A stretch of 64,000 nt of DNA from Sulfitobacter sp. DFL-14. GTDB lineage: Bacteria > Pseudomonadota > Alphaproteobacteria > Rhodobacterales > Rhodobacteraceae. Location: the NCBI RefSeq assembly GCF_003335585.1, contig NZ_QBFD01000022.1:255081-319080 (forward strand), in the 5' to 3' direction. This document shows, piece by piece, positions 1-64,000 of this stretch; position 1 is the first letter of the stretch; every line of letters starts with the position of its first letter. The translations under genes and the position numbers were made by a program. The notes below the pieces were generated by a model that did no database searches, had not been told where the DNA came from, and worked only from the letters and a program-made list of their open reading frames with translations.

Positions 1-938
1 ACCTGATCTGCGGACCAGCCGGTGCGGGCCAGCAGCTTTTCAATCGCCGGGATCGGCGCGGTGGTATAGAGCGCGGGGGCCTGGGCGTGGGCAGCCTGCC
101 CGGCGATGGTGGCAAGCACCGGCAGGCCCCGCGCCTGGGCGTGGCTGCGCCGTGTCAGCACCAGCGCGGCCGCGCCATCGGCATTGGCCGAGGCGCTGGC
201 GGCGGTGATTGTCCCGTCGCTGGCAAAGGCGGGCCGGAGGGCGGGGATCTTTGCCGGGTCGACCTGACCGGGGCGTTCGTCCTGCGCGACGGTGACTTCG
301 CCCTTGCGCTGGGGCACTGTGACCGGCGCGATTTCATCGGTGAAGGCCCCCGAGGTGACCGCCATGCGGGCCCGTTCCAGCGTTTCGATGGCAAAGGCAT
401 CCTGCGCCGCGCGGTCAAAGCCGAAGTCCCGTGCCGTGACCTCGCCGAAGGCGCCCATGGGGCGGCCCGGTTCATAGGCGTCTTCGAGGCCGTCGAACAT
501 CATGTGATCGATCAGCGCGGCGCTGCCTGCCTTGCGGCCCGCGCGCATTTCCGGCGCGAGATAGGGGGCGCGGGACATGGATTCCATGCCGCCCGCGACG
601 ATGATCTCGGCGCGCTCCAGTGTCAGCAGGTCGGCGGCGGTCATGATCGCCTTCATCCCGGAGCCGCAGACCTTGTTGATCGTGGTCGCGCCCACGGCAT
701 CGTCGAGCCCTGCCGCCCGCGCCGCCTGCCGTGCCGGGGCCTGGCCCTGTCCGGCGGGCAGGACACAACCCATCAGCACCTCTGTGGCGTCCGTCGGCCC
801 GAGCCCGGCGTCGGCCATGGCGGCGCGGATTGCCGTGGCCCCCAGCAGCGGCGCGGGGATCGGCGCAAGCGCGCCCATGAAGGCGCCAAGCGGGGTCCGG
901 CGGGCGGCGCAGATGACGATGGGATCGGTAAGGGACAT
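1..938 (-). CDS. Acetyl-CoA acetyltransferase (thiolase), 3' end outside window
   Basis: Thiolase-family enzyme that condenses or cleaves acyl-CoA with acetyl-CoA in the cytoplasm. The reverse strand translates from ATG at 938 into MSLTDPIVICAARRTPLGAF, followed by the nucleophile-cysteine motif NKVCGSGMKA with Cys at about residue 91 and the thiolase loop GGMESMSRAPY. About 312 codons are present; family members run near 390, so the C-terminal part with the second catalytic Cys/His motifs lies beyond position 1. It is divergent from a TetR gene, which suggests local control of a fatty-acid or ketone-body type function. The exact acyl substrate cannot be told. Confidence 0.93.
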   Translation of the reverse strand, partial: MSLTDPIVICAARRTPLGAFMGALAPIPAPLLGATAIRAAMADAGLGPTDATEVLMGCVLPAGQGQAPARQAARAAGLDDAVGATTINKVCGSGMKAIMTAADLLTLERAEIIVAGGMESMSRAPYLAPEMRAGRKAGSAALIDHMMFDGLEDAYEPGRPMGAFGEVTARDFGFDRAAQDAFAIETLERARMAVTSGAFTDEIAPVTVPQRKGEVTVAQDERPGQVDPAKIPALRPAFASDGTITAASASANADGAAALVLTRRSHAQARGLPVLATIAGQAAHAQAPALYTTAPIPAIEKLLARTGWSADQ

Positions 939-972
939 GGGGCGACTCGCTTTGCTCGTGATTTTCGATTAG

Positions 973-998
973 ATTATAAGCATAATCCAAACTGTCAA
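973..998 (-). promoter_or_regulatory. Candidate promoter of the thiolase gene
   Basis: On the minus strand TTGACA (998-993) is followed after 14 bp by a perfect TATAAT (978-973), about 35 bp before the ATG at 938. The 14 bp spacing is short for a sigma-70 promoter, which may mean that it needs an activator or that a shifted -10 is used. TGTCAA here and TTGACA at 1012-1017 form an inverted repeat shared with the divergent promoter, a plausible place for TetR binding. Confidence 0.5.
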
Positions 999-1011
999 GA
1001 TTAGATGTTAA

Positions 1012-1040
1012 TTGACATCCAAACAGGATTTTTCTAGGAT
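1012..1040 (+). promoter_or_regulatory. Sigma-70 promoter of the TetR gene
   Basis: TTGACA at 1012-1017 and TAGGAT at 1035-1040 are separated by exactly 17 bp, 39 bp before the ATG at 1079. The -35 box overlaps a dyad (GATGT at 1004-1008, ACATC at 1015-1019), consistent with autorepression by the TetR product. Confidence 0.65.
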
Positions 1041-1078
1041 TGGCAGGCCATACCGACCAGAGATGAAAAGGCGCTGAC

Positions 1079-1624
1079 ATGCGTGTAAGTCGTGAAGTTG
1101 CACAGGAAAATCGCCAGAAGGTGGTTGACGAAGCCGCCCGGCTGTTTCGCATCCACGGATATGAAGGCATTGGCATTTCGGGCCTGATGAAAGCCGCCGG
1201 GATGACTCATGGCGGGTTCTACAAGCAATTCCCGGACAAAACGGCGCTGATGGTGGAGGCCACCCAGGCGGCGATGGCACAGCATGAGACCGACTGGGCC
1301 AGGCGGCTGGAGAAAGCGGGGGGCGACCGGCTGGAGGCCTTCCGGCAGGCCTATCTGCACGACAGTCACCTGACGCGGGTTGCCGAGGGCTGCGTCCTGC
1401 CCGCGCTTGCGGCAGAGGCGCCGCGCCACGGAGAGGCCTTGCAGTCCGCTTTCGCCGAGGGGCTGGAGAAGCTGGCGGATCTGGTGGCCCCGGAGGACAG
1501 AGCGGTGGCGCTGAGCACCATCGCCCAGGTGGTCGGCGCGCTGATGCTGGCGCGGGCGGCGGGGGATCACCCGGTTGCGGATCAGGTCATCGCGGCGGTT
1601 GGCGGAAAGGCTGATGAGGGTTGA
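1079..1624 (+). CDS. TetR/AcrR family transcriptional regulator
   Basis: One-component repressor of 181 residues. The N-terminal helix-turn-helix is clear: LFRIHGYEGIGISGLMKAAG followed by MTHGGFYKQFPDKTALM at about residues 20-58. The remainder is the helical ligand-binding domain, with one Cys near residue 101. It is transcribed away from the thiolase gene across a 140 bp region holding facing promoters and inverted repeats, so it probably represses that gene and itself. The inducer is unknown; an acyl-CoA or an electrophile is possible from the neighbour and from similar regulators. Confidence 0.9.
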   Translation: MRVSREVAQENRQKVVDEAARLFRIHGYEGIGISGLMKAAGMTHGGFYKQFPDKTALMVEATQAAMAQHETDWARRLEKAGGDRLEAFRQAYLHDSHLTRVAEGCVLPALAAEAPRHGEALQSAFAEGLEKLADLVAPEDRAVALSTIAQVVGALMLARAAGDHPVADQVIAAVGGKADEG

Positions 1625-1715
1625 TGGCGGCGGGGTGATCTGACTTTCGCGGCGAAGCGCATTGCCGGGTGGTGGTGCGATCTGACCTTAGTGACCGGCA
1701 GTTTATGGCAGGCAG

Positions 1716-1746
1716 GCCCGGAACAAGCCGAAGGCGCCGGGCCATC
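1716..1746 (-). repeat. Dispersed intergenic repeat 1, copy A
   Basis: 31 nt that match the reverse complement of 62812-62842 at 30 of 31 positions. An ATCAACGGC block also lies at a similar distance on the same side in both copies. The core contains the inverted arms GGCCCGG and CCGGGC. Both copies lie in short gaps at gene 3' ends. Confidence 0.75.
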
Positions 1747-1893
1747 GCCTGCCCGCCGGTCGCACCAAAGGTGCGCCGTTGATCGTCGGCATGCCTTTGG
1801 CATGACGGGTAGGCGATATGGTCAGGCTTGGTGTTCCCATGATAGGACTCAGCAAAGCTGAGAAATAAAGTGGCACGAACATAAGGCAGCATC

Positions 1894-1925
1894 GCCTACC
1901 CCGGGCAGGCGCTGGCCCGGCTTGC
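1894..1925 (-). repeat. Dispersed intergenic repeat 2, copy A
   Basis: 32 nt resembling the reverse complement of 31181-31212 at about 26 of 32 positions, sharing the blocks CCCGGGCAGGCG and GGCCCGGCTTG. It is GC-rich, so chance similarity is not fully excluded. Confidence 0.45.
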
Positions 1926-1984
1926 ATCCGGCCTTGGTGGATCAATCAGTGGACGGGACGCTTAGCGCCCCGCCTTAAACTTGA

Positions 1985-2030
1985 ATCGCCGATACCCTGC
2001 CGCGCTTCGCGCTCTCGGGACATCGGCGAT
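1985..2030 (-). terminator. Dyad after the hydroxylase large-subunit gene
   Basis: Perfect 9-bp inverted repeat, ATCGCCGAT at 1985-1993 and ATCGGCGAT at 2022-2030, with an inner GCGC-TTC-GCGC hairpin (2002-2012). It begins 10 nt past the stop codon of the leftward operon. No T-run follows, so it may stabilise or process the 3' end rather than be a classical intrinsic terminator. Confidence 0.45.
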
Positions 2031-2040
2031 ACCGGGTGAA

Positions 2041-4368
2041 TCAGGTTAAAGGCGGGACGCTGTAGCGCGCCTCTCCGGCAATCAGGGTGGCAATGCGCTC
2101 TGGTGTCATCGGCAGGGAGGTCACCTGTTTGCCCGTGGCATTGGCAATCGCGCAGGCCAGCGATGCGGCGACATTCAGGATCGGCACCTCCCCTGCCCCC
2201 TTGGTGCCCAGCGGTCCGAGGGAGGGCGCCCCCTCGTAAAGCTCGAAGTCGATGGGCAGGACATCGCCCGCCAGCGGGACGCGGTAGCTTTCCAGCCCGG
2301 TCTGGCCGACCGCGCCATCGGGGCCGATCGTGACCTCTTCGGTCAGGGCATAGCCGATGCCCTGCACCACGCCGCCCTGAATCTGGCGGTGAATGGCACG
2401 CCGGTTCAGGGCGCGGCCCACGTCCTGTACCACGCGGTAGGACAGGATTTCGCAACGGCCCGAGATTTCGTCAACCGCCACTTCGCAGTCGTGGACCGCA
2501 AAAACCGGGATGTCGATGGCGTCAATGAAATGGCCGGTGGCGCAGCCTGGCATGGCTGTTGTGCCCGGCGCGGTAAAGGCGCCGCTGCCGGCAATCGGGC
2601 CGGTGGTCAATTCTGCTTCGGCGATCACGGATTTCAGGGTCATGCCGCTGCCGGGTTTGCCGTCAATCTCGACCCTGCCGTTGGTCAGCACCAGTGCGGC
2701 TGTGTTGGTCTGCAGCAATCTGGCCGCCACTGTCAGCAGTTTTTCCCGCACCTCGGCGCAGGCGGCCTCGCTTGCCGCCCCGATGGAGACGGTGGTGCGC
2801 CCGCCGCCGACCCCGAGATCGCGCCCGGCGGCATCCGTATCGGCGGTTTTCACGATGACCGCATCGGGATGAATGCCAAGGTTTGCCGCGACGATCTGCG
2901 GCAGGGATTGCATCATGGTGCCGGAGCCGATCTCGACCCCGGCGGTGACCAGCGTCGCGCTGCCGTCGGCGTTCAGGTTCACCGTTGCCGCGGAGGGGCC
3001 GACAAAGATGAACCATGTCCCCACGGTTGTCGCGCGCCCGTAGAGCCGCCCGTCGGGCAACCTGCCGCTGCGCCGTTCAACCGGGTATTTGTCAATCATG
3101 CGGTCCAGCATGGGGGCCAGCACATCGCCCTGAAAGGTCTGTCCGGTGGCCCCGATATCGCCGTCACCGATCACGTTGCGGCGTCTGAAGGTGATCGGGT
3201 CCATCCCGATGGCCTTGCAGATTTCATCCGTATGCCGTTCCAGCGCAAAGGTGTTATAGACCCCGTTGCAGGCGCGGAAGGCTCCGTTCGGGGGGGTGTT
3301 GGTATAGACCGCCCTTGTCACGATTTTCGCGGCACCCAGCCGGTAGTTGCCCGCCAGCGTATGGGCGGTCATCGTGGTCAGGAAGACCTGTTCGCCGCCA
3401 TATGCCCCGCAATCCATGAGCACGCTGGCCTCGCGGGCGACGATCTCTCCCTCCGCGTCGATGGCGGAGCGGATGTGGATTTCGGCGTTTTCGCGGCAGA
3501 GGCAGGTCATCATCTCTTCGCGGCGCGAATTGACCAGCGACACGGTGCGCCCGGATTTGCGGGCCAGGATCGCGGCATAGGGTTCGAGGGAGCAATCGAA
3601 CTTCAGCCCGAAACCGCCGCCGACGGCGGGCACTATCACCCGCACGGCGGATTCCGGGACCTCAAGAACCCTGGCGACGACATGTTTGACCGTCCAGGGC
3701 GCCTGGGTGGAGGTCTGGATGTGGAAACGGCCATCTTCATAAGATGCGATCACCGCGCGCGGCTCGAAGGAGAGGTGGTTCTGCCGCCCGACATCATAGG
3801 TGCCTTCGACAATGGTGACGTCATCGCGGGCAAAGGCTGCGTCGGTGTCGCCGCGGTCGACGCGTGCTTCCCAGGCGATATTGCCGCCCCGTGTCGCGCC
3901 GGGGTGGAGCACCTCGTAGCCTTCCCAGCCGGGATGGACGAGGCGGGCATCGGGGGCCAGTGCCGCCTGCAGGGTCAGCACCGGCGGCATGGCTTCATAT
4001 TCGACAATCACCGCATCGGCGGCGCGCCGGGCCTGGGCCAGTGTTTCTGCCGCGATGACGGCGAGGGGTTCGCCGTGATAGCGCACGATGTCGCTGGCAA
4101 AGATCGGATGATCGGCGATGCCGATCCCGTGCAGGCCGGGGGCGTCCCCGTGGGTGGCGATGGCGTGGACCCCCTCCATCGTCAGGGCCGGGGTGACATC
4201 CAGCCGGGTGATGCGGGCGGAGGCCACGGTCGCGCGCAGCAAGACCGCGTGCAGGACCTCCGGCCCCGCCTGATCGACGGTGTATCTGGTCCGGCCCCGC
4301 AGCTTGTCGCGCGCATCGCGGCGCGGCAGGTCCATGACGGCAAGGGATGGATCATGGGCGTTCTTCAT
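2041..4368 (-). CDS. Xanthine dehydrogenase/CoxL-type molybdenum-binding subunit
   Basis: Large molybdopterin subunit (775 aa) of a three-protein molybdenum hydroxylase, which inserts oxygen from water into an aldehyde or N-heterocycle. An a/b hammerhead domain (about residues 20-130) is followed by the Mo-cofactor domains with VGGGFGLKF near 260, EIGSGTMMQ and GVGGGRTTVSIG, and the C-terminal GTKGAGEVPI whose Glu (about 727) is the expected base. The loop reads NGAFRACNG, not the AYRCSFR of CO dehydrogenase, so CO oxidation is unlikely. ATG at 4368 was chosen because it gives an ATGA overlap with the iron-sulfur subunit; a longer in-frame extension has no family similarity. The neighbouring HyuAB genes suggest a nitrogen-ring substrate. 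Confidence 0.93.
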   Translation of the reverse strand: MKNAHDPSLAVMDLPRRDARDKLRGRTRYTVDQAGPEVLHAVLLRATVASARITRLDVTPALTMEGVHAIATHGDAPGLHGIGIADHPIFASDIVRYHGEPLAVIAAETLAQARRAADAVIVEYEAMPPVLTLQAALAPDARLVHPGWEGYEVLHPGATRGGNIAWEARVDRGDTDAAFARDDVTIVEGTYDVGRQNHLSFEPRAVIASYEDGRFHIQTSTQAPWTVKHVVARVLEVPESAVRVIVPAVGGGFGLKFDCSLEPYAAILARKSGRTVSLVNSRREEMMTCLCRENAEIHIRSAIDAEGEIVAREASVLMDCGAYGGEQVFLTTMTAHTLAGNYRLGAAKIVTRAVYTNTPPNGAFRACNGVYNTFALERHTDEICKAIGMDPITFRRRNVIGDGDIGATGQTFQGDVLAPMLDRMIDKYPVERRSGRLPDGRLYGRATTVGTWFIFVGPSAATVNLNADGSATLVTAGVEIGSGTMMQSLPQIVAANLGIHPDAVIVKTADTDAAGRDLGVGGGRTTVSIGAASEAACAEVREKLLTVAARLLQTNTAALVLTNGRVEIDGKPGSGMTLKSVIAEAELTTGPIAGSGAFTAPGTTAMPGCATGHFIDAIDIPVFAVHDCEVAVDEISGRCEILSYRVVQDVGRALNRRAIHRQIQGGVVQGIGYALTEEVTIGPDGAVGQTGLESYRVPLAGDVLPIDFELYEGAPSLGPLGTKGAGEVPILNVAASLACAIANATGKQVTSLPMTPERIATLIAGEARYSVPPLT

Positions 4369-4847
4369 GGCTGAGCCTCCGTCACGGGTTGTGCGGCACC
4401 CGAAAGGGACATCACCGCGTCGATGATCCGCTCGTAGCCGGTGCACCGGCAGATGTTCCCGGTCAGCGCGGATTTGACATCCTCGCGGGTCGGTTGCGGG
4501 TTGTCCTTCATGAAGTGGGTGAGTGTCATCACCATGCCGGGAAAGCACATGCCACATTGCACGACGTCAAAATCAACAAAGGCCTGCTGCACGGGGTTCA
4601 GCTCTTCTTCGGTGCCGATCCCTTCGATGGTGCGCAGATCGGACCCCTCCAACGTGCCCATCGGCACCAGGCAGGCGGTGGCGGGATGCCCGTCGATCCG
4701 GACCATGCAGGCACCGCAGAACCCTTCGCCGCAGACCTCCTTGGCGCCGGTCAGCCGGTAGGTGTCGCGCAGCACCTCAAGCAGGGAGGCGCGCGGGTCG
4801 CCGGAGAAGCTGCGGGCGCGGCCGTTGAGGGTGAAGCTTACGGTCAT
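4365..4847 (-). CDS. 2Fe-2S subunit of molybdenum hydroxylase (CoxS/XdhA-like)
   Basis: Small electron-transfer subunit, 160 aa, with two [2Fe-2S] centres. The N-terminal plant-ferredoxin fold has CGEGFCGACMVRIDG plus a later Cys in ATACLV. The C-terminal helical domain has QCGMCFPGMVM and NICRCTGYERI. It passes electrons from the molybdenum site to the FAD subunit. Stop and start codons overlap as ATGA with both neighbours, so the three subunits are translationally coupled in the order FAD, Fe-S, Mo. Confidence 0.95.
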   Translation of the reverse strand: MTVSFTLNGRARSFSGDPRASLLEVLRDTYRLTGAKEVCGEGFCGACMVRIDGHPATACLVPMGTLEGSDLRTIEGIGTEEELNPVQQAFVDFDVVQCGMCFPGMVMTLTHFMKDNPQPTREDVKSALTGNICRCTGYERIIDAVMSLSGAAQPVTEAQP

Positions 4848-5722
4848 TGCGGGGCTCCCTTTGCGGTGGGTCGGGTCAGATCGGCAAAGGCGCGTTGCAC
4901 CAGTTGCGGCAGCAGGCGGGCGCGGTACCAGCCGCTGGCATCGACGCCGTCGCGCGGTTGCAGGTCCTGGATCCGGGCCTGTGCGGCGTCGCGCGCCGCC
5001 TCCGGGTCCAGGGGGCGGTCCAGAAGCGCGTTTTCCAGCGCCTCCCAGCGGCGCGGTGCAGGTTCCACCGCGCTGAGGGCGATGCGCAGGCTCTGGCAGG
5101 TGGCGTCATCGCGGCAACCGGCAAGGACGCTGACGACCGCAACCGGATATTCGCCCGCCTGCCGCAGCAGGGCGCGGGCATGGGCGGCTGTGCCCCGGGG
5201 CGGGGGCAGGTGCACATGGGTCAGGAGCTCGGCGGCGGGGCGCGCGCCCCGCCCGCGCAGGAAATCAGCGATCGGCAGGCGCCTTTCCCCTGACGGGGCC
5301 TGCAGGGTGACCATGGCCCCAAGGGCCATCAGCGCCGGGACAAGATCGGGCGCCATGAAGCCATCGGAACAGAGGTTGCCGCCGATGGTCGCGCGGTGCC
5401 GGATCGCGGGATTGGCGGAGGCCGCGCAGGCCATGCGCAGGCCGGCATGGGCGGGGTCAGCGCCCAGCGCCTGCGCAAGTGCGGTGTGGCTGACCATGGC
5501 GCCGATTGTCAGCCCGCCGCCGGTGTTTTCGATGCTGTGAAGGGAGGCAATATTTGCAAGGGACACAAAGGTCTTGTCGGTATCCTCACCACGCAGCGCG
5601 GCCCGCATGATCCATGTGCCGCCCGCCAGCGGGATGGCCGGGCGCGGGGCGGCAGAGGAAAGGATAGAAAGCGCCGCTGCAATCGTTTCGGGGCGGTGGA
5701 AAACGACATCTGTCTGGGTCAT
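4844..5722 (-). CDS. FAD-binding subunit of molybdenum hydroxylase (CoxM-like)
   Basis: Medium flavoprotein subunit, 292 aa. FAD-binding signatures IPLAGGTWIMRAAL (near residue 30) and RATIGGNLCSDG (near residue 110) are present, followed by the CO_deh_flav_C-type domain. It completes the CoxMSL-type hydroxylase with the next two genes. It lies 69 nt after hyuB; that gap holds a strong hairpin, so the hydroxylase genes may be expressed at a different level from hyuAB. Confidence 0.92.
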   Translation of the reverse strand: MTQTDVVFHRPETIAAALSILSSAAPRPAIPLAGGTWIMRAALRGEDTDKTFVSLANIASLHSIENTGGGLTIGAMVSHTALAQALGADPAHAGLRMACAASANPAIRHRATIGGNLCSDGFMAPDLVPALMALGAMVTLQAPSGERRLPIADFLRGRGARPAAELLTHVHLPPPRGTAAHARALLRQAGEYPVAVVSVLAGCRDDATCQSLRIALSAVEPAPRRWEALENALLDRPLDPEAARDAAQARIQDLQPRDGVDASGWYRARLLPQLVQRAFADLTRPTAKGAPQ

Positions 5723-5762
5723 GCCGGCAATGTCCTGTTCAGGTTCCGGGTGCGGGGGATCA

Positions 5763-5785
5763 GGCGGCCCGGCAGGCGGGCCGCC
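5763..5785 (-). other. Intercistronic hairpin between hyuB and the FAD subunit
   Basis: Perfect 9-bp stem (GGCGGCCCG at 5763-5771, CGGGCCGCC at 5777-5785) with a 5-nt loop and no T-run. It could stabilise the upstream mRNA or cause partial termination. Confidence 0.55.
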
Positions 5786-5791
5786 CCTGTG

Positions 5792-7753
5792 TCACGACCA
5801 GTGCGAGACCGAGCGTTTCTCGAAACTTTCGCGGAACTGCGCGGTGGATTTGGGCATCAGCTCTCCGGTGCCCCAATCCAGGATCACCGCGTATTTCCGG
5901 ACCGCGTCCATCTCGTTGATCTTGCCCTTGCGGTACATCTGCGAGACCTCTTCGGGGTCCATCCGGGCCCAGCCGACCCGGTTCGCACGGATATGGGCGC
6001 GGGCCTTTTCGGTGGCGGCATGGTCGATCTCGTAGTCGAGCATGTCCGCGTCATTGACCCTGATCACGACCCCGTAGTCGAGTTCCGCGCGTTTGACGGA
6101 GACATATTCGTCGATCACATCGTTCAGGACATGTTCGGGGTCCCGTTCCATCGGGTCGCCATAGCCGCCGCCGCCTGCGGTGGGGCGGGTGAACTTGTCG
6201 CCGCTCTTGATCTTGTAGTTGGAAAAGACCGAGCCGAGCCATTCTTCCTCGCCGGTGTCGACATGTTCGACCATCAACCCGTGCGGCATGGAGGGCAGAC
6301 CGCCTTCGACGCCCCAGACCACCGCGCGTTCGCGGTCGCAGATATAGGACATGACGGTGTTTTCCGCCTCAAGCAGGGTTGAAGCCTTGATCACCCCTGC
6401 CCCGCCGCGCCATTTGCCGGGGCCGGGGCTGTCCTGCATGATCTGGAATTCATCCGCGCGGGTCGGGTTGACCCTTTCGTTGCCTTCGGAAGGCTGGGAC
6501 ATCAGGCCGGTGCCGAAACAGGCGGTGGTCACGTCGCTGCCGTCCTTGCCGTTGCGCCCGCCCCAGCCGCCGGGGAGCCATTCGTAGAACATGTAGATCG
6601 GCTTGTCCGGTTTGCGCAGGTCGTTGCCGCCCGCCAGCAGGTATTCCAGGTTGAAGGCACAGGCGATGGCGCGTTCCGGCATGATCTGCGACCACATTTC
6701 GAAGATCGCGTTCATGATCTTTTCGAACGGCATCAGGAAGCCGGTCACCGCAACCGGCCACTGGGCGCTGACGACGCTGTTGGCGGGGGCCTTCACCTCC
6801 ACCATCCGGTAGAAGCCGCTGTTCAGCGGCAGGTCGGGGAAGAAGGTCTTCATGCCCGCCACCACGGCGGAGAAGGTCGCGCCGGGCGCCGAGTTGTAGA
6901 TCGAGGCGATGGTGGCGTGGCTGCCTTCGAAATCATAGGTGATCTCTTCGCCCTTGATGGTCATCTTGATGTGGATCGGGATCATCCCCTCGCCCGCACC
7001 TGGATCGCGGTCGATGTAATCCACGGCCTCCCATGTGCCGTCCGGCAGGTCGCGGATGCGCTGGCGCACGGCGCGTTCGACGTAATCCTGAACCGCATCC
7101 ATGCCCTGAGTGACCTGATCGCGGCCATATTTGCCCACCAGCCGCTGCAATTCGCGCTCGGCCACCTGGGTGGCCTGGGCCTGTGAATGGATGTCACCGA
7201 TGATCGAGGCCGGGTCGCGGGTGTTGGCGGCGATCATATTGGCCACGTCGGCGCAGAACCTGCCCTTGTGGAACAGCCGGATCGGGGTGATGCGCACCGC
7301 CTCGCCGAACATCTCGTGGGCGGTGACATTGAACGACCCGGGGACGGAACCACCCAGATCGGACCAATGGCCGTTCGACTGCGAAAATCCGATCAGTTCT
7401 TCCTCGTCAAAGATCGGGCGGATCAGGCGCACATCGCTGAAATGGGTGCCGCCCGCATAGGGGTCGTTGATGGCATAGACATCGCCGGGGTACATGTCCC
7501 CCTTGAAGAAGCGGATCACCTCCTTGCAGGTATGGTGCAGGGTGCCGACATGGACCGCGATGTCGGAATTGCCCTGGGCCACGCAGTTGCCCTCGGCATC
7601 GTGCAGCCCGTTGGAGAAATCGCGGTTGTAGATCACGAAGGAGTAGCAGGTCCGCAGCATCTGTTCGGCCATCTGGTCGACCGAGGTGATGAAGGAGTTC
7701 TTGAGCACCTCGAAGGTGACCGGGTCCAGTTCCTGTTTTGGCATCATGTTCAT
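5792..7753 (-). CDS. hyuB: Hydantoinase B/oxoprolinase family protein (HyuB)
   Basis: 653-residue partner of HyuA in the hydantoinase/5-oxoprolinase/acetone-carboxylase superfamily; the A and B subunits together perform ATP-dependent opening of a lactam-like ring. Family features are the start LDPVTFEVLKNSF, the block SDIAVHVGTLHHTCKEV, NDPYAGGTHFSDVRL and the glycine-rich GGNDLRKPDKP and WRGGAGV segments. The start at 7753 has AAGGA upstream and lies 3 nt after hyuA. The substrate is unknown: N-methylhydantoin, hydantoin and oxoproline are candidates, and the adjacent molybdenum hydroxylase favours a heterocycle. Confidence 0.9.
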   Translation of the reverse strand: MNMMPKQELDPVTFEVLKNSFITSVDQMAEQMLRTCYSFVIYNRDFSNGLHDAEGNCVAQGNSDIAVHVGTLHHTCKEVIRFFKGDMYPGDVYAINDPYAGGTHFSDVRLIRPIFDEEELIGFSQSNGHWSDLGGSVPGSFNVTAHEMFGEAVRITPIRLFHKGRFCADVANMIAANTRDPASIIGDIHSQAQATQVAERELQRLVGKYGRDQVTQGMDAVQDYVERAVRQRIRDLPDGTWEAVDYIDRDPGAGEGMIPIHIKMTIKGEEITYDFEGSHATIASIYNSAPGATFSAVVAGMKTFFPDLPLNSGFYRMVEVKAPANSVVSAQWPVAVTGFLMPFEKIMNAIFEMWSQIMPERAIACAFNLEYLLAGGNDLRKPDKPIYMFYEWLPGGWGGRNGKDGSDVTTACFGTGLMSQPSEGNERVNPTRADEFQIMQDSPGPGKWRGGAGVIKASTLLEAENTVMSYICDRERAVVWGVEGGLPSMPHGLMVEHVDTGEEEWLGSVFSNYKIKSGDKFTRPTAGGGGYGDPMERDPEHVLNDVIDEYVSVKRAELDYGVVIRVNDADMLDYEIDHAATEKARAHIRANRVGWARMDPEEVSQMYRKGKINEMDAVRKYAVILDWGTGELMPKSTAQFRESFEKRSVSHWS

Positions 7754-7756
7754 GTC

Positions 7757-9784
7757 TCAGTCCTTCACGCGGATCAGAATGTTCATATATTGGTCGATCT
7801 TCGCGGTGGCGCCGGGGGGGACCACCACGGTTGAATCGACCTGTTCGACGATGGCCGGGCCGGTGAATTCCGCGCCCGCCTTCATGGTGGCGCGGTCATA
7901 GACATCGGTGCGGCAGCTTTTCCCCTTGAACCAGACATCGCGCTGGCTGGCGGGGTCCGGCGCGTGCGGCGTCACCTCGAAGGAGGGCAGCTCGGCCTTT
8001 TGCACCACGCCGGTGGCCTTGACGCCCACCCGGAATATGCTGACCGGCGCATCCTCGCGGCGGAAGTTGTATTCGCGTTCGTGTTCATCGTGGAAGCCGC
8101 GCACGAGGTCTTCGGTGCTGGTGATCGTCGCGGGGGCGGAGACGGCGAGCGAGCGCCACTGGCCCTGATACATCATCTCTACCGTGCGCTGCAGGACGGT
8201 GTTTTCGGGGGCGACATCCTCGTGACGCAGCCGGTCGACGGCTTCCTTTTCGATCCGCGCAAAGGCGGCTTCGAGGTCTTCGGGCACGGTTTGCGAGGCA
8301 TCGGCCATGAAGCTGTCGGAAAAGTCGTGCTGGATGTCGACCAGCAGGCAGCCCATCGCCGAGGTCACGCCGGGGTTCGGCGGCACGATCACCACCGGGA
8401 TGGAAAGCTCTTTGGCCACCGCGGCCCCGTGCAGGGCGCCTGCGCCGCCAAAGGCCACCAGGGCAAAGTCGCGCGGATCGTGGCCGCGGCTGATCGAGAG
8501 CAGGCGCACGGCGTTGGCCATATTCGCATTGGCCACGTCGATGACCGCCTCTGCGGCCTCGTGCAGTTCCATGTCGAAAGGCGCGGCCACGGTTTCGCGG
8601 ATTGCCTTTTCCGCCAGACCCGCGTCCAGCGTGATGTCGCCCCCGGCAAGGCTGTGGCCCAGACGGCCCAGCACCACATTGGCATCGCTGTTGGTGGCGA
8701 CCTCATTGCCGTTGGAATAGCAGGCGGGGCCGGGGAAGGCCCCTGCCGATTGCGGCCCGTTGCGCAGCGAGCCGCCTTCGTCCTTCCAGGCCAGCGAGCC
8801 GCCGCCGGCGCCGATGGTCAGCACTTCGATGGAAGGAAAGCGGATCGGGTAGCCGTATTCGATGTACCAATCCTTGGTCACTGTGGAATTGCCCTGAAAG
8901 CAAAGCGAGACATCGGTGGAGGTGCCGCCCATGTCAAAACCGATGGAGTTTTCATAGCCGCAGAGGTTGCCGATAAAGCGGCTGGCCAGCGCCCCCGCCG
9001 CAATGCCGGACCCCGCCAGACGCGCGGCAAAATCCTTGACGCTGGCCGGGGTCATCACGCCGCCGCCGGTGTGCAGCAGCAGCAGGTCGCGGGTATAGCC
9101 GCCCTCCGCCAGCTTGTCGCCCAGCCGGGAGACGTAATCGACCACCACCGGAGAGACCACGGCATTCACCATGGTGGTTGAAAAACGCTCGTGTTCGAAG
9201 ATTTCCGGCATGATCTGCGAGGAGATGGAAATATGCACATCCGGCATTTCCGCGCGCAGGATGTCGCGCATCCGGACCTCGTGGTCGCCGTTGACGTAGG
9301 AATTGATGAAACAGACCGCGATGGCCTTTACGTCCCGCTTTTTGAGGATCCGGGCCACGCGGCGGGCCTCGGCCTCGTCCAGTTCGGTGATGACCTTGCC
9401 TGCCGCGTCGATCCGTTCCTTCACGGTTAACCGGTCGCGGCGCGGGATATAGGGTTTGGCGACATCCTTGTAGGTGTCCCAGAGATCCTCCTTGTTGGAG
9501 CGGCGGATCTCGACCACATCGCGGAAGCCTTCGGTGCAGACCATCGCCGCGCGGGGCAGTTTGCGGGTGATCAGCGCATTGGTGGCCACCGTGGTGCCAT
9601 GGGAAAACATCGTGACATCCGCGAGGTCGATCCCGGCATCCGAAATGCCCGTCATGATGGCGCGCATCGGATCATCGGGGGTCGAGGGGGTCTTTTCGAT
9701 CCGGATCTGGCCGGTGTCTTCGTCCATGATGCAGACATCGGTGAAGGTGCCCCCGACGTCGACTGCGACTCTCGTTTTTGTCAT
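7757..9784 (-). CDS. hyuA: Hydantoinase A/oxoprolinase family protein (HyuA)
   Basis: 675-residue subunit with an actin-like ATPase fold: VAVDVGGTFTDV at the N-terminus (phosphate-1), later GFDMGGTSTDVSL and AFGGAGALHG. It belongs to HyuA/oxoprolinase/acetone-carboxylase beta proteins, which activate the ring substrate with ATP. The ATG at 9784 has an AGGAAAG ribosome site and starts directly before the family's first strand; a 22-residue upstream extension is unsupported. The leader between it and the AraC gene carries an unusual set of inverted repeats. Confidence 0.92.
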   Translation of the reverse strand: MTKTRVAVDVGGTFTDVCIMDEDTGQIRIEKTPSTPDDPMRAIMTGISDAGIDLADVTMFSHGTTVATNALITRKLPRAAMVCTEGFRDVVEIRRSNKEDLWDTYKDVAKPYIPRRDRLTVKERIDAAGKVITELDEAEARRVARILKKRDVKAIAVCFINSYVNGDHEVRMRDILRAEMPDVHISISSQIMPEIFEHERFSTTMVNAVVSPVVVDYVSRLGDKLAEGGYTRDLLLLHTGGGVMTPASVKDFAARLAGSGIAAGALASRFIGNLCGYENSIGFDMGGTSTDVSLCFQGNSTVTKDWYIEYGYPIRFPSIEVLTIGAGGGSLAWKDEGGSLRNGPQSAGAFPGPACYSNGNEVATNSDANVVLGRLGHSLAGGDITLDAGLAEKAIRETVAAPFDMELHEAAEAVIDVANANMANAVRLLSISRGHDPRDFALVAFGGAGALHGAAVAKELSIPVVIVPPNPGVTSAMGCLLVDIQHDFSDSFMADASQTVPEDLEAAFARIEKEAVDRLRHEDVAPENTVLQRTVEMMYQGQWRSLAVSAPATITSTEDLVRGFHDEHEREYNFRREDAPVSIFRVGVKATGVVQKAELPSFEVTPHAPDPASQRDVWFKGKSCRTDVYDRATMKAGAEFTGPAIVEQVDSTVVVPPGATAKIDQYMNILIRVKD

Positions 9785-9837
9785 CTCTGCTTTCCTACTT
9801 CGGTTGAGGCCACAGATGCCGGCAAGCCGGTATCGTT

Positions 9838-9884
9838 CACCCGAAAGCACAGCTTTGGGTGGTGGCGCATTTTACTTTCGGGTG
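9838..9884 (-). promoter_or_regulatory. Nested inverted repeats in the hyuA leader
   Basis: CACCCGAAAG at 9838-9847 and CTTTCGGGTG at 9875-9884 form a perfect 10-bp inverted repeat. A third element, GCTTTGGGTG just inside, can pair with the first copy instead through a stem with one bulge. It lies between the AraC stop and the hyuA ribosome site, so it may be an AraC operator, an araC terminator or a switchable leader structure. Confidence 0.4.
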
Positions 9885-9886
9885 CG

Positions 9887-10849
9887 TCAGCTTCGGGCCA
9901 TGGCCTCCAGCCGGGTTTGTTTTCTGGTATCGGTCGGGGTGCAGCCGAACCGGGTTCTGTAGTGTTTGCAGAACTGCGCCTGGTCGTAGAACCCCCATTT
10001 ATGGGCGATCTGGGCCATGGTGCTGGTGTTGTTCACCATGCGCAGCATCTCGTGGCAGCGGGTCAGCCGTTTGTCGCGGATGTAGCCGACCACCGAATGA
10101 TCATTCTCGGCAAAGAGCCGTTGCAGATAGCGCAGCGAGATGCCGCAGGATTCCGCCACGACCTGGGAGTTCAGGTTGGGATTGGCGAGGTTGTCGCGGA
10201 TGTATTGTTCTGCCCGCTGCAAATGCGCCGCGCGGATCGTCGAGGCGCTGCTGTCGAGGATACGGTTGTCGCTGCGCATCGACAGGCACAGAAGGTCCAG
10301 CAGGTGCTGCCCGGCCATTTCCCGGGCGGCGTCGCCGATCAGTTCAATGCTTTCGATGGTATTGCGCACCGACCCCAGGAAATAGGAACCCACCCCCGAG
10401 CTGGCGTCAAAGGTCAGCGCGCCAAGCCGGTCGGTGGCGCCCAGCCGCGAGCGCACGCTGGCGGTGGGCACCTTGAGCACCCAGAGCTTGTTGGCCTGCA
10501 CATGGGAGAATTCATAAGGCAGGTCCCCGCGCTCCACCAGGAAGCTGCCGGGGCTGCAGCTGGTGTCGCGGGCCCCCTGCTGGAAGCAGACATCCGATTT
10601 ATGCGGGATGGTGATCAGCAGGCTGCTTTCCTGCTCGTTGGCGAAATGCGACCTGGTGCGGATGTATTTGACGCCGTCGCAGTTCATTTCGGACAGGCCG
10701 AGGTTGCCCAGCCGCCAGGACTGCAAAGAGCCCTTGAAGGTTTCGGGCCGGGCGCATTTTGCCGAGAGCGGGAAATAGGTGTCGGACAAGGTCCGGGTCC
10801 AGACTTCGTCCTTGGTCATTGTACTGCAATGGTCCGTCGAAAAATACAT
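9887..10849 (-). CDS. AraC family transcriptional regulator
   Basis: 320 aa. The C-terminal third (about residues 215-315) is a double helix-turn-helix AraC domain: NLNSQVVAESCGISLRYLQR then MAQIAHKWGFYDQAQFCKHY and FGCTPTD. The N-terminal part resembles the cupin-like AraC_binding_2 domain. The ATG at 10849 has GGGGAGAAG upstream; a longer frame exists but lacks such a site. Its place inside the hyuAB/transporter block points to local activation of these genes by the pathway substrate (inference). Confidence 0.9.
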   Translation of the reverse strand: MYFSTDHCSTMTKDEVWTRTLSDTYFPLSAKCARPETFKGSLQSWRLGNLGLSEMNCDGVKYIRTRSHFANEQESSLLITIPHKSDVCFQQGARDTSCSPGSFLVERGDLPYEFSHVQANKLWVLKVPTASVRSRLGATDRLGALTFDASSGVGSYFLGSVRNTIESIELIGDAAREMAGQHLLDLLCLSMRSDNRILDSSASTIRAAHLQRAEQYIRDNLANPNLNSQVVAESCGISLRYLQRLFAENDHSVVGYIRDKRLTRCHEMLRMVNNTSTMAQIAHKWGFYDQAQFCKHYRTRFGCTPTDTRKQTRLEAMARS

Positions 10850-10902
10850 CGTCTTCTCCCCTGTCGGCCGTGCTCTGGCGTGAACCGGCCGACTCGTTGA
10901 AT

Positions 10903-11052
10903 TCAACCTATCTTATCGCCTTTCGAATACTTGGCGATTTGCGCATAAAGCTTTGCCCCGCGCCCGGCAAAGCGCCATTCGGTCACGCGGGTCCGGTCGT
11001 TCCGGATAAAGACCTTGCCGACGGCGGTTCCGGCTGCGGTTGTTTCACACAT
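10903..11052 (-). pseudogene. Short cupin-like remnant (49 codons)
   Basis: A 49-codon frame with a good ribosome site (GGAAAGGAC before the ATG at 11052), 14 nt after the last permease. The peptide starts MCETTAAGTAVGKVFIRNDR and continues TRVTEWRFAGRG. The VTEWRF segment resembles the first strand of small cupins, which normally run about 100 residues with a His-rich barrel; here the barrel is missing and the frame stops after KYSKGDKIG. Most likely a truncated cupin gene that kept its start. It could instead be a real small protein; the cupin assignment is from memory of the family. Confidence 0.5.
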
Positions 11053-11066
11053 GATCTGTCCTTTCC

Positions 11067-12050
11067 TTACCGTCCACGGGTTCGATAGGCGTCGAGTGCC
11101 GCGCCGAATATCAGGATTGCCCCGATCACCACCGGCTGCAAGGAACCGTTGATCTGTTGCAGGTTCATCCCGATCGACAGGCAGGTGATCAGCAAGGCGC
11201 CATAGATCGGGGCGGAGATCGTCCCGGTGCCGCCGCGCAGGGATGCGCCGCCGATGACCGCCGCCGCGATGCTGCTGAGGACCAGCGAGGTGCCCAAGTT
11301 CGGTTCCCCCGATCCGGTCTGCGCGGTCATCAGCAAGCCTGCAATCGCGGCCAGGATGCCGCTGGTGACATAGGCAAAGAACAGATGTTCGCGCACCCGC
11401 CGTCCGCCGACATGGGCGACTTCGTTGCTGTCGCCGAGCACATAGAGAACCCGGCCATGCACGGTGCGGGTCAGCATGAAATGCAGCGCCCAGGCCACCG
11501 CGCCTGCGATGACCAGCGGGATCGGCAGCGCCAGGATCTTCATCTGGTTCAGGGCAAAGCTGAACCCTTCGGGCAGGTTGAAGATCGGAAAGCCGCCTGA
11601 AACCGTTGTAGCGATGCCGGTGAAGATGCTCATCGTGGCAAGGGTGACGATGAAGGGGTTGATCCGCGCATAGGCCACAAGCGCCCCGTTGATCGCGCCC
11701 AGGGCCGCGCCGATGGCCAGGCCGGTGCAGACCCCTGCAAAGACGCCGATCCCGGTGCCGAGACCGGGCAGCAGGCTGGTCATCACCATCGAGGACACCA
11801 CAGACACCAGCGAGACATTGGCCCCCACCGACAGGTCAAAGCCCCGGGTGATGATGACAACAAGCTGTGCCGCCGCGACAAAGAAGAACAGCGAGGATTG
11901 CTTCATGATGTTGACGACATTGCCGCCGGAGATCATCGCGGGCTGCAGGGCGGCAAAGAACACCACCACCCCGATGATCGCCAGCGGCAAGAGCAGATGC
12001 GGGGCGATGGCGCGCATGTCCAGCGGGGTGCTTTGGGTCTCGTCAGCCAT
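11067..12050 (-). CDS. Sugar-type ABC transporter permease (RbsC-like) 2
   Basis: Inner-membrane permease, 327 aa from ATG 12050, with about ten hydrophobic segments of the BPD_transp_2 family (RbsC/XylH). Typical motifs are VIITRGFDLSVGANVSLVSV and AAVIGGASLRGGTGTI. The start was chosen at MADETQ; it overlaps the preceding permease by 8 nt. With the other permease it would form a heterodimeric channel. The substrate is set by the TorT-like binding protein and is unknown. Confidence 0.9.
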   Translation of the reverse strand: MADETQSTPLDMRAIAPHLLLPLAIIGVVVFFAALQPAMISGGNVVNIMKQSSLFFFVAAAQLVVIITRGFDLSVGANVSLVSVVSSMVMTSLLPGLGTGIGVFAGVCTGLAIGAALGAINGALVAYARINPFIVTLATMSIFTGIATTVSGGFPIFNLPEGFSFALNQMKILALPIPLVIAGAVAWALHFMLTRTVHGRVLYVLGDSNEVAHVGGRRVREHLFFAYVTSGILAAIAGLLMTAQTGSGEPNLGTSLVLSSIAAAVIGGASLRGGTGTISAPIYGALLITCLSIGMNLQQINGSLQPVVIGAILIFGAALDAYRTRGR

Positions 12051-13047
12051 GTCCGGCCCTCCGGCTTTCGCGGTAGCTTTCGGCGGCCACCGCAATGACG
12101 ATCACGATGCCGATGATGATGATGTGGTATTTGCTGTCGATGCGGATCAGGCTCATCCCGTTGCTGAGCACCGACAGGAACAGCGCGCTGAGGGCGACCA
12201 TCGGGATGCGCCCCACCCCGCCTTTCAGGGCCACGCCGCCGATGACGGCCACGGAGATGCTTTCCAGCATCAGGTTGCTGCCAAGGGTCGCCTCGCCGGA
12301 GCCGACCCGCGCGGTCAGAAACAGCCCGACGATGCCCGCCAGCAGCGCGCTGAGGACATAGGCGGCCCAGATGTATTTGCGGGTGTTCAGCCCGGACAGC
12401 CGCGCCGCCTTTTCATTGCCGCCGACGGCATAGAAATAGCGGCCCAGCCGGGTCTGGGTCTGCATGTACCACAGCAGGCACAGCACAAGTGCCGCCGCAT
12501 AGACGATATAGGGCAGCCGGAACAGGCTGCCGCGCCCGATCTCGCGGGTGAAAAGCTCTGGCAGATCATAGATGGGCGTTCCGCCGGTCACATATCCGGC
12601 AATGCCCGCCGCCATGGTCATCGTGCCGATGGTCACCATGAAGGGAGAGATTTTCATCACGCTGACGAAGAACCCGTTGGCGAGGCCGACAAGGATGCCG
12701 GGGATCAGGCCCAGCAGGCATCCGAGGGCGACGATGACCGCCGTGCTTCCGATGCCGAGGTCCGCCAGCCAGACGATGGACAGCGCCGAGCTGACCGAGG
12801 TCAGCGCCACGATGGCCCCGACCGAGATGTCGAAACCGCCGACGATGATCACCAGCATCTGCCCGGCAGAGATGATCGACAGGAAAGAGGCGTTGCGCAG
12901 CACGTTGATCAGGTTCGAGCTGCGCAGGAACCGGGGCTCGTAAAGGGCAAGCAGCCCGCAGGTCACGATCAGCACGATGGGCAGGATCCCGATGGAGGCA
13001 AGTATCGGGTTGCGGCGCGCGGTGTTCCGGATGGTTTGAGCGGTCAT
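12043..13047 (-). CDS. Sugar-type ABC transporter permease (RbsC-like) 1
   Basis: 334-residue integral membrane protein of the BPD_transp_2 family, with VIIVGGFDISVGAIVALTSV and SVAVIGGVALKGGVGRIP at the expected places and a C-terminal SYRESRRAGHG tail. It follows the ATPase gene with almost no gap and overlaps the second permease. Two non-identical permeases are common in this transporter class. Confidence 0.9.
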   Translation of the reverse strand: MTAQTIRNTARRNPILASIGILPIVLIVTCGLLALYEPRFLRSSNLINVLRNASFLSIISAGQMLVIIVGGFDISVGAIVALTSVSSALSIVWLADLGIGSTAVIVALGCLLGLIPGILVGLANGFFVSVMKISPFMVTIGTMTMAAGIAGYVTGGTPIYDLPELFTREIGRGSLFRLPYIVYAAALVLCLLWYMQTQTRLGRYFYAVGGNEKAARLSGLNTRKYIWAAYVLSALLAGIVGLFLTARVGSGEATLGSNLMLESISVAVIGGVALKGGVGRIPMVALSALFLSVLSNGMSLIRIDSKYHIIIIGIVIVIAVAAESYRESRRAGHG

Positions 13048-13048
13048 C

Positions 13049-14641
13049 TTAATTCACCTCCCCCGCCGCTTGCGCCGCAGGTTCTTCATGGGCGAAGAAA
13101 TGCGACAGCAGGGCCTGTTCGGTCACCTCGTCGCCGTCCAGCTCTCCGACGATGGCGCCTTCACGCATCACGATGACCCGGTGCGACATATGCATGACCT
13201 CTGCCAGTTCGGAGGAGGCGATCACCACCGCCTTGCCTGCTTCGGTCAGCGTCTTGATCACATCGTAGATTTCCAGCTTGGCCTGGATGTCGACGCCGAC
13301 TGTCGGTTCATCGAAGAGAAAGATGTCGAACTCCCGCGACAGGCCGCGCGCGATCATCAGCTTTTGCTTGTTGCCGCCGGACAATTGATCGGCCCTGGCG
13401 TTCAGCCCGGGCGTGCGGATTTTCAGTTTCTCGATGATTTCTTTCGCAAAGGACCTTTCGGCGGGCCGTTTGAGCAGCATGCCGCGACGGGAGAATTTTT
13501 CGTCATCTAGGGCAGCGACCGTGCTGTTGCTGATCAGGTTCTGGCTCATCGCCAGACCTTCGGTCGCGCGGTCGGAGGGGAAATAGCAGATGCGGTTGTT
13601 CAGCGCCTTGCGGGGGGAGTGGCGCTCAAGCCTTGTGCTGCCGCAGGTGATCTGGCCGCTGGAAAGCGGCTCCAGCCCGAAGGCCGCGCGCAGCACTTCG
13701 GACTTGCCGCAGCCCGCCAGGCCGGCAAAGCCCAGAACCTCGCCCCGGCGCACGCTGAAGCTCAGGTCATGGGCCATGCCGCGCTGCAGGGTGACGCCCT
13801 CGAACTGCATGAGCGTGTCGCCAGCAGAGCGGGTGATCTCGGGAAAGAATTCGTCGAAGGTGCGCCCGGTCATCAGTTGAACCAGTTCTTTCTCGCTTGT
13901 GTCGGCCATTTGGACAGTGTCGATGTATTTGCCGTCCCTGAGCACCGTGACGCGATCCGCGAGCCGCGAAATCTCGGGCATGCGGTGCGAGACATAGACA
14001 ATGCCCAGGCCATCGGCGCGCAATTGTTCGATGATGTCGAAAAGCTGGGCAGCTTCCTGATCGGTGAGCGAGGCGGTGGGTTCATCCAGGATCAGCACCC
14101 GGCAGTCCCAGAGCAGGGCCTTTGCGATCTCCACCATCTGCTGGTGGGCGCGGCGCAGGTTGCGCACCCTGGCGCGCGGATCAAGGGCAAAGCCCAGACG
14201 GTCCAGCACCGCATGCACCTTGCGGCGCATTTCGGTTTTGGCAAGCCGCAGGCCCTGCACCAGCTCGTGGCCCAGAAACAGGTTCTCCTCGACCGTCATT
14301 TCGGGGATCAGGCTGAATTCCTGAAACACGATGCTGACGCCCTTGTCATGGGCCAGTGCCGGGGTCATCACCGAGACCGGTTCGTCAAAAAGACGGTAGC
14401 TGCCGCTGTCAAACCCCTGCACGCCGCAGATGATCTGGATCAGCGTCGATTTCCCCGCCCCGTTCTCACCGAACAGGACGTGGATTTCACCGGCGCGAAG
14501 CTCGAACTGCATGCCCTGCAAGGCCTTGAAAGCGCCATAGGATTTGTCGAGGTCGCGCAGTTCGATCAATGTTTCCCCGGCCTTATGCGCGGGATGGCCG
14601 GACGCAAGTGCTGCGTCCGGTTCAATCATGTGTTCTGTCAT
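13049..14641 (-). CDS. Sugar-type ABC transporter ATPase with two ABC domains (RbsA-like)
   Basis: 530 aa, two fused nucleotide-binding domains. Domain 1 has Walker A GENGAGKSTL (near residue 60) and Walker B VLILDEPTASL. Domain 2 has the degenerate P-loop GLAGCGKSEVLRA, LSGGNKQKLMIARGL and FDEPTVGVD. The degenerate second site is normal for RbsA/MglA proteins. It energises import with the two permeases and the periplasmic protein encoded just upstream. Confidence 0.93.
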   Translation of the reverse strand: MTEHMIEPDAALASGHPAHKAGETLIELRDLDKSYGAFKALQGMQFELRAGEIHVLFGENGAGKSTLIQIICGVQGFDSGSYRLFDEPVSVMTPALAHDKGVSIVFQEFSLIPEMTVEENLFLGHELVQGLRLAKTEMRRKVHAVLDRLGFALDPRARVRNLRRAHQQMVEIAKALLWDCRVLILDEPTASLTDQEAAQLFDIIEQLRADGLGIVYVSHRMPEISRLADRVTVLRDGKYIDTVQMADTSEKELVQLMTGRTFDEFFPEITRSAGDTLMQFEGVTLQRGMAHDLSFSVRRGEVLGFAGLAGCGKSEVLRAAFGLEPLSSGQITCGSTRLERHSPRKALNNRICYFPSDRATEGLAMSQNLISNSTVAALDDEKFSRRGMLLKRPAERSFAKEIIEKLKIRTPGLNARADQLSGGNKQKLMIARGLSREFDIFLFDEPTVGVDIQAKLEIYDVIKTLTEAGKAVVIASSELAEVMHMSHRVIVMREGAIVGELDGDEVTEQALLSHFFAHEEPAAQAAGEVN

Positions 14642-14647
14642 GAGGGG

Positions 14648-15697
14648 TTACTCGACCGCGTAGACGGGTTCCCAATCCGCGGGGGCGAACGAGCGGCTCA
14701 TGTCGAAGCTGTCGATGTTGTCCTTGGTCAGCACGGTCATCGAGGGGTTGAGTTCCACCAGGTGATCCTTGCCTTCCAGAATGCGCACGGCGAGGTCCAT
14801 GGCGATGCGCGCTTCCATGACGGGGGATTCCGTTACCGTGGCGGTCACGACGCCGGATTTGACCAGATCGACCATCCCTTCGTTCGAATAATAGGCCGCG
14901 ATCAGGGCATCGTCGTTGCCGGCTTCTTCCAGGGCCTGTTTGGCCACTTCGGCGGTGACAGCCGTGCCATAGATGATGTTCACGTCATCATAGGCCTGCA
15001 GGGCATCCTCGACCAGGCGCAGCTGGATGCTCTTGCCGGTGTCGCCGTATTTGGCTTCCAGCAGTTCGATGCCGCTGCCCTCGATGCCGCGCTCGACCCC
15101 TTCGGTCGATGCTTCGGCCCAGCCGGAGCCCTGCGGGCCGGGGAAGTGGACCATGCGCATGGGTTTGCCTTCGGTCATGTCCGCGAGGAATTTCGCGCCT
15201 GCCTCTGCGGCATCGTCGTAATTCGCAAAGATCCGCGCGCCTGCGACATCGCTCATCGGGTTGATGACACCGACCTGCACGATGCCCTTTTCGTTGCCTT
15301 CGGCCATGCTCTTGGCCAGACCCGCTTCGGAGATTGCACCGATCACGATGGCATCGACACCGAGCGCCACGCAGTCGTTATATTGGGACACCTGTTTGGC
15401 CGCTTCGGTATAGCCGCCCGCTTCGAGGATGGTCGCCTTGACGCCCAGCTGGCGGGCCTGATCGACGATGCCGTAGTTCACGCCGACCCAGTAACTGTCT
15501 TTCATATGCGGAAAGAGCACGCAGATGTGCCAGGGTTTCTCAGCCTTCTCCAGCCCCTGATAAGAGACGATTTCGCTGCCGCCACCGGCAGAGTTGACCA
15601 CGTCGAACGGCCAGATCGCATCCTGCGCGGCTGCCGTAGTGGTCAGACCCGCCGCAATCAGGGCGGCTGTCGAAATGCTGTTGAGTGTTTTCTTCAT
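14648..15697 (-). CDS. TorT-like periplasmic substrate-binding protein of an ABC transporter
   Basis: 349 aa with a Sec signal peptide (MKKTLNSISTAALIAAGLTT, cleavage near AAA/QD) and a type I periplasmic-binding fold. It resembles TorT, the periplasmic sensor of the TMAO system: LFPHMKDSYWVGVNYGI, KATILEAGGYTEAAKQ, and the C-terminal SRSFAPADWEPVYAVE align with TorT segments. Here it is first in an operon with RbsA/RbsC-type components and no TorS kinase, so it most likely delivers ligand to the transporter. The ligand is unknown and may be a small nitrogen compound, as suggested by downstream hyuAB and hydroxylase genes. Confidence 0.82.
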   Translation of the reverse strand: MKKTLNSISTAALIAAGLTTTAAAQDAIWPFDVVNSAGGGSEIVSYQGLEKAEKPWHICVLFPHMKDSYWVGVNYGIVDQARQLGVKATILEAGGYTEAAKQVSQYNDCVALGVDAIVIGAISEAGLAKSMAEGNEKGIVQVGVINPMSDVAGARIFANYDDAAEAGAKFLADMTEGKPMRMVHFPGPQGSGWAEASTEGVERGIEGSGIELLEAKYGDTGKSIQLRLVEDALQAYDDVNIIYGTAVTAEVAKQALEEAGNDDALIAAYYSNEGMVDLVKSGVVTATVTESPVMEARIAMDLAVRILEGKDHLVELNPSMTVLTKDNIDSFDMSRSFAPADWEPVYAVE

Positions 15698-15745
15698 GTT
15701 GGACTCCCAGTCTTGTTGATGAACAGCGCGGGTTGCTTTTTCGCA

Positions 15746-15856
15746 TTATAAGCGCCGATGTGGTGCGCCCGGCCTTCCGGCCCGGTTCGCCAATTTGGTC
15801 GTTGGTTGTAGTTCGCAGTATGAAACGGGCAGCGGACTTATTATTGGTTATAAGCG
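15746..15856. repeat. Two direct copies of TTATAAGCG
   Basis: TTATAAGCG occurs at 15746-15754 and 15848-15856, spaced 102 bp. On the minus strand the first copy reads CGCTTATAAT and includes the candidate -10 box. They could be operator half-sites for a second regulator such as the AraC protein. Confidence 0.4.
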
Positions 15857-15954
15857 GCCTTTCATGAAGAGATCAGCGAACATGCCCCTTTGGGCGTTGG
15901 GTGCGCATTGACACTTCAGGGCCGTCTGCCTGAGACTAGTCATCTCCCCGTGAT

Positions 15955-16001
15955 ATTGTAAAATACGATTTTCATACTCTTAATATCAGAAAATCGGATA
16001 T
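15955..16001. promoter_or_regulatory. Candidate LysR operator, copy A
   Basis: An 18-bp block starting ATTGTAAAATA (15955-15972) and a 16-bp block starting TCAGAAAA (15986-16001) match the blocks at 20470-20487 and 20501-20516 at 17/18 and 12/16 positions, with identical spacing and orientation. Inside is a perfect inverted repeat, CGATTTTC (15966-15973) and GAAAATCG (15989-15996). Both copies sit before leftward operons, and copy B adjoins a lysR gene, so the LysR product is the likely binder. Confidence 0.65.
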
Positions 16002-16100
16002 CTTTCACTGTCGTTTTCCTCCTTCTCCAGATCTCTCGTTCCGGTTGTGGTCTGGTGGCGGTCCGTGAACCGCGCGGCACCTGGCACCTGCGTGATGTGT

Positions 16101-16125
16101 CGAGGGTGGCGCCGGGCCACCCTCG
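16101..16125 (-). terminator. Hairpin at the 3' end of the pxp operon
   Basis: Perfect 10-bp stem, CGAGGGTGGC at 16101-16110 and GCCACCCTCG at 16116-16125, with a 5-nt loop, 6 nt past the pxpC stop codon. There is no T-run on the minus strand, so it may be a weak or Rho-assisted terminator or an mRNA-stabilising end. Confidence 0.55.
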
Positions 16126-16131
16126 GCGGTT

Positions 16132-17106
16132 TCAGGCCAGATGCGCCCGGACCGCATCCAGGGCTTTGGCGCGGTCCCGGCGGGCGGACAGCGCCGTGTC
16201 CATGTCCACCTTGACGAAGCGGGTCGGCACATTGGGCTGCAACTGCCCGATCAGGTCCATATCGGCAGAAATCACCGTGCCGATCATGAAGTAGCCGCCG
16301 CCGGAGACTGCGTCGCGGTGCAGAATGATCGGTTCTGTCCCGCTTGGCACCTGGACCGAGCCATAGGGATAGCAGGCGTCGGTGATGTTGGAGGGGTCGG
16401 AGCCCGCGCCAAAGGGCGGTTCGCGGTCCACGAATTCCAGCGGCGTGCCGCCCTTGAAGCGATAACCCATGCGGTCCGCTTCGGATGCGACCTTCCAGGT
16501 TTCCTCGAAAAACCGGGCGCCCGATGCCTCGGTGATGCGGTGCCAGTAGAGCCCGGGCAGGACCCTGAGTTCGGTTTCCCTTGCCGGCATGCGCCGCAGT
16601 TTTTCGGGGATATGGGCGCCGGTTTTCGCCTTGCCGTCAGCCGCCCCCAGAGGCAGCGTATCGCCGGGCTGCACCGCGCGCCCGTCGATGCCGCCGAGGG
16701 CACCGATGGGATAGGTGGAACGGCTGCCCAGATCGAGCGGCGTGTCGATGCCCCCCGAAAAGGCGATATAGGCCCGCGCGCCGGAGCGCAGGTAATCGAA
16801 CGACAGTTTCTGGCCCGCCTTCACGGGGATTGCTGTCCAGGATTCAAGCACTTCGCCATCCAGCTTGGGGGGCAGGTCGCCGCCGGTCACGGCAAAGGTG
16901 CAATCTTGGGTGAATTCCAGTTCCGGACCCATGAAGACGCATTCCAGGCCTGCGGCACCTTCATCATTGCCCACCAGCATATTGGCGCAGCGCAGGGCGA
17001 AACGGTCCATCGCGCCGCCCATGGGGATGCCAAGGTGATAGTACCCCGGGCGTCCAAGATCCTGAATTGTCGTGGCGAAACCGGATGTTATGACATTAAT
17101 CGGCAT
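16132..17106 (-). CDS. pxpC: 5-oxoprolinase subunit C / biotin-dependent carboxyltransferase domain protein (KipA-like)
   Basis: 324 aa, CT_A_B (AHS2) domain. Family signatures are INVITSGFATTIQDLGRPGY at the N-terminus, GIPMGGAMDRFALRCANMLV, ECVFMGPELEF and the C-terminal GTEPIILHRDAVSGGGYFMI. With PxpB it forms the complex that works with PxpA on 5-oxoproline. In this operon biotin carboxylase and BCCP genes are added, so the PxpBC pair may be the carboxyltransferase of a biotin enzyme, as in urea carboxylase. The start MPINVITSG overlaps the pxpB stop by 11 nt. Confidence 0.9.
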   Translation of the reverse strand: MPINVITSGFATTIQDLGRPGYYHLGIPMGGAMDRFALRCANMLVGNDEGAAGLECVFMGPELEFTQDCTFAVTGGDLPPKLDGEVLESWTAIPVKAGQKLSFDYLRSGARAYIAFSGGIDTPLDLGSRSTYPIGALGGIDGRAVQPGDTLPLGAADGKAKTGAHIPEKLRRMPARETELRVLPGLYWHRITEASGARFFEETWKVASEADRMGYRFKGGTPLEFVDREPPFGAGSDPSNITDACYPYGSVQVPSGTEPIILHRDAVSGGGYFMIGTVISADMDLIGQLQPNVPTRFVKVDMDTALSARRDRAKALDAVRAHLA

Positions 17107-17971
17107 AAAGAGCCTCCTCCAGCCTGGCGTTGGTGCCGTTGATATCCGCGTTGAACTCATCAAGGGAAAACACCACCTCGCGGATGCGGGGCGCATAGGT
17201 GTTCGCCTCGACCGCAGCCAGGCAGCGGTCATATTCCGCGCGGTCGATCGGCTTCCATTTCACGATGTCGCCGGGTTTAAAGAAGACCATGAAGTCCTTG
17301 AGGTAGCCCGTCTTCTGTTCCGGGTCGTAGATCGGCATCGGCGTCACGCCGAACATCTGGTAACCCCCTGCCCCGCGCACGGAATAGATGCAGGAGAAGC
17401 AGCCGCCGTATCCCACGGTCAGCTTCGGGGTGTCGGTGCGCGGACGCAGGTATTTGGGCACCTGTATCTGCCGTTCCCGTTCCACCATCTGATAGAGGAA
17501 GGGCAGACCGGAGACGAAACCGACCATGGAGACGAACCAGGGCGCGCCGGAATGGGCTGCGATAAAGGCGTCGACGCTGTCATAGCCGTTGATCCGCGCC
17601 GCATATTCGATATCGGTGGCGTCCGGGTCCTGATGCCTTTCGCGGAACCGCATCAGGGTCTCATGGGTCCAGGGATCCTGGTAATAGACCGGGATCTCGA
17701 TGATCCGGGTCGTCAGCTTCGGTTCCTGTTTGGCGGCTGTGGCCTCCATCGACTTGAGCCTGTCCATCAGCGCATCGGGATGGATCACATCGGGGTCGAA
17801 CTTGATCTGGAACGAGGCATTGGCCGGGCAGATCTCGGTCACCCCGTCGATTTTGGCGTCGCGCACGGCATTGGTCATCGAAAGCGTGGTGAAGAATGCC
17901 TCAAGCGACATTTCTTCGCTGACCTCGACGAACACATGTTCGTCGCCGCCAAAGGTATATCTGGATGTCAT
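17096..17971 (-). CDS. pxpB: 5-oxoprolinase subunit B family protein (KipI-like, AHS1 domain)
   Basis: 291 aa with a CT_C_D (AHS1) domain: VGYGGCFSCIYSVRGAGGYQ is an unusual form of the family GGxPG region, followed by FGVTPMPIYDPEQKTGYLKD and FFKPGDIVKWKPI. It is longer than typical PxpB/KipI (about 220-240 aa), with an inserted segment around residues 90-150. ATG 17971 is preferred because AGGAAGG lies upstream and the biotin carboxylase stop is 1 nt away. It pairs with pxpC. Confidence 0.85.
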   Translation of the reverse strand: MTSRYTFGGDEHVFVEVSEEMSLEAFFTTLSMTNAVRDAKIDGVTEICPANASFQIKFDPDVIHPDALMDRLKSMEATAAKQEPKLTTRIIEIPVYYQDPWTHETLMRFRERHQDPDATDIEYAARINGYDSVDAFIAAHSGAPWFVSMVGFVSGLPFLYQMVERERQIQVPKYLRPRTDTPKLTVGYGGCFSCIYSVRGAGGYQMFGVTPMPIYDPEQKTGYLKDFMVFFKPGDIVKWKPIDRAEYDRCLAAVEANTYAPRIREVVFSLDEFNADINGTNARLEEALYAD

Positions 17972-17972
17972 G

Positions 17973-19352
17973 TTATGTACCTTCCTCATCTGAAAATGTC
18001 CCGGCATGCTCTGCGAGCCATGGCTCAAGCCATTTTGTGTGGTAGTTCCCGGCCTGCACGTCGGCGTCCTCCGCCAGGGCGAGGAACAGGGGCGCGGTTG
18101 TCTTCAACCCGCCTGTGCGCAGCTCGCCCACCGCACGTTTCAGCCGGGTGATGGCCGCCGGACGGTCATCTGCGGTGACGATCAGTTTGCCCAGCAGGGA
18201 ATCGTAGAACGGCGGGATCTGGTAGCCATCGTAGAGCATGTGATCGAAGCGCACGCCCGGCCCGCCGGGGGTGCGGAAACCATCGACGATGCCGGGGAAA
18301 GGCGCAAAATTATTGGCCGGATCCTCGGCGTTGATGCGCACTTCGATGGCATGGCCGCGCAGCTGGATGTCCTCCTGACGCACAGAAAGCGGTTTGCCCC
18401 CGGCAATGGCAATCATCTCTGCCACAAGGTCCAGCCCGGTCACGCATTCGGTGACCGGATGTTCGACCTGGATGCGGGTATTCATTTCGATGAAATAGAA
18501 CGCGCCGGTTTCATCGTCATAAAGGTATTCGACCGTGCCCGCGCCGCGATAGCCCACCGCCTGCGCCAGTGCCACGGCGCTCATGCAAAGATCGTTGCGC
18601 ATGCTGTCGCTCAGCGCCATGGAGGGCGCCTCTTCCCAGACCTTCTGGCGGCGGCGCTGCAGGGAACACTCGCGTTCGAAACAATGCACGAAGTTGGTGC
18701 CGTCGCCGAGAATCTGCACTTCGATGTGACGCGCCCTGGCGATCAGTTTTTCCAGATAGAGCCCGCCGTCGCCAAAGGCCGATTTCGCCTCCGCCGCGGC
18801 CTGGGGGGCAAGATTGGCGAAGTCCCGGGCGTTTTCGGCCACGCGGATGCCGCGCCCGCCGCCGCCCGCCGTGGCCTTGATCATGACCGGATAGCCGATT
18901 TCATCGGCGCTGCGGGCCGCTTCTGCCAGGTCGCCGATCACGCCGTTACTGCCGGGCACCGTGGGCACCCCGGCCTTTTGCGCAGCACGGCGGGCCGAGG
19001 CCTTGTCACCCATGGCGCGGATCATGTCGCCCGTCGGCCCGACAAAGGCGATGCCGGCGGCCTCGACCGCATCGGCGAAATCGGCATTCTCTGCCAGGAA
19101 ACCATAGCCCGGATGGATGCCATCCGCGCCGCTTTGCCGGGCGGCATCCAGAACGGCGGCGATGTTCAGATAGGATTTGGAGGCTGGCGGCGGCCCGATC
19201 TCGATCGCCTCGTCGGCCATTTCGACGGCCAGCGACCCGGCATCCGCCGCACTGTGGACCTGCACGGTGCGGATGCCCATTTCCTTTGCCGCCCGGATGA
19301 TCCTGACGGCAATTTCGCCGCGATTGGCAATCAGAAGCTTTGTGATCCCCAT
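17973..19352 (-). CDS. Biotin carboxylase subunit (AccC-like)
   Basis: 459 aa ATP-grasp enzyme that carboxylates biotin on the carrier protein using ATP and bicarbonate. Motifs are ITKLLIANRGEIAVRIIRAA, GADGIHPGYGFLAENADFAD, the glycine loop KATAGGGGRGIRV, FIEMNTRIQVEHPVTE and ECSLQRRRQKVWEEAPS. It lies between bccp and pxpB. This set is probably not fatty-acid acetyl-CoA carboxylase but a dedicated carboxylase for an amide, lactam or urea-like substrate (inference from operon content). Confidence 0.92.
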   Translation of the reverse strand: MGITKLLIANRGEIAVRIIRAAKEMGIRTVQVHSAADAGSLAVEMADEAIEIGPPPASKSYLNIAAVLDAARQSGADGIHPGYGFLAENADFADAVEAAGIAFVGPTGDMIRAMGDKASARRAAQKAGVPTVPGSNGVIGDLAEAARSADEIGYPVMIKATAGGGGRGIRVAENARDFANLAPQAAAEAKSAFGDGGLYLEKLIARARHIEVQILGDGTNFVHCFERECSLQRRRQKVWEEAPSMALSDSMRNDLCMSAVALAQAVGYRGAGTVEYLYDDETGAFYFIEMNTRIQVEHPVTECVTGLDLVAEMIAIAGGKPLSVRQEDIQLRGHAIEVRINAEDPANNFAPFPGIVDGFRTPGGPGVRFDHMLYDGYQIPPFYDSLLGKLIVTADDRPAAITRLKRAVGELRTGGLKTTAPLFLALAEDADVQAGNYHTKWLEPWLAEHAGTFSDEEGT

Positions 19353-19359
19353 GATGCGC

Positions 19360-19602
19360 TCAGCTTTCCAGTTCGGCGATGACCTGGCCGGGCATGATCG
19401 CATCCTCGTCCTCGGCCAGGAAGGCGGTCAGTTTTCCATCTGCGTCGGATTTCACTTCGGTATAGGTCTTCATCACCTCGACCAGCCCCACGACATCGCC
19501 CGCTTTCACGTCGTCGCCGACTTCCTTGTAGTTTTTCTCTTCCGGGGAAGGACGGCGGTAAAAGACACCGGGCAGCGGGGAGCGGATTTCAGATTTGGCC
19601 AT
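19360..19602 (-). CDS. Biotin carboxyl carrier protein
   Basis: 80-residue biotinyl-lipoyl domain protein without the long linker of AccB. The biotin-accepting Lys is K45 in VEVMKTYTEV, 35 residues from the C-terminus as usual; the motif is EVMKT rather than EAMKM, as in carriers linked to PxpBC-type carboxylases. It shuttles carboxybiotin between the downstream biotin carboxylase and the PxpB/PxpC pair. Confidence 0.9.
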   Translation of the reverse strand: MAKSEIRSPLPGVFYRRPSPEEKNYKEVGDDVKAGDVVGLVEVMKTYTEVKSDADGKLTAFLAEDEDAIMPGQVIAELES

Positions 19603-19631
19603 GTTTTCTCTCCTGTCGGGTTGTGGGGTGT

Positions 19632-20372
19632 TCAGGCATCCGCGCGCGTCGCCAGCCGGTCACCGAGGGCGGCGCGCACGGCTTGGGTGATTTCGACGGC
19701 ACCGGGCGTATCGGAATGGACGCAGATGGTTTCGGCGCGCACATTGCTTGGCTTTTTGGCGGCGCTCAGAACGATGCCCTCATCCACCGCGCGCAGCACC
19801 TTGGCGGCGACTTCCTGAGGGTCCTTGGCATCATGTTCGCGGGTGATGATCAGCTTGCCATTGTCGTCGTAATCGAGATCGGCAAAGAATTCGGCCCGGA
19901 ACCCCAGACCGCGTGCGGTATAGATTTCCTCGTGCAATGTCCCGGCAAGGCCGAAGATCGGCACGCCGAGATGTTCGGAGGCATCGCAGATCGCATGGGC
20001 AATATGTTCGTGCCGCGCGGCCATGCCATAGAGCGCGCCATGCGGCTTGACGTGAGACAGGCTGAGCCCCTCGACCGCCAGAAATTCATTCAATGCGCCA
20101 ATCTGGTAAAGCACGATATTGGCCATCTCGGCCCGGTCGATCACCATTTCGCGGCGGCCGAAGCCGGACAGGTCGGGCAGCGCGACATGGGCGCCGATTC
20201 GCACGCCATGCTGCTTGGCCGAGCGCACCGCGTGGCGCATGTGATTGGGGTCCGATCCGTGGAAACCGCAGGCGATATTCGCCTCCGTTATCAGGGGCAT
20301 CAGAGCGTCGTCGTCGCCCAGCCTGTAGAGCGCAAAGCTCTCTCCCATGTCACAATTGATGTCGACAGCCAT
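19632..20372 (-). CDS. pxpA: LamB/YcsF family protein, 5-oxoprolinase subunit A
   Basis: 246 aa, the usual length. Signatures are VDINCDMGESFALY at the N-terminus, EANIACGFHGSDPNHMRHAV, GAHVALPDLSGFGRREM and HVKPHGALYGMAA. In E. coli and B. subtilis PxpA with PxpBC hydrolyses 5-oxoproline with ATP. First gene of a leftward five-gene operon, with ribosome site GGGAGG. The promoter region carries the bipartite operator shared with the TorT-like transporter. Confidence 0.93.
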   Translation of the reverse strand: MAVDINCDMGESFALYRLGDDDALMPLITEANIACGFHGSDPNHMRHAVRSAKQHGVRIGAHVALPDLSGFGRREMVIDRAEMANIVLYQIGALNEFLAVEGLSLSHVKPHGALYGMAARHEHIAHAICDASEHLGVPIFGLAGTLHEEIYTARGLGFRAEFFADLDYDDNGKLIITREHDAKDPQEVAAKVLRAVDEGIVLSAAKKPSNVRAETICVHSDTPGAVEITQAVRAALGDRLATRADA

Positions 20373-20469
20373 TTCAGCCTCCCGGAAATGCCAAGGTAAA
20401 TCACTGATGCGCCGCCAAATCCTGCTGGCCGATGCGTCGTTGCGCCAAGGCTACGCAGGGCATGACTTG

Positions 20470-20516
20470 ATTGTAAAATATGATTTTTCAGGTAGTACAT
20501 TCTGAAAAACAGATAA
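20470..20516. promoter_or_regulatory. Candidate LysR operator, copy B
   Basis: Blocks ATTGTAAAATATGATTTT (20470-20487) and TCTGAAAAACAGATAA (20501-20516) lie between pxpA and the divergent lysR gene. TTTTTCAG and CTGAAAAA within them form an inverted repeat. Copy A at 15955-16001 has the same blocks 31 bp apart. The position between a LysR gene and its divergent target is classical for a LysR binding site. Confidence 0.7.
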
Positions 20517-20583
20517 TGCTATGCCTGCCTGCGGCGCCCGCTTTGGCCCTGCGCTGCGGCGCCGCCCCACAAGGAAACCTGCC

Positions 20584-21513
20584 ATGACCCCAAGCCTGCG
20601 CCAGATCCGTTATTTCATCGCCGCCGCCGATGCGGGCCAGATTTCCAAGGCCGCAAGCGAGATCAACGTCTCGCAATCGGCGATCACCACGGCGATCAAG
20701 GCGCTGGAAGAGCTGATCGGCACATCGCTGTTTGACCGCCATGCCGGCGGGGTGACCCTGACCTATGAGGGCAGCCTGTTCCTCAACCATGCGCGGGGGA
20801 TCATCGATTCCGTCGAAGAAGCGATTCGCATTCCCCGGCGGGTTCAGCGTGATGTGATCGGCACCTTCAACCTTGCCGTGACCTATACGGTGGGGGGGTA
20901 TTTCCTGCCGCCGCTTCTGCTGCGCTTTCAGCAGGCGCTGCCGAACGTCCAGGTGACGCTTGTCGAAGCCGAGCGGGTGGCCATCGAAGAGGGGCTGACC
21001 AACGGGCGGTTCGATGTGGCGGTCATGCTGACCTCTAACCTCAAGAACCGCAGCGCCATTGATCATACGGTGCTGCTGCGGTCGCGGCGCAGGCTGTGGC
21101 TGCAGGCGAACCACCCGCTGTTGTCGGCGAAATCCGTGTCGCTCAGCGATGTTGCCAGGGAACCCTATATCATGCTGACGGTGGATGAGGCATCAGAGAC
21201 CGCGAAACACTATTGGGATCACCTGCCGACAAAGCCCAACATCATCTTCAAGACCTCATCGGTTGAAGCGATCCGCAGCATGGTCGCGACCGGCATGGGG
21301 GTCTCCATCCTGTCGAACATGGTCTACCGGCCCTGGTCGCTGGATGGCAGCAAGGTGGATGTGATTGATATCACCGATACGCTGCCGACGATGGATGTCG
21401 GTTTGGCCTGGCCCCGCGCCGCCGAGCTTTGCCCCGCCGCGCTGTCGTTTCTGGAATTCATGAAGCTGGCGGTACAGGGGTCGGGCGGGCCCTTGTCCAA
21501 ACCCGCCGAGTAG
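20584..21513 (+). CDS. LysR family regulator, divergent from the pxp operon
   Basis: 309 aa. N-terminal winged helix: MTPSLRQIRYFIAAADAGQI then KAASEINVSQSAITTAIKAL, followed by the LysR effector domain. ATG 20584 has AAGGAAA upstream; the frame extends upstream without support. Divergent orientation and the shared bipartite site make it the likely activator of pxpA-to-pxpC and of the TorT-like transporter operon. The co-inducer is unknown, presumably the imported substrate. Confidence 0.9.
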   Translation: MTPSLRQIRYFIAAADAGQISKAASEINVSQSAITTAIKALEELIGTSLFDRHAGGVTLTYEGSLFLNHARGIIDSVEEAIRIPRRVQRDVIGTFNLAVTYTVGGYFLPPLLLRFQQALPNVQVTLVEAERVAIEEGLTNGRFDVAVMLTSNLKNRSAIDHTVLLRSRRRLWLQANHPLLSAKSVSLSDVAREPYIMLTVDEASETAKHYWDHLPTKPNIIFKTSSVEAIRSMVATGMGVSILSNMVYRPWSLDGSKVDVIDITDTLPTMDVGLAWPRAAELCPAALSFLEFMKLAVQGSGGPLSKPAE

Positions 21514-21531
21514 TGCGCAAGCGGGCTTTGA

Positions 21532-22476
21532 TCAGGAAGGGTGTTCCTGCTGATCTGCGTCCGCTGCCGGGCCGCGCTGCTGTTCCTGCGTGCATTCGAC
21601 CTGCCGGGCAGTCTCGCGCGCCAGGTCCTGCAGCCAGTTGATAAAGACCTTTGCGGCAGGTTTGGCGCGGGAGGCGTGATTGGTGACGATGTAATATTGA
21701 AACCCCTCGATCTGCAGATCCCCCAGGCTTTGATGGGTTCCCGCCGAAAGCCGGTCTGCGGCGAGGATGTTGCTGCACAACAGCAGGCCCAGCCCCTGAT
21801 CCAGCGCTTCGAAAGCTGCGGATTCATCGCTGCAGTTCAGGACGCCCGCCACCGCGAAGCTCTGCGCGGAATCATGCGCCCAGCGGGCCCAGACAGGGCC
21901 GTCCAGATCTTTGTTGTTCCAGTAAAATCCGATCACCGGGTAGGTGCCTGACCCGTTCTCGATCACGTCCTTTCGGCCAATCGGGCGATAGGCATCCGAA
22001 AACAGGATGCTGTCGGCGGCGTCTCTGGGACTCTGGCCATAGCGGATCGCCACGTCGAGCCGGTCCGAAGACAGATCACGCACCGCATCGTCGGTGACAA
22101 GCTCGACCTGAATCCCGGGATTTTCGGCCAGAAAGCGCGACAGCCGGGGCAGCAGCCAGTTGTCGGCAAAGGCGCGGGTTGTGGTGACGCGCAGCACGTT
22201 CTTTTCGATGTCCACATTCAGCACCGAAAAGGCCTCGGCCAGCAGGTCGAACCCTTCGCGCAGTTTCGGGAACATCTCTGCGCCCGCAGGGGTCAGCGCG
22301 ATGTCGCGGGGGTTTCGCACGATCAGCTTGAAGCCCAGATAGCTTTCCAGATGCCGGATCTGGTGGCTGACCGCTGTTGTGGTCACGCCCAGTTCGTCGG
22401 CGGCAGCCGAGAAGCTGAGGCAGCGCGCAACCGCCTCAAAGGCGCGGATCGCATTCAGGGGCGGAAGCCGTCGCAT
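21532..22476 (-). CDS. LysR family regulator (GcvA-like), divergent from the PotD-type operon
   Basis: 314 aa with MRRLPPLNAIRAFEAVARCL and SFSAAADELGVTTTAVSHQI, typical of the GcvA subgroup, then a periplasmic-binding-like effector domain and a polar Gln/Asp-rich tail. It is divergent from the transporter gene at 22585 across 108 bp and probably controls it. It converges on the previous lysR gene with an 18 bp gap. Confidence 0.9.
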   Translation of the reverse strand: MRRLPPLNAIRAFEAVARCLSFSAAADELGVTTTAVSHQIRHLESYLGFKLIVRNPRDIALTPAGAEMFPKLREGFDLLAEAFSVLNVDIEKNVLRVTTTRAFADNWLLPRLSRFLAENPGIQVELVTDDAVRDLSSDRLDVAIRYGQSPRDAADSILFSDAYRPIGRKDVIENGSGTYPVIGFYWNNKDLDGPVWARWAHDSAQSFAVAGVLNCSDESAAFEALDQGLGLLLCSNILAADRLSAGTHQSLGDLQIEGFQYYIVTNHASRAKPAAKVFINWLQDLARETARQVECTQEQQRGPAADADQQEHPS

Positions 22477-22584
22477 CCTGTGTCCTTCGTGAAGTTTTGC
22501 TCAAGACCCCCTGAGATAAACGAATTTGTAGCAAATGGGGCGTTTCGCAGAAGGTGGCAGTCACAAAACAGGGAGAAAAACGAT

Positions 22585-23697
22585 ATGTCAAATTTTCAAT
22601 ATTCACGCCGCGCGCTGCTGAAAAGCGGGCTGGCTGCGGGTGCCGTGCTGGCCGCCCCGTCGATTGTGCGGGCGCAGGAGCAGCGCGAGCTGACCATGCT
22701 GACATGGGCAGGCCACGCCGACCCGGAGGTCGTTGGCCCCTTTGAGCAGGCGCATAACGTGCGCATCCGCGCCAAGGAATATGTCGGCGGTGACCAGATG
22801 CTGGCGCAGTTTGCCCAGTCGCCGGCCGGGACCTATGATGTCATCCTGGCCGACGCCGAATATGTCTCGCAGTTGTATCGGGCCGATTACATCGAACAGC
22901 TGGACCCGGCGGATTATCCGTTTGATGATTTCTTCCCCGAGTTCCAGAAGTTCGAGGGCCATTGGTACGATGACGGGCTTTACGCGGTGTTCCTGCGCTT
23001 TGGCTTTCTGGGGCTGTCGCATGATCTGGACGCGATCAGCCGCTCGGAGGCGCGCAGCTACAGGGCGATGTGGCAGGAAAACCTGCGCGGAAAGGTCGGG
23101 CAATTCGACTGGCATCTGCCCAACTTTGGCACCATCAGCCTGATCGAGGGCAATCCGGCCCCCTTTGATCTGGGCACAGCCGCCTGGCAGCAGGTGCAGG
23201 ACGCGGCGCTGACGCTGCGGCCCCAGGTGCGGGGGTTTTATGATTACGGTGGCACGCTGTCTGCCCTGCGCTCGGGCGAGGTGGCGGCGATGCCTGGGAT
23301 CGGCGACTGGATCACCGGTGTCCTGCAGCGCGACGGGGCCAATGTTGCCACCACCATTCCCGAACAGGGCGGGCTGCAATGGACCGAGTCGCTGTCCATC
23401 GGCAAGGGGTCGCGCAATCAGGATCTGGCCCGGGAATTCATCCGCTACATGATGAGCCCGCGCGGGCAGGTGGCGACAGCCACGCTCAAGGCGTACCCCG
23501 CGATGGTGCCGACGCGGGCGGGCTGGGCGATGCTGAACGAGACCAATCCGAATGAGGCCGCGCGCCAGAACATGAGCCTGACCGGCGCCAATGCGCTGGA
23601 TGAAATCCGCGCCGGGCGCATTCAGCTGCGCCGGCTGCCCGTCCAGCAATCGCTGGAAAGCTGGAATGACGCCTGGGTGCGCTACAAAAACGCCTGA
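22585..23697 (+). CDS. PotD-type extracellular solute-binding protein, Tat-exported
   Basis: 370 aa. The N-terminus has a twin-arginine signal, YSRRALLKSGLAAGAVLAAP (R8, R9), with cleavage near residue 29, then ELTMLTWAGHADPEVVGPFE as in spermidine/putrescine-type binding proteins. ATG 22585 follows GGGAG. First gene of a seven-gene operon with two permeases, ATPase, amidase, deacetylase and DUF1989 protein. The cargo is probably a polyamine-like or amide nitrogen compound; this cannot be fixed from sequence. Confidence 0.9.
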   Translation: MSNFQYSRRALLKSGLAAGAVLAAPSIVRAQEQRELTMLTWAGHADPEVVGPFEQAHNVRIRAKEYVGGDQMLAQFAQSPAGTYDVILADAEYVSQLYRADYIEQLDPADYPFDDFFPEFQKFEGHWYDDGLYAVFLRFGFLGLSHDLDAISRSEARSYRAMWQENLRGKVGQFDWHLPNFGTISLIEGNPAPFDLGTAAWQQVQDAALTLRPQVRGFYDYGGTLSALRSGEVAAMPGIGDWITGVLQRDGANVATTIPEQGGLQWTESLSIGKGSRNQDLAREFIRYMMSPRGQVATATLKAYPAMVPTRAGWAMLNETNPNEAARQNMSLTGANALDEIRAGRIQLRRLPVQQSLESWNDAWVRYKNA

Positions 23698-23706
23698 GCC
23701 GCCCCC

Positions 23707-23756
23707 AAGGGTCCGTCCCCGCACCGCCACTGACAGGCGCGGGACGGGCCGCCCTT
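23707..23756 (+). other. Intercistronic hairpin after the binding-protein gene
   Basis: Long imperfect stem between CCGTCCCCGC on the left and GCGCGGGACGGGC on the right, extended by AAGGG and CCCTT. Such structures often raise binding-protein mRNA stability over the downstream permeases. Confidence 0.6.
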
Positions 23757-23773
23757 CATTCAAAGGAAATCCG

Positions 23774-24640
23774 ATGTCTGTCTTATCCGCAAAGCTGCGA
23801 TTGCGCCGGCGTGGGTGGTTTGCCCTTTGGGCCGCCCCGCTGCCGGTCTGGTTCGCGCTGTTCTTTCTGGGCCCGATGCTGCTGCTGATCGCCATGTCGT
23901 TCTGGTCGGTGCAGAACTATCGCCTGACCCCCGATTTTTCGCTGTCGGCCTGGAGTTATGTGCTGTCGCTCGATTTTCTGTGGTCCAGCTTCTGGCGCAG
24001 CTACGGGCTGTCCCTGCTCAGCGCTGTTCTGGTGTCACTGCTGGCCTTTCCGGCCTCTTACGCGATGGCGTTCCTGATCTCGCCGGCCAGAAGGCTGACC
24101 TTTCTGGGGCTTGCCCTGGCACCGTTTTTCACCAGCTATCTGGTCAGGATCTATTCGCTGCAGGTGTTTCTGGGCGAAGGCGGCGTGTTGCCGCAAATGT
24201 TCCACAGCATCGGCCTGTCCGGGGCCAGCCTGCTGAACAGCTATACCGCGCTGTTTCTGGGGCATGCCACCCTGACCCTGCCCGTGGTGCTGGTGCTGCA
24301 AACCCTGGCGCTGGGCAATGTGGACCGCACCGAGATGTCGGCGGCGGTCAATCTGGGGGCGCGTCCGCTGCAGGTCTTGCGGCACATCATCCTGCCCGCC
24401 GCCCGTCCGGGTCTAAGCCTTGGCGTGCTGTTTGCCTTTTTGCTGAGCTATGCCGAATTCGTCAGCGCCACCTATCTGGGCGGCGGCGTCTTCCAGACCC
24501 TGCCAATCCTGCTGACCGACCTGATCCGGGGCGGCCAGCAATGGCCCCGCGCGGCGGTGGTGTCGCTGCTGATGATGGCGGTGCTGCTGCTGACGTCGCT
24601 GGTCACCGTGGCCTGGGCCTATCGCCAGAAAGGAAACTGA
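23774..24640 (+). CDS. ABC transporter permease (PotB-like)
   Basis: 288-residue inner-membrane protein with six predicted helices and the EAA-type loop SAAVNLGARPLQVLRHIILP of BPD_transp_1 permeases. ATG 23774 follows AAAGGAAA. It pairs with the next permease. Confidence 0.9.
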   Translation: MSVLSAKLRLRRRGWFALWAAPLPVWFALFFLGPMLLLIAMSFWSVQNYRLTPDFSLSAWSYVLSLDFLWSSFWRSYGLSLLSAVLVSLLAFPASYAMAFLISPARRLTFLGLALAPFFTSYLVRIYSLQVFLGEGGVLPQMFHSIGLSGASLLNSYTALFLGHATLTLPVVLVLQTLALGNVDRTEMSAAVNLGARPLQVLRHIILPAARPGLSLGVLFAFLLSYAEFVSATYLGGGVFQTLPILLTDLIRGGQQWPRAAVVSLLMMAVLLLTSLVTVAWAYRQKGN

Positions 24641-24641
24641 G

Positions 24642-25463
24642 ATGAACAGACATCTGAAACACGCGCTGCCCGCCTGGGTCTGGTTCACGGGGCTGATGCT
24701 GGTCTTTGTGATCCTCTATGCGCCGATCCTGTCTGCACTGGTCTTTTCCTTCAGCGCCGACAGGTTTCCCAGCCTCGACATCACGCGGTTCAGCACGAAA
24801 TGGTATGCCCAGGTCTTTGCAGATGCCCGCGTGCTGGAGGCGTTGAAAAACAGCCTGACCATCGCGCTGAGCACGGCATTGGTGGCCACCACGCTGGGCT
24901 TTGCTGCCGCCTATGCCGATTTCCGGTTCCGGTTCTTCGGGCAGCGCATGGTGCTGGCCTTGGCGCTGCTGCCGCCGACGGTGCCGATTGTGGTGCTCAG
25001 CCTTGCCATGCTGGCGTTCTTTTCGCGGATCGGGCTGTCGGGCACGGTGGGGTCGATCATCGTCGCGCATGTGGTCGTGGCCACCCCCTTTGCCATGGCG
25101 ATCTGCCGTCTGCGGCTGGAACAGATGCCGCCAGAATATGAGACCGCCGCTCAAAACCTGGGCGCGACGCCGGGGCAGGCCCTGCGCCTGATCGTGCTGC
25201 CACATGCGGCACCTGCCATCGGGGCGGCGGCGCTGATCACCTTTGCCGTGTCGCTGGATGAATATGCCATCGCCTGGTTTGTCGGCGGGCTGGAACAGAC
25301 CGTGCCGGTGACTGTACTGAACACATTGCAAGGACAGGTCGACCCGACCATCCACGTGATCGGCACCCTGGCCTTTGCCGCCACGCTCAGCCTGGTCTTT
25401 GCCGCGCAGCTATTGCTGTTGCGCAGCACGAAATCCCACAAAAACAAGGAAGTGTCGCCATGA
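24642..25463 (+). CDS. ABC transporter permease (PotC-like)
   Basis: 273 aa, six predicted helices and the EAA motif ETAAQNLGATPGQALRLIVL. It starts 1 nt after the first permease and overlaps the ATPase gene by 4 nt. C-terminal tail basic and cytoplasmic (RSTKSHKNKEVSP). Confidence 0.9.
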   Translation: MNRHLKHALPAWVWFTGLMLVFVILYAPILSALVFSFSADRFPSLDITRFSTKWYAQVFADARVLEALKNSLTIALSTALVATTLGFAAAYADFRFRFFGQRMVLALALLPPTVPIVVLSLAMLAFFSRIGLSGTVGSIIVAHVVVATPFAMAICRLRLEQMPPEYETAAQNLGATPGQALRLIVLPHAAPAIGAAALITFAVSLDEYAIAWFVGGLEQTVPVTVLNTLQGQVDPTIHVIGTLAFAATLSLVFAAQLLLLRSTKSHKNKEVSP

Positions 25464-26560
25464 CCCAACCGCTTTTGGAATTGCACAACCTGAACAAATC
25501 CTACGGCACCTTCGAGGCCGTCAAGGACATCGACCTGAGCGTGGATGCGGGCGAGTTTCTTGCCATCATGGGCCCCTCGGGCTGCGGCAAGACAACGACA
25601 TTGCGCATGATGGCAGGGCTGGAGGACCCGACGCGCGGCGATATCCGGCTGGAGGGTCAGCAGATCAACGACCTGCCGGTCTGGCAGCGCGAGACGCCGC
25701 TGGTCTGGCAGAATCTGGCGCTGTTTCCCTACATGACCGTGCGGGAAAACGTCGAATTCGGCCTGCGCATGAAAAAGGTGCCTGCCCCCGAACGGCAACG
25801 GCGCTGTGCCGAATGGCTGGAACGGTTGGGCATTGCGGGGTTCGCCGATCGCAATGTGGCCAAGCTGTCGGGCGGACAGCGGCAGCGCGTGGCGCTGGCG
25901 CGCTCACTGGTGCTGCAGCCCAAGGTGCTGCTGCTGGATGAGCCGCTGTCGGCGCTGGATGCGCATATGTCGATCCGGATGCAGGGCGAGCTGAAGCGAT
26001 TGCAGCGCGAGCTGGGCATCACCTTTGTCTATGTGACCCACAGCCATTCGGAGGCCTTTTCGCTGGCCGACCGCGTGGTGATCATGAACACGGGCCGGAT
26101 CGAGCAGCTGGGCACCCCGCAGGATATTTTCCTGCGGCCCCGGTCGCGCTTTGTCGCGCAGTTTGTCGGCGGCATCAGCCTGTTCAGCGGCATGCTGAAA
26201 ACCACCAAAGAGGGCAATATCGGGATCGACAGCGCGGACGGGCTGCTGCAGATCGCGGACCCTGCCAGCGCGCAGGGTGGCACCAGATGCGACCTTGCGG
26301 TGCGCGCCGACCGTATCAATGTGACCACCCAGCCCGGTTGGGGCACCAACGAGGTGCCCTGCGTCCTGATGTCCGAGGAGTTTGCAGGCGCCGTCGTCAA
26401 CCTGCATCTGGAAACGGCGGCGGGCACCGGGATTGTCGCCCAGCTTCAGCAGCGCGATCTTGAGCGGCTGTCGGCACGGGCGGGGCAACAGGTCTATGCC
26501 TCCTGGCACCCCGAGGACGGGGTGCTGCTGGGGGCCCCTGCGTTGAAGGCGGTGGCGTGA
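25460..26560 (+). CDS. ABC transporter ATPase (PotA-like)
   Basis: 366 aa: Walker A GPSGCGKTTTLRMMAGLEDP, signature KLSGGQRQRVALARSL, Walker B LLLDEPLSALDAH and a C-terminal TOBE_2 domain from about residue 270. ATGA overlap with the permease and TGATG overlap with the amidase gene. Energises import in the PotDBCA-like system. Confidence 0.92.
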   Translation: MTQPLLELHNLNKSYGTFEAVKDIDLSVDAGEFLAIMGPSGCGKTTTLRMMAGLEDPTRGDIRLEGQQINDLPVWQRETPLVWQNLALFPYMTVRENVEFGLRMKKVPAPERQRRCAEWLERLGIAGFADRNVAKLSGGQRQRVALARSLVLQPKVLLLDEPLSALDAHMSIRMQGELKRLQRELGITFVYVTHSHSEAFSLADRVVIMNTGRIEQLGTPQDIFLRPRSRFVAQFVGGISLFSGMLKTTKEGNIGIDSADGLLQIADPASAQGGTRCDLAVRADRINVTTQPGWGTNEVPCVLMSEEFAGAVVNLHLETAAGTGIVAQLQQRDLERLSARAGQQVYASWHPEDGVLLGAPALKAVA

Positions 26561-27810
26561 TGGCCATGCCGCTTGACCGGGCGCTGGCTGCGGCACAGGC
26601 CGCGCCCGATGTCTTTCTGACGGTCACCGGGCAGCGCGCAAGGCGCGAGGCTGACCGCCTTGCACCAGCAAGCGGACAAGGGGCGCTTTATGGGGCCACC
26701 GTGTCGTGGAAGGACATGATCGCACTGGCTGGTGTGGTGACCACGGCGGGGTCGAAAACCCGGCTGAACACGCCTCCCGCACCCGCGGACGCCGAGGTTG
26801 TGCGCCGCGCGGCGGCGGCGGGGTTGATCACCATCGGCACCACGAACCTGTCGGAATTCGCCTTCTCCGGCATCGGCCAGAACCCGCATTTCGGCACCCC
26901 CTTGATCGCGGGGCGGGTGCCGGGCGGGTCCTCTTCGGGCGCGGCGGCATCGGTGGCGCGTGGCATGGTGCGGCTGGCGGTGGGGACCGATACTGCCGGG
27001 TCCTGCCGTGTTCCGGCGGCGTTTCACGGGCTGTTCGGGTTTCGCCCCACACGCGGGCGTTATCCGATGACGGGCGTGCTGCCGCTGGCGCCGGATTATG
27101 ACACTGTTGGGCTGATCACCGGAACTGCCCGTGATCTGCTTGATCTGGATGCGATCTTGAGCGGCGACACGGATGAACCTGAAAGCGCACCGCAAATCTG
27201 GCTGGACCAATATGCGACGACGCGGGCCACATCGGAAGTCGCCGATAGGGTGCGCAATTCAGTGGAAGCCGCGCACAGCCAAGGGTTTGCGATAGCACAC
27301 AAGCCGCGCAGCCTGCTCTCGGATGCGATGGCACTGATTGCGGCGCAGGGCTGGCCCGGCGGGGCGGATGCCGCAACACTTTACCACGACCTGGTCCAGT
27401 CGGAGGCCTTTGCGTTGGTTGACCCGCTGGTGGCCGCGCGGCTGCAGAGGGCGGCGCGGCTGTCACCTGACGAAATGGCAAAGCTCCGCACCAGCGCGGT
27501 GGATCTGCGCGGGCGCTGGCCTGCTCCCGATACCCTCATCGCCCTGCCAACCGTGCCTTTTGGCGCACCATCGGCTGAACCCTTGCTGTCCGATCCCGAA
27601 GCCTACGCGCGCATCAATCAGCAGGCGCTGAGCCTGACCATGCCCGCCAGCCTGCTGGACCTGCCCGCCGTCACGCTGCCCGTCGGGCAGACCGCTGCGG
27701 GGCAATGGATCGGCCTGCAACTGGTCGGCGCGCCTTATTCAGACCGCGCGCTGTTGATGGCCGCCTGCAAGCTGGAACGCTCCCTTGAACTGAAAGGACT
27801 TTGCCCATGA
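26560..27810 (+). CDS. Amidase signature family enzyme
   Basis: 416 aa cytoplasmic amidohydrolase. The Ser-cisSer-Lys triad is visible: K51 in TVSWKDM, cis-Ser S124 in PGGSSSGAAA and nucleophile S148 in GTDTAGSCRVPAAFHG. The ATG at 26560 overlaps the ATPase stop; a GTG one codon earlier is possible. Presumably hydrolyses the imported amide or its product, releasing ammonia for assimilation. Confidence 0.88.
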   Translation: MAMPLDRALAAAQAAPDVFLTVTGQRARREADRLAPASGQGALYGATVSWKDMIALAGVVTTAGSKTRLNTPPAPADAEVVRRAAAAGLITIGTTNLSEFAFSGIGQNPHFGTPLIAGRVPGGSSSGAAASVARGMVRLAVGTDTAGSCRVPAAFHGLFGFRPTRGRYPMTGVLPLAPDYDTVGLITGTARDLLDLDAILSGDTDEPESAPQIWLDQYATTRATSEVADRVRNSVEAAHSQGFAIAHKPRSLLSDAMALIAAQGWPGGADAATLYHDLVQSEAFALVDPLVAARLQRAARLSPDEMAKLRTSAVDLRGRWPAPDTLIALPTVPFGAPSAEPLLSDPEAYARINQQALSLTMPASLLDLPAVTLPVGQTAAGQWIGLQLVGAPYSDRALLMAACKLERSLELKGLCP

Positions 27811-28706
27811 TCCGCAATCCGATCCCCTGGCCCAATGGCGCGCGCTGCGCCTGTGCCATCACCTTTGACGTCGATGCCGACAGCCTGATCCACATCGCGC
27901 GTCCCGCCGACAGTCACCGGCGGTTGTACCCCATCAGCATGGGCCGCTATGGCCCCAACGCCGGGGTGCCGCGGATTCTGGAAACCTATCGCCGGCTGGG
28001 GCTGAAGCAATCGTTCTTCATGCCCGGCTGGGTGATGGAAACCTATCCCGAAACCGTCGAGGCGATTCTGAAAGACGGCCATGAAATCGGGTTGCATGGC
28101 TATCTGCACGAGGACCCTGCCGAGATGTCGGACACCGAGCAGACCTGTTGGTTCGAACGCGCGCTCGACGTTCACAAAGGCGCCACCGGCCAGAGCCCGC
28201 GCGGCTACCGCGCGCCGGTCTACAACGTCACGCCAAAGGTCATCGATCTGGCCATCGCCCATGGGCTGACCTATGATTCATCCATGATGGCCGACGACCT
28301 GCCCTATGTCCTGTCCGCGGCCAAAGGGGATCTGATCGAAGTCCCGGTCCACTGGGGCAGCGACGACTGGCCCCCCTTCGCCCATTATGCCGAGATCGGC
28401 TATATGATGCCCGTGATGAGCCCCGCGCAGGGGCTGGAAGCCTCTTTTGCCGAGTTCGAGGCGCAATATGAGGCGGGCGGATTATGGGTCGGCATCTGGC
28501 ACCCGTTCCTGACCGGGCGGCTGGCGCGCTGGCGGGTGGTGGAACGCTGGCTGGAGACCGTTCTGTCCCGCCCCGATGTCTGGTTCGCCCCGCTGGAAGA
28601 CATTGCCGCACATGTCCGGCAATTGCGCGACTGTGGCACCTGGACACCGCATGTGGAACCGGCAGCGCCCTACCCCTCAGCCGTCTTTCAAGGAGTATCA
28701 AGATGA
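27807..28706 (+). CDS. Polysaccharide deacetylase-fold hydrolase (PuuE-like)
   Basis: 299 aa NodB-fold enzyme. Metal-binding and catalytic positions are seen in CAITFDVDADS (Asp pair), EIGLHGYLHEDP (two His) and RGYRAPVYNV. No signal peptide, so it acts in the cytoplasm, more like PuuE-type allantoinases and related C-N hydrolases than cell-wall deacetylases. ATGA overlaps on both sides tie it to the amidase and the DUF1989 gene. Substrate unknown. Confidence 0.82.
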   Translation: MIRNPIPWPNGARCACAITFDVDADSLIHIARPADSHRRLYPISMGRYGPNAGVPRILETYRRLGLKQSFFMPGWVMETYPETVEAILKDGHEIGLHGYLHEDPAEMSDTEQTCWFERALDVHKGATGQSPRGYRAPVYNVTPKVIDLAIAHGLTYDSSMMADDLPYVLSAAKGDLIEVPVHWGSDDWPPFAHYAEIGYMMPVMSPAQGLEASFAEFEAQYEAGGLWVGIWHPFLTGRLARWRVVERWLETVLSRPDVWFAPLEDIAAHVRQLRDCGTWTPHVEPAAPYPSAVFQGVSR

Positions 28707-29398
28707 GCGATTTCCCCCTTCCCTTCGACCCCGCCCGCCCCGATGGCAGCAACCCCTCGGCCAGTGAGACATTGGGTGATCTGGGCCATCCGCATCTGGA
28801 TATTGTCTATGACGTACCGGCACGTCAGGGCCGCGCCATCCATGTGAAACAAGGGCAGATGCTGAAGGTCACCAACACCCACGGCAGTCAGGTGGCGGAT
28901 TTCTGGGCCTTCAGCTCCGCCGACCCCGGCGAGCATCTGTCGATGGAGCATATGCGCCCGAACCTGCGCAAACTCTGCCCCTCTGCCGGTGATGCGCTGG
29001 TGACCAACCGCAGGCGGGCGATCCTGACGTTGGTCTCTGACAGTTCCGAGGGGGTGCATGACACGCTTGTCGCCTCTTGCGACATTCACCGCTATCACGA
29101 ACTGGGTCATCAGGGGTATCATGACAATTGCACCGACAATCTGCGCATGGCCCTGGCGGCGATTGGCCTGGCCCTGCCGCAGGTGCCCTGCCCGTTCAAT
29201 CTGTGGATGAACACGCCTGCCCGTCCAGGGGGCGCGATGGTCTGGCTGCCGCCGGTCTCGCGGGCCGGTGACGCGGTTACCTTTCGGGCCGAGATGGACC
29301 TGATCGCCGTGGTCTCCGCCTGTCCGATGGATCTGTTGCCGATCAATGGCGCAGATGCGGTGCCGCGCAGCCTGTCGGTGACCGTCTCGGCCGCCTGA
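28703..29398 (+). CDS. DUF1989 / urea carboxylase-associated family protein
   Basis: 231 aa. Features of the urea amidolyase-associated family are VTNTHGSQVADFWAFSSADP, the Cys/His region VASCDIHRYHELG and CPFNLWMNTPARPGGAMVWL near the end. Such proteins accompany urea carboxylase and other nitrogen-release operons; the biochemical role was never clear to me. Last gene of the PotD-type operon. Confidence 0.85.
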   Translation: MSDFPLPFDPARPDGSNPSASETLGDLGHPHLDIVYDVPARQGRAIHVKQGQMLKVTNTHGSQVADFWAFSSADPGEHLSMEHMRPNLRKLCPSAGDALVTNRRRAILTLVSDSSEGVHDTLVASCDIHRYHELGHQGYHDNCTDNLRMALAAIGLALPQVPCPFNLWMNTPARPGGAMVWLPPVSRAGDAVTFRAEMDLIAVVSACPMDLLPINGADAVPRSLSVTVSAA

Positions 29399-29399
29399 T

Positions 29400-30278
29400 T
29401 CAGCTTTGCTGGCGCAACCAGTCCAACAGTTGCGCCAGCCGGGCCTGATCGGGGTGGGTGGGCAGGAACACCGCCCAATAGGTCAGGCCGGGCAAGGCGA
29501 TCTCGGAGAGTTGCACAAGCTGACCGGTGTTGAGCAGATCCGCCACCAGAAGCTGCGAGGCCAGCACCGCGCCTTGCCCTGACACCGCCGCGTCAATCGC
29601 GTGGATCTCTTCGGAGAAGGTCTGGGCCACAGCGGGCAGTGATGCCCTGACGCCTGCGCGGGCGTGCCAGCGCTGCCAGCTGGGCGCATTCTGCGAGGCG
29701 GATTTCCAGCGGTAGTCCAGCAAGGGCAGCGACAAAAGATCATCCGGGGTCAGCGGCAGGTTCACCAGATCCGGCGCACAGACCGGAATGATCGCATCGT
29801 CAAACAGCCGGTGCCATTCCGCCCGGTCATCGGGCTGGCCCGCATAGCGGATTGCCATGTCGATATCCGAGGCATGCAGATCAGCGGGCAGGTCGGCGGC
29901 CTCTACCGTGATCTTCAGCCCCGTTTCTGCACGCAGGCGCGGCAGGCGCGCCATCAGCCAGCGGCTGGCAAAGGCCATGGTCACCGAGAGGCGCAGCGGT
30001 GTTTCAGCGGCGATAACGGCCAGTTGGTCGATTGTGCCTGCAATCTGGTCCAGCGCCTGGCGCAGCACCGGAAACAGCTTTTCCCCCGCCGCCGTCAGGC
30101 GCACGGGCCGGGGAAAGCGGTGGAACAATGTCACCCCCAGAATGGCTTCCAATTGGCGCACCTGATGGCTGATCGCGGTCGGCGTCAGGCCCAGTTCCTC
30201 TGCCGCATCGGCAAAATGCAGATGCCGGGCAGCGGCCTCAAAGGCGCGCAGGGCGTGTAAAGGTGGCAGTTTGCGCAT
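29400..30278 (-). CDS. LysR family regulator (GcvA-like), divergent from azoreductase
   Basis: 292 aa, winged helix KLPPLHALRAFEAAARHLHF and AAEELGLTPTAISHQVRQLE, then effector domain. It is transcribed away from the azoreductase gene across 122 bp and ends 1 nt from the DUF1989 stop. Likely controls the azoreductase; LysR regulators commonly sit beside flavin oxidoreductases. Confidence 0.9.
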   Translation of the reverse strand: MRKLPPLHALRAFEAAARHLHFADAAEELGLTPTAISHQVRQLEAILGVTLFHRFPRPVRLTAAGEKLFPVLRQALDQIAGTIDQLAVIAAETPLRLSVTMAFASRWLMARLPRLRAETGLKITVEAADLPADLHASDIDMAIRYAGQPDDRAEWHRLFDDAIIPVCAPDLVNLPLTPDDLLSLPLLDYRWKSASQNAPSWQRWHARAGVRASLPAVAQTFSEEIHAIDAAVSGQGAVLASQLLVADLLNTGQLVQLSEIALPGLTYWAVFLPTHPDQARLAQLLDWLRQQS

Positions 30279-30400
30279 GGTCGTCCCGCAGGGTGAATCT
30301 CATTCATCTTATGCCTGAAATATTCGCTTTGGCCAAAGGTTTTGGCCACTGCTACCTCCTGCTGCGACGGGGCCACACCGGCCCCACAGAGGAGAACACC

Positions 30401-31111
30401 ATGACCACCCTGCTTCGTATCGACGCCAGCGCACAGCTGGAAGACCGCTCGCTGACCCGCATGTTGACCGGGCTGTTCACGAGCGAATTTCTGGCCGCGA
30501 ACCCGGATGCCAATGTGATCACCCGCGACATCGGGCAAGACCCGGTTCCGGCGATTGATCACCGGTTTATCCACGCGGCCTTTACCCCGCCCGAGGCCCG
30601 CGAAGACTGGATGGCCGAGCGGCTGGCCTTGTCGGACCGGCTGATCGACGAGGTCGAAGCCGCGGATATCATCCTGCTGGGCGCGCCGATGTACAACTAT
30701 GGGATGCCTGCCGCGCTGAAGGGCTGGATTGATCACATTGCCCGGATCGGGCGGACCTTCTCTTTCGATCTGGCGCGGGGTGACGTGCCGATCGAGCCGA
30801 TCCTGCAGGGCAAGCAACTGGTCGTCCTGTCATCGCGCGGCGAGTTCGGGTTTGAACCCGGCGGGCCACGGGCGCATCTGAACGCGCTGGACCCCGCGAT
30901 TGCCGCCTGCGCGCATTATCTTGGGGTGAATGCGGCGGATATCCAGACAATTGCCATCGAGTACCAGGAGTTCAAGGATGCCCGTCATGCGCGCTCCGTG
31001 GCCACGGCAAAAGAGGCGGCGCGCGCCCTGGCGCAGCGGTTCGGGCAGGCAACCGGCAAGGCGCCAGGTATCAGCTATCGCGCAGAACCGGCCTTGGTGT
31101 CACATTGCTGA
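30401..31111 (+). CDS. azoR: FMN-dependent NADH-azoreductase (AzoR-like)
   Basis: 236 aa flavodoxin-like quinone/azo reductase. Motifs: LLRIDASAQLEDRSLTR at the phosphate site and LGAPMYNYGMPAALKGWIDH, typical of AzoR, then GRTFSFD. ATG 30401 follows GAGGAG. Reduces quinones or azo compounds with NADH in the cytoplasm. Slightly longer than the usual 200-residue enzyme because of a C-terminal extension. Confidence 0.88.
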   Translation: MTTLLRIDASAQLEDRSLTRMLTGLFTSEFLAANPDANVITRDIGQDPVPAIDHRFIHAAFTPPEAREDWMAERLALSDRLIDEVEAADIILLGAPMYNYGMPAALKGWIDHIARIGRTFSFDLARGDVPIEPILQGKQLVVLSSRGEFGFEPGGPRAHLNALDPAIAACAHYLGVNAADIQTIAIEYQEFKDARHARSVATAKEAARALAQRFGQATGKAPGISYRAEPALVSHC

Positions 31112-31127
31112 CCCGTCTCACCGGAGC
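31103..31127 (+). repeat. Dispersed intergenic repeat 3, copy A
   Basis: 25 nt overlapping the azoR stop, matching 38207-38231 at 22 of 25 positions with shared block GCTGACCCG. Both copies occur just after the end of a gene. Confidence 0.55.
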
Positions 31128-31180
31128 AGCCCGCGATCTGGAGGTTCGGAAGGCGCCCTTCTGAACTTTGGAGGCGCAGC

Positions 31181-31212
31181 ACAAGCCGGGCCCTCGCCTG
31201 CCCGGGTCGGGC
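31181..31212 (+). repeat. Dispersed intergenic repeat 2, copy B
   Basis: Inverted relative to 1894-1925, 26 of 32 positions shared. It sits 2 nt from the stop codon of the converging ATPase gene and may act in 3'-end formation. Confidence 0.45.
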
Positions 31213-31214
31213 CG

Positions 31215-31976
31215 TCAGGCCAGCGCCCGATCCGCAGGTCCATCCACGATCATCACCGGGCAGCCGCGCGAGCAATGTTCGACGCGACTGTCGATCCCAT
31301 AAAGACGACGGATCAGGGCGGGCGTGAGCACTTCGAGCGTGGGGCCGCTGGCGAGGATCCGGCCCTCGCCCAGCGCCAGTGTCGCGGCGCAGCACCGCAT
31401 CGCCTGATTGAGGTCATGCAGCGCCAGGATCATCACGGCTCCGGTTTCTTCGGCATATTGCCGCAGTGTTTCCAGCACCTCGTACTGGCGGTTGAGGTCA
31501 AGCGCCGAGGTCGGCTCGTCCATCAGCACCACCTTGGGGCCGTTGACCAGCGCCTGGGCGATGGAGACCGACTGCCGCTGACCACCCGAAAGATCGGGCA
31601 GTTGCTGGTCCGCCAGGTGGGAGATCCCGAAACGGTGCAGGACCGCGTCGACGGCGCGGAATTCATCGGCGGACAGACGCCAGCCGCCACGATCCTGTTT
31701 CAGCGCCAGGATGATGGATTCATAGACGGTGAGTGCCGCAGACATCCCTGTGTCCTGCGGCATGTAGCGCAGCTCATGGGGTTCCGCCCCCGTCAGCCGC
31801 ACCCGGCCCGCGCCGCGCAGATGCCCGGCGATCCGGCGGAACAGCGTTGATTTGCCGGCGGCATTTGCCCCCACAAGGGCGGTCAGCGCCCCGCCTTGCA
31901 CGGGGGCAGAGACGTCTGTGAGGATGTCGCGCCGCCCGTAGCGTGCGCCGATGTGGTCCAGTGTCAGGCTTACCAT
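31215..31976 (-). CDS. Iron-complex ABC transporter ATPase (FepC/FecE-like)
   Basis: 253 aa: Walker A GANAAGKSTLFRRIAG, signature DLSGGQRQSVSIAQAL, Walker B VVLMDEPTSALD, H-loop ALHDLNQAM. Overlaps the permease gene by 7 nt. Cytoplasmic motor for ferric-siderophore or haem-type uptake. Confidence 0.92.
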   Translation of the reverse strand: MVSLTLDHIGARYGRRDILTDVSAPVQGGALTALVGANAAGKSTLFRRIAGHLRGAGRVRLTGAEPHELRYMPQDTGMSAALTVYESIILALKQDRGGWRLSADEFRAVDAVLHRFGISHLADQQLPDLSGGQRQSVSIAQALVNGPKVVLMDEPTSALDLNRQYEVLETLRQYAEETGAVMILALHDLNQAMRCCAATLALGEGRILASGPTLEVLTPALIRRLYGIDSRVEHCSRGCPVMIVDGPADRALA

Positions 31977-33037
31977 GATTTGCGTCCTTTCGTCAGGATC
32001 AGCGCGGCAAAGAACGGCACGCCCACCAGCGCGGTGATGATGCCGATGGGCAGGACAGCCCCCGGCAGCAGCGCCTTGGACAGCACCGAGGTGGCCGATA
32101 GGATCACCGCCCCCGACAGCATCGCGCCGGGCAGGAAAAACCGCTGATCCTCGCCCAGCAGCAGCCGCGCCACATGGGGCCCGACGATACCGATGAAGCC
32201 AATGGTGCCGACAAAGCTGACCGGCACGGCAGCGAGGATGGAGACCAGCACCAGCGCCTCAAGCCGCAGCCGTTTCACGGGCACGCCCATGGCCGCCGCC
32301 CGGACCTCGCCCAGCCGGATCGCCGTCAGCGCCCAGGCGCGGCGGGCAAAGAGCGGGGTGCAGATGCACAGGATGATGGCGGTGATAGCGACCTTGCCCC
32401 ATGTCGCCTTGGTCAGGCTGCCCATGGTCCAGAAGACCACCGCCGACAGCGCCTGTTCGGAGGCGAAATATTGCAGCAGCGCCAGTGCCGCGTTGAAAGT
32501 GAACACCAGCGCGATGCCCAGCAGGATGATGGTTTCCGTGGTCACGCCGCGCAGGGTCGACAGGCCGAAGATCAACATGGAGGCGGCCATTGCCATGGCA
32601 AAGGCATTGATCGGCACCATCAGCGACACCGCGCCGGGAAACAGCGCCACACCCAGCACCATCGCGAGCGCCGCGCCAAAGCTGGCCGCCGCCGACAGGC
32701 CCAGCGTGAACGGGCTGGCCAGCGGGTTGGCCAGAATGGTCTGCATCTGCGCGCCGGCCAGCGACAGGCTGGCCCCCACCGTCACCGCAAGCAGCGCCAT
32801 GGGCATGCGGATGTCCCAGACCACCACGCGCATCTGCACATCGGCGGCCCCGGGCGCAAAGATCGTCTGCAACACCTCCCACACGGCATAGCGTGCAGGC
32901 CCCAGCGACACGTCCACTGCCACCGACAGCACCAGGGCGATACTCAGCCCGCCCAGAATGGCGATGCGGCGGGTGGCCATCCCGCGATAGCTTTGTGCGC
33001 CTGCGGGCCTTGGGGCATCTGCGTCTGCAATGGTCAT
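31970..33037 (-). CDS. Iron-complex ABC transporter permease (FecCD family)
   Basis: 355 aa, about ten membrane helices. FecCD hallmarks: LANPLASPFTLGLSAAASFG, FVGTIGFIGIVGPHVARLLL and the C-terminal GVPFFAALILTKGRKSW. Single permease, therefore expected to homodimerise. Sits between the binding-protein and ATPase genes. Confidence 0.92.
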   Translation of the reverse strand: MTIADADAPRPAGAQSYRGMATRRIAILGGLSIALVLSVAVDVSLGPARYAVWEVLQTIFAPGAADVQMRVVVWDIRMPMALLAVTVGASLSLAGAQMQTILANPLASPFTLGLSAAASFGAALAMVLGVALFPGAVSLMVPINAFAMAMAASMLIFGLSTLRGVTTETIILLGIALVFTFNAALALLQYFASEQALSAVVFWTMGSLTKATWGKVAITAIILCICTPLFARRAWALTAIRLGEVRAAAMGVPVKRLRLEALVLVSILAAVPVSFVGTIGFIGIVGPHVARLLLGEDQRFFLPGAMLSGAVILSATSVLSKALLPGAVLPIGIITALVGVPFFAALILTKGRKSW

Positions 33038-33097
33038 GATCTCTCCAACTGCAAGTGGCGGCCCGTCCGGGGCCGCCTTGCTGTGACAGTGACGGGG

Positions 33098-34234
33098 TCA
33101 GTTGGTCGCGGCGCCATCCAGCGACACCCAGTAGCCGGGGCTGTAATCCACCGGCAGGAAGCGTTCGTGCAATTCCTTCAGCGTCGCTTCGGGATCAAGG
33201 TCGGCGAACAACTCGGGGTGAAGCCATGTGGCCAGCCGCTGCACGGCGACAAAGCTGTAGGGCGAGTTGTAGAACTGGTGCCAGATGCCGTGGACCTGTC
33301 CGTTGTTCACGGCTTTCACACCGGTATAGGCGGGACGTTCCATCAGCGCCGCCAGCTTGCGCTTGGCCTCATCCACGTCAGAGCCCGGCCCCATGCCGAT
33401 CCAGGCACCACCGGGCACATAAGCCTCCCAGTTGCCGCCGGTGACCACGATCTGATCCGGGTCAGAGGCGATGACCTGCTCGGCGTTCACGGTGCCAAAG
33501 GTGCCGGGGATGAATTCGGAGCCCATGTTGGTGCCCCCCGCCAGTTCCACGAAACGGCCAAAGTTGCCGTTCCCGAAGGACATGCAGCAATCTTCGGTGT
33601 AACCGCCTGCACGCTCGACAAAGACCAGCGGGCGCTGCAAATCCGTTTGGGCGGCGATCACATCGGTCACGCGGGCGATCTGCTCTTCGTAAAAGGTCTC
33701 GAATTCTGCGGCTTTTTCTTCCTTGCCGAACAGCTGCCCGATGATCTCCATGGATTGCGCCGTATGCTCGAACGGCTTTTCACGAAAATCGACGTAGACA
33801 ATCGGGATGCCGACCTTGGCCAGCTTCTCCTCGTAGCCGGCCTCGTCGGTCGCGGCCTTGGATTCAAGGTTCATGATCAGCACATCGGGGTTCAGCGAGA
33901 CCGCCTGTTCGATGTCGAACGACCCGTCCTTGAAGCCGCCAAAGGTGGGGATATCCGCCATTTGCGGGAATTTCCGGGCGTAGATGTCATAAGTTTCCGG
34001 CGAGGCTTCCTGAAAATCGTCACGCCAGCCGACCACGCGCTGAAAGGGGTTTTCGGTGTCCAGAACGGCGGTAAAGAACACCTGACGGCCCTCGCCCAGG
34101 ATCACACGTTCGACCGGTGCGTCGACGGTGACTTCGCGGCCTGCAATGTCGGTCACGGTGACGGGATCGGCTTGCACAAGGCTGGCTGCGAAAAGGCTCA
34201 GCGCACATGCGCCGAGGAAGGGTTGAAAGGTCAT
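33098..34234 (-). CDS. Iron-complex ABC transporter substrate-binding protein
   Basis: 378 aa with a Sec signal peptide ending near VQA/DP at residue 22. Type III binding fold: [20 protein letters not shown] at the start and [20 protein letters not shown] mid-protein. A Cys pair (DCCMSF) near residue 215 is unusual. Ligand is probably a ferric siderophore or haem; no biosynthesis or receptor gene is near to narrow it down. Confidence 0.9.
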
Positions 34235-34279
34235 GGGATGCTCCTTGGAAGGGTCTCTCAGGTTCGCCTATTATTTCCC

Positions 34280-34302
34280 ACTTTTTCAGTCAACTAAAAA
34301 GT
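34280..34302 (-). promoter_or_regulatory. Possible iron-responsive operator before the binding-protein gene
   Basis: ACTTTTT at 34280-34286 and AAAAAGT at 34296-34302 form an inverted repeat in an AT-rich stretch 46 bp before the gene. Position and composition suit a Fur/Irr/RirA-type site, but it does not fully match a consensus I know. Confidence 0.4.
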
Positions 34303-34338
34303 CGACAAATTTACTCTGTTAAGCCAGGACGCGCCGAT

Positions 34339-35450
34339 ATGAGCGATTTTCATATTGTTCTGCAATATTATGAATTTTCCTCTTCTCCCCCGATGGCCTA
34401 TGTGCAGCGCATGACATCCCAAAAAGCAGATCCCGCCCAGCAGATCGCTGCCCTTGCACGCGAGCGCATCCTGATCCTCGATGGTGCCATGGGCACGCAG
34501 ATCCAGACCCTTGGCCTGAGTGAAGAGGACTATGCCGGGCATGGATCCGGCCATGCCTGCCGCCACCATTCCGAGCATCCGCAGAAGGGCAACAACGACC
34601 TTTTGACCCTGACGCAGCCGCAGGCGGTGGAGGATATCCATTTCGCCTTTGCGATGGCCGGTGCGGATATTGTCGAGACCAACACGTTCTCGGCCACCAC
34701 CATCGCCCAGGCAGACTACGGGATGGAAAGCGCCGTGCACGACCTGAACGCCGAAGGGGCGCGCATTGCCCGCGCTGCGATGGACCGGGCGACGGCCATC
34801 GACGGCAGGCCGCGCTTCGTGGCAGGGGCGGTCGGGCCGACAAACCGAACCGCATCACTCAGCCCGGATGTGAACGATCCGGGATACCGTGCTGTCACCT
34901 TCGACGATTTGCGCCTGGCCTATGGCCAGCAGGTGCGCGGGCTGATCGCGGGCGGGGCCGATCTGATCCTGATCGAGACGATCTTTGACACGCTGAACGC
35001 CAAGGCTGCGATTTTCGCCTGCTTCGAGGCCTTTGAAGAGCAGGGCAGCAGGCTGCCGCTGATGATCTCGGGGACCATCACCGATGCCTCCGGGCGCACG
35101 CTGTCGGGGCAGACGCCCACCGCCTTCTGGCATTCGGTCAGCCATGCGCGGCCTTTCACGGTGGGTCTGAACTGTGCGCTTGGGGCCAGTGCGATGCGCC
35201 CGCATATCGCGGAGCTTGCAGGGGTGGCCGATACGCTGATCTGTGCCTATCCCAATGCCGGGTTGCCCAATGCCTTCGGGCAATACGACGAAGGGCCCGG
35301 TGATACCGCGCGGCAGGTGGCCGAATTCGCTGCCGAAGGGTTGGTGAACGTGGTCGGCGGTTGCTGTGGCACCACGCCCGACCATATCGCCGCCATCGCC
35401 GAGGCGGTGGCACCCCATGCCCCCCGCCTGTTGCAAGGCAAGGTGGCAGC

Positions 35451-35454
<4 letters not shown>
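34339..35454 (+). CDS. Methionine synthase, homocysteine-binding part (split MetH)
   Basis: 371 aa homocysteine S-methyltransferase barrel. [20 protein letters not shown] opens the domain; zinc ligands are the Cys in [10 protein letters not shown] and the Cys pair in [33 protein letters not shown] is typical of MetH, not of BHMT. Stop overlaps the next ATG (ATGA), which encodes the rest of the enzyme. The start is uncertain: 34339 has AGGA upstream, while in-frame ATGs at 34393 and 34411 lie nearer the conserved domain but lack ribosome sites. Confidence 0.88.
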
Positions 35455-38165
<2,711 letters not shown>

Positions 38166-38206
38166 CCACCGCTGTCAGCTGTGAGGCAAAACCGACGTTC
38201 GAGGCG

Positions 38207-38231
38207 CATCGCTGACCCGGCTCATCGGAGC
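38207..38231 (+). repeat. Dispersed intergenic repeat 3, copy B
   Basis: Matches 31103-31127 at 22 of 25 positions, 42 nt after the metH stop codon. The 211-bp gap between metH and nrdF holds no gene that I can support. Confidence 0.55.
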
Positions 38232-38326
38232 GCGTGCACAGGGGATGTTTGTGCCTGGTGCGGTGAGGGATCTGAGAGCCCTTTCCCCTCGCGCGGCATC
38301 AAGGCCGCAGTCCGCCCTGCGTCGAA

Positions 38327-38341
38327 GGCCCGGTTCGGGCC
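38327..38341. terminator. Hairpin between convergent metH and nrdF
   Basis: GGCCCG at 38327-38332, loop GTT, CGGGCC at 38336-38341, followed on the plus strand by AGTTT. Could act as a bidirectional terminator for the converging genes; stem short, no long T-run. Confidence 0.4.
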
Positions 38342-38376
38342 AGTTTCGCAGGGCGCGCGACAGCCGCGCGGCGCGT

Positions 38377-41543
<3,167 letters not shown>

Positions 41544-41939
41544 AATCTGTCCAATCCATCCAGGACACGGGCGACATCACCGTCGGTACCCGCGAGTTCA
41601 AAGCGATACAGCACCGGCACGGCGCATTTTCTGGCGATCACATCGCCCGCCAGCGCATAGGTCGCGCCGAAGTTCCGGTTGCCCGAGGCGATGACCCCGC
41701 GCAACAGCGCACGATTGCGCGCGATGTTGAGAAAGCGGATCACCGGTTTGGGAACCGCACCGCGCCCCTGCCCGTCCGCAAAGGTCGGTGTGACCAGCAC
41801 AAAGGGGGCGTCGGGAACGGGCAGCGGCGCGTCCGGGTCCGGCGGGATACGCGCCGCCGCCAGACCGGTCCGGCCCACGAAACGATGCGTGTTCTGCGAC
41901 CGGGACGAGAAATAGACCAGCCCGCCCATTGCCGCGCCC

Positions 41940-42161
41940 TCAGATCATCGCGCTGATCTTGTCGGGGCGAAATCCGGCCCAGTGATCATCGCCTGCCACC
42001 ACGACGGGGGCCTGCCGATAGCCCAGGCCCTGCACCAGTGCCATTGCCGCGGCATCCTCGGTCAGGTCGATCAGCTGAAAATCAATGCCGCGCATCTCAA
42101 GCGCGCGGGTGGTTGCGGTGCATTGCACGCAGGCCGGTTTGGAATAGACTGTAATGGTCAT
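41940..42161 (-). CDS. nrdH: Glutaredoxin-like NrdH
   Basis: 73 aa. Redox pair C11-C14 in [12 protein letters not shown] and the NrdH end motif [10 protein letters not shown]. It reduces NrdE and takes electrons from thioredoxin reductase. ATG 42161 has GAGGACAGGG before it; a longer frame runs into the riboswitch. First gene of nrdHIEF, about 105 nt after the cobalamin aptamer. Confidence 0.93.
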
Positions 42162-42266
42162 TTGCCCTGTCCTCACTATGGTGTTGGCACGAAAGGAAAG
42201 GCACGGGATCGGGCGCCAGCGGCACCGGAACACGCGCCCCGGCCCTCCGCCGCGGTCGTCATCTAT

Positions 42267-42431
42267 GGTGCTCCGGCAGGTCTCCTGACTCGCAGCTCGG
42301 GTGTCGCGGCCCCCTTCCCGGTGCGGCATGCACCAGTGGTAACGGGACGTGACTCGCTGCTTACAGTTGCGGGGGCAGTGCCGGATTTTCACCAGCTTCC
42401 CTTTTCACCGGCGAGACGAGTCGCCGGCACC
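42267..42431 (-). promoter_or_regulatory. Cobalamin riboswitch controlling nrdHIEF
   Basis: Read leftward, the RNA has the hallmarks of the AdoCbl aptamer: GGTGAAAAGGGAAGC, then CTGCCCCCGCAACTGTAA, a CCACTG block, and the B12 box GTCAGGAGACCTGCC. P1 can form from GGTGCCGG (5') and CCGGAGCACC (3'). A minus-strand TTGACA lies at 42472-42467 just upstream, with a weak -10. B12 binding should switch off class Ib reductase. This implies a B12-dependent class II reductase elsewhere in the genome (inference). Confidence 0.93.
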
Positions 42432-42593
42432 AAAGCAACTGCATATTGGGTGAACTTGAGGCAAACTGTCAATATATAGATGTTGGCCTTTTTGCGTTCA
42501 CCTTCCGGGAAAATGCGTTGCTGTCTTTTCCAAGAGTGTTTTGGTCGCAAATAAATCTTCATAAAACACGCGTCCGGCCTATCATCACGGGAC

Positions 42594-42760
42594 AAGGTGC
42601 GGGCTTCGGTCCGAGAATTGGGAAGCCGGCGAAAATCCGGCACTGCCCCCGCAACGGTAAGATCGTAATGCGGCGCATCAACAGCCACTGGGCAGGAGGA
42701 GCCCGGGAAGGCGTTGCGCCTCGGGCCCTCACGGGCTGCGATCAAGTCCGGAAACCAGCC
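42594..42760 (+). promoter_or_regulatory. Cobalamin riboswitch controlling gbcAB
   Basis: Contains AATTGGGAAGCCGGCGAAAA, CTGCCCCCGCAACGGTAA, GCCACTGGGC and a variant B12 box AAGTCCGGAAACCAGCC. It lies about 140 nt before gbcA and back-to-back with the nrdH riboswitch. The B12 box differs from the other three copies in the window, suggesting separate origin. Confidence 0.88.
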
Positions 42761-42767
42761 TTGGTGA

Positions 42768-44126
<1,359 letters not shown>

Positions 44127-44130
44127 GACG

Positions 44131-45204
44131 ATGAAAGATATTGCCCATCCGGTCGGCGTTTTCTGGCAGGACGATGAACCGCTGGAATGCGTGTCCGTCA
44201 TTCCGGAGCTGGCCAACACGGCCACCTTCACCTTTCGCGCGCCCTCGGGGGCGCTGTTCGACTTCAAACCGGGGCAGTTCCTGACGCTGGAACTGCCGGT
44301 ACCCGGCGGCACGGTGCATCGGACCTACACGATCTCCTCCTCGCCCTCGCGGCCGCGGTCGATCTCGATCACGGTCAAGGCGCAGGCCGACAGCATCGGC
44401 ACACGCTGGATGCTGGATCACCTGGAACCCGGCATGCAGCTGAAGGTGACGGGACCGGCGGGGTGGTTCACCCACACCGATTTCCCGTCAGACAAATACC
44501 TGTTCATCTCGGCCGGGTCCGGCATCACGCCGATGATGTCGATGGCCACCTGGATGTTCGATCTGGGCACCGAGCCTGACATCGTTTTTGTCAACTGCGC
44601 CCGCCGCCCGTCCGAGATCATCTTTCGCCAGCGGCTTGAGCACATGGCCAGCCGGGTGCCGGGCATCGACCTGCACTGGATTGTCGGGTCCGCCGACCGA
44701 TTTGCGCCCTGGACCGGCTATCGCGGCCATATCAACCAGCTGATGCTGGGCCTCATGGCCCCCGATTATCTGGAGCGCGAAGTATTCTGCTGCGGCCCTG
44801 AACCCTTCATGCAGACCGTGCGCGAGGCGCTTCAGGGTCTTGGCTATGACATGGATCGCTACCACCAGGAGAATTTCCAGGCCCCCACCCCGAACGAGGC
44901 CGAGGCCCCCGCGCTGGATGACATCGTGCCGGACGAGGATACCACCGCCGAGATCACCTTTGCCACCTCCGGCGTCACTGCCAGGGTCGCACAGACCGAC
45001 ACCGTCCTGGCGGCGGCCAAGGCCAGCGGGCTCAACATCCCGTCGGGCTGCACCTTTGGCATCTGCGGCACCTGCAAGATCCGCAAGACGGAAGGCGATG
45101 TTCACATGGTCCATAACGGCGGCATCTCGGAGGATGATATCGCGGAGGGTTATATCCTGGCCTGCTGTTCGAACCCGATCGGCAAGGTCACCGTCGAGGT
45201 GTGA
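44131..45204 (+). CDS. gbcB: Glycine betaine monooxygenase, reductase subunit
   Basis: 357 aa electron-transfer protein. FAD-binding HRTYTISSSPSRP, NAD-binding ISAGSGITPMMSMATWM and CCGPEPFM, then a C-terminal plant-type [2Fe-2S] domain with Cys cluster SGCTFGICGTCKIRK and a distal Cys in ILACCSNP. Delivers electrons from NADH to GbcA; starts 4 nt after gbcA. Confidence 0.9.
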   Translation: MKDIAHPVGVFWQDDEPLECVSVIPELANTATFTFRAPSGALFDFKPGQFLTLELPVPGGTVHRTYTISSSPSRPRSISITVKAQADSIGTRWMLDHLEPGMQLKVTGPAGWFTHTDFPSDKYLFISAGSGITPMMSMATWMFDLGTEPDIVFVNCARRPSEIIFRQRLEHMASRVPGIDLHWIVGSADRFAPWTGYRGHINQLMLGLMAPDYLEREVFCCGPEPFMQTVREALQGLGYDMDRYHQENFQAPTPNEAEAPALDDIVPDEDTTAEITFATSGVTARVAQTDTVLAAAKASGLNIPSGCTFGICGTCKIRKTEGDVHMVHNGGISEDDIAEGYILACCSNPIGKVTVEV

Positions 45205-45238
45205 TTGTATTCACCAAACCGAGAGGTTAACCAGTTTC

Positions 45239-45409
45239 TGTCGGTTTCCGAAAGGAATCAAAAGGGAATCCGCCACCGCGCAAGCGGTGAAACGGAACTG
45301 CCCCCGCAACTGTAGACGGCGAGTGCCAAGCCATAAAAGCCACTGTGGTCCAAGTGCCATGGGAAGGCAGCCAAGCACAGCGACCCGTCAGTCAGGAGAC
45401 CTGCCGACA
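45239..45409 (+). promoter_or_regulatory. Cobalamin riboswitch, unit 1 of the duplicated B12-uptake module
   Basis: P1 pairs TGTCGG (45239-45244) with CCGACA (45404-45409). Inside are GGAATCAAAAGGGAATCCGC, GAACTGCCCCCGCAACTGTAG, GCCACTGTGG, CATGGGAAGGC and the B12 box GTCAGGAGACCTGCC. Just downstream, CCCGG in GTCCCGGCGGGG can pair with CCGGG in TCCGGGGAGG, which is the ribosome site of the leader ORF at 45455, so that ORF appears to be the direct target of control. Confidence 0.95.
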
Positions 45410-45454
45410 TGCAACAGCAACGCGGTCCCGGCGGGGTGTCCGGGGAGGTGCCAT

Positions 45455-45613
45455 ATGACGTTTTCCTCAACGGGGCCTATCGGGGTTTCCTGTGACTGCA
45501 ACAATGCACCGGCCCTCACGGCCGGCGCTGTGTTGCTTTCCGAGGTCGGCAATCCCTTCCTGTCTCCGGTCGCTTCATCAACCGGAGATCACATATGTCC
45601 CTCAAATCACTGA
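45455..45613 (+). CDS. Leader ORF 1 (52 aa) between riboswitch and binding-protein gene
   Basis: Small ORF of unknown function with a very strong ribosome site, GGGGAGGTG, 5-7 nt before ATG 45455. The peptide begins MTFSSTGPIGVSCDCNN and ends SPVASSTGDHICPSNH. It runs through the hairpin that covers the next gene's ribosome site and stops 19 nt inside that gene. A second ORF of identical length, ribosome site and 19-nt overlap lies in the paralogous unit at 46927-47085; shared C-terminal residues are P34, L36, S37, P38, A40, S41, G44, D45, C48 and H52. Probably a coupling leader; a functional peptide is not excluded. Confidence 0.65.
   Translation: MTFSSTGPIGVSCDCNNAPALTAGAVLLSEVGNPFLSPVASSTGDHICPSNH
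45563..45588 (+). promoter_or_regulatory. Hairpin masking the ribosome site of binding protein 1
   Basis: TCTCCGGT at 45563-45570 and ACCGGAGA at 45581-45588 form a perfect 8-bp stem with a 10-nt loop. GGAGA in the right arm is the ribosome site for ATG 45595. A ribosome translating the leader ORF would open it. Confidence 0.65.
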
Positions 45614-46602
45614 CCGGCGCCGCCATGACGGCAATGGCGCTGGCGCTGCCGGCATTGGCCGAAACCGACTACCCCCTGACGATCGAGAATTGCGGCGTCG
45701 AACTGGTGTTCCCGAAGGCGCCCGAGACTGTGGTTTCGCTTGGCCAGCGGGGCACCGAGATCCTGTATCAGCTGGGGCTGGCCGACCGGGTCAGGGCGAC
45801 CTCGGTCTGGCGCAGTCCGGTGCTGCCGCAGTTCGCGCAAGTGGATGCCGGGATCGAAAGACTGGACAACAACAACCCCTCCTTCGAGGCGGTGATCGAA
45901 CGCCGCCCCGATCTGGTGACAACGGACCTGCAATATTACATCGGGATCAAGGGGTCCGTCGGCACGCGCCAGCAGTTCGCGGACCTCGGCATTCCGGCCT
46001 ACAACCTGCCCTCGGATTGCGCTGACCGGCCGCAGATGGAAACCTCGGACGGCCCGCGCCCGGTGCCCTTCGAGATGGGCCTCGTTTATCGTGACATTGC
46101 CGAGCTGGCCGAGATCTTTGACGTTCAGAACCGGGGCGCGGCGCTGATCGCGGATCTGCGCAAGCGTGAAGCAGCGGCAAAGGCAAAGGTCGGCGCGGTC
46201 TCCGGTAACGTCAGCGTCGTCTTCTGGTTCTCGTCGGCAACCACGGACGCCGACCCCTATGTCGCCGGTCAGAACGGCGCACCGGGCTACATGGCCCGGC
46301 AACTCGGGATGACCAACATCATCGACAGTTTCGAGGACTGGCCGACCGTGAGCTGGGAGACCATCACCCGGAAGAACCCCACGATCATCGCCATCGCCGA
46401 CATGAGCCGCCGCCGCTATCCGATGGATTCGACCGAGGCCAAGATGGCGTTCCTGACCGGCGATCCGGTGGCCAGCCTGATGGAGGCGGTCAGGGAGGGC
46501 CGGGTGGTGCCGATGGACGCGATGACGCTGAACCCTTCGACCCGGATCATCGACGGGCTTGAGGCACTGGCCGAAGCGATCGAGGTCCAGGGTCTGAAAT
46601 GA
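45595..46602 (+). CDS. Probable corrinoid ABC transporter substrate-binding protein 1
   Basis: 335 aa, Sec signal peptide MSLKSLTGAAMTAMALALPA ending at ALA/ET, then a type III (BtuF/FepB-like) fold starting YPLTIENCGVELVFPKAPET. It has a paralogue encoded at 47067, with shared YPLTIENCGV, VFWFSSA and DPYVAG segments. Cys in IENCGV and LPSDC are conserved in both and may form a disulfide. The cobalamin riboswitch argues for B12, cobinamide or another corrinoid as ligand; a siderophore-type ligand cannot be excluded from sequence alone. Confidence 0.85.
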   Translation: MSLKSLTGAAMTAMALALPALAETDYPLTIENCGVELVFPKAPETVVSLGQRGTEILYQLGLADRVRATSVWRSPVLPQFAQVDAGIERLDNNNPSFEAVIERRPDLVTTDLQYYIGIKGSVGTRQQFADLGIPAYNLPSDCADRPQMETSDGPRPVPFEMGLVYRDIAELAEIFDVQNRGAALIADLRKREAAAKAKVGAVSGNVSVVFWFSSATTDADPYVAGQNGAPGYMARQLGMTNIIDSFEDWPTVSWETITRKNPTIIAIADMSRRRYPMDSTEAKMAFLTGDPVASLMEAVREGRVVPMDAMTLNPSTRIIDGLEALAEAIEVQGLK

Positions 46603-46713
46603 CCGGTGCCGCCGCCCCTGCCGCGCACCTGCGACCCGTCGCGCTCCGGGCTGTGGTTGAGCGGTCCGAGATCGGCGATTGCGGCTGCGGAAATTGCTGG
46701 CTAGAACAACGCC

Positions 46714-46882
46714 TGTCGGTTTCCGCAAGGAATCAAAAGGGAATTCGCCACCGGCCTGCCGGTGAACCGAAACTGCCCCCGCAACTGTAGGCGATGAGCG
46801 TGCAGCGATCATGCCACTGTGGTCACCGTACCATGGGAAGGCCGCTGCCGTGACGACCCGCCAGTCAGGAGACCTGCCGACA
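46714..46882 (+). promoter_or_regulatory. Cobalamin riboswitch, unit 2 of the duplicated B12-uptake module
   Basis: Same architecture as unit 1: TGTCGG (46714-46719) pairs with CCGACA (46877-46882), GGAATCAAAAGGGAATTCGC, AAACTGCCCCCGCAACTGTAG, GCCACTGTGG and GTCAGGAGACCTGCC. Downstream, CCCGG in CGGCCCGGGCGGGG can pair with the CCGGG that overlaps the leader ORF 2 ribosome site. It gives the second half of the operon independent B12 control. Confidence 0.95.
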
Positions 46883-46926
46883 GCAAACGTAACGCGGCCC
46901 GGGCGGGGAGTCCGGGGAGGTGTCGA

Positions 46927-47085
46927 ATGAACTTTGTCCAGCGGTGCTCCCATGCACCCTCCATTGCCAACCTGCAGATGTCAGCCGCCCCGGTTGCCGT
47001 GCAGTCCAGCCATGGGTTCGCCATTCCCTCTTTGTCCCCGGGCGCATCACACTCCGGAGACATACGATGTACGACAAGACACTAA
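46927..47085 (+). CDS. Leader ORF 2 (52 aa) between riboswitch and binding-protein gene
   Basis: Counterpart of the ORF at 45455-45613: 159 nt including stop, ribosome site GGGGAGGTG before ATG 46927, and a 19-nt overlap with the binding-protein gene. The peptide begins MNFVQRCSHAPSIANLQ and ends SPGASHSGDIRCTTRH. The N-terminal two-thirds is diverged from ORF 1, the last 20 residues are partly conserved. Four matching residues (L36, S37, A40, D45) use different codons, a mild hint of selection on the peptide. Function unknown. Confidence 0.62.
   Translation: MNFVQRCSHAPSIANLQMSAAPVAVQSSHGFAIPSLSPGASHSGDIRCTTRH
47034..47061 (+). promoter_or_regulatory. Hairpin masking the ribosome site of binding protein 2
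   Basis: GTCCCCGG (47034-47041) can pair with CCGGAGAC (47054-47061) with 7 of 8 pairs; the right arm holds the GGAGA ribosome site of ATG 47067. It is the equivalent of the perfect stem in unit 1. Confidence 0.55.
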
Positions 47086-48077
47086 GGGCGGCCCTGCTGG
47101 GCGCGGTCTGCTGCGCGCCGATGGCGCAGGCCCAGACGACCTATCCCCTGACGATCGAGAATTGCGGCGTCAACGTCACCTTTGACGCGGCCCCCAATAC
47201 GGCGGTGACCGTCGGTCAGGCCGGAACCGAGCTGATGTATATGCTGGGACTTGGCAACAAGGTTGCCGGAACCTCGGTCTGGTTTACCAAAGTGCTGCCC
47301 GAGTTCACCGAATTGAACGCAGGCATCGAACGTCTGGCCGACAATGACCCCAGCTTTGAATCCGTGGTCGAGAAGCGCCCCGATGTGGTCGTCGTGCAAT
47401 ATGAATGGCACATCGGCCCGCAGGGCATCGTCGCCACCCGCGATCAGTTTGCCGATCTTGGCATCCCCACCTTCGTGCTGCCCGCCGATTGCTGGGCCAA
47501 GGACAACAGCACCGGATCGGATGGCACCCGTCTGGCCATGTTCGAAATGGACAGCATCTATGCCGGCGTTACCCAGCTTGCACAGATCTTTGACGTGTCC
47601 GAGAAAGGCGCGACCCTGGTCGCGGATCTGAAAGCGCGCGAAGCGGCGGCCATCGAAAAGGCGGCGGCGCTGGATCTTGACGATGCCTCGGCCGTGTTCT
47701 GGTTCTCCTCCGCCGAGATGGACATCGACCCCTATGTCGCGGGCCGCAAGGGACCTCCGGGTTACATGATGGAGAAGCTCGGCCTGCGCAATGTCGTGGA
47801 AAGCGACGAGGAATGGCCGGTTGTCAGCTGGGAAAGCATCGCCCGCGCCAATCCTTCGGTCATCGTCGTCGCCGAAATGGACCGGCGCCGTTTCGAGGCG
47901 GATGATGTGGAGAAGAAGCTGGAATTCCTGCGCAGCGATCCCGTCACCAGCCAGATGGACGCGGTCAAGAACAATCGCATCGTGATCCTGAACGCCCATT
48001 CGATGGACCCGTCGATCCGCAATGTCACAGCGCTTGAAACATTGGCCGAGGCCCTGCCGAAGTTCGATCTGCAATGA
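47067..48077 (+). CDS. Probable corrinoid ABC transporter substrate-binding protein 2
   Basis: 336 aa paralogue of the protein encoded at 45595. Signal peptide MYDKTLRAALLGAVCCAPMA ends near AQA/QT, then YPLTIENCGVNVTFDAAPNT. ATGA overlap with the permease gene. Two diverged binding proteins, each with its own riboswitch, share one permease and ATPase, which suggests different corrinoids or affinities (inference). Ligand not provable from sequence. Confidence 0.85.
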   Translation: MYDKTLRAALLGAVCCAPMAQAQTTYPLTIENCGVNVTFDAAPNTAVTVGQAGTELMYMLGLGNKVAGTSVWFTKVLPEFTELNAGIERLADNDPSFESVVEKRPDVVVVQYEWHIGPQGIVATRDQFADLGIPTFVLPADCWAKDNSTGSDGTRLAMFEMDSIYAGVTQLAQIFDVSEKGATLVADLKAREAAAIEKAAALDLDDASAVFWFSSAEMDIDPYVAGRKGPPGYMMEKLGLRNVVESDEEWPVVSWESIARANPSVIVVAEMDRRRFEADDVEKKLEFLRSDPVTSQMDAVKNNRIVILNAHSMDPSIRNVTALETLAEALPKFDLQ

Positions 48078-49114
48078 GTGATCTGGCTGTCCCCCGCGTC
48101 TTGCGGCGCACGCACGGGCTGTGGATCGCGCAGGGGGCGGCCATATTGCTGTTGGCGGTTCTGGCCGGAGTCGTCATTGGCGAAACGCCGCTGCCGCTTT
48201 CCACGGTGGCGGCGGTCTTTGCCAACCGCGTCTGGGATGCGGGGCTGATCGTTGACCCCATCGACGTCGGCATCATCTGGAGCTATCGGCTGCCGCGCAC
48301 CCTGCTGGCCGCTGCCTGTGGCGCGGGGCTTGCGCTGTCGGGCGTCGTTCTACAGGCTTTGGTGCGCAATGCCCTGGCCGATCCCTATCTGCTGGGGGTT
48401 TCCGCAGGGGCGGGCGCGGGTGCGGTTGCGGTCACCATTCTGGGGGTTGGCGGCGGTCTGCTGGGGATCTCGGGCGGGGCCTTTGTCGGGGCGACCCTGG
48501 CCTTTGGCGTGGTCGCGGCGCTGGCGCGCGCGGCGGGTGGCGGCTCGGCGCAGCTTGTGCTTGCGGGCATCGCCGGTTCGCAGCTTTTCAACGCGCTCAC
48601 ATCCTTTCTGATCGCCAAATCGGCAAATGCGGAACAGGCGCGCGGCATCATGTTCTGGTTGCTGGGCAACCTGTCGGGCGTGCGCTGGCCCGATGTGGTG
48701 CTGGCGGCCCCCGTCACGCCGGTCGGTTTTCTGATCTGCCTGTGGTTCGCCCGCGCGATGGATGCGTTTTCCTTCGGGGTCTCCTCGGCGGCTTCGCTTG
48801 GCATCGCGGTGCGCCGGGTTCAGATCATGCTGATCGGTGCCGTGACCCTGATGACCGCCACCATGGTCAGTCTGGTCGGCTCCATCGGTTTCGTGGGCCT
48901 TGTGATCCCCCATGCCATGCGCTTTGTGGTTGGCCCACGACATGCGCGGCTTGTGCCTGCTTCGGCCCTGGCGGGGGCTGTCTTTCTGATCGTGGCGGAT
49001 ATCGCCTCGCGCATGCTGATCCCCGGTCAGGTCGTTCCGATTGGTGTGGTCACGGCGCTGGTCGGCGCGCCGGGCTTTGCGCTGATCCTTGTGCGCAACC
49101 GGAGGCGGCCATGA
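48074..49114 (+). CDS. BtuC/FecCD-type ABC permease
   Basis: 346 aa, about ten helices. FecCD motifs: LVRNALADPYLLGVSAGAGA, SLVGSIGFVGLVIPHAMRFV and the C-terminal GVVTALVGAPGFALILVRNR. Being the only permease in the B12-riboswitch operon, it probably serves both binding proteins as a homodimer. Confidence 0.92.
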   Translation: MSDLAVPRVLRRTHGLWIAQGAAILLLAVLAGVVIGETPLPLSTVAAVFANRVWDAGLIVDPIDVGIIWSYRLPRTLLAAACGAGLALSGVVLQALVRNALADPYLLGVSAGAGAGAVAVTILGVGGGLLGISGGAFVGATLAFGVVAALARAAGGGSAQLVLAGIAGSQLFNALTSFLIAKSANAEQARGIMFWLLGNLSGVRWPDVVLAAPVTPVGFLICLWFARAMDAFSFGVSSAASLGIAVRRVQIMLIGAVTLMTATMVSLVGSIGFVGLVIPHAMRFVVGPRHARLVPASALAGAVFLIVADIASRMLIPGQVVPIGVVTALVGAPGFALILVRNRRRP

Positions 49115-49878
49115 GGCTTGAGGCAAAATCCCTTGGCTGGGCGGCAGGGTCGCGGCGCATCGTCGAGGACGTCTCGCTTGAGGTTGCGCCGGGTGAGACG
49201 CTTGGCCTGATCGGCCCGAACGGCTCCGGCAAATCCACGCTGCTGCGCCTTTTGGCGGGGCTGCTGACGCGCCGCACTGGCACCGTGCTGCTGGAGGGCG
49301 CGCCCCTGACCACGCTCAGCAGGCGCGACATCGCCCAAAAGATTGCGGTTGTGGAACAGATCGCCGAAACCTCCGAGGCGCTTTTGGTGCGCGATGTGGT
49401 CGAACTGGGGCGCACGCCCTGGCTGTCGGCGCTGGCCCCTTTCGGTGCGCAGGACCGGGCCATCGTTGCGCAGGCGCTGGAGGCGGTGGGCATGGCCCAG
49501 ATGGCAGGGCACAGCTGGGCCACGCTGTCGGGCGGTGAACGCCAGCGGGTGCAGATCGCGCGGGCATTGGCCCAGCGTCCGCGCATCCTGATCCTGGATG
49601 AGCCGACCAACCATCTGGATATCCACCACCAGCTGTCGCTGCTGCGGCTGGTGGCCAATCTGCCGGTAACGGTGGTCATGGCGCTGCATGATCTCAATCA
49701 GGCGATGGGTTGCGACCGCCTTGCGGTGATGGACGGCGGGCGGATGGTCGCCTGCGGGCCGCCCGATGAGGTGCTGAGCACCGCGCGGCTGGCCTCGATC
49801 TTTCGCGTTCAGGCCACCCGGCTGCGCGACCCTGCCGACAATGCAACCGTCTTTCGCTTTCTATGTCACGAGGTGTGA
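49111..49878 (+). CDS. BtuD/FecE-type ABC ATPase
   Basis: 255 aa: Walker A GPNGSGKSTLLRLLAG, signature TLSGGERQRVQIARAL, Walker B LILDEPTNHLDI, H-loop MALHDLNQAM. ATG 49111 overlaps the permease stop as ATGA. Motor of the corrinoid importer. Confidence 0.93.
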   Translation: MRLEAKSLGWAAGSRRIVEDVSLEVAPGETLGLIGPNGSGKSTLLRLLAGLLTRRTGTVLLEGAPLTTLSRRDIAQKIAVVEQIAETSEALLVRDVVELGRTPWLSALAPFGAQDRAIVAQALEAVGMAQMAGHSWATLSGGERQRVQIARALAQRPRILILDEPTNHLDIHHQLSLLRLVANLPVTVVMALHDLNQAMGCDRLAVMDGGRMVACGPPDEVLSTARLASIFRVQATRLRDPADNATVFRFLCHEV

Positions 49879-49882
49879 ACCG

Positions 49883-50308
49883 ATGAAGCACATTGCGCTG
49901 CTGACGATCCTGTCCGCCCTGCCCCCCTTGGCAGCCATTGCCGAAACGCATGAGGTGCAGATGTACACACGCAACGATCAGGGGGCGATGATCTATGAAC
50001 CGCAGTTTCTGAAAATCGCCCCCGGCGACGCGGTGCGTTTCATCCCGGTGCAATCGGGGCATAATGCTGCGATCATCGACAGCATGTTGCCGCAGGGTGC
50101 CGCGCCGTTCAAAAGCCAGATCAACGAAGATTTCACCGTGACATTGACAGTGCCGGGCAGCTACGGAATCAAATGCTCGCCGCATTTCGCGATGGGAATG
50201 GTCATGTTGATTCAGGTAGGAGACAATCCCAAAGCCGATTTTCCAGCCGATCTTCCGCGCCGCGCCAAAGATCGTTTCACCGCCATCCTTGCCCGGGAAC
50301 CCGAATGA
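49883..50308 (+). CDS. Pseudoazurin (type 1 copper protein)
   Basis: 141 aa with a signal peptide (cleavage near IAE/TH). Copper ligands H60 (SGHNAA), C98, H101 and M106 (KCSPHFAMGM) match pseudoazurin, as do PQFLKIAPGDAVRFIPVQSG and QINEDFTVTLTVPGSYGIKC. A periplasmic electron carrier, usually tied to denitrification or methylamine oxidation. Here it is inside the B12-uptake operon, 4 nt after the ATPase gene, which is odd; its partner is not in this window. Confidence 0.9.
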   Translation: MKHIALLTILSALPPLAAIAETHEVQMYTRNDQGAMIYEPQFLKIAPGDAVRFIPVQSGHNAAIIDSMLPQGAAPFKSQINEDFTVTLTVPGSYGIKCSPHFAMGMVMLIQVGDNPKADFPADLPRRAKDRFTAILAREPE

Positions 50309-51081
50309 CCCTGAACCACGATCTGACCGAGGAAATTCGCGCCCATTGGTCCCGGCGCGCTGCAACCTTTGATATGTCCTTTGGGCACCGCATCGATCCG
50401 GGCGCGGAAGCGGCGGCCTGGGCAGCCCCGATGCGCGAGCATCTGGGGCCGACGCCCAAGCGTGTGCTTGAGCTGGCCTGTGGCACGGGCGAGGTCACCA
50501 GGCTGATCCATGATCAGGGCCATGACGTCACCGCGCTTGATTTTTCCGAAGCCATGCTGGCCCGGGCGCGCGAAAAACACGCAGGCAAGCCGCGTTTGCG
50601 GTTCCTTCATGCCGATGCCACACGCACGATGGAGCCTGACAACAGCTATGATGCCGTGCTTTGCCGCCATCTGGTCTGGACATTGGTCGAGCCTGAGGCC
50701 GCCTTTGCCGATTGGTACCGCATTCTGCGCCCCGGCGGTCGGCTGCTGATCTATGACGGAGACTGGGCGAATCTGCGGCTTGCCGGGCGGGTGGCCGCCC
50801 GGGTTCTGGCGCTGTGGAACAGGATCTCGCCCGAGCCGCATATTGACGGGGCGGTGGGCGAACAGCATCGCGCGATCATGCGGCGTCTGCCCTTTGCTGC
50901 GGGGCTGAGGGCCGAACGGCTGGCGCCCATGCTGGAGGCAGCCGGGTTCTCGCCAATCCAGCAGCTCTCCCATGCGCCGATTGCGCGGGCGCAGCGGCAG
51001 ACCACGGGGTTGCGCAACAACCTGCGGACGCGGCTTTACGACCGGTTCATCCTGCTGGCCGAGAAACCGCCGATCGCCTGA
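50305..51081 (+). CDS. Class I SAM-dependent methyltransferase
   Basis: 258 aa. Motif I VLELACGTGEVTRL, motif II VTALDFSEAML, post-motif LRPGGRLLIYDGDW: Methyltransf_11/25 type, UbiE-like. ATGA overlap with the pseudoazurin gene places it in the B12 operon. Substrate unknown; a role in corrinoid tailoring would be speculation. Confidence 0.85.
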   Translation: MTLNHDLTEEIRAHWSRRAATFDMSFGHRIDPGAEAAAWAAPMREHLGPTPKRVLELACGTGEVTRLIHDQGHDVTALDFSEAMLARAREKHAGKPRLRFLHADATRTMEPDNSYDAVLCRHLVWTLVEPEAAFADWYRILRPGGRLLIYDGDWANLRLAGRVAARVLALWNRISPEPHIDGAVGEQHRAIMRRLPFAAGLRAERLAPMLEAAGFSPIQQLSHAPIARAQRQTTGLRNNLRTRLYDRFILLAEKPPIA

Positions 51082-51100
51082 TTTACCCCACCGGGTATCG

Positions 51101-52501
51101 TCAGTCGCTTCTGCGGCGGCTGTCGTGCGTTAGGTCCCGTTCATCCAAAGGAAGCGCGAGCAGCACAGCCGTCCCCTCCGATATGTCGAGCAGCCTGAGC
51201 GATCCGCCGTGGTTTTCCATCACCCGCGCCGCGATGGGCAGGCCCAGCCCGCTGCCCGGGCCGCCATTGGCCTGACCGAAACGGCTGACCGCTTCGACGA
51301 ATTTTTCACGCGGGATGCCGACGCCGTTGTCCTTCACCTCGATGACGGCCATCTCGCCTTCCTTGGCCAGGCTGACCGCGATGGCCGACATGTCGGGGCC
51401 GCCGTGCACCACGGCATTCATCAACAGGTTCAAGAACGCCTCCTGCAGCATGAATTCGTCGCCCGTGATCACGACCGCCCTGTCGGGAAGCGCGAGGGTC
51501 AGATCCACCTGCCTCGGCGCGATCTGGGCCCTGAAACGCTCGGTGATCTGGCTCAGCAGGTCGCGCAGATCGATCTGGGTGCCGGAACGGTCAACATCTG
51601 TGCCGCTCGCCCGCTCAAAGGACAATAGCTGGTTTGTCAGGCTGCTTGCTTCACGGGCGGCGTCGACCAGTTCGGCGCTGCGCGCGATGGCGGATTCGCG
51701 GCTCGGGGCGTTCTGCACCGCCTCGGCCAGGGCGAGCACACCGGCGACAGGGTTTCGCAACTGATGGGCGGCGTTGGAGATGAATTCATCTTTCGAGCTG
51801 ATCCGGCGAGAGACGCGGTCCAGCAGGGTGTTCAGCGTTTCGACAAGCTTGCGGGCCTCTATCGGCACCGGACGGCGGATCGGCTCCAGGTCGGAGGGGG
51901 TCCGGCGGGCAATGGCCATTTCCAGATCCAGCAGCGGGCGCAGGCCAAGGGCGACGCCGAACCAGACGACAAGGGCGACCGAGGCCACGAGCAGGCCGAT
52001 GACAGCGAAGGATCGCGTCACGACTTCATGCACGAAATTGTTGCGCACGTCGGCATTCTGCCAGACCGTGATGTTGAAAACCCCGCTGACACCGCTGATC
52101 GTCGTGCCATCCTGAAACCGCAGGACCCGCACCTCTTCGCCCCGGTAACGGGCGTCGTAATAATAGGGTTCGGCCTGATCCTGGGGGGCCGACGGGGGTT
52201 GCACCGGCGGGGTTGCATAGCCAGTGACAAAGACGCCGTCGGGCGCATAGACGTGGTAGAAAATCTCGCCCCCCGAGGTATCGCTGAGGATGGCGCGGGT
52301 CGGGGGGCTCAGCGCGTCACCATCCGATACCGCGATATCGCGCGAGATTGCGAGGGCCGCAGAAAGAAGACCCCGGTCAAAGATGCCTTCGGCCCTCAGT
52401 GTCGTTGTCCTGTACTGCCAGATCCCGGTGATCAGGGCGATCAGCAGCAAAGGGGTCAGGATGATCAGGATCAGCCGGGAGCGGAGCGAATGCGGCCTCA
52501 T
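51101..52501 (-). CDS. tctE: Sensor histidine kinase (TctE-like)
   Basis: 466 aa inner-membrane kinase: helix 1 at about residues 9-27, periplasmic sensor, helix 2 near 164-187, HisKA with FISNAAHQLRNPVAGV (H246 phospho-acceptor), and an HATPase_c domain with NLLMNAVVHGG, DNGVGIP and GSGLGLPIAARV. ATGA overlap with the response regulator. Expected to sense citrate or another tricarboxylate and control the divergent tct genes. Confidence 0.9.
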   Translation of the reverse strand: MRPHSLRSRLILIILTPLLLIALITGIWQYRTTTLRAEGIFDRGLLSAALAISRDIAVSDGDALSPPTRAILSDTSGGEIFYHVYAPDGVFVTGYATPPVQPPSAPQDQAEPYYYDARYRGEEVRVLRFQDGTTISGVSGVFNITVWQNADVRNNFVHEVVTRSFAVIGLLVASVALVVWFGVALGLRPLLDLEMAIARRTPSDLEPIRRPVPIEARKLVETLNTLLDRVSRRISSKDEFISNAAHQLRNPVAGVLALAEAVQNAPSRESAIARSAELVDAAREASSLTNQLLSFERASGTDVDRSGTQIDLRDLLSQITERFRAQIAPRQVDLTLALPDRAVVITGDEFMLQEAFLNLLMNAVVHGGPDMSAIAVSLAKEGEMAVIEVKDNGVGIPREKFVEAVSRFGQANGGPGSGLGLPIAARVMENHGGSLRLLDISEGTAVLLALPLDERDLTHDSRRRSD

Positions 52502-53172
52502 TCCGCCTGCCCGGTCAGGAGTTGATAGCCCAGGCCGCGCTGGGTCTTGATCTGGATGCGATGGGGGCTGAGCCGTCGGCGCAGGCGCGAGACATAGACC
52601 TCGACCACCGTATCGGCCACATCGGTGCCGACACCATAGGCATGATCCAGCAGGGTGCTTTTGGTCACCAACCTGCCATTGGCGGCATAGAGGCATTCGA
52701 ACATGGACATCTCGCGGCGTGGCAGGTCGATCTCGGCTTCACCGTCGAACAACTGCCGACCAGCGACATCGTATTGCAGGGCGCCCACGGCTTCGCGCTG
52801 TTGCTGGGGAATGGCGCGCCTGCGCAGCAGGGCCCGCACACGGGCTTCCAGTTCTGCCATGTCGAAGGGTTTGATCAGATAATCATCGGCTCCGGCATCA
52901 AGCCCGAGCACGCGGTCCTCGGTCTCTGCCCGTGCGGTCAGCAGGATCACCGGCCGGGTATCGCCCCGCTGGCGCATCTGGCGCAGCAGCGTCAGCCCGT
53001 CCACTCCCGGCAGGTTGATGTCGAGGATGACCAGATCGGCCCCGTCAGCCTGCAGATAGGTTTCCGCCTCGGCGCCATCGGCCAGATGATCCACGGCATG
53101 GCCAGCGTCTTCCAGACGGTATCCGATGCCCTTGGCCAGGCTTGTGTTGTCCTCGATCAGCGTAATCCGCAC
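52498..53172 (-). CDS. tctD: OmpR-type response regulator (TctD-like)
   Basis: 224 aa from GTG 53172. Receiver domain with phospho-Asp D51 (VILDINLPGVDG), switch Thr in LLTARAE and Lys K101 (YLIKPFD); C-terminal winged helix with RRLSPHRIQIKTQRGLGYQL. The GTG start gives RITLIEDN at the N-terminus as in the family; an ATG ten codons upstream is possible. Divergent from tctC across 136 bp, its likely target. Confidence 0.9.
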   Translation of the reverse strand: MRITLIEDNTSLAKGIGYRLEDAGHAVDHLADGAEAETYLQADGADLVILDINLPGVDGLTLLRQMRQRGDTRPVILLTARAETEDRVLGLDAGADDYLIKPFDMAELEARVRALLRRRAIPQQQREAVGALQYDVAGRQLFDGEAEIDLPRREMSMFECLYAANGRLVTKSTLLDHAYGVGTDVADTVVEVYVSRLRRRLSPHRIQIKTQRGLGYQLLTGQAE

Positions 53173-53308
53173 GGCACTTATTTTCCCGCATGCAAGTTTC
53201 ATGAAAGGTTCGCAGTTCACTCAGCGTAGATCAACAGGGGGCGGACACCCCCTCGTGATTCTAATTTGGTCCCTCCAGTACCAGGGACTACATTCAAGGG
53301 AGGAAGAT

Positions 53309-54415
53309 ATGTCCACTTTCAAAACCACGCGTCGCGTGGCCGTTGGTCTCGTCGCCGCTGCCGCCGCAACATTTTCGGCCAAGGCACATGCCGAAGGCCA
53401 AACCATGGATATGGCGGGCAAGACCGTCGAATGGATCATCCCGTTCTCGGAAACCGGCGGTTCGGCCAAATGGGCCAACTTCTATGCCCCGCTTCTGTCC
53501 GAGGCGCTGCCGGGTCAGCCCACCGTTGTCGTGAAGTTCATGCCCGGTGCCGGTTCGACCAAGGGTGCGAACTTTTTCCAGTCGCAGATCTTTGAGGACG
53601 GCACCACCATCTTCGGCTCCAGCGGCTCCACACAATTCCCGTTCCTGCTGGGTGATCCGCGCGTCAAGTTCGACTATGCCGACTGGAACGTCGTTCTGGC
53701 CTCGGGCACCGGCGGTGTCGCCTATCTGCCGCCCGACCTGGCGGAAAGGATGGACGGCATGGACGCCAGTGCCCTCAAGGAAGTCGATTTCATCTATGGC
53801 AACCAGGGTGCCACGCGCCTTGACCTCGTGCCGACACTGGCCTGGGAAATGCTGGGTCTGAATGTCGAAAGCGTCATGGGCATCAAGGGCCGTGGCGATG
53901 GCCGCCTGATGTTTGAACGGGGCGAAGCCAACATCGACTATCAGACGTCCTCCTCCTACCTGTCCGGCGTGACGCCGCTGGTCGAGGCGGGCACAGCCGT
54001 GCCGATGATGACCTGGGGCGCGCTGGATGACGATGGCAACATCGTGCGCGATCCGACCTTCCCCGATATCCCGACCTTCAAGGAAGTCTGCGAAGCCACC
54101 GAGGGCTGCGAAACCTCCGGCGAGAGCTGGGATGCCTGGAAAGCGTTCTTCATCGCCGGTTTCCCGGCGCAGAAGATGGTCTTCCTGCCCAATGGTGCCT
54201 CCGATGCGGCGATTGCGACCTATACCGCTGCCTTCGAGGCCATCAAGGCGCGTCCCGATTTCGCCGCGATTTCGGAAAAGCGTCTGGGCAAATATCCCCA
54301 GATGACAGGTGTACCTGCGCAAAAGGCGCTTGATAGCGCCACCAAGGTCACGCCCGAGGCCAAGACCTTCATCCAGAACTGGCTGCAGGAAAAATATGGC
54401 GTTTCGCTGAACTGA
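53309..54415 (+). CDS. tctC: Tripartite tricarboxylate transporter substrate-binding protein
   Basis: 368 aa, signal peptide MSTFKTTRRVAVGLVAAAAA with cleavage near AHA/EG. TctC fold: TVEWIIPFSETGGSAKWANF, VVVKFMPGAGSTKGANFF, GASDAAIATYTAAFEAI. ATG 53309 follows GGGAGGAAG. Periplasmic capture of a carboxylate for the TctAB permease. A strong hairpin follows the gene. Confidence 0.88.
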   Translation: MSTFKTTRRVAVGLVAAAAATFSAKAHAEGQTMDMAGKTVEWIIPFSETGGSAKWANFYAPLLSEALPGQPTVVVKFMPGAGSTKGANFFQSQIFEDGTTIFGSSGSTQFPFLLGDPRVKFDYADWNVVLASGTGGVAYLPPDLAERMDGMDASALKEVDFIYGNQGATRLDLVPTLAWEMLGLNVESVMGIKGRGDGRLMFERGEANIDYQTSSSYLSGVTPLVEAGTAVPMMTWGALDDDGNIVRDPTFPDIPTFKEVCEATEGCETSGESWDAWKAFFIAGFPAQKMVFLPNGASDAAIATYTAAFEAIKARPDFAAISEKRLGKYPQMTGVPAQKALDSATKVTPEAKTFIQNWLQEKYGVSLN

Positions 54416-54430
54416 GACCCGCTTTGCGAG

Positions 54431-54452
54431 CGCCCCGCCGACAGGCGGGGCG
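54431..54452 (+). terminator. Hairpin between tctC and the fused permease gene
   Basis: CGCCCCGCC (54431-54439) and GGCGGGGCG (54444-54452) form a perfect 9-bp stem with a GACA tetraloop, followed by TTT. Probably a partial terminator or stabiliser keeping the permease below the binding protein. Confidence 0.65.
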
Positions 54453-54481
54453 TTTGACCAAGCGGATCGGGAGGATTTGTC

Positions 54482-56509
54482 ATGGAAATCATCATGGAGG
54501 CGCTGCCGGCGCTGGGCAGTGCGTGGGGGCTGATCTTGCAGCCCGTCGTACTGGGTTACCTCACACTTGGTGTTCTGATAGGCCTTTGCATCGGGGTGTT
54601 TCCCGGTCTGGGCGGCATCGCGGGGCTGTCGCTGCTCTTGCCGTTCATGTTCGGGATGGACCCGATTCTGGGGCTTGCCCTCATGGTGGGGATGGTGGCC
54701 GTGGTGCCGACATCGGATACTTTCGCCTCTGTTCTGATGGGCATTCCGGGATCGTCTGCCAGCCAGGCAACGGTGCTGGACGGCTTTCCCATGGCCAAGA
54801 AGGGACAGGCCGCGCGCGCGCTGTCGGCCGCCTTTGCCTCATCGCTGTTCGGCGGTCTGGTCGGTGCGAGCTTCCTGACGATCTTCATCCTGATCGCCCG
54901 GCCCATCGTGCTGGAGTTCCGCACGCCTGAACTGCTGATGATCACCATCTTCGGCCTGTCGATGGTCGGCATCCTTGCAGGACGCGTCGCCATCAAGGGC
55001 ATCGTCGCCGCCGGTCTGGGCATGCTGATCGGCACCATTGGCGAAGGTGCCTCTTCGGGCGATCTGCGCATGTCGTCCTATGATTTCCCCTATCTGGCGG
55101 ACGGGCTGAAACTGGTCATCGTCGGCCTTGGCATCTTTGCCATCCCCGAGATCATCTCGCTTCTCCGGCAGGACCGTGCCATTGCGCGCGAACCGCAGCT
55201 TGGCGGCGGCTGGCTGGAGGGCGTCCGGGACTGGTGGGCCAACATCTGGCTGTCGGTCCGCTGTTCCATCATCGGCGTGATCGTCGGTGTCATCCCCGGC
55301 CTTGGCGGGTCTGTCGTTGACTGGATCGCCTATGGCCATGCGGTGCAGACCACCAAGGACAAGTCGCAGTTCGGCAAGGGTGAAGTGCGTGGCGTGATCG
55401 GGCCGGAAAGCTCGAACAACGCCAAGGAAGGCGGCGGGCTTGTCCCGACTTTGCTGTTCGGCATTCCCGGGTCCGGGTCCATGGCGATCTTCATCGGCGC
55501 GATTGCCCTGCTGGGCTCCGGCCAGATCGAAGTCGGCCCGGCCATGTTGAAGAACAACCTTGATATCACCTATTCCATCGTCTGGCTGCTGGCCCTGGCC
55601 AATGTGGTCGGTACGGTCATCTGCATCGCGACCTCGGGCGGCATTGCCAAGCTGACGACGATCCGGTTCGCGCTGCTGGCCCCGTTCCTGTTCATGATCA
55701 TCAGCTTCGCCGCCTTCCAGTCCGGCCAGAACCTGATGGACCTGGTGGCGCTTCTGGGCATCGGTTTCCTTGGCATCATGATGCGCCGCTTTGACTGGTC
55801 GCGCCCGGCCTTCCTGATCGGTTTCGTGCTGGCCCGCCCGGCCGAGACCTATGCCAACCAGGCCGTGCAGATCGCGCAAAGCCAGTTCCGCAAGAGCTTT
55901 GGCGAAGGCATCGAATATATCTTCTCGCCCATCGTCATCATCCTTTTGATCATCACGGTGATCTCTGTCGTGCTCGGGCTGCGTCAGGCCAAGAACATCC
56001 TGGCAGAGGGTGACGTGCAATCCGGATCCAAGCGGGCGCCCTTTGTGTTCCTGCTGATCATCACCGGCTACATCGCCTATGCCTACTACGATGCGGCGTC
56101 GATCCCGGAGTACAGCCGCGACCGGACCTTCCCGATGTTCGTGGCCGGGGTCTGTCTGCTGGGCTGTGCCGCGCTGATCATCCGCATGATGCTGAAGCCC
56201 GAGACCGACACGATCTTTGCCGACCGCGAGCTGAACGGCGACGACGCCAGCGCGACCCATGGGCTGTGGCCGACGCTGTCGTGGTTTGCGGGCCTTCTGG
56301 CGCTGACCGCGCTGTTCGGCTTTATCCTGGCACTTGGCGTGTTCCTGTTCGCCTTCATGAGGTTCCGCGCGGGTGTCCGCATGCTTTACGCTGTGATCTA
56401 CACGGGCGCCGGGATTGCCTTCATGTGCGGCATGGCGTGGTTGCTGAACCGTGATTTCCCGCCGGGGCTTTTGCAGGAATACACCAACTTCCCCTGGCCC
56501 TTTAACTGA
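54482..56509 (+). CDS. Fused TctA-TctB tripartite tricarboxylate transporter membrane protein
   Basis: 675 aa. Residues 1 to about 500 are TctA: LIGLCIGVFPGLGGIAGLSL, SDTFASVLMGIPGSSASQAT and VIPGLGGSVVDWIAYGHAVQ, with about 11-12 helices. The remaining part, from about 520, has four helices like TctB (DRTFPMFVAGVCLLGCAALI onward). Usually the two subunits are separate genes; here they are one chain. GGGAGGA precedes ATG 54482. Confidence 0.9.
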   Translation: MEIIMEALPALGSAWGLILQPVVLGYLTLGVLIGLCIGVFPGLGGIAGLSLLLPFMFGMDPILGLALMVGMVAVVPTSDTFASVLMGIPGSSASQATVLDGFPMAKKGQAARALSAAFASSLFGGLVGASFLTIFILIARPIVLEFRTPELLMITIFGLSMVGILAGRVAIKGIVAAGLGMLIGTIGEGASSGDLRMSSYDFPYLADGLKLVIVGLGIFAIPEIISLLRQDRAIAREPQLGGGWLEGVRDWWANIWLSVRCSIIGVIVGVIPGLGGSVVDWIAYGHAVQTTKDKSQFGKGEVRGVIGPESSNNAKEGGGLVPTLLFGIPGSGSMAIFIGAIALLGSGQIEVGPAMLKNNLDITYSIVWLLALANVVGTVICIATSGGIAKLTTIRFALLAPFLFMIISFAAFQSGQNLMDLVALLGIGFLGIMMRRFDWSRPAFLIGFVLARPAETYANQAVQIAQSQFRKSFGEGIEYIFSPIVIILLIITVISVVLGLRQAKNILAEGDVQSGSKRAPFVFLLIITGYIAYAYYDAASIPEYSRDRTFPMFVAGVCLLGCAALIIRMMLKPETDTIFADRELNGDDASATHGLWPTLSWFAGLLALTALFGFILALGVFLFAFMRFRAGVRMLYAVIYTGAGIAFMCGMAWLLNRDFPPGLLQEYTNFPWPFN

Positions 56510-56519
56510 GAAGACTGAC

Positions 56520-57611
56520 ATGACGCAGACCGCAATCCCTTTCGTCTTCATGCGGGGCGGCACCTCGCGCGGGCCCTATATGAACCGCGCCGACCTGCCC
56601 GAAGATCTTGGAGCCCTGGCCGAGACACTGATCGCGATCGTGGGTTCGGGGCATCCGCTGAACATCGACGGTGTGGGCGGCGGGGCCGCCGTGACAACGA
56701 AGGTGGCGATGCTTTCGCGCTCGGACGATGAATGGGCGGAGGTTGACTACTTTTTCGCGCAGGTCAGCGTCGAGGACCGGCTGGTCGATTTCAAACCCAC
56801 CTGCGGCAATATCCTGTCCGGTGTCGGCCCTGCCGCCATCGAAATGGGGCTGGTCGAGGCGCAGGAGGGCCAGACAACCGTCAACATCCGCGCCGTCAAC
56901 ACCGGGGCAAGGGTGGCCGCCATTGTGCAGACGCCCGGCAAGGTGGTCAGCTATGACGGCGCCGCGCAGATTGACGGCGTGCCGGGGACATCCGCCCCTG
57001 TGGCGTTGCAATTCATGGATACCGTGGGGGGTGTCACGGGGGCATTCCTGCCGACCGGCAACCTGATCGACACCATCAACGGGATCGAGGTGACCTGCAT
57101 GGACGTGGCCATGCCGCTGGTCATCGCCAGGGCCGCAGACTTTGGCCTGACCGGCTATGAGACGGCAGCAGAGCTGGACGCAAACGCCGGCTTCTATGCC
57201 CGGATGGAGGCCCTGCGGCTGGAGGCGGGCAAGCGCATGGGGATGGGGGACGTTTCCAGATCCGTCACGCCGAAATTCGGGCTGCTTGCCCCGGCGACGC
57301 AGGGCGGCACCATCGCGACGCGCTATTTCATGCCGTGGAAATGCCACCCCTCGATGGCGGTGACCGGCGCGCAATGCCTCGCCTCATGCGTGCTGACGCC
57401 GGGCACGGTGGCCGACGGCCTGGCCGCGATACCGAACGACATGCCCGCCACGATCACGCTGGAACATGCCAACGGCAACATCGACGTCGTTGTCGATTTC
57501 GAGAACACCGCGCAGGGCTTCCAACTGAAATCAGCCGGGCTGGTGCGCACGGCGCGCAAACTGGCCGCCGGAGAGGTCTTTGTTCCCGGCGCGATCTGGA
57601 AGGGGCATTGA
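56520..57611 (+). CDS. PrpF-fold isomerase, 4-oxalomesaconate tautomerase-like
   Basis: 363 aa of the PrpF/DapF-like superfamily. Landmarks are PFVFMRGGTSRGPYMNRADL, GSGHPLNIDGVGGGAAVTTK and FKPTCGNILSGVGPAAIEMG, with Cys in the last; GalD-type tautomerases share these. Fits isomerisation of an unsaturated tricarboxylate brought in by the Tct system. It starts 10 nt after the permease. Methylaconitate isomerase is an alternative. Confidence 0.85.
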   Translation: MTQTAIPFVFMRGGTSRGPYMNRADLPEDLGALAETLIAIVGSGHPLNIDGVGGGAAVTTKVAMLSRSDDEWAEVDYFFAQVSVEDRLVDFKPTCGNILSGVGPAAIEMGLVEAQEGQTTVNIRAVNTGARVAAIVQTPGKVVSYDGAAQIDGVPGTSAPVALQFMDTVGGVTGAFLPTGNLIDTINGIEVTCMDVAMPLVIARAADFGLTGYETAAELDANAGFYARMEALRLEAGKRMGMGDVSRSVTPKFGLLAPATQGGTIATRYFMPWKCHPSMAVTGAQCLASCVLTPGTVADGLAAIPNDMPATITLEHANGNIDVVVDFENTAQGFQLKSAGLVRTARKLAAGEVFVPGAIWKGH

Positions 57612-57625
57612 CCTCGGCCCATTTC

Positions 57626-57645
57626 GGTATACAATGGTATACAAT
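57626..57645 (+). repeat. Tandem 10-bp repeat GGTATACAAT, possible GntR site
   Basis: Two perfect head-to-tail copies of GGTATACAAT in the 51-bp gap before the next gene. They resemble the half-site GGATACAAT of the palindrome at 61270-61291 next to the GntR gene, so the same repressor may control an internal promoter here. Confidence 0.55.
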
Positions 57646-57662
57646 AAAAGAGGGCGGCGAGA

Positions 57663-57902
57663 ATGATGGAAGACTACGAAGAATGTCTGGCGATTGCCCG
57701 GTCGGAGCTGACCCTGGCGCGCCAAAGCCTGAACGCTGAGATCGCAAACTATCCGACCCCGATTTCCGGGTGTGACGCACAGTTCAATCACCTTCTGGCG
57801 GCGCGCGAAAAGGTGCGCCGCACCTTGCAAACGCTGGATGATGCCGTTTTCGTGCCTACGCCGCGCTCACCAACGCCGAATGCCGGTGTCGAAAGCCGAT
57901 GA
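57663..57902 (+). CDS. Small hypothetical protein
   Basis: 79 aa with no family that I recognise. Begins MMEDYEECLAIARSELTLAR and continues as a predicted two-helix, coiled-coil-like segment up to residue 64, then a Pro-rich tail. Supported by a GAGGGCGGCGAGA ribosome site and an ATGA overlap with the dehydrogenase gene. No signal peptide or membrane helix. Confidence 0.65.
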   Translation: MMEDYEECLAIARSELTLARQSLNAEIANYPTPISGCDAQFNHLLAAREKVRRTLQTLDDAVFVPTPRSPTPNAGVESR

Positions 57903-58873
57903 AGGTTCATATCCTCGACGATTGGTTCGACACGCTGCGCGGGCTGGCGTGTTTCTCGATGCTGGATGGTCACGACGTCACGGTCTGGACCGATCATCAG
58001 CCTGACCCCACCGCCCTTGCCGCGCGCGTGCAGGAGGCCGAGGCGCTGGTGCTGTTCCGCGAACGCACCCCCATCGGCGCGGACCTGCTTGCGCTATTGC
58101 CAAAGCTCAAGCTGATCTCGCAGCGCAGTGTCTATCCGCATATCGACGTGGAGGCCTGCAGCGCGCACAACGTATTGCTCTGCTCGAACATGCACGGCGG
58201 TGCGCCATCCTATGCGGCGGCGGAACATACGCTGGCGCTGATCCTTGCCAGCTATCGCCAGATCCCGCAGCAGGCGGCCTCGCTCAGGGCCGGAAACTGG
58301 CAGTCGGGCGTCGGGCGCACCCTGCGCGGCCGCACCCTTGGTCTTTACGGCTATGGCCGGATTGCCGGTGCCGTAGCGGGTTACGCCAAGGCACTGGGCA
58401 TGAAGGTGCAATGGTGGGCCTCTGACGCGGGCCGTGCGCGGGCCGCACAAGACGGGGAGACTGTCGCCCCCTCCCGCGAGGCCTTCTTTGCCTCCTCCGA
58501 TATCGTGAGCGTTCACGTCCGCCTGAAACCGGAGACGCGCGGGATCATCACCGCTGCGGATCTGGCCGCAATGCAGCCAAGGGCGCTTTTCGTGAATACC
58601 TCGCGTTCGGGGCTGGTCGGCAAGGGTGTGCTGGAGGCCGAGATTGCAAGGGGCCGGATTCACGCGGCGGTCGACGTCTTTGATCACGAACCGCTGACGG
58701 ATGTCTCTGACCCGCTTCTCACCCATCCCAACGTCCTGGCGACGCCCCATATCGGCTATGTGACCGAGGACGAATTCAATCTGCAGTTCACGGATATCTT
58801 CGAGCAGATCAACGCCTACGCCACTGGTGCGCCGATCCATATGATCAACGAAGCGGTCTGGACCGGGCGCTGA
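57899..58873 (+). CDS. D-2-hydroxyacid dehydrogenase family protein
   Basis: 324 aa NAD-dependent oxidoreductase. Nucleotide loop LGLYGYGRIAGAVAGYAKAL near residue 146; catalytic region VNTSRSGLVG (Arg), DVFDHEPL (Glu) and the His in TPHIGYVTEDEF. In this operon it may reduce or oxidise a 2-oxo or 2-hydroxy carboxylate derived from tricarboxylate breakdown. Confidence 0.88.
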   Translation: MKVHILDDWFDTLRGLACFSMLDGHDVTVWTDHQPDPTALAARVQEAEALVLFRERTPIGADLLALLPKLKLISQRSVYPHIDVEACSAHNVLLCSNMHGGAPSYAAAEHTLALILASYRQIPQQAASLRAGNWQSGVGRTLRGRTLGLYGYGRIAGAVAGYAKALGMKVQWWASDAGRARAAQDGETVAPSREAFFASSDIVSVHVRLKPETRGIITAADLAAMQPRALFVNTSRSGLVGKGVLEAEIARGRIHAAVDVFDHEPLTDVSDPLLTHPNVLATPHIGYVTEDEFNLQFTDIFEQINAYATGAPIHMINEAVWTGR

Positions 58874-58883
58874 CTCCGGGGTT

Positions 58884-59558
58884 TCAGCTGGCGGCGACCA
58901 CAAACCCATCGGCAATCGCGCGCGCGACAAAATCGTCCAGCGCGCTGATCAACGGGTGGTCCGCGCGTGGCAGAACCATCGCCTGCCGCACCGAAGTCAG
59001 CACGCCCGGCAGAATCCGCACCGCCGGATCATCGCCGAAAAAGCCCGCCAGCGATTCACGGACCCCGGCAACCGCATCGCAGCGCCCCGCGCGGAATTCG
59101 GCAAAGCTTTCGGGCGGGGTGCCGGAGCGTTCCAGCGTGGCATGCTGCAGCGATTTGGTCAGATGCATGTCATAGGCTGAGCCGGTGGAGGTCAGCACGC
59201 GCAGCCCTGCCCGGTCCACATCGCCGACATCTGTCAGGTCCGAAGAGGCACGCACCGCAAAGGTGGCCTCGATCACGATATAGGGCCGGGTGAATGCGAT
59301 CTTTCTGGCCCGTTTCTCATCAATGGCAAGAAACCCCACATCCCATTTGTCATGCTCCGCATCGTCAAAGACCTTTCCCGCGCCGTCGTAGATCACCGGC
59401 ACCATCTGCGCGCCGATCTCTGTCGCGAGGCGTCGCGCCAGTGCCGGGCTGATCCCGTTCAGGATGTCTCCGTCCTGTTGCACCAGCGCCCGATTGCCCG
59501 TGTTGATCGCGACCCGCAAACGGGTGTCGCGCGCGAGAGTGTCCAGGGTTGCAGTCAT
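58884..59558 (-). CDS. SBP_bac_3-like protein without a signal peptide
   Basis: 224 aa resembling family 3 amino-acid binding proteins: LRVAINTGNRALVQQDGDIL, GISPALARRLATEIG, WDVGFLAIDEKRARKIAFT and GSAYDMHLTKSLQHA. From ATG 59558 (GGAACCTTC upstream) the fold begins almost at once, so it appears cytoplasmic. An in-frame extension to 59690 begins inside the upstream permease gene and does not look like a signal. It may be an intracellular ligand sensor or cyclohydro-lyase-like enzyme rather than a transporter part. Confidence 0.75.
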   Translation of the reverse strand: MTATLDTLARDTRLRVAINTGNRALVQQDGDILNGISPALARRLATEIGAQMVPVIYDGAGKVFDDAEHDKWDVGFLAIDEKRARKIAFTRPYIVIEATFAVRASSDLTDVGDVDRAGLRVLTSTGSAYDMHLTKSLQHATLERSGTPPESFAEFRAGRCDAVAGVRESLAGFFGDDPAVRILPGVLTSVRQAMVLPRADHPLISALDDFVARAIADGFVVAAS

Positions 59559-59577
59559 CTTTGAAGGTTCCTTTGCG

Positions 59578-60609
59578 TCATGGGTCGGTCGCCGTGGTCT
59601 TGAACAGTCGCGCGAAAAGCGGCGCGCCGATGATGACAACAAATATGCGTAACACATGATGCGCCACCACAAAGGCCATATCGGCACCAACGATCAGGGC
59701 CAGCACCGTCAGTTCGGCCTGCCCGCCGGGGGCGAAGGCGAGGATGGTCTCCATCGCGGGGGCGAGGCCCAGCAGATGAATGGTCTCGGCCATGATGATG
59801 GTCAGAATGATCAACACGACACAAAAGCCGAGCGCCGCCGTGACAGACGTCCGGATCTCGGCCATGGTCACGCCGCCGTATTTGGTGCCGACCCCCATGC
59901 CGATGAAGAACTGTGCCGCCCATACCGCCTCTGCCGGGGGGCGGTGCTGCAGCAAGCCTGTCAGGGCGCAGCCCGCAGCCAGGATCAGCGGCCCCAGGAT
60001 AGATGCCCCGAACATGCCCGCCCGCTTCGCGACCTGCCAGCCGACAAGGCCGCAAAAGACCATCAGGGCCAGCTGCGGCAGGGGAATCGAGGCCGCAGGC
60101 TGGCCCGGCGGATTGCTGAGATCCGCATCCCAGGCCCATCTCAGCAGGAAGGGCAGGACAACCACGATGACCATGACCCGGGTCGCATGGATCAGCGAGA
60201 GAGCGCGGACATCTGCGCCTGCTTCTTCTCCGAACAGAACCATGTCCTGAAATCCGCCCGGCATGGCGCTGTAATAGCTGGTCGGAAAATCATATCCCCA
60301 GAGCCGTTGAAAATACGGCACGCCAACCGCCCCGATGGCAAGTACCATCACCGGGATCAGCACCAGTGTCGGCCACATCGCCCCCATGGATACCAGCAAA
60401 GAGACCGTGAAGGTCGCCCCGACAGCAACGCCCAGAATGGTGCGCATGCCATCGCCCAGCATCTTGTTGCCGCGCATCGGCACCCCGGCGAGCGAGGCGA
60501 TCAGGCAGGCCAGAATCGGCCCCAGCAGCCAGGGCAGGGGCAGGCCCAGAAGGTGAAAGGCGGCAACGCCACTGGCCGCCACGCCAAGTGCGGTGATGAA
60601 GCGGATCAT
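59578..60609 (-). CDS. AbrB family membrane transporter
   Basis: 343 aa with about ten helices and an internal duplication typical of the AbrB (PF05145) family: PLPWLLGPILACLIASLAGV and YYSAMPGGFQDMVLFGEEAG in the first half, GASILGPLILAAGCALTG and LAFAPGGQAELTVLALIVGA in the second. ATGA overlap with the GntR gene. The family is poorly characterised; context suggests organic-acid transport. Confidence 0.85.
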   Translation of the reverse strand: MIRFITALGVAASGVAAFHLLGLPLPWLLGPILACLIASLAGVPMRGNKMLGDGMRTILGVAVGATFTVSLLVSMGAMWPTLVLIPVMVLAIGAVGVPYFQRLWGYDFPTSYYSAMPGGFQDMVLFGEEAGADVRALSLIHATRVMVIVVVLPFLLRWAWDADLSNPPGQPAASIPLPQLALMVFCGLVGWQVAKRAGMFGASILGPLILAAGCALTGLLQHRPPAEAVWAAQFFIGMGVGTKYGGVTMAEIRTSVTAALGFCVVLIILTIIMAETIHLLGLAPAMETILAFAPGGQAELTVLALIVGADMAFVVAHHVLRIFVVIIGAPLFARLFKTTATDP

Positions 60610-61256
60610 GCGCCCTGTGCCTTCAGCCTGTGGCGCAGCGAGGTTTCCAGGTGGAGTGCGGCGGCAGTCCCGGCGGCCTTGGCATCACCGCTCCGGATTG
60701 CCTCGATGATGTCACCGTGCTGCTGGCAGACCGTTTTGATCCGCGCTTCATCTTCCAGCGTTGTGGGCCCCAGCAGCATCAGGGCATTGTTCAGCGCCTG
60801 GGCCGAGGTCAGCAGGAACCGGTTTCGCGCCGCAAGGCAGATACACCGGTGGAAATCCTGATTGATCGCGGAGGCTGTGCGCGCATCGTCACGCGCCGCG
60901 AAGATCCGGTCGTTCATATCCACCATCGTGTCGATCTCTGCCGGGCTGGCGTGTTTGGCCGCCATCTCTGCCGCCGTGCGTTCCAGCACCACGCGCATTT
61001 CGTAAAGTTCCACGATCTCGGGGTGCGTCAGGGTGCGGATGACGGCACCGATCCGCGCACGGTGCTCGACGATCCCGTCACTCTCCAGCTTGCGCAGCGC
61101 TTCCCTCACGGGTGTGCGCGACAGCGCCAGACGTTCGGCAACTTCCACTTCGCGCAGCCGGTCGCCGGGTTGATAGGTCCCCGACCGGATCGCGGCGTGG
61201 AGCTGCTGATAGGCTGCCTCGCCCTGGGACAGCCCTTGCGTTTCAACTTTCTGCAC
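60606..61256 (-). CDS. GntR family regulator (FCD domain)
   Basis: 216 aa. N-terminal winged helix GDRLREVEVAERLALSRTPV and REALRKLESDGIVEHRARIG; C-terminal FCD ligand domain with metal-type ligands in NQDFHRCICLAARN. The start is GTG at 61256. Divergent from the TcuA-like gene across 58 bp containing a perfect 22-bp palindrome, its obvious operator. Probably a repressor relieved by a tri- or dicarboxylate. Confidence 0.9.
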   Translation of the reverse strand: MQKVETQGLSQGEAAYQQLHAAIRSGTYQPGDRLREVEVAERLALSRTPVREALRKLESDGIVEHRARIGAVIRTLTHPEIVELYEMRVVLERTAAEMAAKHASPAEIDTMVDMNDRIFAARDDARTASAINQDFHRCICLAARNRFLLTSAQALNNALMLLGPTTLEDEARIKTVCQQHGDIIEAIRSGDAKAAGTAAALHLETSLRHRLKAQGA

Positions 61257-61269
61257 GGTATTGCCTTAT

Positions 61270-61291
61270 ATTGTATCCACGTGGATACAAT
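61270..61291. promoter_or_regulatory. GntR operator palindrome
   Basis: Perfect 22-bp palindrome: half-site ATTGTATCCAC (61270-61280) and its complement GTGGATACAAT (61281-61291), 13 bp from the GntR start and 23 bp from the TcuA-like start. It can control both directions. Confidence 0.8.
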
Positions 61292-61314
61292 GCAGTTATT
61301 CGAGGTCAGATTCA

Positions 61315-62784
61315 ATGCCGAAATCAATTATCGTCGTCGGAACAGGAAACGCCGCATTATGCGCCGCCATTGCCGCCCTGGAAAAAGGCGCGCAGGTTCT
61401 TTTGCTGGAAAAGGCGGACGAGGCGCTGGCAGGCGGCAACACCAAGTATACTGCCGGTGCCATGCGCTTTGCCTATCAGGGCAAGGAGGATCTGATGCCG
61501 CTTCTGCGCGATCCCGGGGATCCGCGTCTGGATGTCACGGATTTCGGCAGCTACACGGTTGAAAAATTCAGCGAGGATCTGCTGGGCTTCAACGATGGCC
61601 GTCCCCTCTCCCCCGAGCAGCAGAGCCTGGTCACCACATCGGGCGAGACGATGAAATGGCTGGCGACACATGATGTCACCTTCGAGCCGATCTACAGCCG
61701 CCAGAGCTTTGAAAAGGACGGGCGGCATGTGTTCTGGGGCGGTCTGACCCTGGCTGCCCGGAATGAAGGCGTTGGCCTGTTTGATATGGAACTGGCGGCG
61801 GTGCGCCGTCTGGGGGGCAAGGTCCGCTTTGACAGTGCCGTAACCGGGTTGCTTCGGGAGGGCGACCGTGTCACCGGCGTGAAAGTCGGTGAGGAAGAGA
61901 TACGGGCCGATGCCGTCATCCTCGCCTCGGGCGGGTTCGAGGCCAGCGAGGAGCTGCGCGTGCGCCACATGGGGCCGAACTGGAAAGCGGCCAAGGTGCG
62001 CGGCACGCCGCATAACACCGGCGACGGGCTGACCCTGGCGATGGAGGCGGGTGCCGTGGCCTATGGTCTTTACAGCAGCGGGCACGCAACCCCGATGGAC
62101 CTGCATATGGCCGATTTCGGCAACCTCGACCTGCCGCCAGGCGAGCGCAAGAACTACCGCAAAATCTGCTATTTCCTGGGGGTCATGGTGAACGCCGTGG
62201 GCGACCGTTTCGTCGACGAAGGCGCGAATTTCCGCAATTATACATACGCGCAATACGGTGCCGCGATCCTTGACCAGCCGGGGCAATTCGCCTGGCAGGT
62301 GTTCGACAGCAAGGTGTTCGATCTGCTTTACGCCGAATACCGCTTCGACGACGCGCATTTCGCTGAGGCCGATACGCTGGAGGATCTGGCCGCACAGATG
62401 ACCGGCGTCGACGGCGCAGGCGCGCTGGAGACCCTGCAAAGCTACAATGCGGCGGTCGATGAAACCCGGCCATTCGATCCGACCAGGCTTGACGGCAAGG
62501 GCACCCCTGCCCTCACCTTGCCCAAATCGCATTGGGCCCAGAAGATCGACACCCCGCCCTTCCGCGCCTATCCGGTGACGGGCGGGATCACCTTTACCTA
62601 TGGCGGGTTGAAGGTGAACGAAGACGGCAATGTGATGCGCCAAGACGCAACGCCGATTGCGGGTCTCTACGCCTGTGGCGAGCTTGTCGGCGGTGTCTTC
62701 TTTGCAGGCTACCCCGGCGGTTCGGGCCTGACCTCAGGCGCTGTTTTCGGCCGTCGCGCAGGCTATGGCGCTGCGCTGTCCTGA
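61315..62784 (+). CDS. TcuA-like FAD-dependent tricarballylate dehydrogenase/fumarate-reductase family
   Basis: 489 aa flavoprotein. Dinucleotide fold IIVVGTGNAALCAAIAALEK at the N-terminus, EKADEALAGGNTKYTAGAMR, a long FAD domain, and the C-terminal PVTGGITFTYGGLKVNEDGN, YACGELVGGVFFAGYPGGSG. Close in layout to TcuA, which oxidises tricarballylate to cis-aconitate; no TcuB partner is nearby. ATG 61315 has GAGG upstream. A related urocanate- or steroid-type reductase is possible. Confidence 0.82.
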   Translation: MPKSIIVVGTGNAALCAAIAALEKGAQVLLLEKADEALAGGNTKYTAGAMRFAYQGKEDLMPLLRDPGDPRLDVTDFGSYTVEKFSEDLLGFNDGRPLSPEQQSLVTTSGETMKWLATHDVTFEPIYSRQSFEKDGRHVFWGGLTLAARNEGVGLFDMELAAVRRLGGKVRFDSAVTGLLREGDRVTGVKVGEEEIRADAVILASGGFEASEELRVRHMGPNWKAAKVRGTPHNTGDGLTLAMEAGAVAYGLYSSGHATPMDLHMADFGNLDLPPGERKNYRKICYFLGVMVNAVGDRFVDEGANFRNYTYAQYGAAILDQPGQFAWQVFDSKVFDLLYAEYRFDDAHFAEADTLEDLAAQMTGVDGAGALETLQSYNAAVDETRPFDPTRLDGKGTPALTLPKSHWAQKIDTPPFRAYPVTGGITFTYGGLKVNEDGNVMRQDATPIAGLYACGELVGGVFFAGYPGGSGLTSGAVFGRRAGYGAALS

Positions 62785-62796
62785 GGTTTGCCCAAC

Positions 62797-62842
62797 ATCA
62801 ACGGCACAGATGATGGCCCGGCGCCTGCGGCTTGTTCCGGGC
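62797..62842 (+). repeat. Dispersed intergenic repeat 1, copy B
   Basis: Lies in the 100-bp gap between converging genes. ATCAACGGCAC (62797-62807) and a 31-nt core (62812-62842) match the reverse complement around 1716-1746, 30 of 31 in the core, although the copies are 61 kb apart. Confidence 0.75.
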
Positions 62843-62884
62843 TTTGTTTGCCACTGATCGACGGTTGTTCCGTCCGCCCGCAGA

Positions 62885-63706
62885 CTATCTGTCAACCCGA
62901 CCTTCGCGGACCAGATGCGCGATAACGGTTGAGACACGGGCGGGCAGCGCTGCCGCTTTTCCGAGGTAGACGACATGAAATTCCTCCCGGGCGACGGGTG
63001 CTTCGGGCACAAGCTGCAGGCGGCCGGTCGCGAGTTCTTCCCTGACAATGAACCGGCCCACGCGGGCCGTGCCGTTGCCATGCAGCGCCAGTGCCGCCAG
63101 GGTGTTGCCGTCGGTTGCCCTCAGCCGTGATGCCGCCTCGCGCCAGATCGGGTCGCGGCGGGCGTAGGCAAATCCGATGGGGTCGTCAGGGCCACCGGCG
63201 GCCCTGACGGTTATCACCTCGCTGACGCCAAGGGATTGCGCCCGCATTGTCGAATCCGGCAGCGGCCCGGCCCTTACCCCCAGATCGACCGGCTGACCGC
63301 CCATGTCGATCAGACCGTCCCCGATCAGCAACTCGATCTCCAGGTCCGGGTACTGGCGCAGCAAGGCAGGCAGGATCGGCGCAAGGATGTGGTTGGCATA
63401 GGCGGCACTGGTGGCGATACGGACAATGCCCGCGACCGGGCCGCAGCCGACCTCGCGCTCGGCCTGATCAAGGGCTGCAAGGATGCCGCGGGCGGATCGC
63501 GCAAAGGCTGTCCCCTCGTCGGTGATTGTGATGCTGCGCGTGGTGCGCCGCATCAATGTGACGCCAAGCCGCTGTTCCAGCCGGGTCATCATCTTGGACA
63601 CCGCAGAGGGCGTCATGCGGCGCGCCAGTGCAGCGGCAGAAAAGCTGCCCTCGTCAACGACGGCAAGGAAGACATCCATTTCCTGCAGGCGATTGGTATC
63701 TCGCAT
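62885..63706 (-). CDS. LysR family regulator
   Basis: 273 aa from ATG 63706 (a GTG at 63727 is possible). Winged helix RLQEMDVFLAVVDEGSFSAA then RRMTPSAVSKMMTRLEQRLG, and an effector domain (PVAGIVRIATSAAYANHILA). Divergent from the MFS gene across 117 bp, so probably its regulator; this pairing is typical for drug or metabolite exporters. Confidence 0.88.
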   Translation of the reverse strand: MRDTNRLQEMDVFLAVVDEGSFSAAALARRMTPSAVSKMMTRLEQRLGVTLMRRTTRSITITDEGTAFARSARGILAALDQAEREVGCGPVAGIVRIATSAAYANHILAPILPALLRQYPDLEIELLIGDGLIDMGGQPVDLGVRAGPLPDSTMRAQSLGVSEVITVRAAGGPDDPIGFAYARRDPIWREAASRLRATDGNTLAALALHGNGTARVGRFIVREELATGRLQLVPEAPVAREEFHVVYLGKAAALPARVSTVIAHLVREGRVDR

Positions 63707-63717
63707 CGGCACAACCT

Positions 63718-63727
63718 GTGAATTCAC
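63718..63727. promoter_or_regulatory. Palindrome in the lysR-MFS divergent region
   Basis: GTGAATTCAC is a perfect 10-bp palindrome, and a second half-site TTAATTCAC lies about 30 bp further right. Candidate operator for the LysR protein; weak evidence. Confidence 0.35.
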
Positions 63728-63823
63728 GGCACAGGTATTGTTATGCTTTGACGTATTAATTCACAAGGCAGGCACTGCCAGTTTCTCCTTGAGCCAGGAC
63801 GTTCATCACAAGGAGACTGCCAG

Positions 63824-64000
63824 ATGGCCTTTTCAACACAGGTGGAGCAGGCGGAGACACCCGCGCGCCTGCTGCCGCTCATCGCGCTCGGGATCGGGGC
63901 CTTCGGGATCGGGCTTACGGAATTCATCATCATGGGCCTGCTGCCGCAGGTGGCGGGCGATCTCGGCGTCGGCCTGCCGTCTGCCGGGCTGCTGATCACG
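63824..64000 (+). CDS. MFS transporter, 5' end only
   Basis: First 59 codons of a major facilitator protein running off the window. MAFSTQVEQAETPARLLPL is followed by the first helix with ALGIGAFGIGLTEFIIMGLL and the start of the next loop, resembling AraJ/YdhP-type exporters. AAGGAGA precedes ATG 63824. Confidence 0.82.
   Translation, partial: MAFSTQVEQAETPARLLPLIALGIGAFGIGLTEFIIMGLLPQVAGDLGVGLPSAGLLIT

Follow-up and report, generated by a model that had tools for sequence, protein, structure and literature searches.

The window, the whole 64,000-nt stretch of Sulfitobacter sp. DFL-14 DNA that was analysed, contains a transporter operon in which two binding-protein genes each follow a unit of cobalamin aptamer, P13-like hairpin and short leader ORF (Table 1). 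The two binding proteins share 51% identity in an alignment. The regulated gene is in both cases of the Peripla_BP_2, B12-type transporter kind.

Table 1. Features of the two leader units and the transporter operon (window positions).
Feature	Position	Strand	Evidence and remarks
Unit 1 cobalamin riboswitch aptamer (RF00174)	45225..45423	+	cmscan, 102.8 bits; L5 CCCCC at 45301-45305
Unit 1 P13-like hairpin CCCGG-CGGGGTGT-CCGGG	45427..45444	+	sequence, hairpin scan; GCGGGG could pair with L5
Unit 1 leader-ORF ribosome site GGGGAGG	45442..45448	+	sequence; overlaps P13 3' arm
Unit 1 leader ORF, 159 nt/52 codons, stop 19 nt into gene	45455..45613	+	translation; homologues
Unit 1 hairpin GTCTCCGGT/ACCGGAGAT covering gene ribosome site GGAGA (45584-45588)	45562..45589	+	fold, pair counts
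Binding protein 1 (Peripla_BP_2)	45595..46602	+	Pfam PF01497, 6.2e-33
Unit 2 cobalamin riboswitch aptamer (RF00174)	46700..46895	+	cmscan, 104.4 bits; L5 CCCCC at 46776-46780
Unit 2 P13-like hairpin CCCGG-GCGGGGAGT-CCGGG	46898..46916	+	sequence, hairpin scan
Unit 2 leader-ORF ribosome site GGGGAGG	46914..46920	+	sequence
Unit 2 leader ORF, 159 nt/52 codons, stop 19 nt into gene	46927..47085	+	translation
Unit 2 weak hairpin (C.A mismatch) on gene ribosome site GGAGA (47056-47060)	47033..47062	+	fold
Binding protein 2 (Peripla_BP_2)	47067..48077	+	Pfam PF01497, 1e-35
FecCD-type permease, same operon	48074..49114	+	Pfam PF01032, 6.5e-83
ABC ATPase, same operon	49111..49878	+	Pfam PF00005, 1.7e-36

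The initial annotation had placed a cobalamin aptamer in each unit, and both indeed score above the gathering threshold of RF00174 (31.5 bits). In both units a P13-type hairpin (CCCGG/CCGGG) with GCGGGG in its loop directly adjoins GGGGAGGTG, and CCCCCGC together with GCGGGG provides the capacity for an L5-L13 kissing interaction. In cobalamin riboswitches, kissing loop and P13 govern the ribosome site, as described in PMC10653944. Judged by these motifs the aptamers are class-I-like cobalamin riboswitches, and an effect of B12 on expression is predicted. The ribosome site covered by P13 belongs to the 52-codon ORF and not to the regulated gene, which starts 140 nt past the ORF start. The annotated CCCGG/CCGGG pairing over the leader-ORF site was recovered in both units.

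The gene has its own SD in both units (GGAGA, 6 nt ahead of the ATG). Folding of the leaders gave a hairpin of −13.4 kcal/mol on this site in unit 1 (z −3.1), which none of 200 shuffles matched. The corresponding hairpin of unit 2 reached −11.0 kcal/mol (z −1.2), 22 of 200 shuffles were as good, and the whole leader of this unit folded no better than shuffles (z −0.19). The hairpin that had been annotated as shared by the two units is thus the same in position, but not in strength. According to the predicted folds, part of the leader ORF pairs with the gene's SD, weakly so in unit 2. The search for an intrinsic terminator yielded a single weak terminator-like match on the + strand of unit 1 (45517-45532) and none on the + strand of unit 2; over both strands between 45000 and 47300, 3 such matches were observed and 1.3 expected.

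Coordinates and translation confirmed the annotated 159-nt ORF and its stop exactly 19 nt inside the gene for both units. The N-termini of the two peptides have diverged as described, since BLASTP aligned only the last 19 residues (10/19 identical), which span the stretch holding the gene's ribosome site. Neither ORF has a Pfam or NCBIfam match. The leader peptide is without conservation: pN/pS is 0.75 in the leader ORF and 0.10 in the gene, and substitutions in the ORF are spread over the codon positions as 63/71/68 (17 pairs). The idea of a conserved micro-protein was discarded in view of this ratio and the missing domain matches, and the pN/pS data likewise lack the conserved peptide on which a stalling attenuator would rely. 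An untranslated stretch would also lack peptide conservation, so that its absence alone fits non-translation as well.

The layout recurs in homologous loci. Among database loci of the binding protein, a B12 box begins 174-404 nt ahead of the match in 78 of 80. P13 was detected by exact pairing at 99 of the 104 distinct loci with a box, and [GA]CGGGG in the L13 zone as well as CCCCCGCAAC upstream at 103 each. An ATG at ribosome-site distance after P13 was found at 96 of these loci and was missing by the strict rule at 8; as a control, 49 of 308 equal windows farther down the leaders had any ATG. At two of the 96 (L113 and L114) this ATG is the gene's own start, i.e. a direct form within the same transporter family. 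Fifteen loci had no B12 box, among them one uninformative locus (L094) with just 87 nt of contig ahead of the match. In the laboratory strain Rhodobacter capsulatus SB1003 the unit is located on plasmid pRCB133. The layout was also found at 12 loci of a second gene family, DUF1636; 11 of these relay loci entered the DUF1636 test, L136 being omitted because its positions and protein start equal those of L132.

For comparison between lineages, 33 Rhodobacterales-type loci were picked by hand. L090 and L091 were left out for lack of an ATG behind the SD, L096, L113 and L114 because a separate ORF was not seen, L106 and L107 because their leaders are identical, and L119 because it matches L040 in species and leader layout. 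Because the set contains close relatives, thinned sets are reported beside the full ones. All remaining loci with a box form the group of 65 other loci, of which 59 or 54 were used in duplex tests (ORF of 20-45 codons; for the 54 also an ORF start less than 190 nt from the gene). A script assigned the gene starts, taking an in-frame ATG with SD. At W2, L060, L120 and L121 the ORF start is an ATG 7 nt past a GTG directly behind the SD.

From the ORF start up to position −20 relative to the gene, the Rhodobacterales-type loci contain 0/42/9 stops in frames 0/1/2, and none of the 33 ORFs stops earlier than −20, compared to 24.5% in shuffles. A stop is present in 29 ORFs of 27-71 codons; relative to the start of the gene, 28 of them end at −19 to +46 nt and the remaining one at +92. 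The other four have no stop before the gene and run in frame into it; the internal ATG still has a GGAG site ahead of it at L043, L105 and L127, and a weaker one at L129. Outside Rhodobacterales, 58 of 65 ORFs have 20-40 codons (21% in shuffles), and in 59 loci the ORF ends −154 to +1 nt relative to the gene, with a median of −58. Five of the 65 ORFs have fewer than 20 codons (L009, L063, L068, L078, L082) and are too short or nearly so for the usual anti-site. The equal length of 159 nt with the 19-nt overlap is common to some relatives but not general, and was ruled out as a conserved feature. A conserved stop position in homologues, which the initial annotation had named in advance as a test of its proposal, fails in the strict form; what most loci keep is an ORF covering the anti-site. 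The stops vary so widely, some lying far upstream and some ORFs being fused in frame to the gene, that reinitiation at an exact stop/start junction is unlikely as the common step.

RNAalifold on whole leaders was uninformative (the non-Rhodobacterales alignment A4 gave just 2 pairs) and was replaced by per-locus accessibility, own-versus-foreign duplex tests and sham windows. The mean unpaired probability of the gene site was 0.106 versus 0.235 in shuffles for the 33 Rhodobacterales-type loci, and 0.169 versus 0.272 for the 65 others; at 8/33 and 18/65 loci, respectively, the site was at least as accessible as in shuffles on average. In the Aureimonas-type loci L025, L026, L034, L049 and L050, it pairs little with the ORF. 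When non-Rhodobacterales ORFs were paired with their own gene site and compared to ORFs of other species, z was −6.07 (n = 54) and, after dereplication, −4.77 (n = 34), with 0/5000 permutations in each case and phylogeny only partly modelled. In either set, five sham gene windows remained null, with z between −1.38 and +2.41. The local arm of the Rhodobacterales-type loci gave z −6.1 with the gene site (n = 33) and −5.3 in the set thinned by hand (n = 26). The anti-site starts within ORF nt 36-50 at 42 of 59 loci, compared to 35 of 295 for sham sites. The Rhodobacterales hairpin shows modest covariation, in part owing to a nearly invariant ribosome site: 80.5% of cells are paired versus 77.5% in shuffles, 10 of 500 shuffles reach 80.5%, and slid versions of the hairpin pair 33-54% of cells.

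Anatomy, recurrence and the co-adaptation of anti-site and gene site can be read from the sequences themselves. They are best explained by a two-stage relay, which we consider probable; translation of the ORF, opening by ribosome transit and the local B12 response are what we infer. The first stage would use control via L5-L13 and P13, the established class-I cobalamin platform. With B12 bound, the kissing loop would keep P13 shut over the leader-ORF ribosome site, so that the ORF would not be translated. In the second stage, the anti-ribosome-site segment of an ORF free of ribosomes would pair with the ribosome site of the transporter gene and keep the gene shut. Without B12, P13 would open and ribosomes would enter the ORF. 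In transit they would strip the anti-site off, leaving the transporter gene able to start, and the encoded peptide itself would be disposable. The relay interpretation of the initial annotation is partly supported at the sequence level: P13 on the ORF site and a gene site hidden by ORF sequence both recur, with anti-site and gene site co-adapted, but length and stop are not fixed. Ribosome crossing as the sole way to open the gene remains a proposal of that annotation.

An exchange of pairing partners could in principle work free of ribosomes: released from P13 in the absence of B12, the ORF ribosome-site segment would take the anti-site and free the gene site, making translation unnecessary. 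The anti-site arm can indeed bind the ORF's own site more strongly than the gene's (mean −17.5 versus −14.8 kcal/mol, n = 33), and the RNAalifold consensus of the Rhodobacterales alignment A3, from which the P13 5' arm had been cut away, paired P13 loop and ORF site over a long range to the gene's anti-SD region. For the M. tuberculosis pe20 Mbox, a comparable SD1/anti-SD/SD2 arrangement is described (PMC12810186). However, the arm shows no co-adaptation with the site of the ORF (z +0.5 for 34 non-Rhodobacterales loci after dereplication and −1.2 for 26 Rhodobacterales-type loci), while z with the gene's site was −6.1 and −5.3. Such an exchange would need neither an ATG nor an open frame, yet both are kept at most loci, and we regard it as unlikely. 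A Rho switch, somewhat less likely still, would cut C-rich untranslated leader RNA unless ORF translation shields it, and the target of B12 would be transcription beyond the leader instead of the ribosome site of the gene. The leader C/G ratio of 1.37-1.38, compared to 0.92-0.97 in the gene, would suit Rho, and involvement of Rho in a riboswitch-uORF system has been reported (PMC12810186), but a hidden gene site co-adapted with an ORF segment is not predicted by it. Rho could act on top of the relay.

Termination-reinitiation at an overlapping stop and start, as in ppe2, where the ribosome finishing the ORF also starts the gene, would agree with the stops near the gene start in 28 of the 33 Rhodobacterales-type loci, and may contribute there. 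As the general explanation it is improbable, given the ORF ends at −154 to +1 nt (median −58) in the 59 other loci, the four ORFs without a stop before the gene, and the gene's retention of its own ribosome site. A functional small protein as product of the ORF, which would then simply be the first gene of an operon repressed by B12, is highly improbable despite the ORF's good ribosome site and start codon under a riboswitch, in view of the high pN/pS, absent codon-position bias, variable length and lack of domain matches for the window ORFs. Equally improbable are chance ORFs in an ordinary untranslated riboswitch leader: frame 2 is stop-poor too, and under shuffling frame 0 stays open at about 24 of 33 loci (a run with four ORF starts mis-set), but the ATG retained after P13 and the narrow range of ORF lengths outside Rhodobacterales speak against it.

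In erm/cat-type translational attenuation, a ribosome on a leader ORF exposes a hidden downstream ribosome site. These systems sense an antibiotic through ribosome stalling, whereas here a riboswitch would gate entry into the ORF. Leader-peptide translational attenuation is documented for erm (PMC5118997). The E. coli btuB-type cobalamin riboswitch, as described, shares the L5-L13 kissing loop and P13 on a ribosome site, but there the covered site is the regulated gene's own and here it is that of the disposable ORF (PMC10653944). The closest precedent is M. tuberculosis ppe2, where a B12 riboswitch controls the short ORF uPPE2 and the downstream gene depends on translation of this ORF (Kipkorir et al. 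2024, PMC11260477). In its authors' term the ORF is an indispensable relay between aptamer and operon (PMC11260477). In both leaders a uORF precedes the gene and has its ribosome site under a riboswitch, here as judged by sequence. In the published account, the ppe2 aptamer is proposed to be a class IIb variant, ORF and gene overlap in AUGA, the gene is without SD and termination-reinitiation is mainly used. In contrast, our units have a class-I-like aptamer with P13 on the ORF, a 19-nt overlap, a gene SD that is present but masked by an anti-SD within the leader ORF, and a free stop position. The arrangement had been called non-standard; P13 on the ORF and the hidden gene SD do set it apart, but ppe2 already provides an experimental riboswitch-uORF relay (PMC11260477), of which the present system is a new, recurrent variant. 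In the pe20 Mbox, a riboswitch likewise acts on short ORFs (uORF1/uORF2) via SD/anti-SD/anti-anti-SD pairing; according to that report, the ligand is Mg2+, Rho is involved, the uORF2 peptide is conserved, and loss of the first uORF start raised downstream expression ∼1.3-fold (PMC12810186). The SAM-II riboswitch of Sinorhizobium meliloti metA is also alphaproteobacterial, and its SD is required by a start codon 74 nt downstream. There, AUG1 and AUG2 are described as in frame, an AUG1 mutant is still expressed, and the authors favour 30S recruitment over ORF translation (PMC9373788).

On balance, we lean towards the view that class-I B12 riboswitches of Alphaproteobacteria are followed by a modular relay driven by ribosomes, with a disposable ORF between aptamer and gene whose translation would be the signal. 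The anti-SD would lie beside the gene in Rhodobacterales, or farther upstream in the ORF in Rhizobiales and others, often 70-100 nt from the gene's site, and at least two gene families (B12-type transporter and DUF1636) would be served. If true, a second switching stage would have been added, and transit rather than stop-codon reinitiation would be the active step. The own-versus-foreign co-adaptation test offers a route to finding such relays from sequence data. As the layout recurs in many related bacteria, a relay so far demonstrated at a single mycobacterial gene may turn out to be widespread. Annotation usually assigns a riboswitch to the gene that follows it. Should the real target at many loci be a disposable ORF, "aptamer plus next gene" reporter designs would be wrong there, as would B12 regulons and gene starts, and M. 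tuberculosis ppe2 would no longer be an oddity.

The layout proposed for the two units in the initial annotation, in which a cobalamin aptamer is followed by a P13 hairpin on the ribosome site (SD) of a short leader ORF that overlaps a binding-protein gene, was confirmed from coordinates and sequence. The P13 3' arm reaches the GGGGAGG of the ORF in either unit, and L5 of each aptamer contains a CCCCGC complementary to the GCGGGG of its own P13 loop. In E. coli btuB and env8HyCbl, according to PMC10653944, L5-L13 kissing stabilises P13 and favours ribosome-site closure. Folding predicts a strong gene hairpin in unit 1 and not in unit 2, where the hairpin carries a C.A mismatch that is absent from the near relatives L060, L120 and L121. 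A GTG straight after the unit 2 SD starts a frame in phase with binding protein 2, and a gene caller could stretch this protein over the leader.

Features of the two units and the further cobalamin riboswitches in the window
Feature	Position	Strand	Remark
Unit 1 aptamer	45225-45423		RF00174 match
Unit 1 P13 hairpin	45427-45444
Unit 1 leader ORF	45455-45613
Unit 1 binding protein	start 45595
Unit 2 aptamer	46700-46895		RF00174 match
Unit 2 P13 hairpin	46898-46916
Unit 2 leader ORF	46927-47085
Unit 2 binding protein	start 47067
Unit 2 GTG frame	46920-48077		385 codons
Further riboswitch	42258-42449	-	back to back with the next
Further riboswitch	42579-42777	+

The genome (5.7 Mb, 47 contigs) contains six cobalamin riboswitches; four lie close together, in a 4.7-kb section of the window. 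Of the back-to-back pair, one precedes putative nrdH, nrdI and ribonucleotide reductase large-subunit genes, as read from sequence, and the other gbcA/gbcB-like glycine betaine monooxygenase genes. For binding protein 1 the best match in the genome collection, at 69% identity, is a Chachezhania sediminis locus, and binding protein 2 shares 94% identity with a protein on a Pseudosulfitobacter plasmid; the closest named relatives among these matches are Rhodobacterales. FecCD permease, ABC ATPase and pseudoazurin genes follow in the operon. The top models for the binding proteins are siderophore (EitA) and F420-0 transporters, both with scores far under the cut-off, and similarity therefore does not fix the substrate. 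A Pseudosulfitobacter pseudonitzschiae relative adjoins genes annotated as cobM, cobyrinate a,c-diamide synthase, cobA and precorrin-6A synthase, a setting that, taken with the riboswitch, makes a corrinoid-related substrate more likely.

Binding-protein matches occurred in 13 of 198 family genomes at E<=1e-60 and 25 of 394 at 1e-90. Among the best 80 of 557 confirmed binding-protein loci, 78 had a B12 box starting 174-404 nt ahead of the match. Across 104 distinct box-bearing loci (numbered with L), P13 was recovered via exact pairing in 99; [GA]CGGGG occurs in the L13 zone of 103, and CCCCCGCAAC lies upstream in 103. An ATG lies at ribosome-site distance past P13 in 96 loci, compared with any ATG in 49 of 308 equal-size windows farther down the same leaders. 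At two of these 96, L113 and L114, P13 sits straight on the start of the binding-protein gene and the ATG is the gene's own. The eight loci lacking the ATG are L009, L028, L063, L070, L077, L090, L091 and L096; L070 and L077 have GTG at this position, L028 has an ATG under the SD-spacing rule, and at L096 no separate ORF was seen. The leaders of L028 and L070 (MAGs labelled Arenimonas and Acidobacteria) are of Rhizobiales type, similar to those of L067 and L068, respectively, and the contigs are possibly misbinned.

Among plasmid records, 608 of 72,556 had a binding-protein match at E<=1e-60. In none of the 12 of these looked at individually does the gene table, which describes itself as incomplete, list a gene at the leader ORF. 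Rhodobacter capsulatus SB1003 plasmid pRCB133 (L119) carries two adjoining ABC transporter operons of the binding-protein kind. The first binding protein (1695) has no B12 box within 600 nt; the second (6001) has riboswitch and leader ORF, and its annotated start lies 60 nt downstream of the ATG taken here.

The exact overlap of stop and gene that the initial annotation had stressed is not general, because stop positions vary widely among relatives. In 33 hand-chosen Rhodobacterales-type loci, 29 ORFs have a stop (27-71 codons), 28 of them at -19 to +46 nt from the gene start and one at +92, and four continue in frame into the gene. Within the same genes the next stop is at most 46 nt away for 26-38% of codons. 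ORF ends fell at -20 to +50 in 28/33 loci (61.8% in shuffled leaders) and before -20 in none (24.5%). From the ORF start to 20 nt before the gene the three frames hold 0/42/9 stops; since shuffles alone keep frame 0 open in ~24 of 33 loci, the open frame by itself is weak evidence. A further 65 binding-protein loci with a B12 box come from other Alphaproteobacteria (by record title mainly Rhizobiales, plus Thalassospira, Geminicoccus and two MAGs otherwise labelled). Here 58 ORFs have 20-40 codons (21% in shuffles), five are shorter and two longer, including L056, which runs in frame into its gene. In 59 of these loci (20-45 codons) the ORF ends at -154 to +1 nt, median -58.

The initial annotation had further proposed that B12 blocks translation of the leader ORF and that only a ribosome crossing it can open the hairpin on the gene SD. 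In the reading that fits most of the data, ribosomes on the ORF would, without B12, pull a pairing segment inside the ORF (anti-site) off the gene SD. That SD had a mean unpaired probability of 0.106 in the Rhodobacterales-type set, compared with 0.235 when the upstream sequence was shuffled (under the shuffle mean in 25/33), and 0.169 compared with 0.272 in the other loci (47/65). On average the gene SD pairs with a position 17-22 nt upstream in 22 of the Rhodobacterales-type loci and with one 70-101 nt upstream in 37 of the 65 others; at these 37 it falls inside the ORF except in L078 and L082. The best duplex arm begins at ORF nt 36-50 in 42/59 cases, as against 35/295 for sham gene windows.

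Duplex energies of each ORF with its own gene site were compared by permutation with those of other species' ORFs, a statistic that, like the pair counts below, does not fully account for phylogeny. Outside Rhodobacterales the own gene site was better (n = 54, z -6.07; dereplicated n = 34, z -4.77; 0/5000 permutations each), while five sham gene windows gave z -1.38 to +2.41 in these sets. With the duplex limited to the anti-site zone z was -6.1 (n = 34), and for the local arm of the Rhodobacterales-type loci -6.1 (n = 33) and -5.3 (n = 26, hand-thinned). The whole-ORF version gave 0/5000 (n = 59) and, for the Rhodobacterales type, 36/5000 (n = 33). Rhodobacterales hairpin pair counts are modestly over shuffles (80.5% and 77.5%; 10/500 shuffles reach 80.5%), and slid versions are 33-54% paired. 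The same arms bear on a ribosome-free alternative, in which the ORF's SD, freed from P13, captures the anti-site and releases the gene SD. Rhodobacterales-type arms can indeed pair more strongly with the ORF's SD than with the gene SD (-17.5 vs -14.8 kcal/mol), but no co-adaptation with the ORF's SD was found (z +0.5, n = 34; -1.2, n = 26), and we regard a pure exchange of this kind as unlikely.

The peptide itself does not seem important. In 17 non-overlapping pairs, ORF substitutions by codon position are 63/71/68 with pN/pS 0.75, whereas the genes show 98/55/569 (four pairs with genes out of register omitted) and 0.10, and the two window ORFs matched no Pfam or NCBIfam family. This pattern indicates that start, open frame and RNA pairing are kept rather than the product. 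An untranslated stretch could also diverge in this near-neutral way, but the retained start codon and length argue against it. Rho termination in an untranslated leader, for which, as for the ribosome-free exchange, the pe20 Mbox offers a precedent, appears unlikely.

Natural variants were also seen. ORF and gene share one frame in L043, L105, L127 and L129, with GGAG retained ahead of the internal ATG in the first three, as if transit without termination would suffice. Paracoccus yeei leaders differ by one base in length (L122/L130 and L123); the ORF has 44 codons (stop +4) with one length and 38 (stop -13) with the other, and the stop stays beside the gene start in either case. L129 (Sagittula) and L091 have shortened leaders with an ORF or remnant ~70 nt before the gene, possibly intermediates between direct and relay forms. 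Palindromes with a possible resemblance to Zur boxes lie inside the riboswitch leader of the same transporter gene in L073 (Thalassospira) and upstream of it, with no B12 box there, in L092 and L109.

A census searched 41 genomes from the order for RF00174 under stricter filters and gave 106 matches, of which 104 were examined; the two set aside are the binding-protein loci L090 and L091. One BLAST cluster comprises 33 genes. At 12 of its loci the riboswitch is directly followed by an ATG ORF of 20-51 codons that ends 8-80 nt inside the gene; no such overlapping ORF was found in the other 21, one of which, L169, has an ORF of 28 codons ending 122 nt ahead of the gene. Ten of the 12 genes hit DUF1636 (PF07845) at E<=1e-25 (L155 and L158 are not among these; the L132 protein gave 6e-31). 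At 11 of the 12, the gene SD has a mean unpaired probability of 0.086 (0.289 after shuffling), and the three frames contain 0/21/6 stops. By the same rule, clusters named from sequence as putative TonB-type receptor, NrdI-like, MHIEPG-start membrane, CobW-like and Rieske oxygenase (the window's Rieske gene alone tested) mostly lack such an ORF. Rieske-type genes similar to the gbcA/gbcB-like ones follow RF00174 at five census loci. The short ORF of the CbtB cluster is interpreted as cbtB itself, the Pfam test covering just the window genome's copy. The single loci L135, L143, L169 and L191 also carry short ORFs.

Among known systems, M. tuberculosis ppe2 uses termination-reinitiation at an AUGA overlap with a gene lacking an SD, whereas the gene in the present leaders carries an SD of its own and the ORF stop is not fixed; the S. 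meliloti metA riboswitch SD works at a distance without AUG1, and the main text of an S. meliloti profiling paper does not contain 'cobalamin'. Among the literature matches listed, mostly from outside subscription journals, no account of an alphaproteobacterial relay from B12 riboswitch to leader ORF was found. Because the gene owns an SD and the stop position is free, transit is the more probable opening step, ahead of reinitiation. The B12-gated reading is partly supported and, without the exact overlap, extends to relatives. Translation of the ORF, with ribosomes opening the gene site, would match most of the data, and these leaders probably represent a recurrent variant of the riboswitch-uORF relay.
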